Source of the DNA: Lonsdalea iberica
GTDB taxonomy: Bacteria > Pseudomonadota > Gammaproteobacteria > Enterobacterales > Enterobacteriaceae
NCBI RefSeq assembly: GCF_002111585.1
Contig: NZ_LUTP01000015.1
Span: 1 to 64,000, forward strand
Direction: 5' to 3'
Length of the DNA stretch: 64,000 nt
How positions within the stretch are numbered: position 1 is the stretch's first letter; every line of letters starts with the position of its first letter. The notes under the pieces were generated by a model, which was given only the letters and a program-made list of their open reading frames with translations, was not told the origin of the DNA and made no database searches. Below are positions 1-64,000 of this stretch, piece by piece. A program made the position numbers and the translations under genes.

Positions 1-185
1 ATGTGCGGGAGTTACGCGATCGCAGCTACACAGTGGATGAGCTGAACCGCACGATCGACCGTCTCTGTCGGGAAAATGACATTAATATCGCTTTTAATCA
101 GTTGGACGTGTATTTGCATAACGAGCAGGGGAAGGAAGTGAAAGAAGTGTCGCGTCAGCTGCCGGACAATCCATCGTTTTTGTAA
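1..185 (+). CDS. mscK: Mechanosensitive channel MscK (KefA), C-terminal end only
   Basis: Only the last 60 codons are inside the window; bases 1-2 belong to a codon that begins outside it. The peptide contains RELRDRSYTVDELNRTIDRL followed by CRENDINIAFNQLDVYLHN, which matches the cytoplasmic C-terminus of the large K+-regulated mechanosensitive channel MscK rather than the small MscS. In E. coli mscK lies next to ybaM (rsmS) and priC, and the same neighbours follow here on the opposite strand, so the context agrees. The channel releases solutes on hypo-osmotic shock; nothing about the membrane part can be judged from this fragment. Confidence 0.85.
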   Translation, partial: VRELRDRSYTVDELNRTIDRLCRENDINIAFNQLDVYLHNEQGKEVKEVSRQLPDNPSFL

Positions 186-204
186 GTTTCGACGGCGGGA
201 ATGA

Positions 205-235
205 CCGGAACAGACGTTTAAAACGTCTGTTCCGG
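205..235. terminator. Perfect 15-bp inverted repeat between convergent mscK and rsmS
   Basis: CCGGAACAGACGTTT (205-219) is followed by one A and then its exact reverse complement (221-235). It lies between two converging genes, so a shared bidirectional terminator is the natural reading, but there is no clear T-tract on either side. Confidence 0.55.
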
Positions 236-246
236 CTGCACAACCG

Positions 247-411
247 CTAATCGGTTGAGAGATCGCCCTGTCCCTGGGTCTTGTGCAGATAGTCCTTACG
301 TACAATGTCGAGTGCGGCGAGTACCACCTCAGGTTCAATCTGGTTGGTCTCAAGCAACATGATGAGATCCACCGCCAGTTTGACTTCGGGCGCTGCATTT
401 TCCAGTGACAT
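247..411 (-). CDS. rsmS: RsmS (YbaM), small pleiotropic regulatory protein, DUF2496
   Basis: This 54-residue protein begins [20 protein letters not shown] and belongs to the YbaM/DUF2496 family, known in Pectobacterium as RsmS, a regulator linked to the Rsm control of secreted enzymes. The reading frame can be extended to a start at 444, but the ATG at 411 has AAGGTG eight bases upstream and gives the usual family length, so I place the start there. It lies downstream of priC on the same strand, as in E. coli, and is probably co-transcribed with it. The acidic, Leu/Ile-rich helix has no enzymatic motif. The regulatory role is family knowledge, not visible in the sequence. Confidence 0.85.
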
Positions 412-483
412 AGTGGGTTCACCTTCCCGTTCGCTCGGAATCAACGTGTAGATATAGCAGATATCGCCGCGAGCAACGAGTTT

Positions 484-1017
484 TTAGGAACCTTGTTCCC
501 GTCTTTCAATCTGACGATCCAAACGCGTGAGCGCCTGGCGACAGCGCGCCAACCGGCCTTCCAGCGCCGCCAACTCTTTCTGCAACCGCTGTTTTTCGTC
601 AAACGCCGTCTGCTGGGTAAGTAAACTTTCCCGATCCTGAATCATTGCAATCAAACGGCGTTCATAGCCCTGATGTTCGGCCAGCTTGTGGTAGAGGTCG
701 GGCGGTGTGGGGGCGGCGGGGCTCTGCTGCCGCATTTTCCAGGTCCCCAGCTCACGCTGTAGCGCCGTAATCTGAGCCAGCAGTTTCTCTGCCATAAAGG
801 CTACCCGATCGGTGCGATTCTCGGCGACGTATTGTTGCAGGTGATGATGATTTTGTTTCACTTCGGCCAGATAGTCGCCGAAGCGTGTGCCATAACAGCC
901 AAACAGCTGGCGGTCGAAACGGGAGCGGGCTGTCGTCATCCCGATAACCGGCGCTATTTGCTCGGCCAGGCTGGCGATCTGATGGTCTAGCGCTTGCAAC
1001 AGCGTAGAGGTGCTCAT
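484..1017 (-). CDS. priC: Primosomal replication protein N'' PriC
   Basis: The 177-residue protein matches PriC in length, helical and Arg/Gln-rich composition and position between rsmS and the apt-dnaX cluster. PriC loads DnaB helicase at stalled forks independently of PriA-PriB by binding SSB-coated single-stranded DNA. Visible features are the N-terminal segment ALDHQIASLAEQIAPV, a central FDRQLFGCYGTRFGDYLAE block and a coiled-coil-like C-terminal half ending in a basic run. GAGG stands seven bases before the ATG at 1017. rsmS follows after 72 bases on the same strand. The family diverges rapidly, so the call rests partly on synteny. Confidence 0.9.
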   Translation of the reverse strand: MSTSTLLQALDHQIASLAEQIAPVIGMTTARSRFDRQLFGCYGTRFGDYLAEVKQNHHHLQQYVAENRTDRVAFMAEKLLAQITALQRELGTWKMRQQSPAAPTPPDLYHKLAEHQGYERRLIAMIQDRESLLTQQTAFDEKQRLQKELAALEGRLARCRQALTRLDRQIERREQGS

Positions 1018-1064
1018 TCGGTTGCCTCAGTGATTAAGCGGTGAAACAAAGAGTCGGGCTGCCA

Positions 1065-1826
1065 TCAAACACGGGGCTTGCCGCTATGAAATTTAAAATC
1101 GTTATCAGGCGAGACGATCAAATTGGCCTCTAAATCAGCAAAGAATGCGATCCTGGGGGAAATGTCCTGGTCGGCAATTTCACGGGCCAGCGTCAGATAG
1201 TCCTGATAGTGACGGGCCTCAGATCTCAGTAGGGAGAGATAAAACTTCTGTAATTGCGCGCCCAGGCACGGGGCCAGTTTAGCAAAGCGCTCGCAGGAGC
1301 GGGCCTCAATAAATGCGCCGATAATCAGTTTATCGACCAGCATGTTCGGCTCGTGCGTTATGACGTGTTGCAGCATACCTTTGGCATATCGGCTGGCTGG
1401 CAGGCGCTGATACACGATCCCCAGCGAACCCATAATTTCCAGCACCTGATGAAAATGGTGCAGCTCTTCTTTTATCAACAACACCATCTTGTCGATCATC
1501 TCCTGCCCATAGCGGCAGCCTGCTCGGATACCTATCTGCTTGGACACCGGGCTTTTTGTTTCCAGTTCAGCGAATTCGCCGCGGTGGTGATAAGCGAAGT
1601 TTTCATAGGGCGTGAGCCAGTCCATCAGCTGTTGCTGCCCGGGCTCATCGACGGCGTAGCGCCGCAGAAGATGCGCCGCGTTTTGCGCCGCTTTCAGCTC
1701 GCACAGCGCATGGTCGCGTAAAATGGTCGGTAGATTATCGACCTTTTGTGCTTCGACAACCCACTCATTAGGCGTTTCAGCCGTCAAAAATTGAGAGATT
1801 GGGGTAAGGATAGCGCGATCGAACAT
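1065..1826 (-). CDS. miaE: tRNA 2-methylthio-N6-isopentenyladenosine(37) hydroxylase MiaE
   Basis: MiaE is a non-heme di-iron mono-oxygenase that hydroxylates ms2i6A at position 37 of tRNAs reading U-starting codons, an oxygen-dependent step. The 253-residue protein shows the four-helix di-iron ligands: KEELHHF near residues 119-125, EARSCERF near 174-181 and SEARHY near 202-207. E. coli K-12 lacks miaE, whereas Salmonella and many plant-associated enterobacteria have it. Here it sits between priC (47 bases downstream) and the divergent ybaN. I see no strong ribosome-binding site before the ATG at 1826, although start and length agree with the family. Confidence 0.95.
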   Translation of the reverse strand: MFDRAILTPISQFLTAETPNEWVVEAQKVDNLPTILRDHALCELKAAQNAAHLLRRYAVDEPGQQQLMDWLTPYENFAYHHRGEFAELETKSPVSKQIGIRAGCRYGQEMIDKMVLLIKEELHHFHQVLEIMGSLGIVYQRLPASRYAKGMLQHVITHEPNMLVDKLIIGAFIEARSCERFAKLAPCLGAQLQKFYLSLLRSEARHYQDYLTLAREIADQDISPRIAFFADLEANLIVSPDNDFKFHSGKPRV

Positions 1827-1981
1827 GAATTAAGCAAGGAACGACGGTAGGTTGAACGTGACGCCATGATACCTGCTTTGCCGGCATTTGCGATCCTGTT
1901 CCGCGATGGTCAAATCAGCGTGATACCCGTTACTATGTACGGGCAAGGGTTCGGCGACATCTATCAGCGGGGGAGTGGTGT

Positions 1982-2350
1982 ATGTATCGTGTGGTCTTGA
2001 TCGTGTTGGGATGGATTGCCGTCGTGCTGGCAACGCTGGGCGTCGTGCTTCCGCTTTTGCCCACCACGCCGTTTCTGCTGCTGGCCGCCTGGTGCTTCGC
2101 CCGATCGTCGCCGCGTTTTCACTATTGGTTGCTGCATCGGTCATGGTTCGGCGGCTATTTGCGGCATTGGCAGCAGCACCGGGCTTTACCGCCGGGCGTC
2201 AAAGTCAAAGCGCTCGTGGTGATCGTCGCCACCTTCGCCTTATCAATATGGATGGTCAATATTCCGTGGGTGAGGGGATTATTACTCGTGGTGATGGCCT
2301 GCCTGCTGATCTTCATGTGGCGGCTGCCGGTGGTTGATCGGGAGCAATAA
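1982..2350 (+). CDS. ybaN: YbaN, DUF454 inner-membrane protein
   Basis: This 122-residue membrane protein starts MYRVVLIVLGWIAVVLATLG and has the DUF454 hallmarks: an N-terminal membrane segment, the PLLPTTPFLLLAAWCFARSS block (about residues 24-43), an RFHYWLLH segment, and two closely spaced hydrophobic segments at the C-terminus. GGGGAG stands close before the ATG at 1982. Divergent from miaE and upstream of apt, it occupies its E. coli position. The molecular function of the family is unknown. Overlapping frames on both strands are shadows. Confidence 0.9.
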   Translation: MYRVVLIVLGWIAVVLATLGVVLPLLPTTPFLLLAAWCFARSSPRFHYWLLHRSWFGGYLRHWQQHRALPPGVKVKALVVIVATFALSIWMVNIPWVRGLLLVVMACLLIFMWRLPVVDREQ

Positions 2351-2525
2351 AAGTAGGCGACCAGATGCAGGGCTGTTGCATTTGTCAGTCAGTTTGACTA
2401 GATTTGAGCGTTTTCGTGCGCGTCCCGCCTCTATTCCTTTCCCGGCGAAGGGCGCGTGATGGCCGCCAGAGCTACAGCGGGCGTCCGTTATTCACTGAAC
2501 AGATTGTTTTATCAGGCACAGGATT

Positions 2526-3071
2526 ATGACCGTAACACAGCCAGAATTAATTAAAAACAGTATCAAGAGCGTTCCCGACTACCCAAAGCCGGGCATACTG
2601 TTCCGTGACGTCACTAGCCTGTTGGAAAATCCGCAGGCCTACGCGGCCAGCATTTCCCTCCTGGCAGAGCGTTATCGTCATGCTGGCATCACCAAAGTCG
2701 TTGGAACCGAAGCGCGTGGCTTTCTGTTCGGTGCGCCGGTGGCGCTGGCAATGAACGTAGGCTTCGTACCGGTGCGTAAGCCCGGAAAATTGCCGCGCAA
2801 GACGCTGAGCGAAAGCTATGAGCTGGAATACGGCACCGACACGCTGGAAATTCACGAAGACTCCATTACTGCCGGCGACAAAGTGCTGGTTATCGACGAT
2901 CTGCTGGCGACCGGCGGCACCGTCGAAGCAACAGTAAAACTGATTCGTCGTTTAGGCGGTGAAGTCACTGACGCTGCCTTTGTCATCAACCTGTTTGATC
3001 TCGGTGGTCAGCAGCGTCTGGAAGCCATGGGCATCCAGTGTTTCAGCCTGGTCGACTTCCCCGGTCATTAA
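2526..3071 (+). CDS. apt: Adenine phosphoribosyltransferase
   Basis: Apt salvages adenine to AMP with PRPP in the cytoplasm. The 181-residue protein carries the type I PRTase PRPP-binding motif [13 protein letters not shown] (about residues 120-132), the adenine-site loop [16 protein letters not shown] (58-73) and the flexible loop VRKPGKLP. The N-terminus [20 protein letters not shown] is the standard Apt start. AGGA lies only two to three bases before the ATG, which is unusually close. A hairpin follows at 3078-3103 and dnaX starts 74 bases downstream, as in E. coli, where apt lies directly before dnaX. Confidence 0.98.
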
Positions 3072-3077
3072 GCACAA

Positions 3078-3103
3078 CAGTCTCGCCGATGGCGGCGAGA
3101 CTG
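3078..3103 (+). terminator. Hairpin between apt and dnaX
   Basis: CAGTCTCGCC (3078-3087) pairs with GGCGAGACTG (3094-3103) around a six-base loop. No T-run follows, so it may attenuate rather than stop transcription into dnaX. Confidence 0.5.
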
Positions 3104-3145
3104 TGTTAGCATCACCACCTCAATAACTCAACTGTTGCGGTATTG

Positions 3146-5521
<2,376 letters not shown>

Positions 5522-5522
<1 letters not shown>

Positions 5523-6127
5523 TGCAAACCAGTCCGCTTCTTGAATCATTGATGGAATCCCTGCGCTGTTTACCCGGCGTAGGGCCCAAGTCAGCCCAGC
5601 GAATGGCCTTTCATCTGCTGCAACGCGATCGCAGCGGCGGGATGAAACTGGCACAGGCGCTGACCCGAGCCATGTCTGAAATTGGCCATTGCGAAGACTG
5701 CCGTACCTTTACCGAACAGGACGTCTGCAACATCTGCGCAAATGCCCGTCGTCAGGAAAACGGTCTGATCTGCGTTGTGGAAAGTCCGGCTGATATTCAT
5801 GCCATCGAGCAAACCGGTCAGTTCGCCGGGCGCTACTTTGTCTTGATGGGACACCTCTCGCCGCTGGACGGCATTGGTCCGGATGATATCGGTCTGGGGC
5901 GGCTGGAAGAGCGTCTAGAAACGGAAAACATCCAGGAAGTGATTTTGGCGACCAACCCGACGGTCGAAGGCGACGCCACCGCGAACTACATCGCCGAGCT
6001 GTGCGCCGAGCATGGCGTGATGGCGAGTCGTATCGCCCACGGCGTGCCTGTCGGCGGCGAGTTGGAAATGGTGGACGGCACGACGCTGTCGCATTCACTG
6101 GCTGGGCGCCACCCCTTCAAGTTCTGA
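5522..6127 (+). CDS. recR: Recombination mediator RecR
   Basis: RecR works with RecF and RecO to load RecA on gapped DNA. The 201-residue protein has the N-terminal helix-hairpin-helix segment [17 protein letters not shown] (about residues 18-34), a C4 zinc cluster (CEDCRTF and VCNIC, about 57-72), and a Toprim domain beginning [18 protein letters not shown] with a conserved [17 protein letters not shown] segment. The ATG overlaps the ybaB stop by one base. A hairpin at 6134-6155 follows. Confidence 0.98.
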
Positions 6128-6133
6128 CTCTCT

Positions 6134-6155
6134 GACTGCCGAAAAATCGGCAGTC
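6134..6155 (+). terminator. Hairpin terminator after recR
   Basis: GACTGCCGA (6134-6142) and TCGGCAGTC (6147-6155) form a perfect 9-bp stem with an AAAA loop. The T-tract (6170-6176) is displaced by 14 bases, so strength is uncertain. Confidence 0.55.
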
Positions 6156-6200
6156 GCACCTCATTCCTCTTTTTTTCGCCTATGAGCGCCACCGACTCCC

Positions 6201-6228
6201 CTTGAAATCTCGGCGTCTGACCCCACAT
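6201..6228 (+). promoter_or_regulatory. Sigma-32 (heat-shock) promoter of htpG
   Basis: CTTGAAA (6201-6207), a 13-base spacer, and CCCCACAT (6221-6228) match the RpoH consensus CTTGAAA and CCCCATnT with normal spacing. It lies about 57 bases before the htpG start, and E. coli htpG is a known sigma-32 gene. Confidence 0.85.
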
Positions 6229-6284
6229 CTTGCTTATCTGAGAATAAAACAGCCTGAATAAAACACGTTTTGAGGTAAGTCATA

Positions 6285-8174
6285 ATGAGTATGAAAGGCC
6301 AAGAGACCCGCGGCTTCCAGTCTGAAGTGAAGCAATTACTGCACTTGATGATCCATTCGCTGTATTCCAACAAGGAAGTGTTCCTGCGTGAATTGATCTC
6401 CAATGCGTCAGATGCGGCGGACAAACTGCGTTTTCGCGCGTTGTCCACGCCCGATCTGTATGAAGGCGACGGCGACCTGCGTGTACGCGTCTCTACAGAT
6501 AAAGAAAAACGTACGCTGACCATCTCCGATAACGGTATCGGGATGTCGCGCGAAGACGTTATCGAGAATCTTGGTACTATCGCCAAATCTGGCACCAAAG
6601 CGTTTCTGGAATCGCTGGGTTCCGATCAGGTAAAGGACAGCCAGCTAATCGGCCAGTTTGGCGTGGGCTTTTACTCCGCATTTATCGTCGCTGACAAAGT
6701 CACCGTGCGTACCCGTGCTGCGGGCGCCAGCGCCGACCAGGGCGTTTTCTGGGAATCCGCGGGGGAAGGCGACTACACCATCGCCGATATCGACAAGCCG
6801 GAACGTGGCACTGAGATCACGCTGCACCTGCGCGAAGGCGAAGACGAGTTCCTTGATACCTGGCGCGTACGCTCCATCATCAGCAAATATTCTGACCACA
6901 TCGCGCTACCGGTAGAAATTGAAACCGAAACGGAAAGCGAAGAAGAGGGCGGGGAAAAAACCGTCGCCTGGGAAAAAATCAATAAGGCGCAGGCGCTGTG
7001 GACGCGTAATAAATCCGATATCAGCGACGAAGAGTATGTGGAGTTCTATAAACACATTTCTCACGACTTCGCCGATCCGCTGACCTGGAGCCACAACCGT
7101 GTAGAAGGGAAGCAGGAGTACACCAGCCTGCTTTATATCCCTTCTCAGGCCCCGTGGGACATGTGGAACCGCGACCATAAGCACGGTCTGAAACTGTACG
7201 TTCAGCGGGTGTTCATCATGGATGACGCAGAGCAGTTTATGCCGAACTACCTGCGTTTCGTGCGCGGTCTTATCGACTCCAACGATCTGCCGCTGAACGT
7301 ATCGCGTGAAATCCTGCAGGACAACCGCGTCACTCACAGCCTGCGTACCGCGCTGACCAAACGCGTGTTGCAAATGCTGGAACATTTGGCGAAAAGCGAC
7401 AGCGAAAAATATCAGACGGTGTGGCAGCAGTTCGGTCAGGTTCTGAAGGAAGGTCCTGCGGAAGACGGCGGCAATCGAGAAACAATCGCTAAACTGTTGC
7501 GCTTTGCTTCAACCCATACTGACAGCGCGGCGCAGACCGTCTCGCTGGAAGACTATGTCAGCCGTATGGTGGAAGGTCAGGATAAGATCTATTACATCAC
7601 GGCCGATAGCTATGCCGCTGCGAAGAGCAGCCCGCATCTGGAGCTGTTCCGTAAGAAAGGTATTGAGGTGCTGCTGCTCTCCGATCGTATCGACGAGTGG
7701 ATGATGAGCTACCTGACCGAGTTCGACGGCAAATCCTTCCAGTCCGTCAGCAAGGCTGACGAAGCACTGGATAAGCTGGCGGATGAAGCCGACGAAAGCC
7801 AGAAAGAAGCGGAGAAAGCGCTGGAGCCGTTCGTCGATCGCGTGAAAACGCTGCTGGGCGATCGCGTGAAAGAGGTGCGTCTGACACATCGTCTGACCGA
7901 TACCCCGGCAATCGTCACCACCGGTGCTGACGAAATGGGAACGCAGATGGCGAAGCTGTTTGCCGCCGCCGGCCAACAGGCCCCGGAAGTGAAATACATC
8001 TTCGAACTGAACCCGGACCATGCGCTGGTCAAACGCGCTTCCGACACCACCGATGACGCTCAGTTCGGCGAGTGGGTTGAGCTGCTGCTGGATCAGGCGC
8101 TGTTCGCTGAACGCGGCACGCTGGAAGATCCTAACCAGTTCATCCGTCGTATGAACCAGCTACTGACGGCATAA
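6285..8174 (+). CDS. htpG: Molecular chaperone HtpG (Hsp90)
   Basis: HtpG is the bacterial Hsp90, an ATP-driven cytosolic chaperone dimer. The 629-residue protein has the GHKL ATPase elements in order: [15 protein letters not shown] (about residues 38-52), the DNGIGMS box, and [17 protein letters not shown]. The middle domain contains [14 protein letters not shown], and the C-terminal dimerisation region ends in [10 protein letters not shown] second ATG two codons later (6291, [10 protein letters not shown]) is the start used in E. coli; GAGG at about 6274 can serve either. A heat-shock promoter lies upstream and an intrinsic terminator at 8190-8215 downstream. Confidence 0.98.
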
Positions 8175-8189
8175 TCTCTTATCTTTCCC

Positions 8190-8215
8190 GCCCCGGTTCT
8201 CCGGGGCTTTTTTTT
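8190..8215 (+). terminator. Rho-independent terminator of htpG
   Basis: GCCCCGG and CCGGGGC form a 7-bp GC stem around TTCT (8190-8207), followed by a run of T to 8215. Confidence 0.92.
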
Positions 8216-8304
8216 GCAGGCGCGACCGCCATTTATTTCCGTCAGGATGATGGCTGAACCGAGCCCGTTCCTTGAGGATGGCGATACGGAATGGTATGGT
8301 TTAG

Positions 8305-8991
<687 letters not shown>

Positions 8992-9028
8992 GTCGCAGCC
9001 TCTGCCAAGGCGAGCGCAAAAAGCACTA

Positions 9029-9053
9029 TGCCAGACTTTGTCTGGCATTTTTT
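9029..9053 (+). terminator. Rho-independent terminator of adk
   Basis: TGCCAGAC (9029-9036) and GTCTGGCA (9040-9047) pair around TTT and are followed by a T-run. The same 8-base stem recurs after hemH. Confidence 0.93.
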
Positions 9054-9242
9054 ATGCCCGGCGTTCAGCGCGATCTCGCACGTTGCATCGGCTATTTCGT
9101 CGGCATCGCTCCCGGCGATTGCTGATATCGGCACGAACCTCGCTACCAGTCCCAATTCAGACTAATTTTTTAGCTACAATAAGCGCCTGATCCAGAATGA
9201 ATGGCGGAACTTTAGCCCGCCGTCGGAATGAGGAATGCATCA

Positions 9243-10214
9243 ATGAAAGAAGAAAAACACGGTGTGCTGTTGGTCAACCTGGGCACGCCTGATGCGCCCA
9301 CCCCCCAGGCGGTGAAGCGTTATCTGGCCGAGTTCCTCAGCGACAGGCGCGTTGTGGACGTGAACCCTTTGCTGTGGGCGTTGATCCTGCGAGGCGCTAT
9401 CCTGCCATTCCGCTCGCCGCGCGTGGCCAAGCTGTATCAGTCCGTATGGATGGAGGGCGGTTCCCCGCTGTTGGTCTTCAGCCGCCGTCAGGAAAAAGCG
9501 TTGGCTGAACGTCTGCCTAGCACGCCGGTGGCGTTGGGGATGAGTTACGGTTCCCCCAGTCTACGTTCGGCGTTGGATAGCCTGATGGCGCAAGGGGTGA
9601 CCTCTCTGACCGTCCTGCCGCTGTACCCGCAATACTCCTGTTCCACGACGGCCGCGGTGTGGGATGGCCTCGCTAACCTGATGAAATCCACTCGCCGGAT
9701 GCCGGGCATCCGCTTTATCCGTGACTATGCCGAACATCCCGCTTATATCGCGGCGCTGAAACATAGCGTAGAAGCCTCGTTTGCCAAGCACGGCGTGCCT
9801 GAGCGGTTGGTCATGTCATACCACGGTATTCCTCAGCGTTATGCTAATGAGGGCGATGATTATCCGCTTCGCTGTGCGGCCACGACGGCGGCGCTGACGG
9901 CGGCGTTGGGATTACCTCAGGACAAGGTGATGATGACCTTCCAGTCGCGTTTCGGACGTGAGCCTTGGCTGACGCCGTATACGGATGAAACCATGCAGGC
10001 ATTGGGCGCTCAGGGCGTGAAGGATATTCAAATCATGTGCCCCGGATTCGCCTCCGACTGTCTGGAAACGTTGGAGGAAATTCAGGGAGAAAACCAGGAG
10101 ATCTTCCTGCATGCGGGGGGGGAGCGGTTTAACTATATTCCTGCGCTCAACGACGACTCGTTGCATATCGACCTGCTAGCTCAGCTGGTCAGCGCTCCGG
10201 AGGATGTTGAATAG
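9243..10214 (+). CDS. hemH: Ferrochelatase
   Basis: Ferrochelatase inserts Fe2+ into protoporphyrin IX, the last step of heme synthesis, at the inner face of the membrane. The protein contains [22 protein letters not shown] at the N-terminus, the metal-site region [18 protein letters not shown] with the conserved His, and [17 protein letters not shown]. An ATG at 9228 is in frame, but the GAGG at 9230-9233 sits nine bases before the ATG at 9243, so I choose the latter (323 residues), which also fits the family start. E. coli has aes and gsk between hemH and ybaL; both are missing here, and hemH converges directly on ybaL. Confidence 0.97.
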
Positions 10215-10233
10215 GACTTCGTGGGGCGGACAT

Positions 10234-10267
10234 AAAAAATGCCAGACAGAGTCTGGCATTTTTTTTT
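10234..10267. terminator. Bidirectional terminator between hemH and ybaL
   Basis: An A-run (10234-10239), TGCCAGAC (10240-10247), AGA loop, GTCTGGCA (10251-10258) and a T-run (10259-10267) form a terminator that can work on both strands, for hemH (+) and ybaL (-). Confidence 0.93.
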
Positions 10268-10312
10268 GCTCTCGTCGGTGTCGTGCGTGGGCTAGCGCCG
10301 ACATCATATCCG

Positions 10313-11995
10313 TCAAATCGGGCATTCTCTCGCGGGCATATCCGGGGTGATGTTCAGCATGGTAATCATGGAGTCTGCGATTTCCCTTTCTCCCATCACC
10401 ACATGATCGGCGCCGTGTTCGGCAATGTAGCTGACTTCATCGTCGTAGTGCGCGCGCGCGATGATTTCAAGATCCGGACGCCGGGCGCGGGCGGTGGCGA
10501 CGATTTCACCGGCCTCGTAGCCGTTGGGAATGGTTAGCAGCAGCCAACGTGCGCAGTCGAGACGAGCGATGTCCATAATCTCCGGCTTGGTGGCGTTGCC
10601 CAATACCGCTTTGATGCCCTGTTCTCGCAGGGCGTCGACGCGTGCGCGGGAGGTTTCAATCACCACCATCGGTATACCGGCCTCATGCAGTTGTGCGCCG
10701 ATCAGGCTGCCGACGCGGCCGTAGCCCACGAGGCAGGCGTGGTCGCACAGGTCCACCGGGATCTGTTTTTCCTCCTCGATAGCCTCTTCCACAATCTGTT
10801 CTTCGATGGTTTCGTTCTTGGCCAGATAGCGCTCCAGCAGCGAGAACAAGAGCGGGTTGAGCATGATGGACAGAATCGCCCCGGCCAGCACCAAATGGCG
10901 GCCGTCTTCAGTGAGCAGCCCGAGGTAGATCCCCAATCCCGCGAGAATAAAGGCGAACTCGCCGATTTGAGCCAGGCTGACGGAAATGGTTAGCGCCGTG
11001 CGTTTCGAATGACCGAACAGTCTAACGATGGCGAAGGCCGCCAGCGATTTGCCGAAGACGACGATCAGGAGCGTACACAGGACGGCCAGCGGTTCGTTTA
11101 TCAGGATCATCGGGTCGAACAGCATCCCAACGGAGACGAAGAACAGCACGGCAAAGGCGTCCCGCAGGGGCAGGGTATCATGGGCGGCGCGCTGACTCAG
11201 TTCGGATTCGTTCAGCACGACGCCGGCGAAGAAGGCACCGAGAGCAAAGGAGACATCGAACAGTTTGACTGCGCCGAAAGCGATACCCAGCGCCATAGCC
11301 AGCACGGCTAGCGTAAACAGCTCGCGGGAACCGGTACTGGCGCTTTTCGCCAGCACCCAAGGGACCAGGCGACGACCGACGACCACCATCAAGGTAATGA
11401 AGGCAACGACTTTACCCAGAGTGAAAGCCAGATCCTTGAGTAGCTTGTTGGTATTGGCCGTTTCCGAACCCAGCATATCGCTGAAGGCGGGCAATAGTAC
11501 CAGCGTCAGCACCATCGCCAGGTCTTCTACTATCAGCCAACCGATGGCAATCTGACCGCGCTGACTGTCGATAAGCTGGCGCTCTTCCAGCGCGCGCAGC
11601 AGCACCACGGTGCTGGCGGTGGACAGGCACAGCCCGAACACGAGCCCGCTTTGCAGGCTCCATCCCAGCAGCGAGGAGAGTCCTAGCCCGAGCAGCGTCG
11701 CGACGACGATCTGGACGATAGCGCCGGGGATGGCGATCGATTTGACGGCCATCAGATCGCGCAGGGAGAAGTGCAGGCCAACACCGAACATCAATAGAAT
11801 TACGCCCAGCTCTGCGATTTCCGGCGCCAGCTTGGTGTCCGCAACGAAACCGGGTGTGAAAGGGCCCAACAGAACGCCCGCCAGCAGGTAGCCGACCAAG
11901 GGGGAAATACGCAGGCGATGAGCCAAAATACCCAAAAGAAAGGCTAGGACCAGTCCTGCGGCCATTGTGGAGATTAACGGGGTGGTATCATGCAT
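10313..11995 (-). CDS. ybaL: YbaL, KefB/KefC-type monovalent cation:proton antiporter
   Basis: The 560-residue protein belongs to the CPA2 antiporter family. It has about 12 membrane segments (PLVGYLLAGVLLGPFTPGFV and LGVILLMFGVGLHFSLRDLM early, then LCLSTASTVVLLRALEERQL) and a cytoplasmic TrkA-N NAD-binding domain near residue 415 onward (HACLVGYGRVGSLIGAQLHE). The frame is open to 12136, but ATG at 11995 with AGGAG upstream begins MHDTTPLISTMAAGLVLAF, as in E. coli YbaL. In E. coli fsr lies between ybaL and ushA; it is absent here and a 650-base AT-rich gap takes its place. The transported ion is not established. Confidence 0.95.
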   Translation of the reverse strand: MHDTTPLISTMAAGLVLAFLLGILAHRLRISPLVGYLLAGVLLGPFTPGFVADTKLAPEIAELGVILLMFGVGLHFSLRDLMAVKSIAIPGAIVQIVVATLLGLGLSSLLGWSLQSGLVFGLCLSTASTVVLLRALEERQLIDSQRGQIAIGWLIVEDLAMVLTLVLLPAFSDMLGSETANTNKLLKDLAFTLGKVVAFITLMVVVGRRLVPWVLAKSASTGSRELFTLAVLAMALGIAFGAVKLFDVSFALGAFFAGVVLNESELSQRAAHDTLPLRDAFAVLFFVSVGMLFDPMILINEPLAVLCTLLIVVFGKSLAAFAIVRLFGHSKRTALTISVSLAQIGEFAFILAGLGIYLGLLTEDGRHLVLAGAILSIMLNPLLFSLLERYLAKNETIEEQIVEEAIEEEKQIPVDLCDHACLVGYGRVGSLIGAQLHEAGIPMVVIETSRARVDALREQGIKAVLGNATKPEIMDIARLDCARWLLLTIPNGYEAGEIVATARARRPDLEIIARAHYDDEVSYIAEHGADHVVMGEREIADSMITMLNITPDMPARECPI

Positions 11996-12642
11996 TCCGA
12001 CTCCTTTGCTAGGGTAAAGTGAGTGAGCGGATGTTCCTGAGCCTTGCTTGGTCAGGGCGGGAGCCTGCGACTCTTGAACTCTGGCGGCCCTTATTATCGT
12101 GGGCTCTACCTCTATACTTATGCGCTTGTGTGACAAGCAGATAACTCAATTTATATAAATAAAGCCAGCGTGAGGCAATGAGTATGTCTGTGAAAATATC
12201 GGGCCCCGTCCTCTTATGAAGCGGAATGTGCCTTTTTTTATGATAGTTATGTTTTATATTTGATATAAAAGAATAAAAATCACGATAAAAAGCATAAATG
12301 TCGGGTTTGAGGCTAATGGGTGCGGCGATCAGCCTGTTTATATTTGCCTGATGTATCTACTATGCCACAAAATAGTCACTTATGGGGGGCGACGGAGAAA
12401 ATTTCATCTAAAACGTCTTTTTTGCAAAATACAAAACTGACGGGTGCTACTCCCACAACGTCTCACCACCGACATCAACGACTGTTATAACGAGTATTTC
12501 CTTAGCAAATGACGAAGGTCAAAAGCTAAAACTTAACTTATGTTAATGTATTTATCGGCTGTTAGCAGTAAATAACGTCAAAATGACGATAAGTACACTT
12601 TTGTTATAAGTATTTTTAATGTTTAAATTGTGGAGATTTGCC
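11996..12642. other. Intergenic region between ybaL and ushA (no gene seen)
   Basis: This 647-base, AT-rich stretch separates two divergent genes. Frames entering its left part are an upstream extension of ybaL without a ribosome-binding site. It contains a perfect short inverted repeat TTTTATAT-TTG-ATATAAAA (12252-12270) and CGTCA-AAA-TGACG (about 12577-12589). It must hold the promoters of ybaL and ushA, but I cannot place them with confidence. No remnant of fsr is recognisable. Confidence 0.6.
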
Positions 12643-14295
12643 ATGGATTTTTCTAAAAAGGCATTGGGCTGTGCGATCGCACTGACGCTGGCGCTAACGT
12701 CGCCTTTTGCTCAGGCATGGGAAAAAGATAAAACCTATAACATCACTATTCTGCATACCAACGATCATCATGGTCGCTTCTGGCAAAATGATGCCGGGGA
12801 ATACGGGTTGGCCGCGCAAAAAACGGCGGTGGACGCTATCCGCCGCGAAGTACAGCGCAAAGGCGGCAGCCTGCTGTTATTGTCCGGCGGCGATATCAAC
12901 ACCGGCGTGCCGGAGTCCGATCTGCAAGACGCCGAGCCCGATTTTCGCGGTATGAACCTGGTCGGCTACGATGCGATGGCCATCGGCAACCATGAATTCG
13001 ATAATCCGCTTTCCGTCCTGCGTCAGCAGGAAAAATGGGCGAATTTCCCGCTCCTATCCGCCAACATTTACCAGAAAAGCACCCAGCAGCGTTTGTTTAC
13101 GCCTTATCGTCTATTCGACAAACAAGGTGTGAAAATCGCGGTTATCGGCCTGACGACTGACGATACCGCCAAAATCGGCAACCCGGCGTTCTTTACCGAT
13201 ATGGAATTCCACAAACCGGCCGCAGAAGCCAAGCAGTTGGTGGAAGAACTACGCAGCCAAGAGAAACCGGATGTCATTATCGCCACAACGCATATGGGCC
13301 ACTACGACAATGGCGAACACGGCAACAACGCGCCTGGCGATGTTGAAATGGCGCGCAGCCTGCCAGCCGGTTACCTGGATATGATCGTCGGAGGACACTC
13401 ACAAAACCCCGTGTGCATGGCGAGCAGAAACAAGAAAAACTGGGATTATGTGCCAGGCACATCTTGCACGCCGGATCGTCAGAATGGCGTATGGATCGTG
13501 CAGGCGCATGAGTGGGGGAAATATGTGGGTCGCGCCGATTTCACGTTCCGCAACGGCAAACTGACGCTGAAACACTATCAACTGGTCCCGATCAACCTGA
13601 AAAAGACCGTGACGCAAGAAGACGGTTCGACCCAAAGTGAGTACTACACCCAGGAAATCAAGCAAAGTCCTGAAATGCTGCAGCTGTTGACGCCGTTCCA
13701 GGAAAAAGGTCATGCCCAGCTGGAAGTGAAAGTCGGCAGTACGCTGGGACGTCTGGAAGGGGATCGCAGCAAAGTCCGTTTTGAACAGACCGATTTGGCC
13801 CACGTGGTGCTTTCCGGCATCGTGGACCGTACAAACGCTGATTTCGCCGTGATGAGCGGCGGCGGCATCCGGGATTCCATCGAAGCGGGGGATATCACCT
13901 ATAAATCGATTCTGCAGGTACAGCCCTTCGGCAACACGGTCGTGTATGTCGAGATGAAAGGCAGCGACGTCGAGCAGTATCTGGCGACGGTGGCGAACTT
14001 CAAGGTGGATGCCGGCGCTTACGCCCAGTTCCTTAACGTGAGCCTGGAAGCCGACGGCACCAGCGTTAAAAACGTCAAGATCAAAGGCGAACCGTTGCAG
14101 GCGGAAAAGGTCTATCGTATCGCGATGCTGAGCTTTAATGCGGACGGTGGGGATGGCTACCCGGTAGTGAGTAAGCGCTCGGATTACGTGAATACCGGCT
14201 TTGTCGACGCTGAGGTGCTTAAAGAGTACATCACGCAACATTCACCGTTGAATCCGGCGGACTATGCGCCGAAAGGCGAGATCGTTTATCACTAA
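12643..14295 (+). CDS. ushA: UshA, bifunctional UDP-sugar hydrolase / 5'-nucleotidase
   Basis: UshA is a periplasmic metallophosphatase that breaks down nucleotides and UDP-sugars for nucleoside salvage. The ATG at 12643 follows GGAG by seven bases and yields 550 residues, the E. coli length; the ATG at 12619 is less likely. A Sec signal peptide ends at AQA (residues 23-25) before WEKD. The dimetal motifs ILHTNDHHGRF, GNHEFD and GGHSQ are in order, and the C-terminal substrate domain contains MLSFNADGGDGYPVV. A stem-loop terminator follows. Confidence 0.97.
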   Translation: MDFSKKALGCAIALTLALTSPFAQAWEKDKTYNITILHTNDHHGRFWQNDAGEYGLAAQKTAVDAIRREVQRKGGSLLLLSGGDINTGVPESDLQDAEPDFRGMNLVGYDAMAIGNHEFDNPLSVLRQQEKWANFPLLSANIYQKSTQQRLFTPYRLFDKQGVKIAVIGLTTDDTAKIGNPAFFTDMEFHKPAAEAKQLVEELRSQEKPDVIIATTHMGHYDNGEHGNNAPGDVEMARSLPAGYLDMIVGGHSQNPVCMASRNKKNWDYVPGTSCTPDRQNGVWIVQAHEWGKYVGRADFTFRNGKLTLKHYQLVPINLKKTVTQEDGSTQSEYYTQEIKQSPEMLQLLTPFQEKGHAQLEVKVGSTLGRLEGDRSKVRFEQTDLAHVVLSGIVDRTNADFAVMSGGGIRDSIEAGDITYKSILQVQPFGNTVVYVEMKGSDVEQYLATVANFKVDAGAYAQFLNVSLEADGTSVKNVKIKGEPLQAEKVYRIAMLSFNADGGDGYPVVSKRSDYVNTGFVDAEVLKEYITQHSPLNPADYAPKGEIVYH

Positions 14296-14314
14296 GACCG
14301 TGATGCGTTAGAAG

Positions 14315-14350
14315 ACGGGCGACGTGGGTGAAACCGGCGTCGCCCGTTTT
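14315..14350 (+). terminator. Terminator of ushA
   Basis: ACGGGCGACG (14315-14324) pairs with CGTCGCCCGT (14338-14347), followed by TTTG. The opposing ybaK gene ends shortly after. Confidence 0.75.
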
Positions 14351-14370
14351 GTTATGACTTTTTGCGGATG

Positions 14371-14850
14371 TCAGTCTCGTTTGGCGATATCGGCGAAGTC
14401 GGCGTTGAGCAGCGAAGCCAAATCCGAGGCCGCCAGTTCAATGTCCAGTCCACGTTTGCCGCCGGAGATAAAAATGGTGTCGAAAGGCTCTGCGGCGATG
14501 TCGATGGTCGTCGGCAGGCGCTTTTTCTGTCCGAGCGGGCTGATGCCGCCGACCAGATAGCCGGTCACACGTTGGGCAAGCTGAGGATCGGCCATCTCCG
14601 CTTTTTTGGCGCCGAACGCCTTAGCGATTTTTTTCAGATCCAATTGTCCCGCCACCGGGGTCACGGCAACGGCCAGATTTTTAGCGTCGCCGTTTAGCGC
14701 CACGAGCAGCGTTTTGTAGATTTGCTGCTTATCGACTCCAAGTTTACGCGCCGCTTCCTCGCCGAAATTGGTTTCATCGGCATCGTGATGATAGCTGTGC
14801 AAAGTGAAGGTGATCTTGTGCTTTTCAAGCAGCTTGACTGCGGGTGTCAT
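14371..14850 (-). CDS. ybaK: Cys-tRNA(Pro)/Cys-tRNA(Cys) deacylase YbaK
   Basis: YbaK hydrolyses Cys-tRNA(Pro) formed by misacylating ProRS and so edits translation in trans. The 159-residue protein shows the YbaK/ProX fold: [20 protein letters not shown] at the N-terminus, [20 protein letters not shown] with the conserved Lys near residue 46, and the [17 protein letters not shown] loop followed by [17 protein letters not shown] precedes the ATG. It follows ybaP by only 21 bases, so the two are probably co-transcribed. In E. coli the small RNA gene chiX lies in this gap; there is no room for it here. Confidence 0.96.
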
Positions 14851-14871
14851 GATTTCTGTCCTTACGTACTG

Positions 14872-15675
14872 TCAAAATGCGTGCGCCCGCAATAAGGCGG
14901 GCAAATTATCATCCCCAAACAGGTGCAGCGCGCCTACCGAGATGACGTAGTTTCCCTCCGGTAATGACGTTAGCTGTTGCCGCCAGCGTCGATTGCGCTG
15001 CTGCATCAATATTTCCGACATGACGTTGCCGAAGCTGTCGGGCAAATGGTCGATGCACAGGGTTTTATAATCCAGCCATCCGTTAATCATGGTTTGCAGC
15101 AGGCGTGCGTTGCTGTGCCAGTGGGTCAGGGTATCTTCAAGCAGCGGCAGTCCGCCGCGGGGCAGTTGCTGGAGGAGCTCCACCTGTGCCTGCTGACCCT
15201 CGAGTTCAATGATGGGCAAGCCTCGCTGCCGTGCGATGTTAATCAGCTGATAATCGATACCGTACTGAGGGCGCAGGCCCAGCGACGTCGCCTGTTTGGC
15301 CTGCAACACCAACGCGATCTGCCAGGCAGGGAGGCGGTCGAGGCTGTCATAGCTGAGCGCCAGTGAACGGCAACACTGTTGCAGTTGAGTGAGCGCGTTG
15401 GCGTCCAGTCGTTCAGACAGCGGCGGCGCCTCTTCCAGCGGAGGGAAGGGCGAGCGGCTGTCTGAAATATCCGCCTCCACGACCAGCGCCGTCGCCGTGT
15501 CCATCTGCTTGAGCAGCGCGTCCGGCAGCGGCGACATGTCCACCGTCCCCATGTGAATACTGCCGACCAGATGATAGCGATGACCTGCGAGTTCGATATC
15601 GACCGCGGGATAGCAGTAGCTGCGCGGAGAGATCAAGCCGAGGAACGTAGCGATGCGGCGTAATATAGGCTTCAT
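14872..15675 (-). CDS. ybaP: YbaP, TraB/GumN family protein
   Basis: This 267-residue protein has the TraB/GumN-type core: LVGSIHMGTVDMSPLP near residue 36, VEADISDSRSPFP, GIDYQLINIARQRGLPIIELEG, and the C-terminal NYVISVGALHLFGDDNLPALL. The conserved GS.H, E and GALH elements are thought to bind metal in possible hydrolases of this superfamily; no reaction is established for YbaP. The frame is open to 15696, but GGAG stands eight bases before the ATG at 15675. There is no clear signal peptide, although the short N-terminal hydrophobic segment FLGLISP could be one. Confidence 0.9.
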   Translation of the reverse strand: MKPILRRIATFLGLISPRSYCYPAVDIELAGHRYHLVGSIHMGTVDMSPLPDALLKQMDTATALVVEADISDSRSPFPPLEEAPPLSERLDANALTQLQQCCRSLALSYDSLDRLPAWQIALVLQAKQATSLGLRPQYGIDYQLINIARQRGLPIIELEGQQAQVELLQQLPRGGLPLLEDTLTHWHSNARLLQTMINGWLDYKTLCIDHLPDSFGNVMSEILMQQRNRRWRQQLTSLPEGNYVISVGALHLFGDDNLPALLRAHAF

Positions 15676-16002
15676 AGCGTCATCTCCGGGGATCAATACG
15701 TTATGCTAAACGCTTCGCGGGCAAAGTTGTATCGGTAATTGCGGTGAGCGATGGCATGCGACGTGAAGCCGAAGGTGGATGTAGCGCGGGGGCGTAAGTT
15801 TCCTCAGAATTGGAATGAAAGGCAGTTCACAACCTGCGGAACCTGTGGGGAACCGCGGGGGATTACGCGCAGGCTGCGTGGGATAAGGGGGGAGGATCAA
15901 TATCATCGCCGATAGACGAGGGCGGCGGTTTTCAAGAGCGTCTGACGTCCTCTTGTCGCGCGGCTAGCCTATAAGCGACCGCACGATAAGAGGAGCGTAA
16001 CG
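15676..16002. other. Intergenic region between ybaP and ybbJ (no gene seen)
   Basis: In E. coli this point is occupied by ybaQ, copA, ybaST and cueR; none is present. The 66-codon frame at 15706-15906 on the minus strand is Pro/Arg-rich with no ribosome-binding site or family resemblance and is treated as spurious. The promoter of ybaP should lie in the left part. Confidence 0.55.
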
Positions 16003-16458
16003 TCAATGATTCTGCGGACGAACGCGAAGCGTAATCCCTTCTATTGCGATGATCTCGACCGGCGTTCCTGCGGGCAGGTCGCCGTCAGCTGTGACTCGCC
16101 AACTGCTATCGCCAAGGGTGATGCGACCGAGGCCATTGACGACCGGCTCGCTCAGGTAAGCCTTGCGCCCCACCAGCTGTAGCCCGCGCTGATTGAGCGT
16201 CGAAACCGGGCTGCGCAGCGTACGCTGACGCAGCCAATACCACCACAAACACGCCGTCAGCACGGTGAGGAGTGCGAAAGCCACACCTTGCGCCGGTAGC
16301 CCCAATGGCAGCAGCCAGACCAGCACGCCAACCAACAGCGCAGACACGCCGCTCCACAACAGATAACCGCCTGCGCCCAGCATTTCCGCCGCGAGCAGCA
16401 GTCCGCCGAGCGTCAGCCAGAACCAGCGTGCATAGGTCATCAGTAGATCGGTCATCAT
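16003..16458 (-). CDS. ybbJ: NfeD-like membrane protein YbbJ
   Basis: This 151-residue protein has two or three N-terminal membrane segments ([46 protein letters not shown]) and a C-terminal OB-fold NfeD domain (about residues 85-148) with [20 protein letters not shown] and [18 protein letters not shown]. NfeD proteins pair with SPFH/stomatin proteins in membrane microdomains. Its ATG overlaps the qmcA stop by one base (TAATG), so the two are translationally coupled, the classical NfeD-stomatin pair. Confidence 0.92.
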
Positions 16459-17372
16459 TATGCTTTCCGGCCGGACTGGCTTTCTTTAATCAGTTCGCTA
16501 ATTCCGCCAATGGCGCCCATCAGGTTGCTGGCATCCAGCGGCATCATGATGACTTTACTGTTACTGGCTGAACCGATGTTTTGCAATGCGTCGGTATATT
16601 TCTGCGCGACGAAGTAGTTGATAGCCTGGATATTCCCGGCGGCGATAGCTTCAGACACCATCTGGGTCGCGCGGGCTTCGGCTTCGGCGGAACGTTCGCG
16701 GGCTTCCGCTTCCAAAAAGGCAGACTGACGCTGTCCTTCAGACTTCAGGATCTGCGACTGCTTTTCCCCTTCCGCTTTCAAAATGGCGGCCTGACGCACG
16801 CCTTCGGCTTCCAGAATATCGGCGCGTTTGTTCCGTTCGGCTTTCATCTGCGCATTCATGGCTTCAATTAGCTCTGCAGGCGGACGAACGTCGCGGATCT
16901 CGATACGGGTGACCTTGATTCCCCAAGGGTTGGTGGCTTCATCCACGATGTGCAGCAGACGCGTGTTAATGCTGTCGCGCTGAGACAACATTTCGTCCAG
17001 CTCCATCGACCCCAATACGGTACGAATATTAGTCATCGTCAGGTTGATGATGGCCAGTTCCAGGTTGCTGACTTCATAGGCGGCCTGCGCGGCGTCGATG
17101 ACCTGAATGAAGCATACGGCGTCGATGGTCACGTTGGCGTTGTCTTTAGAAATGATCTCCTGCGACGGGATTTCCAGCACCTGTTCCATCATGTTGATCT
17201 TACGACCCACTCGGTCCATGAACGGCACCATCAGGTTGAGGCCGGGCATCAATGTGCGGGTATAACGACCAAAGCGTTCTACCGTCCATTGGTAGCCCTG
17301 AGGAACGATTTTGATGCCTGACCAAACGATGATCAGCGCAACGAGAATAATGACAGAAATAAAAGTTAGCAT
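16458..17372 (-). CDS. qmcA: QmcA, SPFH/stomatin-like protein
   Basis: QmcA is a membrane-anchored SPFH (band 7) protein that in E. coli affects FtsH-related membrane quality control. The protein has one N-terminal membrane helix ([19 protein letters not shown]), the SPFH domain (about residues 22-180, with [20 protein letters not shown]), and a long Ala/Glu-rich coiled coil with repeated ILKAEGEKQ and ILKSEGQRQ units. A GTG at 17381 is in frame but touches the GGGAG; the ATG at 17372 gives the E. coli-type start (304 residues). It is the upstream partner of ybbJ. Confidence 0.95.
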
Positions 17373-17828
17373 TGAGTTCACTCTCCCTGATGTTTTATCC
17401 GAACAGTGTAACCCATGTTATCTGGCGATATAGGGGATGAGGCGTGATTCACGTCGCTTTATCATGGACCCGACGGAGCTGGTCATGAGGTTGAAGCCGA
17501 TCGTCGTGAGCGGGGCGATAAGACGAGGTTATCGAGTGACTATGCACATTTTCGAGGTGATGTAATGAGATGGGTAGGCTGGCCGCTATAGCTGTGCGGA
17601 GCTGGTTTTATGATATCGCGGCGTCACGCTGAAGCCAGAGTAAATGGCCGCGAAGGCCGAACGACTGACGGAGTGGGGTGAAGCGTCACGCATCCATCCC
17701 TGGAAAGTGTGCGTCGGTCTGGCGCTAACCATCAGGAACAAAAACATCAGGAACAGAAGGGGACGAACGCGATAACAAGGCTGGGAGGGCTGGTGGGGGG
17801 GAAAGAGCCAGCGGCTCGAGCCGGCTGG
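17373..17828. other. Intergenic region between qmcA and yfaE (synteny junction)
   Basis: This 456-base gap marks the jump from genes of the E. coli 10-minute region to genes of the 50-minute region. No frame has a believable start. It holds an 11-base direct repeat CATCAGGAACA (17730-17740 and 17745-17755), and at its right end the hairpin that closes the nrd operon. The qmcA promoter should lie just right of 17372. Confidence 0.55.
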
Positions 17829-17830
17829 CT
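17806..17830 (-). terminator. Terminator-like hairpin after yfaE
   Basis: AGCCAGC-GGC (17806-17815) pairs with GCC-GCTGGCT (17820-17830, one bulged G). On the minus strand it begins inside the yfaE stop codon and is followed by CTTTC then a C-run, so it is only weakly intrinsic. Confidence 0.55.
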
Positions 17831-18092
17831 AGATGTCTAACTCTACATCGCTGAGCGGTTTGCAGCAGCAGGGCAGAATTTCGCCCGGCAGAAAGAATGC
17901 CAAGGGCGTCTGCGCATAGCTGACCTCGCCTTTGAGAAGGCGCATGCGACAGGCGCCGCAGTACCCGGAACGGCAGTGGAACTCCACGTTGACCCGCTGG
18001 GTTTCTAACGCCTCGAGCAAGGTGGCGTCTCCCTCTTCGCTGTACTCAAACTGCGCACCGGACGTGCGCAGGGTAATGGTGGGCGTACTCAT
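17829..18092 (-). CDS. yfaE: YfaE, 2Fe-2S ferredoxin-like protein for NrdB cofactor maintenance
   Basis: The 87-residue protein is a plant-type [2Fe-2S] ferredoxin. Cysteines occur at about 40, 45 and 48 (FHCRSGYCGACRM) and in the late CCC cluster (74-76), one of which supplies the fourth ligand. In E. coli YfaE donates electrons to regenerate the diferric-tyrosyl radical of NrdB. The gene lies two bases after the nrdB stop and closes the nrdA-nrdB-yfaE operon. Confidence 0.95.
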   Translation of the reverse strand: MSTPTITLRTSGAQFEYSEEGDATLLEALETQRVNVEFHCRSGYCGACRMRLLKGEVSYAQTPLAFFLPGEILPCCCKPLSDVELDI

Positions 18093-18094
18093 GA

Positions 18095-19225
18095 TTACAG
18101 CTGGAAGTCGCTCAGGTCGTCAGCATTGATTTCCGAGTCGATTTGTCCGACCAGATAGGAGCTGACTTCCACTTCCTGCGGGGCGACCTGCACGTTGTCC
18201 GAAACGAGCCAGGCGTTAATCCACGGAATCGGGTTGGTGCGGGTTTCAAACGGCAGCGGCAGTCCGACAGCCTGCATGCGGATATTGGTGATGTACTCAA
18301 TGTACTGGCACAGAATATCTTTGTTGAGTCCGATCATGGAGCCGTCGCGGAACAGGTATTCCGCCCACTCTTTTTCTTGCTGCGCGGCCAGTACGAACAG
18401 GTCGTAGCTCTGTTGCTGGCACTCTTCCGCCACCTTCGCCATTTCCGGGTCATCGTGGCCCGAGCGCAGCAGATTCAGCATGTGCTGCGTTCCGGTCAGG
18501 TGCAGCGCCTCATCGCGGGCGATCAGCTTGATGATTTTGGCGTTGCCTTCCATCAGCTCGCGCTCCGCGAAAGCGAAAGAGCATGCGAAGCTGACGTAGA
18601 AGCGGATCGCTTCCAGCGCGTTGACGCTCATCAGGCACAGATACAGCTGTTTCTTCAACTGGTACAGGCTGATCTCGATGGTTTTACCGTTCACCTGATG
18701 CGTGCCTTCACCCAGCAGATGGTAGTAATTGGTCATTTCGATCAGATCGTCATAGAACCCGGAGATGTCTTTGGCGCGCTTAAGGATCTCGTCGTTGGTA
18801 ACGATATCGTCAAATACCAGAGAGGGATCGTTGACAATATTTCGGATGATATGGGTGTAAGAGCGGGAGTGAATTGTTTCGGAAAATGCCCAGGTTTCCA
18901 CCCAGGTCTCCAGCTCGGGAATTGAAATCAGCGGCAGCAGCGCCACGTTCGGGCTGCGGCCCTGAATGGAGTCCAGCAACGTCTGATACTTCAGGTTGCT
19001 GATGAAAATATGCTTCTCGTGATCCGGCAGCGCCTGATAATCGATACGATCGCGAGAGACGTCGACTTCCTCCGGACGCCAGAAAAAGGAGAGCTGTTTT
19101 TCGATCAGTTTTTCGAAAATCTCGTATTTCTGCTGGTCGTAACGCGCCACGTTAACCGGCTGGCCGAAGAACATCGGCTCCAGCAGCTGATTATTTTTGT
19201 TCTGTGAAAAAGTGGTATAGGCCAT
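18095..19225 (-). CDS. nrdB: Class Ia ribonucleotide reductase, beta subunit
   Basis: NrdB (376 residues, the E. coli length) carries the diiron-tyrosyl radical that starts ribonucleotide reduction. Ligands are visible as D85 (QTLLD), E116 and H119 in [12 protein letters not shown], with the radical Tyr at 123, and the later [12 protein letters not shown] helix. ATG at 19225 has GGAG a few bases upstream; the frame extends to 19252, but that part has no support. A strong hairpin separates it from nrdA. Confidence 0.98.
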
Positions 19226-19312
19226 GGTATCTCCAAAAAAATGCCGAAGCATTTTTCAACGCCGTTTGCGGCGACCTCGGACGGAGTGCGTATCCGTCAT
19301 AGAAAAATCAGA

Positions 19313-19339
19313 AAACTGCCGTCCCGAAGACGGCAGTTT
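19313..19339 (-). terminator. Intercistronic hairpin between nrdA and nrdB
   Basis: Arms 19313-19323 and 19329-19339 (AAACTGCCGTC and its complement) form an 11-bp perfect stem with a TTCGG loop on the minus strand, followed by a broken T-run. It could cut or stabilise the operon mRNA and so set the nrdA:nrdB ratio. Confidence 0.65.
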
Positions 19340-19412
19340 CTATTGAGTTTACTGATAACTCGGCGATGACGAAACGGTCATTCGACAGAATGAAAATCCT
19401 TTCGCGCGCGGT

Positions 19413-21701
19413 TTAGATTTTGCAGGCGCCGCCCTCACAGCCATCATCCTGCGCGGCGACGTCCAGCAGGTCGTCCTGAGAGTCCTCGGCGCCGTCACGG
19501 GTATTTTGATAATAGAGCGTTTTAACGCCGAGCTTATAGGCTGTCAGCAAATCTTTCAGCAGCTGTTTCATCGGCACTTTGCCTGATGGGAAACGCGACG
19601 GATCGTAGTTGGTGTTGGACGAAATCGCCTGATCGACGAATTTCTGCATCAGTCCCACCAATTGCAGATAGCCATCATTGTTCGGCATTTCCCACAGCAG
19701 TTCGTACTGACCTTTCAGGCGCTCATATTCCGGCACGACCTGACGGAGAATCCCATCCTTCGACGCTTTCACGCTGATATGACCACGCGGCGGCTCGATG
19801 CCGTTGGTGGCGTTGGAAATCTGCGACGACGTTTCGGACGGCATCAGCGCGGACAGCGTGGAGTTACGCAGACCGTGGGTTTTGATGTCCTGGCGCAGCG
19901 TTTCCCAGTCGAAATGCAGCGGTTCGTTACTGATGTTGTCCAGATCGCGTTTGTAGGTATCGATCGGCAGCATGCCCTGTGAGTATGTGGTTTCATTGAA
20001 CCACGGGCAGGCGCCCTGTTCGCGCGCCAGCACGTTGGAGGCCTTCAACAGATAGTACTGAATGGCTTCAAAGGTGCGGTGCGTCAGATTATTGGCGCTG
20101 CCGTCGGAGTAACGGACGCCGTTTTTCGCCAGATAGTAGGCGAAGTTGATCACGCCAATGCCGAGAGTTCGACGTCCCATCGCGCCACGTTCCGCCGCGG
20201 GGATAGGGTAGTCCTGATAGTCCAGCAGCGCATCCAGTGCGCGTACGGCCAGTGTCGCCAGCTCTTCCAGATCGTCGAGGCTATCAATCGCGCCAAGGTT
20301 AAAGGCGGACAGCGTACACAGCGCGATTTCGCCGTTCTCGTCATTCACGTCGTTCAGCGGTTTGGTCGGCAGCGCGATTTCGAGACACAGGTTTGACTGG
20401 CGTACCGGCGCGATCTGCGGATCGAACGGGCTGTGGGTGTTGCAGTGATCGACATTCTGAATGTAAATACGGCCGGTGGACGCGCGCTCTTGCATCATTA
20501 GCGAGAACAGTTCGACCGCTTTGATACGCTGCTTGCGAATGTTGTCGTCCTGCTCGTACTTAACGTACAGACGTTCGAACTCTTCCTGATTGACGAAGAA
20601 GGCGTCGTACAGGCCGGGAACGTCGGACGGGCTAAACAGAGTGATGTCTTCACCCTTGAGCAGGCGCTGATACATCAGCTTGTTGAGCTGCACGCCGTAG
20701 TCGAGATGGCGAACACGGTTGCCTTCAACGCCACGGTTGTTTTTGAGTACCAGCAGGCTTTCGACTTCCAAATGCCATAGCGGGTAGAACAGCGTCGCCG
20801 CGCCGCCGCGAACGCCACCCTGAGAGCAGGACTTCACCGCGGTCTGGAAGTGTTTGTAGAACGGAACGCAGCCGGTATGGAACGCTTCGCCGCCGCGAAT
20901 CGGGCTGCCCAACGCACGGATGCGCCCGGCATTGATGCCGATGCCCGCACGCTGAGACACGTATTTCACGATAGCGCTGGAGGTGGCATTGATGGAATCC
21001 AGACTGTCGCCGCATTCGATCAGTACGCAGGAGCTGAACTGGCGGGTAGGAGTGCGGACGCCGGACATGATTGGGGTCGGCAGAGAAATCTTGAAAGATG
21101 ATACCGCATCATAGAAGCGTCTGACGTAATCCAGTCGCGTCTCACGGGGGTAGCCGGAAAACAGGCAGGCTGCCACCAGCATGTACAGGAACTGGGCGCT
21201 TTCATAGATCTCGCCGGTCACACGGTTCTGTACCAGATATTTGCCTTCCAGCTGTTTCACGGCGGCATACGAGAAGTTCATATCGCGCCAGTGATCGATG
21301 AAGTCGTTCATCTGGGCAAACTCTTCCGGCGTGTAGTCGTCAAGCAGATGGCGGTCATATTTGCCCATGTCGACCATTTTCACGACGTGGTCGTACAGCT
21401 TGGGCGGCTCGAACTGGCCATACGCTTTTTTGCGCAGATGGAAGATAGCCAGGCGGGCGGCCAGATATTGATAATCCGGGCTTTCTTTAGAGATCAGGTC
21501 TGCTGCGGCCTTGATGATGGTCTCATGAATGTCGGCGGTTTTGATGCCGTCGTAAAACTGGATATGGGAGCGCAGCTCAACCTGTGAAACCGACACATTG
21601 TGCAACCCTTCGGCGGCCCAAGTGATAACCCGGTGAATCTTATCCAGATTGATACGTTCTTTACTGCCATCGCGTTTGGTAACGAGCAGACTCTGGTTCA
21701 T
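19413..21701 (-). CDS. nrdA: Class Ia ribonucleotide reductase, alpha subunit
   Basis: NrdA reduces all four ribonucleoside diphosphates. The 762-residue protein has an N-terminal ATP-cone (about residues 5-95, LLVTKRDGSKERINLDKIHR), the catalytic barrel with SNLCLEIALPTKP (active-site Cys and Glu), and the C-terminal swinging cysteines at 755 and 760 in GCEGGACKI. The ATG at 21701 has no Shine-Dalgarno; the mRNA instead reads CTCCTCC just before it. NrdR boxes lie at 21753-21800. Confidence 0.98.
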   Translation of the reverse strand: MNQSLLVTKRDGSKERINLDKIHRVITWAAEGLHNVSVSQVELRSHIQFYDGIKTADIHETIIKAAADLISKESPDYQYLAARLAIFHLRKKAYGQFEPPKLYDHVVKMVDMGKYDRHLLDDYTPEEFAQMNDFIDHWRDMNFSYAAVKQLEGKYLVQNRVTGEIYESAQFLYMLVAACLFSGYPRETRLDYVRRFYDAVSSFKISLPTPIMSGVRTPTRQFSSCVLIECGDSLDSINATSSAIVKYVSQRAGIGINAGRIRALGSPIRGGEAFHTGCVPFYKHFQTAVKSCSQGGVRGGAATLFYPLWHLEVESLLVLKNNRGVEGNRVRHLDYGVQLNKLMYQRLLKGEDITLFSPSDVPGLYDAFFVNQEEFERLYVKYEQDDNIRKQRIKAVELFSLMMQERASTGRIYIQNVDHCNTHSPFDPQIAPVRQSNLCLEIALPTKPLNDVNDENGEIALCTLSAFNLGAIDSLDDLEELATLAVRALDALLDYQDYPIPAAERGAMGRRTLGIGVINFAYYLAKNGVRYSDGSANNLTHRTFEAIQYYLLKASNVLAREQGACPWFNETTYSQGMLPIDTYKRDLDNISNEPLHFDWETLRQDIKTHGLRNSTLSALMPSETSSQISNATNGIEPPRGHISVKASKDGILRQVVPEYERLKGQYELLWEMPNNDGYLQLVGLMQKFVDQAISSNTNYDPSRFPSGKVPMKQLLKDLLTAYKLGVKTLYYQNTRDGAEDSQDDLLDVAAQDDGCEGGACKI

Positions 21702-21752
21702 GTGGAGGAGTACCTATTTGAGTTCTTGGCAGCCCATCGCCTGCATTTTCGC

Positions 21753-21800
21753 ATGCGGAAAATAGTGTCTGACACATAAGGTAAACACTATATGTAGGGG
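21753..21800 (-). promoter_or_regulatory. Tandem NrdR boxes upstream of nrdA
   Basis: Two 16-base sites start 32 bases apart, about three helical turns: 21785-21800 (ACACTATATGTAGGGG) and 21753-21768 (ending AATAGTGT). They match the NrdR consensus acaCwAtATaTwGtgt at about 12 and 10 positions. Paired boxes at this spacing before nrdA are the known arrangement for the NrdR repressor. Confidence 0.75.
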
Positions 21801-22603
21801 GCTGGGTTGGTTTTGATAACAAGATAGTGAGAAATACATGTTAATGCAAGTAAGCGCATCGTGCAGAATTTGACCCGGACATTGAGATGGAATGGAGTGA
21901 AACCAGCCGCAATGCGGCTTTGTTTTATGTCAACCGCTTCCACAAAAAATAAAAAAAATTGATCGACCGCTGGATTCTTATTCGAACGGAAAAAACAACT
22001 TTTTGATCTGGTCCTGTGTTTGGTTGTTTGGCCGCCAGGAGACGCGCTTTTGTAAAGTGCTTCTTTTCCCTTCCGCTCCGCTCTTTGCTGTTTACCTGTT
22101 TCTGGCTTGCAGGAAAGTCTGTTTCCATGGCGATCGCTGGTCGTAAACGGGGGGCTGACGCTGTGGGGCATGGGGGACTTAACATGGGGCGCGTGAGCAA
22201 GATCCGCCGTGCAGGAAAATCAATGGCGCGCGTAGGGTGGCATTGTCTGGTTATTGTGCGGGAATGGTATTTGGTGAACCTGTCTTTATTAATGGAATGT
22301 ATAATAAATGTTTACATCTCGATGAGTGATTAAGAGATGGACTTTATTTTAAACGTTGATTTCTTGGTTTTGGTTGGGAGTAATAAATAAATAACCAAAT
22401 ACACGCTAGGTTATTTTTTATTCCAACAAAAAATAGAACTAAGTAATAATGGGTTGTTGTAATTATCTCGGTAAGAATAAGTTTGGGTCGTTTGTTTTAC
22501 TCATATCGCGTTACATTTATTACGCTATGTTTATTTTTTATTATTTCCTATTGGGTTAATGTTTAAATGGTTTTATTAAATCCATGAATAAGGAAAATTC
22601 AAT
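21801..22603. other. AT-rich intergenic island between nrdA and the small secreted protein gene
   Basis: About 800 bases without a convincing gene; in E. coli yfaL lies between nrdA and ubiG. Frames at 21788-22171, 21925-22200 and 22016-22333 lack ribosome-binding sites and family features. A terminator-like hairpin lies at 22389-22419: AAATAACC and GGTTATTT with a T-run. At 22472-22485, TAAGAATAAGTTTG matches the RcsAB consensus at 11 of 14 positions, about 120 bases before the 22604 start. Confidence 0.5.
22389..22419 (+). terminator. Intrinsic terminator-like hairpin in the nrdA-ubiG island
   Basis: AAATAACC (22389-22396) pairs with GGTTATTT (22409-22416) around a 12-base loop, followed by further T. 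It implies a transcript that ends here, upstream of the 22604 gene. Confidence 0.5.
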
Positions 22604-22879
22604 ATGCAATATAGAAAAGTCTCTATTTTACTGAGTTCCATTACTGGTTTGGTAATGTCTATGGCGTCTTTAAGTGCCTATTCCGGCACTGATGTTATTG
22701 ATTACGCGCCTGTGAATAACGATAGCCACGTCAGAGCGGCCGGCCATCAGCCTCATTGGGTGCTGGCGTCTAGTTCGGCAAGCAGCCGCAGCGCGAGTCC
22801 TTCGCAGGGCAGTACGAGCGGCAAATCAACCGGACGTAGTAGCAAAGGAAGTAATGACAATAGAAATGGTCGATTCTAA
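22604..22879 (+). CDS. Small secreted Ser/Gly-rich protein of unknown function
   Basis: I do not recognise this 91-residue protein. It starts MQYRKVSILLSSITGLVMSM and has a Sec-type signal peptide likely cleaved near LSA-YSG (about residue 25). A short segment TDVIDYAPVNNDSHVRAAGH follows, then a low-complexity Ser/Gly/Arg/Lys tail (about residues 55-91) with no cysteine. AAGGA lies 9-10 bases before the ATG, and a U-rich hairpin follows at 22956-22998, so it looks like a real monocistronic gene. The flanks are clearly more AT-rich than neighbouring genes, which suggests an acquired or fast-evolving locus. It could be a matrix- or cell-wall-binding peptide or a stress-induced periplasmic protein; neither is shown. 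Confidence 0.6.
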   Translation: MQYRKVSILLSSITGLVMSMASLSAYSGTDVIDYAPVNNDSHVRAAGHQPHWVLASSSASSRSASPSQGSTSGKSTGRSSKGSNDNRNGRF

Positions 22880-22955
22880 AAGAAGCAGGCTAATTTTCCT
22901 GAAGGGATAATTACCTTTCCGGAACCGCTCGCCGTATTCAATAATCCTCTGCGTT

Positions 22956-22998
22956 AAAAACCATTGGTCATAGCTACGCTATTATGGGAATGGTTTTT
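22956..22998 (+). terminator. Terminator of the small secreted protein gene
   Basis: AAAAACCATT (22956-22965) pairs with AATGGTTTTT (22989-22998), so the U-rich tail is part of the stem. It lies about 75 bases after the stop codon. Confidence 0.6.
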
Positions 22999-23064
22999 GT
23001 GCATATGGATTAATTTTAGTGGTTACCTAAGGGGTACCCATTTGTTATGGCGGTAGCGATGTAC

Positions 23065-23090
23065 AGGGGCGAATTTTTCGCCCCTATATT
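23065..23090. terminator. Hairpin downstream of the small secreted protein locus
   Basis: AGGGGCGAA (23065-23073) and TTCGCCCCT (23077-23085) form a perfect 9-bp stem with a TTT loop, followed by ATATTTT on the plus strand. Confidence 0.6.
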
Positions 23091-23128
23091 TTAAGGGGAA
23101 CGGGTGCGGTATTAAATAAAAAACTTTT

Positions 23129-23142
23129 TAGGAATAATCTGG
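23129..23142 (+). promoter_or_regulatory. Candidate RcsAB box
   Basis: TAGGAATAATCTGG fits every position of the published RcsAB-box consensus TRVGAAWAWTSYGR. By my rough estimate from uniform base frequencies about 0.1 such matches are expected in 64 kb. The regulated gene is not obvious, because the next gene on the plus strand is gyrA and ubiG points the other way. Confidence 0.4.
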
Positions 23143-23482
23143 AAGAAATAATGAGGATATCGAAAATACTTCTACTGCATTTAGGTATTAAAAATAGTGA
23201 ATATTGAAGGCGGCATCATATTCATCTGCCGTGGACAGACATCAAGTTAGCGATCAAGTTATCGATAGTTTTGCCTTGTCCTCGACTGAATGATGGCGCC
23301 ACCATCAGTCAACGAGGAGGAAGGGCAGTGGTAGCGGCAAGTTGGAAAGCAGTACTCAGGCAAGAACAGGAGGGACGGCGTGGTTTTCCCCCCAATCATG
23401 CCGTCCTCCCGAATCGATGATGAGAGCGTATGCGATGCGGAAGGAACAAGGAGAGCTCAAACGCCTGGCCTGGCTCGTCAGT

Positions 23483-24214
23483 CTATTCGGCGTTTTCACG
23501 CTGTGTATGCAGCATATAGTTAACGTCTACACTCCCGCCCAGTCTGAATGTGTCGAACAGCGGATTATAGTGCAGCCCAGTGATGTGCTTTTCCCGCAAT
23601 GGCGTCGAATCAAGCCATCCCAGCAGTTCGGCAGGGCGTATAAACTTCTTGATGTCGTGCGTTCCTCGCGGCACCATCTTCGCGACATATTCGGCACCCA
23701 CGATCATCATCAGCCACGCTTTAGCGTTACGGTTAATCGTGGAGAAAAATACCTGGCCTCCAGGCCTAACCAAACGGGCGCAGGCTTCGACTATGGAGCG
23801 CGGGTCGGGCACGTGTTCGAGCATTTCCATGCAGGTCACCACGTCGTATTCTCCAGCGTGAGCCTCGGCATGGGCTTCTACGGTTTCCTGAACGTAGTGC
23901 ACGTCGACCCCGCTTTCCAGAGCATGAAGGCGCGCAACCTGCAAAGGTTCGCCCCCCATATCCAGACCCGTGACCATGGCCCCTTCGCGCGCCATGCTTT
24001 CGGACAAGATACCGCCCCCGCAGCCGACATCCAGGATTTTCTTGCCGTACAGACCTTCGGCGTGGCGGGAGATATATCCCAAACGCAGCGGATTAATGCG
24101 GTGTAGGGGTTTGAATTCGCCTTCCAGGTCCCACCAGCGTGAGGCGACGGCTTCGAATTTGGCGATCTCGTCGTGGTCGACGTTTTGGGTATGGGAATCA
24201 GCCTTCATGTGCAT
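23483..24214 (-). CDS. ubiG: UbiG, ubiquinone O-methyltransferase
   Basis: UbiG carries out both O-methylations of ubiquinone synthesis with S-adenosylmethionine. The protein has motif [19 protein letters not shown], the acidic motif [18 protein letters not shown] and post-motif [15 protein letters not shown]. The frame opens at 24232; ATG at 24214 has AAGG six bases upstream, giving 243 residues. The conserved block [28 protein letters not shown] starts near residue 11. It is divergent from gyrA, as in E. coli. A 254-codon frame on the opposite strand is a shadow. Confidence 0.97.
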
Positions 24215-24437
24215 GTCTAACCTTATCGTCAATTTTCGCTGTTAGTGAGTATATCCGCCCTGCCGCGGTTGTTGTAGTAAAGCCGACCATTGGGGACCAC
24301 CGTGTGTCGGCGCAGGCAATAAAAATCAGTATCCTGACTGGGCGGTAAAAACCCGGCGCGGGGCGCGGAGTTTTCCCCGAAACGCCGCTTTGTGATATAC
24401 TTTTTCACCTTTTGAACTCGGGTAGATGCATTAATAG

Positions 24438-27092
<2,655 letters not shown>

Positions 27093-27122
27093 TCCGAGGA
27101 AATTTCTCCGGATGCGATAACT

Positions 27123-27152
27123 AAGCCAGCGTGTGATGCGCTGGCTTTTTTT
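27123..27152 (+). terminator. Rho-independent terminator of gyrA
   Basis: AAGCCAGCG (27123-27131) pairs with CGCTGGCTT (27139-27147), followed by T to 27152. Confidence 0.92.
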
Positions 27153-27223
27153 ATGCGGGATCGGTACTGTGGTAGCCGCTGGTTCAGCGGCAGTTTGTTA
27201 TCCCATAACCTGACGGTATTCCC

Positions 27224-30085
27224 TTGAAATTTGTAGCTTCATTTCAGACTACACTGAAATTTTCCCGGTATTTGTTCCGGGCGCTGGCTCTGGCGCTGTG
27301 GCTCCTGGGAGCGCTGATCTCATTGTTTTATATCAGCAAGGCGCTCAACGAACGCGAGTCTCAGCTGAGACATCTGTTTACCCTGAACGCCGACCAGTCT
27401 TTGGGATATATTCGCCGCGCGACCGATGTGGCCCGCGAGCTTAAATATATGGCGACCAACCGGCTGAGCGTGACCAATCCTGGCCGGGAGCATCTTACGG
27501 AAGTGCAGGAGAAGGCCTACTCGATTTACGGTATGTCGTCGTCGGTCAACTGTGCCGCAGAGTATGAAAAAAATGTCTCCCAGCTGACGCCTCTCATCCA
27601 CTTCTTTGAGCAGTGGCACCACGATTTCTCTTCCGTCTACGATCTGAACCGTATCTTCTTTGTCGACCGACGCCAGCAATGTCTGGTGGATTTCGGCATC
27701 CGTAACCAGTCGCTGGACAGTGAGAGTCTGGTGAGAAACGTGCAGGAACGCCTGCAGGGACAGCGCAACAGCAAACTGTCGACCCGCCGCGACGACAGCC
27801 TGTTCTGGGTCAGCTCCGGCCTGACCTCTGAGACCGGCTACTTCTATGCATTGATGCCGATCTATGTGGAGAACCAGCTGGTGGCGGTGATGGGAATCGA
27901 ACAGCCTATCCGGTTGGATGATTTCATGCTGAGCAGCGATCTGCCGTTCAGTGTCAAACTGCTCGACCAAAACAATCGCACGTTGATGCAGTTCAGCGAT
28001 GCGGCGCGCAATAATATCAACGGGCCTTACCCAGACACCAGCGCCTACTTCGGTTACATCAATAACTACAAAGCCTTAATTCTGAAGAAGACGTTGCAGC
28101 CGACCACGCTGAGCGTCGTGTACGCGCTGCCGCTGGAGGTCATTCTGGCGGCGCTCAACTCCTTGATCATGAACATGGCGCTGCTGAATTTGCTGTCGGC
28201 CATCGCGTTGTTTGTCATTACCCGCGTGCTGGAGCAGCGCATGTTTTTGCCCGCGGAACGAAACGCGTTTCAGCTGGAGGAGAACGAACAGTTCAACCGC
28301 AAGATCGTGGCCTCTGCGCCGGTGGGAATCTGTATCCTGCGGATTAGCGACGGCGCCAATATTCTGAGTAACGAGCTGGCCCATAACTACCTTAGCCTGC
28401 TGACCTACGAAGACCGTATCCGTGTAACCAAGATTATCTGCGAACAGCAGTCCAAGTCCGTGGATGTATTGACTAGCCGTAACCACCATCTGCAAATCAG
28501 CTTCGTACATTCACGTTATCGCAACGAAAACGTCGCGATCTGCGTCCTGTTAGACGTCAGCGCCCGCGTCAGAATGGAAGAGTCGTTGCAGGAAATGGCC
28601 AATGCGGCCGAGCAGGCCAGCCAGTCCAAATCGATGTTCCTGGCGACGGTCAGTCATGAATTACGCACGCCGCTATACGGCATCATTGGCAACCTGGATT
28701 TGCTACAGACCAAGACACTGCCGAAAGATGCGAACCGGCTGGTGACGGCAATGCACAATTCGTCTGAACTGCTGCTGAAAATCATTAGCGACATTCTCGA
28801 CTTCTCCAAAATCGAGTCCGAGCAGTTGAAGATCGAAAACTGCCAGTTTATCCCGCGCGAAGTGATCAGCCATGTGGTGAGCAACTATCTGCCGTTGGTG
28901 GTTAAAAAGCGCCTGACGCTCTACTGTTTTATCGAACCCAAAGTGCCGTTGAGCCTGTCGGGCGATCCGGTGCGTTTGCAGCAGGTGCTGTCCAACCTGC
29001 TGAGCAACGCCATCAAGTTCACTGATACCGGCTGTATTGTGTTTCAGGTGCGCTGTCGCGACGGGTATATCGAGTTTCTGGTGCGGGATACCGGCGTCGG
29101 GATCAATACGCGCGAAGTGATGAAACTGTTCGATCCCTTCTTCCAGGCGGGAACCGGCGTGCAGCGGCATTTTCAGGGCACCGGTCTGGGGCTGGCGATT
29201 TGTGAGAAGCTGGTCAACCTGATGGATGGCGACATCACCATCGAGTCGGCTCCGGGGCTGGGCAGCCAGTTCGGCATTCGTATCCCGCTGTATCAGGCCC
29301 AGTATCCGCTCACGGTGATTAATCCACTATTGCAGGGGAAAAACGCCTGGCTACGTATTCGCAACGCGTATATGGGAAATTACCTGCGTGCGTTCCTGCA
29401 GGAGCACGGCCTGAATGTGCAGGACTATAGCGGGCAGGCGGTGGCGGCCGATGAGATCGTCATCAGCGACTATCCGTTGAGTCAGAACCTCGGCGCGCGA
29501 GCGCACATTCTGATCAGCGGTTCGCATACGGGGTCGGCGCAGGAAGTGTCGCCCGGATGCTGGGAGCACAGCACTTCTGCCCCGCAGGATCTCCCGCAAC
29601 TGCTGCAACGCATTTATCGCGGCAAAGACGCGTTGCCGGCCCCAACGTCCGCCGCTCCGGCTTCGGTGAGCTATAGCCGCGACAACGACGATATCCACAT
29701 TCTGGTCGTGGACGATCACCCGATTAACCGCCGTTTGCTGGCGGATCAGCTGGGGTCGTTGGGTTATGAAGTCGTTACGGCTAACGACGGGTTGGACGCG
29801 CTCGACGTGTTAAGCAAACTATCCGTAGATATCGTGCTGACGGACGTCAATATGCCGAATCTGGATGGGTACGGATTTACTCGCCGGATGCGCGAGATGG
29901 CAATGACGCTGCCGGTAATTGGGGTGACCGCAAACGCGTTGGCGGAAGAACGGCAGCGCTGTTTAGAAGCCGGTATGGATAACTGCCTGTCGAAACCGGT
30001 CACGCTGGATACGCTGCAACAGTCTTTGGCGTATTACGCCAATCTGGTACGGCAAAACAACGCTGCGCAGCCCAAGGATCGCTGA
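27224..30085 (+). CDS. rcsC: RcsC, hybrid sensor kinase of the Rcs envelope-stress phosphorelay
   Basis: RcsC autophosphorylates and sends phosphate through RcsD to RcsB. The 953-residue protein has a membrane segment at about residues 20-38, a periplasmic domain, a second membrane segment (about 305-330), a linker with the RcsC-type IVASAPVGICILR segment, the H-box ATVSHELRTPLYG with phospho-accepting His478, the ATPase boxes (LLSNAIKF, DTGVGI, GTGLGLAI), an ABL domain, and a receiver with Asp874 in LTDVNMPN. The start is a TTG at 27224, giving MKFVASFQTTLKFSRYLFRA, the E. coli-type N-terminus. It converges on rcsB, as in E. coli. Confidence 0.98.
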   Translation: MKFVASFQTTLKFSRYLFRALALALWLLGALISLFYISKALNERESQLRHLFTLNADQSLGYIRRATDVARELKYMATNRLSVTNPGREHLTEVQEKAYSIYGMSSSVNCAAEYEKNVSQLTPLIHFFEQWHHDFSSVYDLNRIFFVDRRQQCLVDFGIRNQSLDSESLVRNVQERLQGQRNSKLSTRRDDSLFWVSSGLTSETGYFYALMPIYVENQLVAVMGIEQPIRLDDFMLSSDLPFSVKLLDQNNRTLMQFSDAARNNINGPYPDTSAYFGYINNYKALILKKTLQPTTLSVVYALPLEVILAALNSLIMNMALLNLLSAIALFVITRVLEQRMFLPAERNAFQLEENEQFNRKIVASAPVGICILRISDGANILSNELAHNYLSLLTYEDRIRVTKIICEQQSKSVDVLTSRNHHLQISFVHSRYRNENVAICVLLDVSARVRMEESLQEMANAAEQASQSKSMFLATVSHELRTPLYGIIGNLDLLQTKTLPKDANRLVTAMHNSSELLLKIISDILDFSKIESEQLKIENCQFIPREVISHVVSNYLPLVVKKRLTLYCFIEPKVPLSLSGDPVRLQQVLSNLLSNAIKFTDTGCIVFQVRCRDGYIEFLVRDTGVGINTREVMKLFDPFFQAGTGVQRHFQGTGLGLAICEKLVNLMDGDITIESAPGLGSQFGIRIPLYQAQYPLTVINPLLQGKNAWLRIRNAYMGNYLRAFLQEHGLNVQDYSGQAVAADEIVISDYPLSQNLGARAHILISGSHTGSAQEVSPGCWEHSTSAPQDLPQLLQRIYRGKDALPAPTSAAPASVSYSRDNDDIHILVVDDHPINRRLLADQLGSLGYEVVTANDGLDALDVLSKLSVDIVLTDVNMPNLDGYGFTRRMREMAMTLPVIGVTANALAEERQRCLEAGMDNCLSKPVTLDTLQQSLAYYANLVRQNNAAQPKDR

Positions 30086-30153
30086 CCCTCGTCCTTGCCT
30101 CGATATCGGTGGGTTGCAAGTCAGACTTGCGATGAGTCGGGGGAGTGGAAACG

Positions 30154-30178
30154 AAAAAAAAGGCTCTGAAAAGAGCCT
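30154..30178 (-). terminator. Rho-independent terminator of rcsB
   Basis: On the minus strand a stem AGGCTCT / AGAGCCT (30161-30178) with a four-base loop is followed by seven T (30160 down to 30154). Confidence 0.9.
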
Positions 30179-30219
30179 GAGTGCGGAATGCCCGCCGAGA
30201 TCATCGGCGGGGGACGGCA

Positions 30220-30870
30220 TTACTCTTTTTCTGTCGACGCCACGCCGACGGAGGAGAGGTAGTTCAACAGCGCAATATCGTTATCAACCCCGAGTTTGGT
30301 CATGGCTGATTTCTTTTGGCTGCTAATGGTCTTGATGCTGCGGTTAAGCTTTCTGGCAATCTCTGTTACCAGGAAACCTTCCGCGAACAGGCGCAGCACT
30401 TCGCTTTCCTTCGGCGACAGGCGTTTGTCGCCATAGCCGCTGGCGCTGATTTTTTCCAACACCTTGCTCACGCTTTCCGGCGTGAATTTCTTGCCTTTCT
30501 GCAACGCGGCCAATGCCTTAGGCAGATCCGTCGGCGCGCCTTGTTTAAGTACGATCCCTTCGATGTCCAGCTCCAGTACGGCGCTAAGAATCGCTGGGTT
30601 GTTGTTCATGGTCAGAACAATAATTGACAGCTGCGGAAAGTGACGCTTGATATATTTGATCAGCGTAATTCCGTCGCCGTATTTATCCCCTGGCATGGAT
30701 AAATCAGTAATAAGAACGTTGGCGTTGAGCTTTGGTAAATTATTGATTAACGCTGTTGAGTCTTCAAATTCCCCAACGACGTTCACCCACTCGATTTGTT
30801 CCAGCGATTTTCTGATGCCGAAAAGAACGATTGGATGGTCGTCTGCAATAATTACATTAATGTTGTTCAT
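30220..30870 (-). CDS. rcsB: RcsB, response regulator of the Rcs phosphorelay
   Basis: The 216-residue protein has a receiver domain with phospho-acceptor Asp56 (NVLITDLSMP) and the acidic pair ADDH at residues 9-12, and a LuxR-type helix-turn-helix C-terminus (LSPKESEVLRLFAEGFLVTE, then NRSIKTISSQKKSAM). RcsB acts as a homodimer or with RcsA on capsule, motility and envelope genes. It starts six bases after the rcsD stop, so they share a transcript; E. coli also has an internal rcsB promoter inside rcsD. The sequence is almost identical to the E. coli protein over most of its length. Confidence 0.99.
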   Translation of the reverse strand: MNNINVIIADDHPIVLFGIRKSLEQIEWVNVVGEFEDSTALINNLPKLNANVLITDLSMPGDKYGDGITLIKYIKRHFPQLSIIVLTMNNNPAILSAVLELDIEGIVLKQGAPTDLPKALAALQKGKKFTPESVSKVLEKISASGYGDKRLSPKESEVLRLFAEGFLVTEIARKLNRSIKTISSQKKSAMTKLGVDNDIALLNYLSSVGVASTEKE

Positions 30871-30876
30871 TGTTGT

Positions 30877-33546
30877 TTACTCATATTGTTGGCCACCTTG
30901 CTGTAGTAATGCACTGACAAAACGTTCAATCTGTTGAAGGTTATCCTTTATCTGCACACTATCCTGCGAGGTTATTAGTTGTTCCAGGACTTCACACAAT
31001 TGTTTGCCCGGATGCAGATTCAGCATGGCAAACACGCCTTTGAGCCGGTGGGCTGTCTGAGCCAGTGACACAAAATCGCCACCTTGGATTTCAGTATACA
31101 GCCTGTTCATATCCTCCGGTACTGTCTCTACGAACAGTGAAAAGTAATCGCTGCTGCGCAGTTGGCGAGCGTAAAAACCGATGTCGTCATCCGTTGCCGG
31201 ATGGCTGTCGTCGGTTGACGTTTCCAACTGCTGTTCGATCAGTTTTAGCAGAGCATCCAGCATCAGCGGGCTGATGTTGTAGCTGGTGCGCAGCCGCCGC
31301 TTGCCCAGAGAAACGCATTGGGTATCTTCTCCGGTCACTAACAGCGTGTCGTCTGCGACTTTTCCTGCGTTGTCCGTAATCGTAAGGTCCGCTTCCTGAT
31401 TAATCAGTCGTTCGTCATAAATGACGAAGTCCGCACCCCACTGGCTGACCATGCGGCTAACTATCTGCCGTACTTCATCCGAGGTGATATCCAGTAACAC
31501 CGTAATACCATCCAGCAGCTTTTCCTCTTCCTCCTTCGGAAGCTCGACGGGGTCCATTTTCAGCGTCAGCGTATATTGCGTACCTAAATCCGGCAGTCGG
31601 TTGATTTGCAATTGACCGCCCAGTTTGTGGCAAAGCTGCTGACATAAAAATAAGGTTAATCCGGAATTTTGGCTGAATCGATCAGAAAGCGCCGGCGCGG
31701 CGAACGGATGCTGTACATTATCGAGTTCTTCGACGGAAACATCTGTACCCGTATCGTTAATTTGTATGACCAATTGTCCTGAAGACTTTCCAGGGTGTTT
31801 TAGCGTCAGCGTAATTTTGCCGTAGTCCGTATTGGTAACGGTATAATCCATTAATAAAGAAAGCGTTTTCTTTAATAACTCACCGTCGCCAAGATAGGTC
31901 TGTCGAATATCCAGCTGGTAATGATTAAACAGGCTGATTCCTTTCTGCTGGATGCGAGGCAATATTGTCAGCAGTAAATCGTCGACGAGCGCGAGCGGCG
32001 AAAAAGGCGCGTACGCCATTTCCCACTCGTCGGTTTCCAACTGAGCCTGCAGAGCGATATTTTCCATCAGGCTCAGGGCGCAGGCGGCCTCGCTGATCAG
32101 CAGTTGCAGCGACTGCTGCCGTTCGTCCTGCGTCTGCTCGTTGCGCAACGACAGCGCCAGCTGATGCACGGCGCTGAGCGGTTGTTTGAACTCTTCGCTC
32201 AGGTTATGGAACAACTGCTTACGCACGGCGATGTTCTTGTCAAACTCCTGCTGCGCCAGCTGTAGTTTCTTGTTGATGACGATTTCCTGCTCTTGTTCGC
32301 GTAGTAAAAACAGGCAGTAGTCCGGCACGAACAGGCTGTAGAACAGCCTCACTTCATACATCTCGTTATCGACGGTCGCCTGAATCACGCCCTGATGCTC
32401 TTCCGCCAGCGTCGCAATTTTCTTCAGACTCAGGTGAGGATACAGGCGTTCCGCCAGCGCGTTCGCCACCACCACTTTATTGACGCTGAAGTCATAGACC
32501 AACACGCCCACCGGCAGGTGACCGATGATTTCGGTGTACATGTTCTGCTGCTTCTTCAGCCGGTACGACAGGTCTTCCCGGGGACGGGAAAAGTGGCGTC
32601 GAAAAGCGTAAAAACCCATCAGTGCGATTAGCAGCAGCGCCAGATTGAGCAATATCATCCAGACATTGGTGCGCAGCATGTCTGCTACGAGACGGTCCAG
32701 CGGGATGCTATAGACCATTTTCAGCGGCGCGTTAGTCAGCTGGGCGGACACTTCCACCATCGTGCCTTCCAGGCGGACATCGGTCGGCGTTTCATTATCG
32801 GTGCCGGTTTCCATGCTCATCGGCAGCGTTTGCTGACGCAGCATGAGATTTTCCCGCTCCATGTTGCGCGGGATTAAATCATTGATCGACAGGTCGAAGG
32901 CAATCACGGTCGCGAGATGCCCCGGTTGGTTGAAGGTAGTGCGCAGGGTGAAATAGTAGTTGTTATAAAAGCGCAGCTTGCGCAACGGCGAGAAGCTTTC
33001 GCGTTCATCCAGCGCATTCGCCTGCTGTAGCATTTCCGCCTTGCGGGCTTCAATCAGCGCGGCGATATAGCTGCCGCGAAACTGGGAAGAGACGTCCTTC
33101 AGCGGTTGGGTGGAGATCATCGTCAGGCTGTTATCGGTGCCGTTGAGATAGTACATCGAAAATACGTCGGTCTTCGCGCCCCACAGTATGTCCAGGTACT
33201 GCGAAATTTTGTGCATCGAGTAGAGGGTGCTCTTCTCGTGCTGGCCGAAGATCAACGTATCGGTTTTCTGACCGCGCTGCTCGACGTAAAACACGTTCGG
33301 CACCAGCGTAATGACGTTTAACGCGCCTTCGGTCGGGGGCGGGGCGTCCACGAGCAGATTTTTATAAATCTGGTCGGTAAAAAAGCGATAAGTGTCGATC
33401 CGCTTCTGCATGCTTTCAGCGATATCGGTCAGAGCATACTTCTTCTCCGTCATCCAGCCGTTGATGTAGTTGTAGCTGAACGCCCCGAACACCAGCAGCA
33501 GCAGTAAAACAAACAGAGAGAAATAACGCATGATGATGGCGGGCAT
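30877..33546 (-). CDS. rcsD: RcsD (YojN), phosphotransfer protein of the Rcs phosphorelay
   Basis: RcsD sits in the inner membrane and passes phosphate from RcsC to RcsB. The protein (889 residues from ATG 33546) has an N-terminal membrane helix (MRYFSLFVLLLLLVFGAFSY), a periplasmic domain, a second membrane segment (NVWMILLNLALLLIALMGFY), a degenerate kinase-like region with no H-box, an ABL domain and a C-terminal HPt domain with AQTAHRLKGVFAML; the phospho-His is about residue 833. A TTG at 33555 overlaps the upstream stop (TTGA) and could also start it (892). It is coupled to the MFS gene upstream. Confidence 0.96.
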   Translation of the reverse strand: MPAIIMRYFSLFVLLLLLVFGAFSYNYINGWMTEKKYALTDIAESMQKRIDTYRFFTDQIYKNLLVDAPPPTEGALNVITLVPNVFYVEQRGQKTDTLIFGQHEKSTLYSMHKISQYLDILWGAKTDVFSMYYLNGTDNSLTMISTQPLKDVSSQFRGSYIAALIEARKAEMLQQANALDERESFSPLRKLRFYNNYYFTLRTTFNQPGHLATVIAFDLSINDLIPRNMERENLMLRQQTLPMSMETGTDNETPTDVRLEGTMVEVSAQLTNAPLKMVYSIPLDRLVADMLRTNVWMILLNLALLLIALMGFYAFRRHFSRPREDLSYRLKKQQNMYTEIIGHLPVGVLVYDFSVNKVVVANALAERLYPHLSLKKIATLAEEHQGVIQATVDNEMYEVRLFYSLFVPDYCLFLLREQEQEIVINKKLQLAQQEFDKNIAVRKQLFHNLSEEFKQPLSAVHQLALSLRNEQTQDERQQSLQLLISEAACALSLMENIALQAQLETDEWEMAYAPFSPLALVDDLLLTILPRIQQKGISLFNHYQLDIRQTYLGDGELLKKTLSLLMDYTVTNTDYGKITLTLKHPGKSSGQLVIQINDTGTDVSVEELDNVQHPFAAPALSDRFSQNSGLTLFLCQQLCHKLGGQLQINRLPDLGTQYTLTLKMDPVELPKEEEEKLLDGITVLLDITSDEVRQIVSRMVSQWGADFVIYDERLINQEADLTITDNAGKVADDTLLVTGEDTQCVSLGKRRLRTSYNISPLMLDALLKLIEQQLETSTDDSHPATDDDIGFYARQLRSSDYFSLFVETVPEDMNRLYTEIQGGDFVSLAQTAHRLKGVFAMLNLHPGKQLCEVLEQLITSQDSVQIKDNLQQIERFVSALLQQGGQQYE

Positions 33547-33551
33547 GTCAA

Positions 33552-34733
33552 TCAATCTCCAGACGAACGGATGATGGCGCGAGAGCTGGCGCAGACGGCC
33601 AGCAACAACATAACGATCACGCCCAGCGCCAGCGACAGGCTGCTGACCTGGGCGACAAATCCTAACAGCGTCGGACCAAGCAGAGAACCGGCATAGCCCA
33701 TCGTGGTAATGGATGCGAGAGCCAGATGCGGCGGCATCATCGTCTGATTACCGGCGGTAGTAAACAGGATGGGCACGACGTTGGCCGCGCCAAGACCGAC
33801 TAACGCAAAGCCGCCGATGGCGGTGAAGGGATTATCGATGGTAATCGTCATCAGCAGTCCCGCCGCGGCGCATAGGCTTCCGCCGGCGATGACGGCAAAG
33901 CGGCCAAGACGGTTGACCACCCGATCGCCATAGAGCCGCCCCAGCGTCATCGTAATGGAAAAGGCGGCGAAGCCGATACCCGCCTGACGCGCATCGATGC
34001 CGCGAAATGCAGTCAGATACAGCGCGCCCCAGTCCAGAACGGCGCCCTCAGTCAGAAACATGATGAAGCACAGAATGCCGATGAACAGCACCCATCCTCG
34101 AGGTATCGCCAGTAAAGGCCCCCCGCCGGCCCGCGACGTGGCGCGCACCATATGGCGCTGGGACCAGAACAGCGGGAGCCAGATCAGTAACGCCATCGCC
34201 ACTGTCGCCAGCAAGGGCGACAGTCCTAGCCACAGCAGCAGGCTGATGCAGCCAGCGCCGACGATCCCGCCAACGCTATAAAAGCCGTGAAAGCTGGACA
34301 TCAGGGCCCGTTGACAGGCGCGCTCCACCTCAACGGCCTGGACGTTGATGGCGACATCCATCAATCCCAGCATCGCGCCCAGCAAAGCCAGCATCAGCGC
34401 CATCACCGGAAACGTTTCAGGCAAAGTTAATATCGGCAGCAGCACGCACAGCGCCGTGCCGGAGGCGAAAATGACCCGTCGGCAGCTAAACCGGGCCGTC
34501 AGAAACCCGGCCATCGGCATGGAGATGAGCGAGCCGATGCCGATGCACAATAGCAGCACGCCGAGCGTGGCGTCGTTGATATCCAGCCGATGCTTGGTAT
34601 AAGGCACTAGCGGCGCCCAACAGGATATGGCCGTGCCGGAGATCAAAAAACCAATTCGTGTGGCGACCTGAACGGCTTTATCCGCCAGGGGAGAATCGAG
34701 GGAACAGGGCTTGGTGCCGACGGTTGAATGCAT
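33552..34733 (-). CDS. MFS transporter upstream of rcsD
   Basis: This 393-residue protein has 12 hydrophobic segments and MFS features such as FLTARFSCRRVIF after segment 2 (the loop-2 motif region) and a conserved LLGAMLGLMDVAINVQAVEVERA in segment 4. It resembles the YbjJ/fucose-permease-like branch of the superfamily; the substrate is unknown. Its stop codon overlaps a possible TTG start of rcsD and lies only five bases before the ATG, so MFS-rcsD-rcsB look like one operon. In E. coli no transporter lies there. The ATG at 34733 has no obvious ribosome-binding site. Confidence 0.85.
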   Translation of the reverse strand: MHSTVGTKPCSLDSPLADKAVQVATRIGFLISGTAISCWAPLVPYTKHRLDINDATLGVLLLCIGIGSLISMPMAGFLTARFSCRRVIFASGTALCVLLPILTLPETFPVMALMLALLGAMLGLMDVAINVQAVEVERACQRALMSSFHGFYSVGGIVGAGCISLLLWLGLSPLLATVAMALLIWLPLFWSQRHMVRATSRAGGGPLLAIPRGWVLFIGILCFIMFLTEGAVLDWGALYLTAFRGIDARQAGIGFAAFSITMTLGRLYGDRVVNRLGRFAVIAGGSLCAAAGLLMTITIDNPFTAIGGFALVGLGAANVVPILFTTAGNQTMMPPHLALASITTMGYAGSLLGPTLLGFVAQVSSLSLALGVIVMLLLAVCASSRAIIRSSGD

Positions 34734-35014
34734 GAGAGACAGAGACCGCGTCTGGAATCAGAAATATGGGTTACTTTTACCATAACTCGGGCCTTTTATC
34801 GAAAGGGGATCTGCTTTTCCTCTCTGATATGTCGTCTTTTTCAGGTGGCGATTACGCGCCTAAATAGGTTCAACGGCAGCCTGCCTCAGGGGGACGTTAG
34901 GGCGATAAAAACGGGCGAGCAGCAGACAATCTTCGTCCAAAAGGCTCCCGGCGTTTTTTTTCCAGAACTGCCCCCGTATAATCCCACACTTTCAGTTAGG
35001 ATACCGGGGGCGAC

Positions 35015-36340
35015 GTGAAGCAACTTTCAGGCCTGTTGCAGCGTATGGAACGGGCGCTCGGAGCGCCGTTGCCAGATAAGGCGGGCTTTCGCACTTTCAC
35101 GCTGTCGGCGGAAAGAAGGGAAGATGCAGAACTGACGGCCTGGCTGGCCGCTCAGACGTTGTATCCGCAGTTTTACTGGCAGCACCGGCGAGATCCGGAA
35201 GAGGCCGCTGCATGCGGCGCTGTCTGTACCTTTGCTTCCGCCTCTGAAGCTGAAGCCTTTCTGCAACGCGAGGATCTCGATGATGACGTGCGGCTGTGGG
35301 GGTTGAACGCTTTCGGTTACCCCACCTTGGCTCAGGCGGAGCCTCTCGACGGCTATCTGTTTTTACCGCGGATTACGCTGTTGCGTCAGAGCGAACGCAT
35401 CGTGCTGCGTGTCAATCTTTTCAGCGCCGTCTCGTTGCGTCAGGATGCTGACAACGCGTTGAAGGCGCTGCGTCAGTTGTCAATGGCGCATCCGTTGCCG
35501 CCGTTAGCGGCGACCGTCAAACTCACGGCGCACCATCCCGAAAAACAGCCATGGACCGATCTTATCGCGCAGGCGTTGGCGGAGATTGAGGCCGGAGCTT
35601 TGCAAAAGGTGGTCTTGGCGAGGACGACCCGGTTGACGCTGGATCGTCCGCTGGCGGCAGCTGCCCTGATGGCGGCCAGCCGCGCGATCAATCATGACTG
35701 CTACCACTTCATGCTGGTTTTCACGCCGCAACGCGCCTTCCTGGGCTCCAGCCCCGAGCGACTCTACCGCCGTGAGGGAAATCGTCTGGAGACCGAAGCG
35801 TTGGCCGGCACCGTCGCCAACGATCTCGACGATCGGCGTGCCGACGAGCTGGCGCAGTGGCTCATGCAGGACGCCAAAAATCAGAACGAGAACCAGCTGG
35901 TGGTAGACGATATCCGCCAGCGTTTATCTCAGGCCGCGACGGCGTTGGAAGTCATGCCGCTGGAAACCATCCGTTTGCGTAAGGTGCAACATCTGCGCCG
36001 ATCGATCCGCGCGGAACTGCACGAAGCTAAAGATCGTGCTTGTTTGCAGCTGTTACAGCCGACGGCGGCGGTGGCGGGGCTGCCTCGCGCCGCCGCCCGA
36101 GACTATCTCGCGTGCTACGAACCGTTCGATCGCGGCTGGTACGCCGGATCGGCCGGTTACCTGTCACGTCAGATATCGGAGTTCTGCGTTTCCCTGCGTT
36201 CGGCGGATGTCGAAGGGGATCGCCTGACGTTATATGCCGGCGCGGGAATTGTCGCCGGTTCGGATCCACAGCAAGAGTGGCAGGAGCTGGATACCAAGGC
36301 GGCGGGCCTCAAATCGCTGCTGGACAGCGACATGTCATAG
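35015..36340 (+). CDS. menF: Isochorismate synthase MenF
   Basis: MenF converts chorismate to isochorismate, the first step to menaquinone. The 441-residue protein has the chorismate-binding domain in its C-terminal half: KVVLARTTRL with the catalytic Lys, GSSPERLYRR, ETEALAGTVAN, and the final YAGAGIVAGSDPQQEWQE metal-binding helix. It starts at GTG 35015 (MKQLSGLLQRMERALGAP), after a G-rich stretch CCGGGGGCGAC. It begins the men operon and is divergent from the MFS gene. Confidence 0.96.
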   Translation: MKQLSGLLQRMERALGAPLPDKAGFRTFTLSAERREDAELTAWLAAQTLYPQFYWQHRRDPEEAAACGAVCTFASASEAEAFLQREDLDDDVRLWGLNAFGYPTLAQAEPLDGYLFLPRITLLRQSERIVLRVNLFSAVSLRQDADNALKALRQLSMAHPLPPLAATVKLTAHHPEKQPWTDLIAQALAEIEAGALQKVVLARTTRLTLDRPLAAAALMAASRAINHDCYHFMLVFTPQRAFLGSSPERLYRREGNRLETEALAGTVANDLDDRRADELAQWLMQDAKNQNENQLVVDDIRQRLSQAATALEVMPLETIRLRKVQHLRRSIRAELHEAKDRACLQLLQPTAAVAGLPRAAARDYLACYEPFDRGWYAGSAGYLSRQISEFCVSLRSADVEGDRLTLYAGAGIVAGSDPQQEWQELDTKAAGLKSLLDSDMS

Positions 36341-36403
36341 TTTTGTTTTATGTTTGTTGTGCCTGCTAAGGGTTTACATCAAAGTTGTCGACATAAAACA
36401 AAA
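36341..36403 (+). promoter_or_regulatory. 13-bp perfect inverted repeat in the menF-menD gap
   Basis: TTTTGTTTTATGT (36341-36353), starting at the base after the menF stop, is exactly complementary to ACATAAAACAAAA (36391-36403), with a 37-base loop. TATAAT follows at 36404-36409. It is the only large gap in an operon otherwise held together by overlaps. It may be an operator, an mRNA hairpin or a partial terminator. Confidence 0.55.
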
Positions 36404-36447
36404 TATAATTATTGCTACAACCCGCAACCAGAGTTGTTGAGTCGACC

Positions 36448-38130
36448 ATGTCCACGAATGTATTTAATCGCCGCTGGGCGACAGTTCTGCTGGAAACGCT
36501 AACCCGGCATGGCGTATGCCATGTCTGCATCGCGCCCGGCTCCCGCTCGACGCCGCTCACGCTCGCCGCGGCGGAGCACCCGGCGCTCACCTGCCATACC
36601 CACTTCGATGAACGCGGACTCGGGCATCTGGCGTTGGGGCTGGCAAAGTCCTCCAGACAGGCGGTTGCGGTGATCGTGACGTCGGGAACGGCGGCGGCGA
36701 ACCTGTATCCGGCGATCATTGAAGCCGGTCTGACCGGCGAAAAACTGGTGGTGCTGACGGCCGATCGTCCGCCGGAGCTCATCGACTGCGGCGCAAATCA
36801 GGCTATTCGCCAACCCGGTATGTTCGCCTCTCACCCTACACTTACGCTGGCGCTTCCCCGGCCGACCCCGGATATCTCAGCTCGCTGGCTGGTCTCCGCC
36901 GTTGACGATGTGGTCGGACGCTTGACACATGGCGCGCTGCATATCAATTGTCCGTTCGCCGAGCCGTTGTACGGCGCGGATGATCCTGAGGCGTATCAAT
37001 CCTGGTTGCAGACGTTGGGCTCATGGTGGCGTGAATCATCGCCGTGGCTGCTGACGGATCAATCTGCATCGCGCAGCGAGGCGCAGCCCGACTGGTCGGC
37101 ATGGCGTCAAAAACGCGGCGTGGTCATCGCCGGTCGCGTACCGGCCGAGAGCGGGGAGGCCATCGCTCGATGGGCTGAACAACTGGGCTGGCCATTGCTT
37201 GGCGACGTGCTCTCCCAAACCGGTCAGCCATTGCCCCACGCGGATCTGTGGCTGGCGCATCCCGAGGCTGGTGGCCTGCTGCAGGCCGAGATTGTCATCC
37301 AGTTCGGCGCCGGTTTGACTGGTAAGCGGCTCTTGCAGTGGCAGGCGGCCATTCAGCCGCAGGCGTATTGGCTGGTAGACCCGCTGCCCGGCCGTCTGGA
37401 CCCGGCCCAACATCGCGGGCGTCGGTTGGTTGCGTCTATCGCCGACTGGCTCATCGCGCATCCTCCAGAGCCTGAAGCTACCCAACCGTGGGCTGCTGAA
37501 TTGTCCGCGTGCGTTGACCGCATTGGCGCGCAGGTGGATGCCCGACTGGCGGTCGGATTTGGCGAAGCGCAGCTGGCTCACCGGCTGCCCGTGCTGTTGC
37601 CTAAAGAAGGGCAGCTTTTTCTGGGCAACAGTCTGACGATCCGCCTGGTGGATGCGTTGGCCCGGTTGCCTGCGGGCTATCCGGTGTACGCCAATCGCGG
37701 CGCCAGCGGCATCGACGGTCTGGTGTCCACGCTGGCCGGCGTGCAGCGCGCTAACGCGCGTCCCATGCTGGCGGTGATTGGCGATCTGTCCGCGCTCTAT
37801 GACGTCAATGCGCTCGCGCTTCTGCGTCAACCTCCCGCGCCGTTGGTACTGATCGTGGTGAATAATAACGGCGGCCAGATTTTCTCTTTGTTGCCGACGC
37901 CCGAGCAGGCGCGCGAAACATTCTATTGTATGCCGCAGCAGGTGGAGTTTAGCCACGCCGCCGCGCTGTTCGGCCTGCGTTTCGTCCGTGCGACGAACTG
38001 GCGCAAAGTGGTTGATGCCGCATCCGATGGGTTTAAGCAGCCGGGGACGACGCTGTTGGAAGTGGCGGTGTCGCCGAAAGCCGGGGCGGAGTGCCTGCAA
38101 CGGCTGTTGTCCGAGGTCGCCACATGGTGA
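36448..38130 (+). CDS. menD: MenD, SEPHCHC synthase
   Basis: MenD is a thiamine diphosphate enzyme that joins 2-oxoglutarate and isochorismate. The 560-residue protein has the N-terminal pyrimidine domain with [19 protein letters not shown], the catalytic Glu region [15 protein letters not shown], and the C-terminal ThDP-Mg motif beginning [12 protein letters not shown] with [13 protein letters not shown] take the ATG at 36448 ([16 protein letters not shown]); the frame is open to 36412. The Shine-Dalgarno is weak. The gene overlaps menH by seven bases. Confidence 0.97.
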
Positions 38131-38900
38131 TGCGCGCGCGCTGCCTTCCACAAGGCGAGCCGGGGCTGCCGTGGCTGGTGTTACTCCACGGTCTGCTCGG
38201 CAGCGGCGAAGACTGGCTCCCCATCCTTCCTTTCCTCAACGATCGCCCTGTGTTGCTGGTCGATCTGCCGGGCCACGGTGACGCCCGTCATCAGTCCGCC
38301 GAGGGATTCGACGATGTCAGCCATCAGCTCACTGCACTGCTGGCGGAGAAGGGCATCCGCGACTACTGGCTGCTGGGCTATTCGCTCGGTGGTCGTATCG
38401 CCATGTTCCATGCCTGTCACGGCGAGACCTCGGGGCTACGTGGTTTGCTGGTGGAAGGCGGGCATCCTGGCCTGGCTGCGGCGGGTGAGCGTGAGGCGCG
38501 GGCGCTGCATGATGCCCGCTGGGCGCGCCGTTTTAGGGAGGAGCCGCTGGCACAGGCGTTGGCGGACTGGTATCAACAGCCCGTCTTCGCGGACCTGACC
38601 ACCGCGCAGCGGCAGGCGTTGATACAGCGGCGCAGCAATAACGACGGCGAGGCGGTAGCCAGAATGCTGATCGCGACTTCGTTGGCGCGTCAGCCGAACC
38701 TTACCGCGCCGCTGCAACAACTGTCGGTGCCGTTTGGCTATTTGTGCGGCGAGCGCGACATCAAGTTTCAGACGCTAGCGCGGCAGGCTGCTTTGCCGCT
38801 GCTGAGCGTGGCCGACTGCGGCCATAATGCCCATCAGGCGAATCCGGCCGGCTATGCGGCGCGGATCCGTTCATTGATTTCCCATCCCGTAAAGGAATAA
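38124..38900 (+). CDS. menH: MenH, SHCHC synthase
   Basis: MenH removes pyruvate from SEPHCHC. The 258-residue alpha/beta hydrolase shows [13 protein letters not shown], the nucleophile elbow GYSLGG with the catalytic Ser, and the late His in [13 protein letters not shown]. Two starts overlap the menD stop, ATG 38124 and ATG 38130; GAGG (38113-38116) is seven bases before the first, so I prefer it. menB starts six bases after the stop. Confidence 0.95.
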
Positions 38901-38905
38901 ACCCT

Positions 38906-39763
38906 ATGCTGTATCCGAATGAAGACCTGCTGTACGCCCCCACCGAATGGCACGATTGCAGCGGTGATTTTGTCGATATTCTTTACCACAAGTCGGCTGA
39001 CGGCATTGCCAAAATCACCATCAACCGTCCCCAGGTACGTAACGCCTTTCGCCCGCTGACGGTCAAGGAGATGCTTCAGGCGCTGGATAACGCGCGCCAT
39101 GATGACGGCATCGGCGTGATCATCCTGACGGGCGCAGGCGACAAGGCGTTCTGCTCCGGCGGCGACCAAAAAGTCCGCGGCGACTACGGCGGCTATCAGG
39201 ACGACAGCGGCGTACACCACCTGAACGTGCTCGACTTCCAGCGTCAGATCCGTACCTGTCCGAAACCGGTGATCGCGATGGTGGCGGGTTACTCCATCGG
39301 CGGCGGCCATGTGCTGCATATGATGTGCGACCTGACCGTGGCGGCGGAAAATGCCATCTTCGGTCAGACCGGTCCGCGTGTCGGCTCCTTCGACGGCGGC
39401 TGGGGCGCTTCTTACATGGCGCGCATCGTCGGTCAGAAAAAAGCGCGGGAAATTTGGTTCCTGTGCCGCCAGTACGACGCGCAGCAGGCGCTGGATATGG
39501 GGTTGGTTAACACCGTCGTCCCGCTGGCAGATCTGGAAAAAGAGACGGTGCGCTGGTGCCGCGAAATGTTGCAAAACAGCCCAATGGCGCTGCGTTGCCT
39601 GAAAGCGGCGCTCAACGCCGACTGCGACGGCCAGGCGGGATTGCAGGAACTGGCGGGCAACGCCACCATGCTGTTCTACATGACCGACGAAGGGCAGGAA
39701 GGGCGCAACGCCTTCAATGAAAAACGCCAGCCTGACTTCAGCAAGTTCCGGCGGAATCCGTAA
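38906..39763 (+). CDS. menB: MenB, 1,4-dihydroxy-2-naphthoyl-CoA synthase
   Basis: MenB closes the naphthoquinone ring. The 285-residue crotonase-fold protein is nearly identical to the E. coli protein: [17 protein letters not shown], the oxyanion-hole segment [38 protein letters not shown], and the C-terminal helix with [12 protein letters not shown] ribosome-binding site AAGGA precedes the ATG. Its stop overlaps the menC start by one base (TAATG). Confidence 0.99.
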
Positions 39764-40731
39764 TGCGCCGGGCGAGGCTCTACCGTTACAGCGTTCCTAT
39801 GGACGCCGGGGTGGTGCTGCGCAATCAGCGGCTCAAAACCCGCGATGGTCTGATCGTACAGCTGTGCGACGGCGAACGCGTGGGGTGGGGCGAGATCGCC
39901 CCCCTGCCGCAGTTCAGCGTTGAAACGCTGGGCGACGCGGAGACGGTCGTCCGTGAGTCATTGCGGCGCTGGGTGAACGGTGATGCGCTTGAGGAAACCG
40001 GCGTGCCGTCGGTCGACTTCGGCCTCAGCTTCGCCGACGCGGAGCTCTCCGGTTTGCTGCCACAGGACGCCGACTACCGTAAAGCGCCGCTGTGCAGCGG
40101 CGATCCGGATGAGCTGTTCGCGATGTTGCAGGGGCTGCCGAATCCGGTGGCGAAAGTGAAGGTCGGGCTGTACGAAGCCGTGCGGGACGGCATGATCGTC
40201 AACCTGTTGCTGGATGCTCTGCCGCAGCTCTCCCTGCGTCTGGACGCCAACCGCAGCTGGACGCGGGCCAAAGCCGATGGTTTTGCGCGCTACGTCGATC
40301 CGGCGGTGCGATCCCGCATCGCTTTTCTGGAAGAACCGTGCAAAACCCGCGAGGAATCGCGGGCCTTCGCGCGTGATACCGGTATCGCTATCGCCTGGGA
40401 CGAGAGTGTGCGTGAGCCGGACTTCCGCGTGGAATCCGAGCCGGGGGTGAGCGCCATCATCATCAAACCGACGCTGGTCGGCAGCCTGAGTCGCTGTCGA
40501 CAACTGGTCGCAGAGACGCATCGGGCAGGTCTGACGGCCGTAATCAGCTCCAGCATTGAATCGAGTCTTGGCCTGACGCAGCTGGCGCGACTGGCGCATT
40601 GGCTAACGCCAGAGGCAATCCCCGGCTTGGATACGCTGGATTTGATGCAGGCGCAGGTATTAAGGGCATGGCCGGACAGCCCGTTGCCGCAGCTCCACGC
40701 TGAACAGTTGGACGAACTATGGCGGTCATAG
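39763..40731 (+). CDS. menC: MenC, o-succinylbenzoate synthase
   Basis: MenC is an enolase-superfamily dehydratase that makes o-succinylbenzoate. The 322-residue protein shows the catalytic K-x-K in VAKVKVG, metal ligands in LRLDANRSW and FLEEPC, a further acidic ligand in IAWDES, and the second-side Lys in [10 protein letters not shown]. The start overlaps the menB stop and the end overlaps menE by 13 bases, so translation is tightly coupled. Confidence 0.97.
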
Positions 40732-42098
40732 CCGACTGGCCGTGGCGGCACTGGGCGCGGCGGCAGCCGCACGCGACGGCGTTCATCCGCGACGATGAAG
40801 GCTGGAGCTGGTGCAAGTTGGCCAATGAAGTCGACGCGCGCGCTAACGTGTTTATTCGTCAGGGCGTCACGGAGGGGAGCGGTGTGGCGCTGCGCGGGCG
40901 TAATAGCGGCGAGATGCTGCTGAGCTATCTTGCGTTGCTACAGTGCGGCGTGCGTTTGCTGCCGCTCAATCCGCAACTGCCCGTCACGCAGACGGATGTG
41001 CTGTTGCCCTCGCTGGATATCCGCTTCGGTCTGTGTTTCAGCGAGACGCCTTGGCCTGATACGATCGTCCCCCTCTCTACCGGGAGCGACGAAGCCGTGG
41101 GGTCTCAACCGCATACCGCATGGGAACAGGGGCGGCTGGCGACGATGACGCTGACTTCCGGCTCCAGCGGCCTGCCAAAAGCGGCGGTGCATACTTTCGC
41201 CGCGCATCTGGCGAGCGCGGAGGGCGTCTGCGGACTCATGCCTTACACGCAGGGTGACAGCTGGCTGCTTTCATTACCGCTGTTTCACGTTTCCGGGCAG
41301 GGCATCGTTTGGCGCTGGCTGGCGGCGGGCGCGACGCTGGTGGTGCGGCCGGGTCGTCCTTTGGATGTGGCGTTGCGGGGTTGTACGCATGCCTCGCTGG
41401 TGCCCACGCAGCTGTGGCGGCTGCTATCGCAGGGAGACGTGCCGACCTCGCTGACCTCAGTACTGCTGGGTGGGGCGATGATCCCGCTGACGTTGACGCA
41501 ACAGGCCGAAACGGTCGGCATTCGCTGCTGGTGCGGATACGGACTGACGGAGTTGGCTTCCACCGTGTGCGCCAAGCGCGCGGACGGACGCCCCGGCGTC
41601 GGTATGCCGCTCGCCGGACGGCATATCAAAGCTGTGGATGAGGAAATTTGGCTGCGCGGCAATAGCCTGGCGGCCGGATACTGGCGCGACGGCGCGCTGA
41701 ACCCGTTAACCGACGATCAGGGCTGGTTTCATACGCGCGATCGCGGCTGCTGGGACGGCAGTGAGTGGCGCATTATGGGGCGGTTGGATAATCAATTTTT
41801 CAGCGGGGGGGAAGGCGTTCAGCCGGAAGATGTGGAAGCGGTTTTACTGCAACATCCGGCGGTCGAGTTTGCCTGTGTCGTGCCGGTGGATGACGTGGAG
41901 TTTGGGCAGCGCCCGGTTGTGGTGGTGGAAACGGCGGGGGAGTGCGATCTGACGAAGCTTCGCGACTGGCTCGCTCCGCAGCTGGCGGGATATCAGCGTC
42001 CCGTGGCGTTCTATCATTTGCCCGGGACACTGAAAAACGGCGGGATAAAAATTTCCCGTCAGCAGGTCGCAGCCTGGGTACGGCAGCAGCGCGGCTGA
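40719..42098 (+). CDS. menE: MenE, o-succinylbenzoate-CoA ligase
   Basis: MenE activates o-succinylbenzoate with ATP and CoA. The 459-residue ANL-family protein has the P-loop-like [17 protein letters not shown] (about residues 144-160), the adenine region [12 protein letters not shown], the hinge [24 protein letters not shown], and the catalytic Lys in [13 protein letters not shown] near the C-terminus. It starts inside menC. It is the last gene of the men operon and converges on katA. Confidence 0.96.
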
Positions 42099-42151
42099 CT
42101 CACCTGCGAGCGGAGTGTCCGTGAAAGACAATACCGTCCGCAGGCGGGAAA

Positions 42152-43591
42152 TTAGCGTCCCAACGCTTTGGCGACGCCCTCGCCGTAGGCCGGATCAACC
42201 AGGTTGAACAGCGCGATCTGACGGTCCTGGATAAATTCAGGCACCTGAGACAGCTCGCCGGCGATTCGCTGGAACATCCGCTGATGCTCTTCTTCGCTCA
42301 GCAGCTGGAACAGTGCGCGCGGCTGGCTGAAGTAATCATCGTCTTCGCGGTGGTTCCAGTGGTCGGCGGCGCCTTCCAGCGACAGTGGCGGCTCGCTGAA
42401 ATCAGGCTGTTCCTGGAATACATTGAAGCTGTTCGGCTCATACGTTGCGCCGTTTCCGCTATTGCCGTCCACGCGCATCGCGCCGTCGCGGTGATAGCTA
42501 TGGAATGGGCAGCGCGGTTTGTTGACCGGGATCTGGTGGTGGTTAACACCCAGACGGTAACGCTCGGCATCGCCGTATGAGAACAGACGGCCTTGCAGCA
42601 TTCTGTCCGGAGAGAAGCTGACGCCAGGGACGACGTTCGCCGGGCTGAAGGCGGACTGTTCTACTTCGGCAAAGTAGTTTTCCGGGTTGCGATTCAGTTC
42701 GAAATAACCGACATCGATCAGCGGATAGTCGCCGTGCGGCCAGACTTTAGTCAGGTCGAACGGGTTGTACGGCACCTGGGAGGCCTCCGCTTCCGGCATG
42801 ATCTGCACTTGCAGGTTCCAGCGCGGGAAGTCGCCGCGGTCGATGGCGTCGAACAGATCGCGCTGAGAGCTTTCACGATCTTTACCGATCAGCTGTTCCG
42901 CTTCGTCGTCCATCAGGTTTTCGATGCCCTGCTGGCAACGGAAGTGGAATTTCACCCAGAAACGTTCGTTATCGGCGTTGATAAAGCTGTAGGTGTGACT
43001 ACCAAAACCGTGGATGTGGCGGTAGGATTTCGGCAGGCCGCGGTCACTGAAGTCGATAGTCAACTGGTGCAGCGCTTCCGGCAACTGAGAGAAGAAGTCC
43101 CACTTGTAGACCGGGTTACGCAGGTTAGTGCGCGGGTCGCGTTTTACCACGTGGTTCAGGTCCGGGAATTTCAGCGGGTCGCGCAGGTAGAAGACCGGCG
43201 TGTTGTTACCGACCAGATCCCAGTTCCCTTCTTCGGTGTAGAATTTCATGGCGAAACCACGAATATCGCGCTCAGCGTCGGCGCCGCCACGTTCGCCCGC
43301 GACGGTGGAGAAACGCAGGAACATGTCCGTCTGTTTACCGACTTCGGAGAAGATTTTAGCGCGAGTGTAGCGGGTGATGTCGTGGGTGACGGTGAAAGTA
43401 CCGTAAGCGCCGGAGCCTTTAGCGTGCATACGTCGCTCAGGGATCACTTCACGGTCAAAATGAGCCAGCTTTTCCAGGAACCAGACGTCCTGCAGCAGCA
43501 TAGGGCCTCGGGGACCCGCGGTCATTACGTTGTTATTGCTGACGACCGGCGCGCCGGAGGCGGTGGTCAGCTTTTGTTTTTCATTGCTCAT
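42152..43591 (-). CDS. katA: Monofunctional heme catalase KatA
   Basis: KatA decomposes hydrogen peroxide. The 479-residue protein is the small-subunit clade: distal His56 ([15 protein letters not shown]), the catalytic Asn in [16 protein letters not shown], the [21 protein letters not shown] block, and the heme-ligand Tyr339 in [15 protein letters not shown]. coli lacks this type (it has KatG and KatE). Here it lies between the men operon and yfaZ. An inverted repeat AAATGCGA-ATTTG-TCGCATTT lies about 100 bases upstream of the ATG (43693-43713) and may be an operator. Confidence 0.97.
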
Positions 43592-43692
43592 GTTTACTTC
43601 CTTACGGTTTGACTCGACTGATGAGAACTATCAGCCAGAGCAGTTAAATAGGCAAATCGGTGGCGCTTATCATTGGTATCGCCAGCACTGAA

Positions 43693-43713
43693 AAATGCGA
43701 ATTTGTCGCATTT
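43693..43713. promoter_or_regulatory. 8-bp inverted repeat in the katA-yfaZ divergent region
   Basis: AAATGCGA and TCGCATTT flank ATTTG, 100 bases before katA and 155 before yfaZ. It could be an operator for either gene; no regulator can be named. Confidence 0.35.
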
Positions 43714-43867
43714 CCCCAGATGAAACCCGTATTTTTAGCCCTATTCTGGCTCCCACCGCCGCGAACATGACGTAGAATCATTCCGTTTTTACAACGTCTA
43801 TAAGGACTGCGTGCCAGACGTTAGGCACGGGTCGATATAACTACACTCCGATTTAAGGACGATAACG

Positions 43868-44407
43868 ATGAAAAAATTGATGACTGCGTGCCTGGGCAGC
43901 CTTTTGCTGGCCTCGGCGGGCGCTCAAGCTGTCGGCATTTCGGCGGAAGCGGGAAATGACTATGTCGGCGGCGGCGCCAGCATTGGCTTACCCTTCCCGG
44001 GGTTGTCCGCCAACGCGGGTTGGGGTCACGATAATGACAACAACAACGATGCCTACACTCTTGGGGTGGACTACGGCTTCGGCCTGGGCCGCGCGTCCGT
44101 CAAAGCGGGCGTCAAAGGTGTTTATCTGCAACCCGATCATGGCGACGACGGCTATGGCTTGGCCGTAGGCGGTGGCGTACAGTTCCCGCTGACTTCGTCT
44201 TTCTCGCTGTTCGGGGAAGGCTACTACTCACCGGATGCGTTCACTAGTCATCTGGATCGGTACGTTGAAGCGAAAGGCGGCGTGCGCTGGCAACCGCTGC
44301 GTCCGCTCTCCGTGGACGTAGGCTACCGCTACATTACGATGGGCTCGTCCAACGACGATCGCAGAATTGCCGACGGTTTCTATCTGGGCGCGGGGCTAAG
44401 CTTCTAA
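43868..44407 (+). CDS. yfaZ: YfaZ family outer-membrane protein
   Basis: This 179-residue protein has a signal peptide ending AQA (residues 19-21) and then alternating beta-strand-like segments rich in Gly and aromatic residues, ending in Phe (GAGLSF), as is usual for outer-membrane barrels. Repeated patterns such as YTLGVDYGFGLGRASVKAGVKGVYL and VDVGYRYITMGSSN support a barrel of roughly eight strands. AAGGA precedes the ATG. Next to yfaY as in E. coli. The function is unknown. Confidence 0.9.
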   Translation: MKKLMTACLGSLLLASAGAQAVGISAEAGNDYVGGGASIGLPFPGLSANAGWGHDNDNNNDAYTLGVDYGFGLGRASVKAGVKGVYLQPDHGDDGYGLAVGGGVQFPLTSSFSLFGEGYYSPDAFTSHLDRYVEAKGGVRWQPLRPLSVDVGYRYITMGSSNDDRRIADGFYLGAGLSF

Positions 44408-44419
44408 CGCCTGCCACAG

Positions 44420-44437
44420 GGCGCGGTTTTCCGCGCC
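44420..44437 (+). terminator. Hairpin after yfaZ
   Basis: GGCGCGG (44420-44426) and CCGCGCC (44431-44437) pair around TTTT, followed only by TTCG. A weak intrinsic terminator. Confidence 0.55.
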
Positions 44438-44643
44438 TTCGTCTCTGGATCTTCAATCCCTCGTTTACCCGCAGCGTCATTCCTTTATTATCTAAGTATC
44501 ATAAATTGTGATGACTTCGTGCCGACAGGCGCTCGATCGCTCGTCGCCCACGGGTGGAAGCCGCTTGTCGACCGAGCGGCTGATAAGCCTCGCTAAGAGC
44601 AATCAGACGGCGGCCCGACGATTCACGAATGGAGAAAGTAAAC

Positions 44644-45834
44644 ATGCTTAGGGTTGAGATGCTTTGCACCGGTGATGAGGTGTTGCACGGCCAGATTGTT
44701 GACACCAATGCCGCCTGGCTGGCGGATTATCTGTTTCAGCAAGGCGCGCCGATGGCCAGCCGCATGACGGTGGGCGACGAACTCGATGCGCTGGTAACGG
44801 CACTGACTGAACGCAGTCACGTCGCGGACGTACTGATCGTTAACGGCGGACTGGGGCCGACCAGCGACGATTTAAGTTCACTCGCCGCGGCGACGGCGGC
44901 GGGCGTACCGCTGGTGGAGCATGCGGAGTGGCTGGCGAAGATGACGGCCTACTTCGCCGACCGCGGGCGTCCCATGTCGGCGCTGAACCGGAAGCAGGCG
45001 CTGATCCCGGACGGCGCGGAGATCCTCGACAATCCGGTCGGCACCGCCTGCGGTTTTGCGCTGAAGTTGAACCGTTGCATGCTGTTTTTCACGCCCGGCG
45101 TGCCGTCTGAGTTCAAGGTGATGGTTGAGCAGCAAATTATGCCGCGTTTACGTCAGCGTTTTACGCTTGGCGAAGCGCCGCTCTGTCTGCGTCTGACGAC
45201 CTTCGGTCGTGGAGAAAGCGATCTGGCGAGCGCGCTGGCGCCGCTCACCCTGCCGAAGGACGTGGTGCTGGGATACCGCTGCGCCGTGCCTATCGTCGAG
45301 ATTAAGCTGACCGGTCCCGCATCGCAGCAGGACGCCATGCATGCGTTGTGGCGACAGGTGAAGGAGATCGTCGCCGACAGTACGGTGTTTGAAGGGACCG
45401 CGGGTCTGCCTGCGCAGCTGGCGCAGGCGCTATCTGAACGCCAACTGCGGTTGGCGATCGCCGAAGCCTTCACCGCCGGTTTGGTTCACTGGCAGTTGCG
45501 TGGCGCCAATGCACCGTTAGCCGGGGGCGACCTGTTGACGACGTCTTCCAGTGCCTTAACGACGGTGACGCAACAGGCGCGCGAACTGGCGCAGCGATGT
45601 TCGGCGCAGGTGGCTCTGGTGGTAAGCGGATTGAGCGAGGGCAGGCTGTCTCTGGCGTTGCATACGCCTTCGCAAACGCTGGCTCAGACTCTTCAGTTCA
45701 ATACGGCGCGCTACGCGTTGTCGACGCAACAGGAAATCGTCGCTATGGCGGCGTTGAATATGCTGCGGCGTTGGTTGAGCGGGGTCTCGCCTTACGGCGG
45801 AAACGGCTGGATTGAAACGGTCGAAACCTGCTAG
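44644..45834 (+). CDS. yfaY: YfaY, CinA-family protein with degenerate deamidase domain
   Basis: The 396-residue protein has an N-terminal COG1058 domain (MLRVEMLCTGDEVLHGQIVD, then NGGLGPTSDDLSSLAA and FFTPGVPSEF) and a C-terminal CinA/PncC-like domain. In active PncC the C-domain carries AESCTGG; here the matching stretch reads AEAFTAG (about residues 278-284), so the catalytic Ser is gone, as in E. coli YfaY. NMN deamidase activity is therefore unlikely. GGAG is nine bases before the ATG at 44644; an ATG at 44629 is also in frame. It is paired with yfaZ. Confidence 0.9.
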   Translation: MLRVEMLCTGDEVLHGQIVDTNAAWLADYLFQQGAPMASRMTVGDELDALVTALTERSHVADVLIVNGGLGPTSDDLSSLAAATAAGVPLVEHAEWLAKMTAYFADRGRPMSALNRKQALIPDGAEILDNPVGTACGFALKLNRCMLFFTPGVPSEFKVMVEQQIMPRLRQRFTLGEAPLCLRLTTFGRGESDLASALAPLTLPKDVVLGYRCAVPIVEIKLTGPASQQDAMHALWRQVKEIVADSTVFEGTAGLPAQLAQALSERQLRLAIAEAFTAGLVHWQLRGANAPLAGGDLLTTSSSALTTVTQQARELAQRCSAQVALVVSGLSEGRLSLALHTPSQTLAQTLQFNTARYALSTQQEIVAMAALNMLRRWLSGVSPYGGNGWIETVETC

Positions 45835-45847
45835 CGGGATAGCACGA

Positions 45848-45870
45848 CGACGGGCCGTGGCGGCCCGTCG
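45848..45870. terminator. Hairpin between convergent yfaY and ybbN
   Basis: CGACGGGCC (45848-45856) and GGCCCGTCG (45862-45870) form a perfect 9-bp stem with a GTGGC loop between converging genes. No T-tract. Confidence 0.55.
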
Positions 45871-45883
45871 AAAAGCGCGGTAA

Positions 45884-46744
45884 TCAGTAAAGCAGAGCGT
45901 AAAGCTGGCGACGATAGCGCGCGGCCAGCGCGTCACCGGTGCCCAACGCGGACATGATGTCCATCATCGTCTTGCGCGCGCTGCCGTTGGCGGCCGCCAG
46001 ATCTTTCTTCAGCATGCCCATCAGCAGTTCCAGCGCCTCTTCGTTACGGCCCACCTGATGCAGTTGCAGACTCAGCTTAACCGCCAGCTCCGCATTGTCC
46101 GGATCCGCGTCCAGCTCCTGTTGCAACTGCTTGATTTCCGGTGTGTCGGCGGCCTGCTTCAGCAATTCAATCTGCGCCACCAGACCGTGGTAGCGGCTGT
46201 CCTGATCCTGGATCGGAAGGGTGCTCAGCACGGCTTCGGCGTCGTCCGCGCGATTCAGCTCAATCTGCACTTCCGCCAGCAACAGAGCGATATCGCTGCG
46301 TTTGCTATCCAACTGCCAGGCGTCTTTCAACAGCGGCAGGGCCTCCTGCAGTTGGCCATCCTGAATCAAACGCTCGGCTTCCGCTGTTTTGAGATCTTCC
46401 GCTTTGGGCAGAACGCGCTGCAACAGTTCGCGGATCGCTTCTTCCGGCTGAGGCCCCTGGAAGCCGTCCAACGGCTGGCCGTCTTTGAACAGATAGACGG
46501 TGGGGATCGCGCGCAGGCCAAATTGCGCGGCGACGCGTTGCTCGGCGTCGCAGTCTACTTTCGCCAGCAAGAATTGTCCTGCGTATTCGGCGGCCAGCCG
46601 GTCTAGCACTGGGCCTAATTCCTGACAGTGTTGGCTGCGCTCCGACCAGAAGTAGATCAGCACTGGGGCAGTCATCGACTGCTCCAGCACCTGCTGCAAA
46701 TTCGTTTCGTTAATGTCAATCACATTGGCGTGTTGTTCTAGCAT
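45884..46744 (-). CDS. ybbN: CnoX (YbbN), thioredoxin-like co-chaperone
   Basis: CnoX protects substrates from oxidation and hands them to DnaK or GroEL. The 286-residue protein has an N-terminal thioredoxin fold whose active site is SQHC (residues 37-40) in WSERSQHC, so it lacks the first Cys and disulfide reductase activity is not expected, as in E. coli. A cis-Pro loop [11 protein letters not shown] and TPR-like helical repeats (about residues 118-286) follow. It is upstream of ybbO on the same strand with a 62-base gap on the tesA side. Confidence 0.96.
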
Positions 46745-46806
46745 GGAATTCTCTCTTATCCGTTTCAGCGAGTTATGGGGGCAAATTCCCTCTGCTTCAA
46801 CCCCTG

Positions 46807-47583
46807 TCAGGAGCGAGTGCGTAATAAGCCGTCGAGCGCGCGTCCGGGAAGCAGACGGCGAAGTATCGACAGCGCATGGGTCATCAGCGTGACCGGATAG
46901 CGTAATTTGGGGCGCGGACTCTCCAGAGCATGGCGCAGTTTGGGCAATATCGCCTCTGGCGTCAGGGTGAATCGCTTGGCGATGCCGGGATTCGTGACGG
47001 GACGATCGCGCTGCGTTTGGTTCACGTTAGCGGAAAACTGCGTGCTAATCGGCCCAGGTTCTATCAACGAAACGTGTATCCCGCTGCCGTGCAGCTCCAT
47101 ACGCAGCGCGTCTGACCAGGCTTCAAGGGCATACTTGCTGGCGGCATAGGCGCCGCGTCCCGGCGTGACGACCAGCCCCATGACGGAGCTGGTCTGGATG
47201 ATACGCCCTTCGCCGTGCGCAAGCATGGCGGGCAGCAGTCGCTGCGTCAGTTGATGCGTGCCGAACAGATTACTGGAGAACTGTTGTTCCAACTGCTGGC
47301 GAGAGATCGTATTCAGCGGGCCGTACACGCCGTAGCCGGCGTTGTTGAATAGCCCGTACAGACGGTTGCCGGTGAGCGAAATCACATGGTCGGCGGCGCG
47401 ATCCACACTGTCGCTGTCGTCCAGATCCAGCTCGACGCCTTCCAGCCCCAGCGTGTTCATTCTTTCCACATCTTCCACACGACGGCAGGCCGCCAAAACC
47501 CGGTAGCCGCGTTGCTTGAGATCTTGTGCGGCGATCAGGCCGATACCGCTGGAACAGCCGGTGATTAAAATCGCTTTTTGCAT
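46807..47583 (-). CDS. ybbO: YbbO, short-chain dehydrogenase/reductase
   Basis: The 258-residue classical SDR has the cofactor motif TGCSSGIG (residues 8-15), an Asn-Asn-Ala-Gly motif (LFNNAGYG) and the catalytic Ser and YAASK. E. coli YbbO reduces fatty aldehydes and other carbonyls with NADP(H). AGGT precedes the ATG. It lies between tesA and ybbN, transcribed in the same direction, 29 bases after the tesA stop. Confidence 0.93.
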
Positions 47584-48218
47584 AACTTTACCTAACTATA
47601 AAGCCCTGAATATCAAGAGTCGTGGTTAACTAGAGGGCCGAGTTTTTGCGCCATCCAGTCGGCGATAAACGGCTGGGCGTCGCGGTTCGGATGGATGCCG
47701 TCATCCTGCATCCACTCGGGTTTGAGATAGACCTCTTCCATAAAAAACGGCAGCAGCGGAATGGCGAACTGCGTGGCGAGTTTCGGATACACGGCCGCAA
47801 AGGTCTCAGTATAGCGCCGGCCGTAGTTGGTCGGCAGTCGGATCTGCATCAGCAGCGGCTGTGCGCCGGCCTTTTTGACCTGCGTGATGATTTTTGTCAG
47901 ATCCTGTTCCAGACTGGACGGAGGGAAACCGCGCAGGCCATCGTTGCCGCCCAGTTCGATCAGCACCCAGCGCGGCTGATGCTGTTGCAGTAAAGCAGGT
48001 ACACGGGCCAGCCCCTGGGCGGCGGTGTCGCCGCTGATGCTGGCGTTGACGACGTTAACGCCGCCGGGGGCTGACTGCCAGCGACTATTCAGCAAGGCAG
48101 GCCAGGCCTGCGTCGCCGACATGCGATAGCCCGCGCTCAGACTGTCGCCCAGCACCAGCAGCGTATCCGCTGCGATAGCACGTAAACTTACTATTCCCAG
48201 CAGTAAAAGGACCAGAAA

Positions 48219-48901
<683 letters not shown>

Positions 48902-48905
<4 letters not shown>

Positions 48906-51334
48906 TCTGGCGTTGGTTTTGGCGTGAATGGCGTTCCCCTTCGCTGCTGATTGTCTGGCTGGCGCTGACGTTGGCCGTGGCCTGCGTGCTGGCGCTCGGC
49001 ACCATCAGCGATCGTATGGAGCAGGGACTCAGCCAGCAGAGTCGCGACTTTCTGGCGGGCGATCGGGTTCTGCGGGCCTCGCGGCCGGTAGATGAAACGG
49101 TGCTGCAACGGGCGGCGCAAGACGGCCTCACCGTCAGCCGACAGGTGTCGTTTATGACGATGACCTACGCCGGAGAACATGCGCAGCTGGCGCAGGTGAA
49201 AGCCACCGACGATCGCTATCCGCTATATGGGAATTTACAGACCCGGCCCGCGCAACTGCGCGCCGCACCCGGCACGATTCTGGTCGCCCCGCGGCTGCTG
49301 GCGCTATTGGGGGCGCGAGTCGGAGAGCAACTCGATATCGGCGATACCACGCTGCGCATCGCGGGCGAGCTGATTCAGGAGCCGGATAACGGCTTCAATC
49401 CCTTTGAAACCGCGCCGCGTGTGTTGATGAACATGGCCGATGTCGCCAGTACCGGCGCGATCCAGCCCGGAGGCCGAATCACCTGGCGCTACATGTTTGC
49501 GGGAGAGCCTCAAGCCATCGCGCAGTACGGCGACTGGATTAAACCTCAATTGAAAGCGGATCAGCGCTGGTACGGCATGGAAGATTCGTCGGGCGCGTTA
49601 AGCAAATCTCTCCAACGCTCACAGCAGTTCCTGTTGTTGTCCGCGCTATTGACGCTGCTGTTGGCCATCGCCGCGGTAACCGTGGCAATGAGCCATTACT
49701 GCCGCACGCGTTACGATTTAGTCGCCGTGCTGAAAACGTTAGGCGCCGGTCGCGGCGCGCTGCGTCGCTTGATTGTCGGCCAATGGCTGTCGGTGCTGGC
49801 GCTGGCGGCCGTCAGCGGAAGCGTGCTGGGGCTGGGCTTCGAGGCAGTATTGATGCGAGCTTTGGCCCCCGTCCTGCCCGCTACGCTGCCGCCTGCCGGA
49901 CTCTGGCCTTGGATATGGGCGCTCGGGTCGCTGGTGTTGATTTCGCTGTTGGTCGGCCTGCGGCCCTATCGCCTTCTGCTGGCGACCCAGCCGTTGCGCG
50001 TGCTGCGGCAGGACGTGACGGCCAACGTCTGGCCACTGCGCTACTACCTGCCTGCCGTCGGGGGAGTTGTGATTGGGTTGCTGTTCGTGCTGTCTGGCGG
50101 CGGTTCGTTGCTGTGGTCGCTGCTAGGGGGGATGGTGGTGTTGGCGCTGCTGTTGGGGACGATTGGCTGGGGCAGCCTGCTGGTACTGCGGCGCCTCACG
50201 CTGAAACGGTTATCCCTGCGTCTGGCGATCAACCGACTCCTGCGTCAGCCGTGGTCAACCATCGGCCAGCTGGCGGCGTTTGCGCTGTCGTTTATGCTGC
50301 TGGCGCTGCTACTGCTCTTACGCGGGGACCTGCTGGATCGCTGGCAGCAGCAGCTGCCGCCGGATAGTCCGAACTACTTCGTACTGAATATCGCCGGCGA
50401 TCAGATCCCTGCGGTGAAAGAGTTTATGCTCCAACATCAGGTGCAGCCGGATCTGTTTTATCCGATCGTCCGGGCGCGACTGACGGAGATTAACGGGCGT
50501 GTCGCCACCGAGCTGATCCCCGAGGATGCGCCCGGCGGCGGTACGGTAAACCGGGAGCTGAATCTGACCTGGCTGCCGGATCTGCCGTCGCATAACGTGT
50601 TGGTGTCCGGACCATGGCCGCCGAAGCCGGGCGAGGTCTCGATAGAGCAGGGGGTGGCGGAGCGTCTTGGGGTTTCGCTGGGCGACATGCTGACCTTTAC
50701 CGGCGACACGCAGCCGTTCAGCGCCAAAATCACCAGTCTCCGTAAGGTGGATTGGGAGAGCCTGCGGCCGAACTTCTTCTTTATCTTTCCGCTGGGTGCG
50801 CTGGAGCATCAGCCGCAGTCGTGGCTGACCAGCTTCCGACACATCGGGCAGGACAATGTGATCACCCAGCTTAACCGCCAGTTCCCCACGCTGAGCGTGC
50901 TGGATATCGGCACGATCCTCAAGCAAGTGGGGCAGGTATTGCAACAGGTCAGTCGTGCGCTGGAGGTGATGGTGGTGTTGGTCATCTTCTGTGGCGTATT
51001 GCTGTTGCTGGCGCAGATTCAGGTCGGGATGGGGCAGCGTCGTCAGGAGTTGATGGTCTACCGGACGTTGGGAGCCAGCAAGAAGTTGTTGCGAACCACG
51101 CTCTGGTGCGAGTTCGCCGTGATGGGGCTTGCCGCCGGGCTGGCGGCGGCACTGGGCGCGGAGGCAGCGCTGTGGATGCTGCAGCGTAAGGTGTTCGACT
51201 TCCCGTGGGAGCCTAACTGGCTGTTATGGATTGGCCTGCCGCCGCTGAGCGCTCTGTTGCTGTCCCTCTGCGGTGGCTGGTTAGGGTTGCGGTTGCTGCG
51301 TGGCAGGGCGCTGTTCCGGCGCTACGACGCATGA
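48902..51334 (+). CDS. ybbP: YbbP, FtsX/MacB-type ABC permease
   Basis: The 810-residue permease has two FtsX-like membrane units. The N-terminal part has one segment near residues 12-33 and a large periplasmic region. Membrane blocks follow at about 240-440 (LLLSALLTLLLAIAAVTVAM onward), with a second periplasmic region and a C-terminal block ending ALFRRYDA. GGAGGAG precedes the ATG at 48902, which overlaps the ybbA stop. YbbP has the extra segments typical of its own family (about 804 residues in E. coli). A long inverted repeat follows at 51369-51421. Confidence 0.94.
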
Positions 51335-51368
51335 CGACATGGGAAATTTGAAGCGCTGAAATAAGATA

Positions 51369-51421
51369 GCGTAAAATTCGCGCGTACCCGCAGTGGAAAA
51401 GGGTGCGCGCGAATCTTACGC
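51369..51421. repeat. 53-nt imperfect inverted repeat after ybbP
   Basis: Arms 51369-51389 and 51401-51421 are 21 bases each and pair along the full length with one mismatch (A opposite C) and one T-G wobble. The loop has 11 bases (GCAGTGGAAAA). The left arm begins GCGTAAAATTCGCGCG. No T-run follows, so a simple terminator is not evident. I see no second copy in the window. Confidence 0.7.
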
Positions 51422-52125
51422 CTCTCTTGACTTGGGCGCGCGATATGCGGCGGCGGGGGTGAAAATGGATAAGATTTCCGGTTAGCCCGCTTCCTGCCGC
51501 AGATCCACTTGATGGTGTCGAGAGGCGAAATTAATTTTTTCAGCGTATGTTGACTATTCTAAATACCGATGTCTGTCCTTCAAAAATAGCTGTCTGAATA
51601 ATAAGCCGGTGAGGTCGAAATTTCGTGGATAAAGAGTGTGCAGTTTAGAATATTGACCACGCAGCCCTTATATTATCTCGCCAATTTCGTTTAGTGTGGG
51701 ATTAATTTGGTGTTTAAGTCATATTTGATTTTGATAAGCCAATATAACCTTTGATTGATGCATCAGGAATAAACACTATCACCAGGAAATATCGATGCTA
51801 CATCAAGCCTTTTATTTCAGACGTGACTTCAGGGGAGGAGGTATAAATAGCACATCGCATTATCTTTGAAGTGTCGTGAGCTTTTCGGCAATGAAATTGT
51901 GCGAGGGTCTTATTTTTGGGTGACTCTAATTTTTGTGCGAAGAGGGGGGAATGAAAGCCCAATTATCGTCGGGTGGCAGGTTTAATCACGATGTGGATAA
52001 GGGGGGCGGATACACCTTGTTCAGCATTCATCAGTGAACCCTCGCGAACGGGAATGGGAGCGCCTTGAAGACAGGCGGCGCGGGTTCGGAAAAACACGCA
52101 TTGCCTGAGCGGCAACGCGTATCGC
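51422..52125. other. Intergenic region between ybbP and speG (no convincing gene)
   Basis: About 700 bases that become AT-rich to the right. The 91-codon frame on the minus strand at 51963-52235 overlaps speG and shows no family features. A 24-codon frame with a good ribosome-binding site lies at 51795-51869 (AGGA eight bases upstream) but is unsupported otherwise. In E. coli rhsD follows ybbP; nothing of it remains. Confidence 0.5.
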
Positions 52126-52695
52126 TTAGCGGGTGATATCCGCTTCGGGAGAAGGGGCGCCGCTGGGTTTTTTGTGCCGAGATAGATAATCATGCTGGAA
52201 AATGCACATCCGAATGGCGTTGCGGTACTCCCCATTGATAAAAAATTCGTGGATCAACTCACCTTCCACATCGAACCCTAGCTTGCTGTAAATGTGGATG
52301 GCCTTCTGGTTCTCCTTGTCCACTATCAAATACAGTTTGTTGAGGTTGAGAATGGCGAAGCCGTAGTCCATCGCCAGCTGTGCGGCGGCGCTGGCGTAGC
52401 CATACCCTTGATGCGCCGGGTCGATGATGATTTGAAACTCAGCGCGGCGGTGGATGTGGTTGATATCGACGAGTTCCACCAGTCCGACTTTGACCCGCTC
52501 GTGTTCAATGATAAAGCGGCGTTCGCTTTGGTCATGAATGTGTTTGTCATACAGATCGCTCAATTCCACGAAGGCTTCATAAGGTTCTTCGAACCAGTAG
52601 CGCATCACGCTGGCGTTGTTATCCAATTGATGAACGAAGGGTAAATCATCTCGCTCCAGTGGTCTCAGGCGAACAATGTGATTCAAATCAGACAT
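52126..52695 (-). CDS. speG: SpeG, spermidine N1-acetyltransferase
   Basis: SpeG acetylates spermidine with acetyl-CoA to prevent toxicity. The 189-residue GNAT protein is highly similar to E. coli Spe[21 protein letters not shown] at the start, [33 protein letters not shown], the acetyl-CoA loop [10 protein letters not shown] and [24 protein letters not shown] stands before the ATG. In E. coli speG lies near the terminus, far from ybbP, so the neighbour here is non-homologous. Confidence 0.96.
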
Positions 52696-53304
52696 GGTAA
52701 ATCCTCTATTATCAGTATCTTATCGGGAATTTTGCTTTCTTGTCTTTCTTTATAGTGCCCGATATTCGCTATTTGGCTAACGATTTTTCGCGTCTCACTG
52801 AAGTTTAATCAGTGTAATGCCCTATTTAAAATAATATTTTCCACTGGAAATAAGTCATTTTTATTTTAATAAAAGATTAGAACCTGTCTAATATGATTCG
52901 GTCTCATAAAGAGCATTTATTCTCTTTGGTTTCATTGCTATTGTGGCGGTTTGTTTTTCGTTCAAATAACCTTTATCTATGTGAGTAATAGGCAGTAAAT
53001 ATATCCTTTTTTCTTTTCATTGATCTTATTTTTATTTGATATTGAATTATCGACTGTGTTGTTGATTATTTAATCATTAATAACAGGGTAATATTTACAG
53101 GAAATAAGGGTTAGCTCAGATAGGACGGTGCCTGCGCCTCTGTGCTAAATGTCATTATGGCTGAAATGAGAAAGTACCTGCAGTTTGTGGATGCTTTATT
53201 AATGCGTTAGAGCTGTGTTCTAGTAATTAAAACTAAAAGTAAATAATATTCCCTGACTTCGAACTGCGAAGTTTTTTTCATTTTAAGTAAAGGGATTACA
53301 CACC
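52696..53304. other. AT-rich intergenic region before the lipoprotein gene
   Basis: This 609-base stretch has no recognised protein gene. A 17-codon frame (53157-53210) lacks a ribosome-binding site. A strong intrinsic terminator lies at its end (53256-53278), only about 25 bases before the lipoprotein start. An unannotated short transcript or attenuated leader is therefore likely. Confidence 0.5.
53256..53278 (+). terminator. Intrinsic terminator inside the leader of the lipoprotein gene
   Basis: ACTTCG (53256-53261) pairs with CGAAGT (53267-53272) around AACTG, followed by seven T. The lipoprotein ATG is at 53305, so transcription from upstream would be stopped unless antiterminated. Confidence 0.7.
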
Positions 53305-53733
53305 ATGAATAAAAAATTTAAATTAGCCGCAGCGGCGTTTGCGGTATCTCTGCTGGCGGGCTGTTCCTCTTATAATACTAGTCAGCCGACTGCGGGTCTG
53401 GAAGCTCGCGTTGAATCTTCCGTTAAAGCGGACATCACTGTGGGCGAGAAAATCAGCGGCGAAGCGTCTGCAAACGTCCTGTTCGGTGTGATCAAATGGG
53501 GTGAAGGCGACAAATATATCGACGGCGTAAACTACGGTACCGGCGGCGCGCTGTCTTTTATCGACCTCGCGGGTTCTGTTAAATCTGCTGCAGCCTACAA
53601 CGCGGTTAAAGCCTCCGGCGCCGATCTGATCGTTGCTCCGCGTTACGAAGTCACCACCAAAGACTACGGCGTGTTCAAACAGCTGCACGTGGTTGTTACC
53701 GGTTATAAAGGCACCATCGCCAGCGTTAAATAA
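53305..53733 (+). CDS. Small outer-membrane-type lipoprotein of unknown function
   Basis: I do not recognise the family of this 142-residue protein. It has a signal peptide (MNKKFKLAAAAFAVSLLAGC) with a lipobox LAGC and Cys20 as the lipidation site. Ser at +2, not Asp, suggests sorting to the outer membrane. The mature part is a small mixed domain with NVLFGVIKWGEGDKYIDGVNYG, SVKSAAAYNAVKASGADLIVAPRYEV and a C-terminal VVTGYKGTIA strand, a layout seen in TRL-like and similar small bacterial lipoproteins; I cannot confirm that. AAAGGGA precedes the ATG. A terminator follows. Confidence 0.8.
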   Translation: MNKKFKLAAAAFAVSLLAGCSSYNTSQPTAGLEARVESSVKADITVGEKISGEASANVLFGVIKWGEGDKYIDGVNYGTGGALSFIDLAGSVKSAAAYNAVKASGADLIVAPRYEVTTKDYGVFKQLHVVVTGYKGTIASVK

Positions 53734-53747
53734 TAACGTTACCCGTT

Positions 53748-53775
53748 TGCCTGGCGCTCAGCGCCGGGCAGTTTT
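53748..53775 (+). terminator. Terminator of the lipoprotein gene
   Basis: GCCTGGCGC (53749-53757) pairs with GCGCCGGGC (53761-53769), one T-G pair, TCA loop, followed by AGTTTTCC. Confidence 0.8.
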
Positions 53776-53892
53776 CCTCTCAGAATATCTCCCCACCTTT
53801 TCGCTCTAAAAATACCTCAACATCCCAGTATCGCGCTATCCGCCGGATGGCAGACAGTGACGCTGAAACTTCGCGATGAATAAAGTGAAGAG

Positions 53893-53922
53893 AAAAAGCA
53901 CTGCCCCGTTTCCGGAGCAGTG
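53893..53922 (-). terminator. Terminator of the TonB receptor gene
   Basis: On the minus strand, arms 53899-53908 and 53913-53922 (CACTGCCCCG and CGGAGCAGTG on the plus strand) pair with one wobble, followed by a T-run (53898 down to 53893). Confidence 0.85.
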
Positions 53923-53937
53923 ACGGCCGAGCAGAAA

Positions 53938-56060
53938 TTAGAAGTCTACGCTGGCGCGCAGTACCACTTCCCGAGGTTCACCCACGGATACGCGCAGGTT
54001 GCTGCCGCTGGAGGGATAGTATGTTTTGTCGAACAGGTTTTTCACGTTCAGCTGCCATTTCACCGCATAGCCGTTGATGGGCAGGCTGTAGGAGACAAAG
54101 GCATCGGCGACGGTGTATTCGTCCAGCGTGAAGCTATTGGCGGCATCACCCGCACGGCGGCCGACGTAGCGCGCGCCAGCGCCGACGCGCAGGTTGTCTC
54201 CCGCATGCAGCCCAAGGTTGCCAAAGTCCTGCGTCAGGAACAGCGATGCGGTGTGACGTGCCGCGTTCGGCATCCGGTTACCGTTGTTGTCCGGGTCGGA
54301 GGTGACACGTGCATCCGTATAGGCGTAGGAGCCAATCAGGCTGAGCGAATCGGTCAGCTTGCCGGCCATATCCAGCTCAACCCCTTGCGAACGGACCTTG
54401 CCAGCGGTGCGCGTGACGGTTTCGCCGCCCACGTCTTCGCTGACCATCACGTTGCTTTTGTGAATATCAAACAGCGCGATGTTGGCGGTGATACGATTCG
54501 GCAAATCCAGTTTGGCGCCGATTTCATACGATTTGCCCAGTTCTGGCGGCAGCGCGCCAATCTGGGTGGCAATCGACGTGTTGGGCTTGAAGGACTCGCT
54601 ATAGCTGGCGTACAGCGACGAGTAGGACGTCAGGTTGTAAACGACGCCAGCGCGCGGAACGAGCCGTCCATATGAGCCATCGGTGTTGGTGACGAAGGGA
54701 CGCCCTTTGCCGGACATCACGTCGAAGTGGTCGTAGCGCAGCCCGCCGAGCAGCATCCAGTTGGCGTTAAGGCGGATGGCATCCTGCATAAACACGCCGG
54801 TGCTGTCGACGTTTTCACGCTGGTCGCTGTCTGCGGCGCTGACGGACGTCGACGCGGGCAGCAGGCCGTAGACCGGGTTGTAGACGTTGAAATTAGTGAC
54901 GGCGGTGCCGCGGATCATATCGCCGCGGTAGGTTCGGTCAGCTTCATGATCAACGCCGAACAGCAGCTGATGGTTGGTCTGTCCCCAGTCAATATCGCCA
55001 TTCAGCGTTAGCTGTACGGCCTGCGACTGACTGTGCGCGTAGCCGGTCGAGTCGGCCTGACGGGTCAGATCGCCGGTCGTCGCGTTGTATTTGGTGGCGC
55101 GCGCTGGTTATCGTTGTAGCGGTTGCGGCTATAAGCATAAGTCAGGCTGGTTTTCCAGCGGTCGGACAGGTTGTGATCCGCCTGGAAAGTCAGGGTGTCC
55201 TGATCGCCTCGGGTGGCGTTGTAAGTTTCATCAAAGCGGCGGTCGCGCGGCACATCAACCGGTTTGCCGGTACGGCTGTCAATCACCGTGCCCCGATCAA
55301 ACGGCGTCAGGTACTCCTGGTGCTCGTAGGCGACGCGCAGAGTTGTGTCATCGCCGTACCACATCAGCGATGGCGCGATGGTCGTTTGGCGGTTGCGACC
55401 GAAGTTGCGCCAGTAGTCGGTTTCATCGTGATCGACGATCATGCGATAGGCGAGTCCGGAGTCGCTGATCGGGCCGGTGACGTCCAGCTGTCCGCCGCCG
55501 CCGTTGAAGCTGCTGTTCCAGCCTTCTATATGAGTTTTCTGCACCAACTCGGGCTTTTTGGTGATGACGTTAATCACGCCGCCGGGTTCGCCCATGCCGA
55601 ACAGCATGGAGGCAGGCCCTTTCAGGACTTCGACACGTTCGCTGGTCGGCGTAAAGTTACGCGCCTGAATGGAACGCACGCCGTCATGGAAAATCGACCC
55701 GTCACGGTTATCCCCGAAGCCGCGCTTAATCAATGCATCCTGCGTTCCGCCCAGCGTGTTGGCCTGGGTAATGCCGCTGACATTGTAGAGCGCTTCGTCG
55801 ATGTTGGTCGCCGACCAATCCTGAAGCACTTGCTGCGGGACGACGTTAACGGCCTGAGGGACGTCCAGCAGGCGGCTTTCGGTACGCGTACCCGTTACCG
55901 TCTTGTGAGGCTGATAGCCGCTCTCCTTGGCGCTGGAGGGCGTCGTGTCGCGAGTCACGACCAGCGTCTCTTCTTGCTGTGCTTGTTGTGTCGCCGCGTG
56001 CGTGGTGAAAGGCATGACGGCCAACAACGGCCAGCCTTTGCGCCATAAGTGATTATTCAT
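53938..56060 (-). pseudogene. TonB-dependent siderophore receptor, frameshifted
   Basis: Two adjacent frames together encode one ferric-siderophore receptor. The upstream part (56060 to about 55100) has a signal peptide (cleavage near THA), a TonB-box-like ETLVVTR, and a plug domain with ESRLLDVPQAVNVVPQQVLQDW and LKGPASMLFGMGEPGGVINVI. The downstream part (to 53938) continues the barrel and ends VLRASVDF with terminal Phe. At 55096-55105, in an alternating GC run, one base is missing relative to the expected QARATK reading; the total length of 2123 is one short of 708 codons. The gap between the parts is open in the second frame, so this is a single frameshift or a sequencing error. It overlaps the binding-protein gene by eight bases. 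FhuA/FcuA-like family is likely. Confidence 0.85.
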
Positions 56061-57171
56061 GTGATAACTGACTCCAATAGGTCCCTGAAAAATCGATCGG
56101 TAAAAACTGCTGATAGAGTTGTTGTAAGGTGTGTTGTGGGTCGATATCGCTAAACAGCGATGGGTAGAGCGCCCTGGCGAACATTTCCACCATCACGACG
56201 TGATAAGGGCTGAGGTAAAAGTTGTGCCACATGCTCCACGCTCTGCCGGATTGCACCGCGGTCAGATGAGACAGCAACGGCTGTTGCCGCAGCAGCGTGT
56301 TAAAGCTGTCGTTCGCCTCTTGCGGCGTGACGTCCGGGCCGAGCATCAGGTTGGAGACGCGTTTTCCTTCCGGTCCGGCCATCCCGGTGGCGATGTAGAC
56401 TTCAGGTCTGGCGGCCAGCGCCTGTTCCGGGTTGAGTTCGCCATACACGCTGTGGATGGTGCCTTTGGCGATGTTGTCCCCGCCGGCGAAGTCCAGCAAC
56501 TCGCCTAAATTACCGTTGACCGCGGTGGTGCAACAGGTGTCGCGCCGCCCCAGATGCAGGTGCAGCATGACGGTGGTTCTTTTGCCCTGATAGCGGCTGA
56601 GACGGTCGCGGATGACGTCCATATGCTGCTGATAAAACGTGCTGAAGGCGGCCGCGCGTTCGGGACGATTTAGGGCCTCTCCCAGTAACTTGAGGCTGGG
56701 CAGGGTGTTTTTAATCAGTTCGATGCGTAGATCGACATAGATGTAGGGAATACCCGCTTCCGTCAGGATGTGCTGCAAGCGCTGCTCGTTATCCGATCCT
56801 TTCGCCAGACGCGGCAGGATCACCAGATCGGGTTTCAGCGGCAGCAGCATTTCGGCATTGATCGTGTTGAGGTTGCCGTTGCCCAGAATCGGGATTTGGG
56901 CGATGGCCGGGAATTTCTGGGTGTACTGATGCCAGCTCTGGGCGTCGTAGCGAGCGAGATCGTTGGGCCAGCCCACGACGCGCTGCGCGGGATTGCCGGG
57001 TTCCAGCAGCGCGAGCGTGTACAGCATGCGGCTTTCGCCCAGTATGATGCGCTGGGGGTTATCCGGGATGCTAACCTGGCGTCCCAGGATGTCGGTGACG
57101 GTTTTTGCAGGAGAAAGCGAACTGAACAAGCTGCAAATCAGCAAAGCGATGTAAGGAAATACTGGGCGCAT
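56053..57171 (-). CDS. ABC transporter periplasmic binding protein, iron-siderophore type
   Basis: This 372-residue protein has a signal peptide (MRPVFPYIALLICSLFSSLSPA), then TVTDILGRQVSIPDNPQRIILG, the typical beginning of the FecB/BtuF-like class, with PDLVILPRL and a conserved RRDTCCTTAVNGNLGELLDFAGG segment. It should deliver a ferric siderophore to an inner-membrane ABC permease not encoded nearby. ATG 57171 is chosen over TTG 57189 because a GGA lies nine bases upstream. It is upstream of and overlaps the TonB receptor; a Fur-like palindrome precedes it. Confidence 0.85.
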   Translation of the reverse strand: MRPVFPYIALLICSLFSSLSPAKTVTDILGRQVSIPDNPQRIILGESRMLYTLALLEPGNPAQRVVGWPNDLARYDAQSWHQYTQKFPAIAQIPILGNGNLNTINAEMLLPLKPDLVILPRLAKGSDNEQRLQHILTEAGIPYIYVDLRIELIKNTLPSLKLLGEALNRPERAAAFSTFYQQHMDVIRDRLSRYQGKRTTVMLHLHLGRRDTCCTTAVNGNLGELLDFAGGDNIAKGTIHSVYGELNPEQALAARPEVYIATGMAGPEGKRVSNLMLGPDVTPQEANDSFNTLLRQQPLLSHLTAVQSGRAWSMWHNFYLSPYHVVMVEMFARALYPSLFSDIDPQHTLQQLYQQFLPIDFSGTYWSQLSHE

Positions 57172-57202
57172 GTAAAGTATCCGTGTCAATCAAGCAGCGA
57201 AA

Positions 57203-57221
57203 GATAATAATTATTATTGGG
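57203..57221 (-). promoter_or_regulatory. Fur-box-like palindrome upstream of the siderophore-uptake pair
   Basis: ATAATAATTATTAT (57204-57217) is a perfect 14-base palindrome within GATAATAATTATTATTG, close to the Fur consensus GATAATGATAATCATTATC. It lies about 32 bases before the binding-protein ATG, where repression of the promoter would work. Confidence 0.75.
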
Positions 57222-57354
57222 ATTTTCAATACAGATAATGCAGGGGTATCGGGGGAGAAATAAAAAACCTGCTATCTCAAAGACATTTAGCGTGTTTCGT
57301 AAATAAATAAAATGCGCTCAGGCGCGGGAGCCAGGCATTGAAGGGGAGGTTAGG

Positions 57355-57452
57355 CGATAGCGTCCGTTTCGCCTTGAGCGAATCGACACGCTATCGGATA
57401 AGTGCGGCGGCTCGCCGAGGGCCGAGGGCTGAGCGCCCGGCAATCGGCGAGC
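57355..57452. repeat. Two tandem hairpins after the amino-acid ABC permease
   Basis: Hairpin 1: CGATAGCGT (57355-57363) with ACGCTATCG (57388-57396), inner stem TTCGC/GCGAA. Hairpin 2: GCTCGCCGA (57410-57418) with TCGGCGAGC (57444-57452), inner GGGC/GCCC. Hairpin 2 begins a few bases after the permease stop codon on the minus strand. They probably end or stabilise its transcript. Confidence 0.6.
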
Positions 57453-57456
57453 GTAC

Positions 57457-58314
57457 TCAGGAGGCGTCTTTGCGATCGTGGCGTTCGTAGCCGCGAGCGA
57501 AATGGCGCTCAAGGCGGGTCTGCAACAGCTCTAGAACCATCGACATCAGCCAATAGATCGCGGCGGCGGAGGTCAGCATTTCCATGTAGTGATAGGTGCT
57601 TCGGCCGTAAGACTGCGCCAAAAAGTTCAACTCCCATAGGCCCATCAGAGAGACCAGCGACGAATCTTTGATCATGGAAATAAACTGCGAACCCGCGGGC
57701 GGGATAATGATGCGCAACGCCTGCGGTGTGATGACGTGCGTGATGATTGTCCAGCGAGATAGCCCCAGCGCCATCGCGGCTTCTTTCTGACCGCGCGGCA
57801 CCGACAACACGCCGCTGCGAATGGTTTCAGCCAAATAGGCGCCATAGTTGAGCGACAGCGCGATAATGCCTGAGGTAAAGGCACCCATCACGATACCGAC
57901 CTGCGGCAAGGCGAGGTAAATGATGAGTACCTGCACCAGCAGCGGCGTTCCGCGAAATAACGACACGTAGAACGTGGCGCAGCCGAAAGCCAGTGCGCTT
58001 GAGGAGAGGCGACCGATAGCGGTGATCACGGCGAGCAGGATGCAAAACAGCATGGAGATGACGGTGATGACAATGCTAAGCACCGCGCCCTGAATGAAGC
58101 CGTCTGGCGACAAGTGCAGCCCTAACATGGACGGCAGTTTCTGACGTATCAGGTCAGTATCCAGCTGCATGCTGGCGAACAGCCAGAAGAGCAGTCCGAT
58201 CAGCAGTAGCCAGGTCAGTCCGGCCCGAACGCGGAATCCCATACGATTGTCCCGGCTCCGCGCCGGAGCCCCCATCTTATTGTGAGGCGAGGAAGACGGT
58301 GTGTGCTGAGTCAT
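57457..58314 (-). CDS. Amino-acid ABC transporter permease (HisM/GlnP family)
   Basis: The 285-residue membrane protein has an N-terminal segment (WLLLIGLLFWLFASM), a polar-amino-acid permease domain and the EAA motif YGAYLAETIRSGVLSVPRGQKEAAMALGLSRW. It should act with the preceding binding protein, whose stop it overlaps by one base (TAATG). ATG 58314 is chosen; the frame is open to 58350. Only one permease and no ATPase is encoded here, so it either forms a homodimer with an ATPase made elsewhere or is a remnant. Substrate unknown. Confidence 0.88.
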   Translation of the reverse strand: MTQHTPSSSPHNKMGAPARSRDNRMGFRVRAGLTWLLLIGLLFWLFASMQLDTDLIRQKLPSMLGLHLSPDGFIQGAVLSIVITVISMLFCILLAVITAIGRLSSSALAFGCATFYVSLFRGTPLLVQVLIIYLALPQVGIVMGAFTSGIIALSLNYGAYLAETIRSGVLSVPRGQKEAAMALGLSRWTIITHVITPQALRIIIPPAGSQFISMIKDSSLVSLMGLWELNFLAQSYGRSTYHYMEMLTSAAAIYWLMSMVLELLQTRLERHFARGYERHDRKDAS

Positions 58315-59135
58315 TATTGGGCAATCTCGGTGATGTCTTCGCCAAACCACTGCTGGGAGATGCGCGACATCGTCCCGTCGGCGCGCAGGGCGTTAAGGGT
58401 TTCCGCCAGCTTTGCGGTCCACTCGGGGTCGCCTTTATCGGTGGCGATCCAGTTGGGTTCGGCGTAGAGCGTTGAGACGACGCGCAGCTGCGTCATGCGT
58501 GCCAGACGCGGCTTGGCGGTGATGCGATCGGAGATCACGGCATCCAGGCGTTTGCCGGGACCGAGCGCCAGATTCTGGAACGCGATGGCCTCATCGGTCG
58601 GGATCGCCTGTACGCTCTGGAACGGGAAGCTGATCGGCTTGCCACCCGGGATCACGAGGCTTTTGTTGAGATAGCTTTCATAGCTCGATCCAAGGCCCAG
58701 TCCTATGCGTTTATGACTGAGGTCCGCCGCCGATTGGATCTGTTTTTCGTCCTTATGCACGATCAGCACGGCGTAGGTGCTGTAATACGGCGTGACGAAA
58801 TCGAGGACTTTTTCACGTTCGGGGTTCGGCGTCATGGAACAAACGCACAGGTCCCAGCGCCCCTGCCAGCGTCCGCCGACGATGGCTTCCCAACCTGGCG
58901 TCGCTAATTGCAGTTTGACGCCGAGCTTCTGTGCGATGGCCTTAGCGACATCCACGTCAAAACCGATCAGCTGATTATTGTCATCGATGTAGCTGAACGG
59001 CGGATAGTCGTTGAACAGGACATTGCGCAGAACACCGGTCTGGTTGACCCGGTCGAGTGTAGTTCCGGCCTGAGAGGGGATGCTGGCGGCGCACATCGCC
59101 AAGCCGAGCATCATCAATGTGAAAAGTTTTTTCAT
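58314..59135 (-). CDS. Amino-acid ABC transporter substrate-binding protein
   Basis: This 273-residue protein has a signal peptide cleaved near SQA (residue 23), then the SBP family 3 signature: NDYPPFSYIDDNNQLIGFDVDVAKAIAQKLG (about residues 42-72), PGWEAIVGGRWQGRWDLCVCSMTPNPER and late DAVISDR. The family binds polar amino acids or related compounds in the periplasm. It is the first gene of a two-gene unit with the permease. Substrate is not deducible from the sequence. Confidence 0.88.
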   Translation of the reverse strand: MKKLFTLMMLGLAMCAASIPSQAGTTLDRVNQTGVLRNVLFNDYPPFSYIDDNNQLIGFDVDVAKAIAQKLGVKLQLATPGWEAIVGGRWQGRWDLCVCSMTPNPEREKVLDFVTPYYSTYAVLIVHKDEKQIQSAADLSHKRIGLGLGSSYESYLNKSLVIPGGKPISFPFQSVQAIPTDEAIAFQNLALGPGKRLDAVISDRITAKPRLARMTQLRVVSTLYAEPNWIATDKGDPEWTAKLAETLNALRADGTMSRISQQWFGEDITEIAQ

Positions 59136-59383
59136 TTGTTTTCCCTATTAATCAGGATGCTAACTCTAAAATCCCTTTTACAGAATGGCGGCTCTCAGCG
59201 GTAAAAGCACGCTCGAAAGAAGTATCTTATAAATAGCAGGCGTGTCCTGTCAGCTATTACTCGCGCCGAATGACGACTCGCCGAACCTTGCGGCCCCGGC
59301 TTCAGGATCGTAAACGGGTAAAAAGCGGGGGAGAATACTCATGATAGGCCCCGTCGGCAAGTGCGTTCGGGGCAAAAGATGAT

Positions 59384-60022
59384 TTAGTCGGCGGCGTAGC
59401 CATGCGGCGGGATACGAATACCGTCCAGCCAGGCTTCGTTGTCTTTCATTTTCAAACGACCCCCCAGCAACCAATTGATCGCCAGCGGATAAATGGTGTG
59501 CTCCTGCGTTTGCACTCTCGCCTTCACATCTTGCTCTTCGTCATCGTCGAAGATGGGAACGCGCGCCTGTAGCACAATCGGTCCGCCATCCAGCGCTTCT
59601 GTGACAAAATGCACCGAGGCGCCGTGCAGCCGGTCACGATTTTTCATCGCCTGACGGTGCGTATGCAGACCAGGGTATTTCGGCAGCAGGGAAGGGTGAA
59701 TATTGAGTATTTTCCCCTCGAAGCGGGAGACGAACTCGGCGCTTAGTATGCGCATATAGCCCGCGAGCACGATGACGTGGGGCTGATACTTTTCTATTTC
59801 GTCCGCCAGCGCCGCGTCATAAGCGGCGCGGTCGACTTCATCGCTCGGGGATAACACGTGCGTCGGAATGTTAGCGTCCTGTGCACGGGCCAATCCCCCC
59901 GCTTCGGGATTGTTGCTGAACACGGCGACGATCTTGCCCATGACGCGATTGCGTTCACAGGCAGAGATCAGCGTTTGCAGGTTAGTTCCTTCACCCGAAA
60001 TCAGCACAACGATATTTTTCAT
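59384..60022 (-). CDS. purN: PurN, phosphoribosylglycinamide formyltransferase
   Basis: PurN formylates GAR in the third step of purine synthesis, using 10-formyl-THF. The 212-residue protein has the N-terminal [13 protein letters not shown] phosphate loop, the folate/catalytic [13 protein letters not shown] and [18 protein letters not shown] with the catalytic Asn-His pair, and the conserved [13 protein letters not shown] with Asp. It overlaps purM by four bases and is translated with it. Confidence 0.98.
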
Positions 60023-61059
60023 GCGTTAATAACCACGGTTTCTCCGGTATCGGTGCCGTTAATGTTACCGATTTTCCAGGCTTTTTCACCGTTGGCGTTC
60101 AATAGAGCTATCGCCTCTTCAACCTGCTCGGCCGGCAGGGCGACGATCATCCCCACGCCACAGTTGAAGGTGCGGTACATTTCATGGCGGCTGACATTGC
60201 CGGCTTTTTGCAGCCAGTTGAAGACAGACGGCCACTGCCAGCTGGACTCGTCGAGAGTCGCCTGCATGCCTTCCGGCAGAACGCGTGGAATGTTTTCCCA
60301 GAAGCCGCCGCCGGTCAGGTGGCAGATGGCGTGAGCATCCATTTTCTCAATCAGCGTCAGGATGGATTTCACATAGATTCTGGTGGGTGCGAGCAGGTGA
60401 TCGGCCAACGGCTTGCCGTCAAGCTGTTCGGTGGCCGGATCGGTGTTGCTGAATTCCAGAATTTTGCGTACCAGCGAATAGCCGTTGGAGTGCGGGCCGC
60501 TGGAGGCTAGTGCGATCAGGGCGTCGCCTTCTTTGACTTTGCTGCCGTCGATGATTTCTGATTTTTCGACCACGCCGACGCAGAAACCGGCGACGTCATA
60601 ATCTTCGCCGTGATACATCCCCGGCATTTCGGCCGTTTCGCCGCCGACCAGGGCGCAGCCGGACTGTTTACAGCCTTCGGCGATGCCGGTAATGACGCTG
60701 GCGGCGGTGTCCACGTCCAGCTTGCCGGTGGCGTAGTAGTCGAGGAAAAACAGCGGTTCGGCGCCGGCGACGACCAAATCATTAACGCACATGGCGACCA
60801 GGTCGATGCCGATAGTGTCATGACGTTTCAGGTCCATCGCCAGACGCAGTTTGGTGCCCACGCCGTCGGTGCCGGAGACCAGCACGGGCTCACGATATTT
60901 TTGCGGCAGGGCGCACAGGGCGCCGAACCCTCCCAGACCTCCCATGACTTCCGGGCGTCGAGTTTGTTTCACTACGCCTTTGATACGTCCGACCAATGCA
61001 TTGCCTGCATCAATATCCACGCCTGCGTCTTTATAGCTGAGAGAGGTTTTATCGGTCAC
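60019..61059 (-). CDS. purM: PurM, phosphoribosylformylglycinamidine cyclo-ligase
   Basis: PurM makes AIR from FGAM with ATP. The 346-residue protein has the N-terminal [22 protein letters not shown], the ATP-site [33 protein letters not shown], and C-terminal [16 protein letters not shown]. It begins with GTG (61059), as E. coli purM does. A PurR box lies 66-81 bases upstream. It is divergent from upp. Confidence 0.98.
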
Positions 61060-61124
61060 TGCGGAGTCCCCACGAAGGTTACGTTTGGTGATTGGAAAAT
61101 GAAGCGGGGCAATTCTAACAGCGT

Positions 61125-61140
61125 AAGCAAACGTTTGCGA
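61125..61140 (-). promoter_or_regulatory. PurR box upstream of purMN
   Basis: AAGCAAACGTTTGCGA contains the perfect palindrome GCAAACGTTTGC and matches the PurR consensus ACGCAAACGTTTGCGT at all but the outer bases. E. coli purMN is a known PurR target. Confidence 0.92.
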
Positions 61141-61242
61141 GCGGCGCGTGCCGGCGGGGGCTTTCGGGAAAACAGGCCTATAATTCCCCGAGCGGGTTGA
61201 TCTGGATCAGCCATGGCCGTAGGTTCTCGCTTGCAAAAGCGG

Positions 61243-61262
61243 TATAATCCGGCGATTTTTTT
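61243..61262 (+). promoter_or_regulatory. upp promoter -10 and T-tract start region (UTP-sensitive reiterative initiation)
   Basis: TATAAT (61243-61248) is followed six bases later by G-A (61254-61255) and seven T (61256-61262). E. coli upp starts within GATTTTTTTTG and is regulated by UTP-dependent slippage on that tract, with start-site switching. The same layout is present here. Only the -10 is clear; the -35 is weak. Confidence 0.75.
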
Positions 61263-61291
61263 GCCGTCCGTAGCCGAAGGGGAGAAGAAAA

Positions 61292-61918
61292 ATGAAGATC
61301 GTAGAGGTAAAACACCCACTAGTCAGACACAAGCTGGGCCTGTTGCGCGAGCAGGATATCAGCACCAAGCGTTTTCGTGAGCTGGCGTCGGAGATCGGGA
61401 GCCTGTTGACGTATGTCGCCACGGCAGATTTGGTCATGGAGAAAGTCACCATCGAAGGGTGGTGCGGGCCGGTTGAAATCGACCAGATCAAGGGCAAAAA
61501 AATTACGGTTGTGCCGATTTTGCGCGCCGGTCTGGGGATGATGGAAGGGGTACTGGAAAATCTGCCCAGCGCGCGCATCAGCGTGGTGGGGATGTACCGT
61601 GATGAAGAAACGCTGGAGCCGGTGCCGTATTTCCAGAAACTGGCGTCCAATATCGACGAGCGTATGGCGTTGGTGGTTGATCCGATGCTGGCGACCGGCG
61701 GTTCCATGATCGCCACCATCGACCTGTTGAAGAAAGCCGGCTGCAAGCGTATCAAGCTGCTGGTGCTGGTCGCGGCCCCGGAAGGGATCGCCGCGCTGGA
61801 GAAAGCCCATCCGGATGTTGAGCTGTATACCGCATCTATCGATAAAGGGCTGAACGAACACGGTTACATTATGCCGGGCCTGGGCGATGCCGGGGACAAG
61901 CTGTTCGGTACCAAATAA
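61292..61918 (+). CDS. upp: Uracil phosphoribosyltransferase
   Basis: Upp salvages uracil to UMP with PRPP. The 208-residue protein has [20 protein letters not shown], the [15 protein letters not shown] loop, the PRPP motif [12 protein letters not shown] (about residues 128-139) and the uracil-binding [16 protein letters not shown] end. GGGGAG precedes the ATG. A terminator lies between it and uraA (61933-61956), with partial read-through known in E. coli. Confidence 0.99.
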
Positions 61919-61932
61919 GCAGATACGATGAG

Positions 61933-61956
61933 CCGGCTGAAGAGCCGGTTTTTTTT
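61933..61956 (+). terminator. Rho-independent terminator of upp
   Basis: CCGGCT (61933-61938) pairs with AGCCGG (61943-61948) around GAAG, followed by eight T. Confidence 0.9.
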
Positions 61957-62088
61957 GGCTTATTTTGCGGGTAAGGCCGTCTGCGCCGATGAAGTCACGG
62001 CGGGTTGCCCAAAGATGTCGTATTGAAGCGGATGCGACCGCTTTACTGATTGTTTTTTTCAACACCTGAGAGAGAAAGGAATAACAAG

Positions 62089-63378
62089 ATGACTCGTCGC
62101 GCCATCGGCGTTAGTGAACGGCCACCGTTGTTACAAACCCTCCCGTTAAGCCTACAGCACCTGTTTGCCATGTTCGGCGCGACGGTGCTGGTTCCGATCC
62201 TGTTTAAAATCAATCCCGCCACCGTATTGCTGTTCAACGGTGTCGGGACGCTGAGCTATTTGCTGATCTGCAAAGGAAAAATACCTGCCTATCTGGGATC
62301 CAGTTTTGCGTTCATCTCTCCGGTGCTGTTGCTGCTACCGCTGGGCTACGAGCTGGCATTAGGCGGATTCATCATCTGCGGCGTCCTGTTTTGTCTGGTG
62401 GCGTTGATTGTCAAAAAAGCCGGGACCGCCTGGCTTTCGGTCATGTTCCCTCCCGCGGCGATGGGCGCTATCGTGGCGGTAATAGGACTGGAGCTGGCCA
62501 GCGTAGCGGCCGGGATGGCGGGACTGTTACCCGCCGACGGCGCGAGCGTCGATACCAAAGCCATGATCGTTTCGCTGGCGACGCTGGCTGTGACGATTCT
62601 GGGATCGGTGATGTTTCGCGGTTTTCTGGCCATCATCCCTATTCTGGTCGGCGTATTAGCGGGGTACGCGCTATCCTTCTTTATGGGCATGGTGGATCTG
62701 ACGCCGGTCGCACAGGCTCACTGGTTTGCTCTGCCGACATTCTATACGCCGCGTTTTGAGTGGTTCGCCGTGTTGTCCATTCTTCCGGCCGCGTTGGTGG
62801 TGATTGCCGAACACATCGGGCATTTGGTGGTCACGGCCAACATCGTCAAGAAAGATCTGATGCGCGATCCCGGGCTGCATCGTTCACTGTTCGCTAATGG
62901 GATCTCCACCGTTTTTTCCGGCTGTTTCGGTTCCACGCCGAACACGACCTATGGCGAGAACATTGGTGTATTAGCGTTGACCAAGGTCTACAGCACCTGG
63001 GTGATCGGCGGCGCTGCGGTGTTGGCTATCCTGCTGTCCTGCGTCGGTAAGCTGGCGGCGGCGATCCAGGCGGTCCCCGTGCCGGTGATGGGCGGCGTAT
63101 CGCTGCTGCTGTATGGGGTGATTGCTGCGTCAGGTGTCCGGGTGTTGATCGAATCGAAGGTGAATTACGATAAAGCGCAAAACCTGATCCTGACGGCGGT
63201 CATTTTGATCATTGGAGTCAGCGGCGCGAAGGTACACCTCGGTGCCGTCGAACTCAAAGGGATGGCGCTGGCGACGGTGGTGGGGATTTTCCTGAGCCTG
63301 CTGTTCCGCGTGATTTCTCTACTACGCAAGGAAGAAGTTGTACTTGATCCGGTAGATGAGGAAGAGCATTCCCATTAA
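62089..63378 (+). CDS. uraA: Uracil:proton symporter UraA
   Basis: UraA brings uracil into the cell. The 429-residue inner-membrane protein of the NCS2/NAT family has about 14 membrane segments and conserved blocks such as FAMFGATVLVPI, AYLGSSFAFISPV, AIVAVIGLEL, the family motif region FGSTPNTTYGENIGV and the late GVSGAKVHL. AAAGGA precedes ATG 62089; the frame extends to 62050. It follows upp, as in E. coli. Confidence 0.97.
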   Translation: MTRRAIGVSERPPLLQTLPLSLQHLFAMFGATVLVPILFKINPATVLLFNGVGTLSYLLICKGKIPAYLGSSFAFISPVLLLLPLGYELALGGFIICGVLFCLVALIVKKAGTAWLSVMFPPAAMGAIVAVIGLELASVAAGMAGLLPADGASVDTKAMIVSLATLAVTILGSVMFRGFLAIIPILVGVLAGYALSFFMGMVDLTPVAQAHWFALPTFYTPRFEWFAVLSILPAALVVIAEHIGHLVVTANIVKKDLMRDPGLHRSLFANGISTVFSGCFGSTPNTTYGENIGVLALTKVYSTWVIGGAAVLAILLSCVGKLAAAIQAVPVPVMGGVSLLLYGVIAASGVRVLIESKVNYDKAQNLILTAVILIIGVSGAKVHLGAVELKGMALATVVGIFLSLLFRVISLLRKEEVVLDPVDEEEHSH

Positions 63379-63391
63379 TGTCGTGACAAAT

Positions 63392-63422
63392 GTCGCCGCT
63401 GTCGCTAGCCGACGGCGGCGAC
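63392..63422 (+). terminator. Strong hairpin between uraA and hda
   Basis: GTCGCCGCTGTCG (63392-63404) pairs with CGACGGCGGCGAC (63410-63422) with one T-G pair and a CTAGC loop. No T-run follows, so its role as terminator is uncertain. Confidence 0.5.
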
Positions 63423-63515
63423 TGACCCCGGCGGCAGGTGTGCTGTCGGTTCAACAGGGGAAAGTTTCTGTGATAGACTTGCCCCGTTTTCCTGCCCGTT
63501 AGGTTTGAGGTGCTT

Positions 63516-64000
63516 CTGAACACGCCGGCACAGCTTTCATTACCGCTCTATTTACCGGATGACGAAACGTTCGACAGTTTCTATCCCGGAGAAAACGCCT
63601 CGCTGCTGGCGGCGCTTCATTCGGCATTGACTCAGCGGCACGGCGGCTACATCTATTTCTGGTCTCGCCACGGCGGGGGCCGGAGTCATCTGCTGCATGC
63701 GGCCTGCGCCGAACTCTCTCGTAAAGACGAAGCCGTCGGCTATGTGCCGCTGGATAAGCGCGCCTATTTTGTGCCTGAGGTGCTGGACGGAATGGAGCAG
63801 TTGGCGCTGGTCTGCATCGACAATATCGAGGCCATTGCGGGCGACGAAGAGTGGGAAATGGCGATGTTCAATCTCTATAACCGCATTCAGGAAGGCGGGC
63901 GCACGCGGTTGTTGATCACCGGCGATCGTCCGCCTCGCCAGCTTAATTTGCAGTTGCCTGACCTTGCGTCCCGGCTGGACTGGGGACAAATCTATCGCTT
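63516..64000 (+). CDS. hda: Hda, regulatory inactivation of DnaA (5' part)
   Basis: Hda is an AAA+ protein that, bound to the sliding clamp, triggers hydrolysis of DnaA-ATP after initiation. The window holds the first 161 codons; the gene runs off the right edge. It starts with CTG (63516) behind GAGG (63507-63510, five-base spacing); GTG at 63510 overlaps that site and is less likely. The product begins [19 protein letters not shown], containing the clamp-binding QLSLPL. Later blocks include [19 protein letters not shown] (a degenerate Walker A region) and [27 protein letters not shown] initiation agrees with reports for E. coli hda. Confidence 0.93.

What the first reader, a model, noticed from the sequence alone, without database searches (positions are those of the whole stretch)
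22604..22879. Orphan small secreted Ser/Gly-rich protein in an AT-rich island between nrdA and ubiG
A 91-codon gene with a clear signal peptide, a good ribosome-binding site and its own terminator stands where E. coli has yfaL. I recognise no family. Its flanks are AT-rich compared with the conserved genes around it, and an 11-of-14 RcsAB-like match lies about 120 bases upstream, with the rcs genes only a few kb away.
Basis: partly seen in the sequence, partly recalled or inferred. Interest (0 to 1): 0.55.

Follow-up and report, generated by a model that had tools for sequence, protein, structure and literature searches.

The report
Lonsdalea-only small exported protein gene
A tree-infecting bacterial genus carries, between two housekeeping genes, a real small gene for an apparently exported, unstructured protein found nowhere else we looked; what it does is unknown, and the suggested link to the Rcs stress system does not hold up at this gene.

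Summary
The 91-codon ORF at 22604-22879 is real. It lies at the same nrdA-ubiG position in all five species genomes held for its genus, Lonsdalea, and is intact in four; the fifth, a draft, has a single-base frame break, and that draft also breaks the frame of ubiG. Coding evidence is strong: pooled pN/pS 0.21, column-shuffle z 6.5. No relative was found outside the genus. The product reads as a Sec signal peptide plus about 65 basic, Ser/Gly-rich residues that AlphaFold2 leaves unfolded. The roughly 100 bases before the start codon diverge less (8%) than the ORF (17%) or the neutral flank (40%). The Rcs part of the finding fails: the best upstream match is 9 of 14, not 11, it is not conserved at the place indicated, and 92% of simulated sequences reach it, while the genus's own rprA boxes score 11-12 of 14 and are conserved. 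A conserved 11-of-14 box does exist, but 250 bases downstream of the ORF, in a separate conserved block (23115-23420). Mechanism is inferred: an exported, disordered, cationic protein acting at the cell surface. A sound but modest orphan-gene finding.

The parts
22604..22879 (+). ORF of 91 aa, small exported protein, Lonsdalea-restricted
22604..22678 (+). predicted Sec signal peptide, residues 1-25 (cleavage after A25, or after S27); read by eye, no predictor run
   Evidence: sequence; only helix in AlphaFold2 model is residues 3-23
22679..22876 (+). mature part, 66 aa, 24% Ser, 11% Gly, pI about 10, predicted unstructured; C-terminal NRNGRF invariant in the 4 intact genomes
22503..22603 (+). 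conserved promoter/5' leader block, 7.9% mean pairwise divergence in five genomes; contains RBS AAGGAAAA; no clear sigma-70 promoter
23065..23085 (+). hairpin with poor T-run, possible 3' end of the transcript; folds well in 4 of 5 genomes
23115..23420 (.). second conserved block, no convincing coding or RNA-structure signal, found only in Lonsdalea; probably a separate unit
23129..23142 (-). RcsAB-box-like CCAGATTATTCCTA, 11 of 14, identical in all five genomes, downstream of the ORF

Best explanation
A genuine single-gene unit restricted to the genus Lonsdalea. Shown: the reading frame and its upstream region are conserved at one locus in the five genus genomes held, and the protein is under purifying selection. 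Inferred from sequence: the protein leaves the cytoplasm by the Sec route and is cut after residue 25 or 27. Inferred, and only a best guess: the mature chain of about 65 residues is a disordered cationic Ser/Gly-rich protein that works in the periplasm or at the cell surface by binding polyanionic material (LPS, exopolysaccharide or peptidoglycan), as a lineage-specific envelope or matrix accessory rather than as an enzyme or an arms-race factor. My probabilities: real protein-coding gene 0.97; exported 0.9; envelope/surface accessory role as described 0.35.
For: Found in 5 of 5 genus genomes at the same place. The other three intact proteins are 79-88% identical to the window's, with one in-frame codon insertion. 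Pairwise dN/dS 0.09-0.23; pooled pN/pS 0.21; column-shuffle z 6.5 in the annotated frame. Control: four other open frames of the window between 21791 and 22330 carry stops in three or four of the other genomes and show no coding signal, and the ORF carries none. Upstream block divergence 0.079 against 0.400 in the neutral stretch 22051-22440. No other frame with a clear coding signal in the gap and low dN/dS in the mature part (0.09-0.26) argue against an operon partner and against diversifying selection. pI about 10, GRAVY -1.0; AlphaFold2 mean pLDDT 52.9, no secondary structure after residue 23.
Against: No expression, secretion or phenotype data. Signal peptide judged by eye. One of five genomes (L. 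britannica draft) has a frame break, which I attribute to the draft because ubiG is broken there too, but it could be real. One minus-strand frame over the ORF also reaches z 4.35; its third codon positions coincide with those of the ORF, so I read it as a mirror, as also seen in the antisense frames of ubiG (z 2.40 and 1.66). A four-sequence alignment makes the disorder prediction weak. Nothing in the data points directly to a ligand or a compartment.
Confidence: 0.4

Rival explanations
1. A fully secreted protein that acts on the plant host or on neighbouring microbes rather than on the bacterium's own envelope.
For: Apparent signal peptide and small basic disordered mature part; members of the genus are oak and poplar pathogens (abstracts of PMC10491777, PMC6856664 and PMC7914447); genus-only distribution.
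Against: Low dN/dS in the mature part across the genus, no diversification, no cysteines; no neighbouring gene with coding support that could be an immunity or export gene and no GG leader for a microcin-type peptide.
Confidence: 0.3
2. The ORF is the surviving 5' end of an ancestral yfaL-type autotransporter gene that held this position, reused as a small exported protein.
For: yfaL occupies the same gap in the same orientation in E. coli, and 1 of 19 other same-family genera looked at has a 1271-codon ORF there.
Against: At E up to 1, no blastn or tblastx match of the ORF to the E. coli yfaL locus or to that large ORF; the only significant similarity is the nrdA promoter, plus a weak 17-residue tblastx hit (E 0.009) at about 22086-22136, outside the ORF; N-termini align only at chance level (best E 0.19).
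Confidence: 0.05
3. A direct member of the Rcs regulon, switched by RcsAB from the upstream site the first reader saw.
For: rcs genes nearby. Three overlapping or separate 9-of-14 matches upstream keep that score in all five genomes (22526, 22589, 22590).
Against: Best upstream score 9 of 14; at 22472, the match nearest the place indicated, the other four genomes score 6-8; 92% of 300 Markov simulations of the block reach 9. Two of the three conserved 9-of-14 matches lie over the ribosome-binding site. In the same five genomes the rprA box scores 11-12 of 14 and is conserved. Weak or indirect control is not excluded.
Confidence: 0.07
4. A chance open frame; the conservation reflects a regulatory RNA or DNA element, not a protein.
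For: ORF length is not unusual (18% of simulations); the first 13 codons have low synonymous divergence (pS 0.17 against 0.25-0.58 in later blocks), so a nucleotide-level constraint overlaps the start.
Against: Codon-level conservation over the whole frame, pN/pS 0.21, z 6.5; the last 39 codons are conserved at amino-acid level (pN 0.07-0.12) while synonymous divergence is 0.52-0.58.
Confidence: 0.03

Closest known systems
Taxonomically restricted (orphan) small exported proteins of bacteria
   Same: Short, apparent signal peptide, low complexity, one genus, purifying selection, intergenic position between conserved genes.
   Different: Nothing known about this one; strong conservation of its upstream region.
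YfaL/EhaC AIDA-type autotransporter (E. coli, same locus)
   Same: Same gap between nrdA and ubiG, same orientation.
   Different: No sequence similarity of the ORF; 91 aa against a far larger protein with passenger and barrel.
RprA, Rcs-activated small RNA
   Same: Only for the separate downstream block: an RcsAB-like box in the same orientation, 24 rather than 23 bases before a TACT-type -10 (spacing counted by eye).
   Different: An rprA match lies elsewhere in all five genomes; block 2 reaches no Rfam gathering score and shows no compensatory pairs.
Class II microcins (Ser/Gly-rich, enterobacterial; recalled)
   Same: Small, Ser/Gly-rich C-terminal part.
   Different: No double-glycine leader, no neighbouring gene with coding support.

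Membership tests
Protein-coding gene under purifying selection | Amino-acid sequence conserved beyond nucleotide level, indels in frame | tested here: met
   pN/pS 0.21; z 6.5; one in-frame codon insertion among the four intact genomes; one draft genome frame-broken
Sec-exported protein | n-, h- and c-regions with acceptable cleavage site | tested here: inconclusive
   Read by eye from MQYRK / VSILLSSITGLVMSMA / SLSA; helix 3-23 in AlphaFold2; no signal-peptide predictor available
RcsAB regulon (direct, upstream site) | RcsAB box near consensus and conserved, as at rprA | tested here: not met
   Best 9 of 14 upstream; at the place indicated not conserved; rprA control 12 of 14 in four genomes and 11 in one
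YfaL/AIDA autotransporter remnant | Sequence similarity to YfaL signal peptide, passenger or barrel | tested here: not met
Class II microcin/bacteriocin | Double-glycine leader | tested here: not met
   No GG in the first 40 residues
Class II microcin/bacteriocin | Adjacent immunity and export genes | tested here: not met
   No other frame with a clear coding signal in the nrdA-ubiG gap; neighbours are nrdA and ubiG. Genes elsewhere in the genome were not searched for
Any described protein family | Match in Pfam, NCBIfam or PHROGs | tested here: not met
   0 families at E up to 10 in each
Genus-restricted orphan | No relative outside the genus | tested here: met
   Only Lonsdalea at E below 0.001 among 295 same-family and 394 same-order genomes (overlapping samples); 8 weak rows at 0.001-0.009, 5 inspected and judged chance, 2 with stops inside the match, 1 not looked at. 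A pattern scan of genome contigs found 3 relatives, all titled Lonsdalea. No match in plasmids, phages or viral contigs

The most novel reading that the evidence does not exclude
The extra DNA between nrdA and ubiG is a Lonsdalea-specific module of two units: an exported cationic protein, and beside it an Rcs-activated transcript running from about 23176 on the + strand toward and antisense to ubiG, possibly with a very short frame of its own. Envelope stress or plant contact sensed by Rcs would act through the second unit, not the first, and the exported protein would modify the bacterial surface or its exopolysaccharide matrix in bark.
Probability: 0.08. Interest if true: 0.5.

Novelty: new member of a known kind. 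Interest (0 to 1): 0.3.

Why it matters
It adds a well-supported, genus-restricted exported protein gene to a genus of tree pathogens, and it marks a compact target for deletion and localisation work. It also shows that an Rcs link should be looked for in the neighbouring conserved block, not at this gene.

Tried and rejected
Paralogues in the own genome: none at E up to 10. Copies of the upstream block elsewhere in the genus: only short hits at E 0.2 or worse. Relatives in phages, plasmids (protein, and DNA 22440-23482 for plasmids), viral contigs: none. Solved structures: best E 0.22, a plant receptor kinase over residues 26-78, taken as chance. Fold search not done because the model has mean pLDDT 53. 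Insertion boundaries: repeats in the gap are short, no pair flanks the extra DNA convincingly. Rfam with a loose threshold on 21700-23500: only sraA at E 1.2 over the hairpin on the minus strand (23 bits, gathering score 56) and H19_2 at E 4. Upstream regulator guesses from recalled half-sites (CpxR, CRP, FNR, PhoP, KdgR, HrpL): no assignment; 14% of 300 simulations of the block reach the observed PhoP score and 83% the CpxR score; the others had no such control.

Second block as a protein gene: the frame at 23328-23420 has a strong RBS, conserved start and stop, in-frame indels and is open in all five genomes, but z 1.04, p 0.15, pN/pS 0.75, and z 1.32, p 0.10 for its longer version from 23271: unproven. 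The frame from 23417 reached p 0.016 over 21 codons, uncorrected for the many frames tried: unresolved. Second block as a structured RNA: no pair with compensatory change on either strand; one of the five sequences in alignment A4 lacks about the first 40 bases. Alignment A2 used one genome twice and A3 had one sequence in the wrong orientation; neither was used. The first dN/dS run on the second block used a frame off by two bases (smORF2 rows) and was replaced. One search ended with an error after its main results were printed; the composition part was rerun.

Papers: I saw the listing for Lonsdalea (122 papers, 40 listed), find-passages in PMC7914447, PMC6856664, PMC10491777 and PMC12388358, and two further listings; no paper was read whole. 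None of the passages seen mentions this locus. In the held library no paper holds both Lonsdalea and RcsB.

Full report
What is there. The ORF at 22604-22879 (+) encodes 91 residues and stands in a 1781-base gap between nrdA (divergent) and ubiG (convergent). Length alone proves nothing: 18% of 1000 first-order Markov simulations of 22010-23482 have an ATG ORF as long.

Who has it. The window lies in an assembly of 3.78 Mb in 133 contigs; its genus group has five species genomes. A DNA search with the gap matched 5 of 5 genus genomes. The protein is intact in 4 of 5. In the L. britannica draft the frame is broken once inside the ORF; that draft also breaks the frame of ubiG, whose match stops at residue 200 of 242, so a draft error is the simpler reading, not a proven one.

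Who lacks it. Of 60 relatives searched with the protein, only the 5 genus members matched. A pattern scan of genome contigs (84,980 species genomes) confirmed 3 of 145 candidate stretches, all titled Lonsdalea; it finds close relatives only. With the four-sequence profile, 4 of 295 same-family genomes matched at E below 1e-50, all Lonsdalea; the frame-broken G004 is not among the rows shown with a match; four others lay at 0.002-0.008. Of these I inspected two: an antisense frame, and an ORF matched at its signal-peptide region and followed by a transposase-like frame; the other two have stops inside the match. Of 394 same-order genomes only the own genome matched strongly, and four lay at 0.001-0.009; three were inspected and judged chance, one was not looked at. 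The two samples overlap. No Pfam, NCBIfam or PHROGs family, no plasmid, phage or viral-contig relative, no paralogue.

Synteny. I fetched 19 of the 43 non-Lonsdalea genomes with a ubiG match, each from a different genus of the same family. In 18 of 19 the gap, measured from the nrdA start to the last aligned ubiG residue, is 348-709 bases with no frame over 66 codons among those listed; in one it holds a 1271-codon ORF. None of the 19 genomes matched the protein. In an E. coli genome the gap holds yfaL in the same orientation. I found no similarity between the ORF and yfaL or that large ORF. At E 0.01 the Lonsdalea gap shares only the nrdA-proximal 21759-21994 with the other genera.

Is it a protein gene. 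Pairwise dN/dS among the four intact copies is 0.09-0.23, dS 0.50-0.76. Pooled pN/pS is 0.21. A column-shuffle test on five genomes gives z 6.5 in the annotated frame and negative z in the other two + frames; one minus frame reaches z 4.35, whose third codon positions coincide with those of the ORF, and I read it as a mirror. As controls, the ubiG 3' end gives z 3.0 in its true frame and 2.40 and 1.66 in antisense frames, so antisense signals of this test must be read with care. Four other open frames of the window in 21791-22330 show no signal and carry stops in three or four of the other four genomes. Mean pairwise divergence falls from 0.400 in 22051-22440 to 0.253 in 22441-22502 and 0.079 in 22503-22603, is 0.168 in the ORF and 0.358 after it. 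Synonymous divergence is low in the first 13 codons (0.17) and 0.41-0.58 later, except codons 40-52 at 0.25, so the start carries an extra nucleotide-level constraint.

What the protein looks like. The N-terminus reads as a Sec signal peptide; this is by eye. The mature part has 24% Ser, 11% Gly, pI about 10 and no Cys. AlphaFold2 from four sequences gives mean pLDDT 52.9 and only the signal-peptide helix. The C-terminal NRNGRF and the central GHQP.WV are invariant in the intact copies.

Rcs. Against TAAGAATATTCCTA (printed in PMC12388358, passage seen) the best match upstream of the ORF is 9 of 14; at 22472, nearest the place indicated, the other four genomes score 6-8, and 92% of 300 Markov simulations of the block reach 9. 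As a positive control I located rprA in the five genomes (two above and three below the Rfam cut-off) and found its box at 12 of 14 in four and 11 of 14 in one, in conserved sequence. So genuine Rcs boxes in this genus are recognisable, and the ORF lacks one. Matches of 9 of 14 at 22526, 22589 and 22590 keep that score in all five genomes, so weak control cannot be excluded.

The second block. 23115-23420 is conserved in all five genomes (mean divergence 0.135 over 23125-23420). A search with 23115-23482 found it in none of the other 55 of 60 genomes apart from one 23-base match. It holds an 11-of-14 Rcs-like box at 23129-23142, identical in five of five (3.8% of 1000 simulations of the block reach 11), in the same orientation and nearly the same distance from a TACT-type -10 as in rprA (spacing counted by eye). 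The window as a whole holds one other 11-of-14 match, at 10130. The block shows no significant coding signal, though one short frame stays open in all five, no compensatory base pairs, no Rfam family at gathering score and no terminator-like site on + before ubiG (the first lies at 24169). I treat it as a separate, unexplained feature.

Verdict. Ordinary in kind, well supported in fact: a genus-restricted exported small protein gene of unknown role. My working mechanism, surface or matrix binding by a disordered cationic chain, is an inference from composition, at about 0.35.

Noticed in passing
window 23115-23420: Lonsdalea-only conserved block between the ORF's hairpin and ubiG, with a conserved 11-of-14 Rcs-like box placed as in rprA; possible Rcs-activated transcript on the + strand.
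   Followed up: partly
window 23328-23420 and 23417-23482: Two small + frames next to ubiG: the first with a strong RBS, in-frame indels and open in all five genomes but no significant coding signal, the second weakly significant (p 0.016, uncorrected).
   Followed up: partly
L020 (L. britannica draft), ORF and ubiG: Single-base frame breaks in both the ORF and ubiG of the same draft, suggesting base-level errors in that assembly.
   Followed up: partly
L074 (G013), between nrdA and ubiG: A 1271-codon ORF at the position of E. coli yfaL, in a genus other than Lonsdalea; its family was not determined because the scan failed on coordinates.
   Followed up: no
window 33552-34733, minus strand: MFS transporter gene (Pfam MFS_1) whose 3' end overlaps the start of rcsD by a few bases; no NCBIfam match at 1e-10.
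   Followed up: no
window 21944-21994: Conserved stretch upstream of nrdA partly shared with other genera (AAAAATTGATCGA..GCTG), beyond the first nrdA-proximal boxes; not explained.
   Followed up: no
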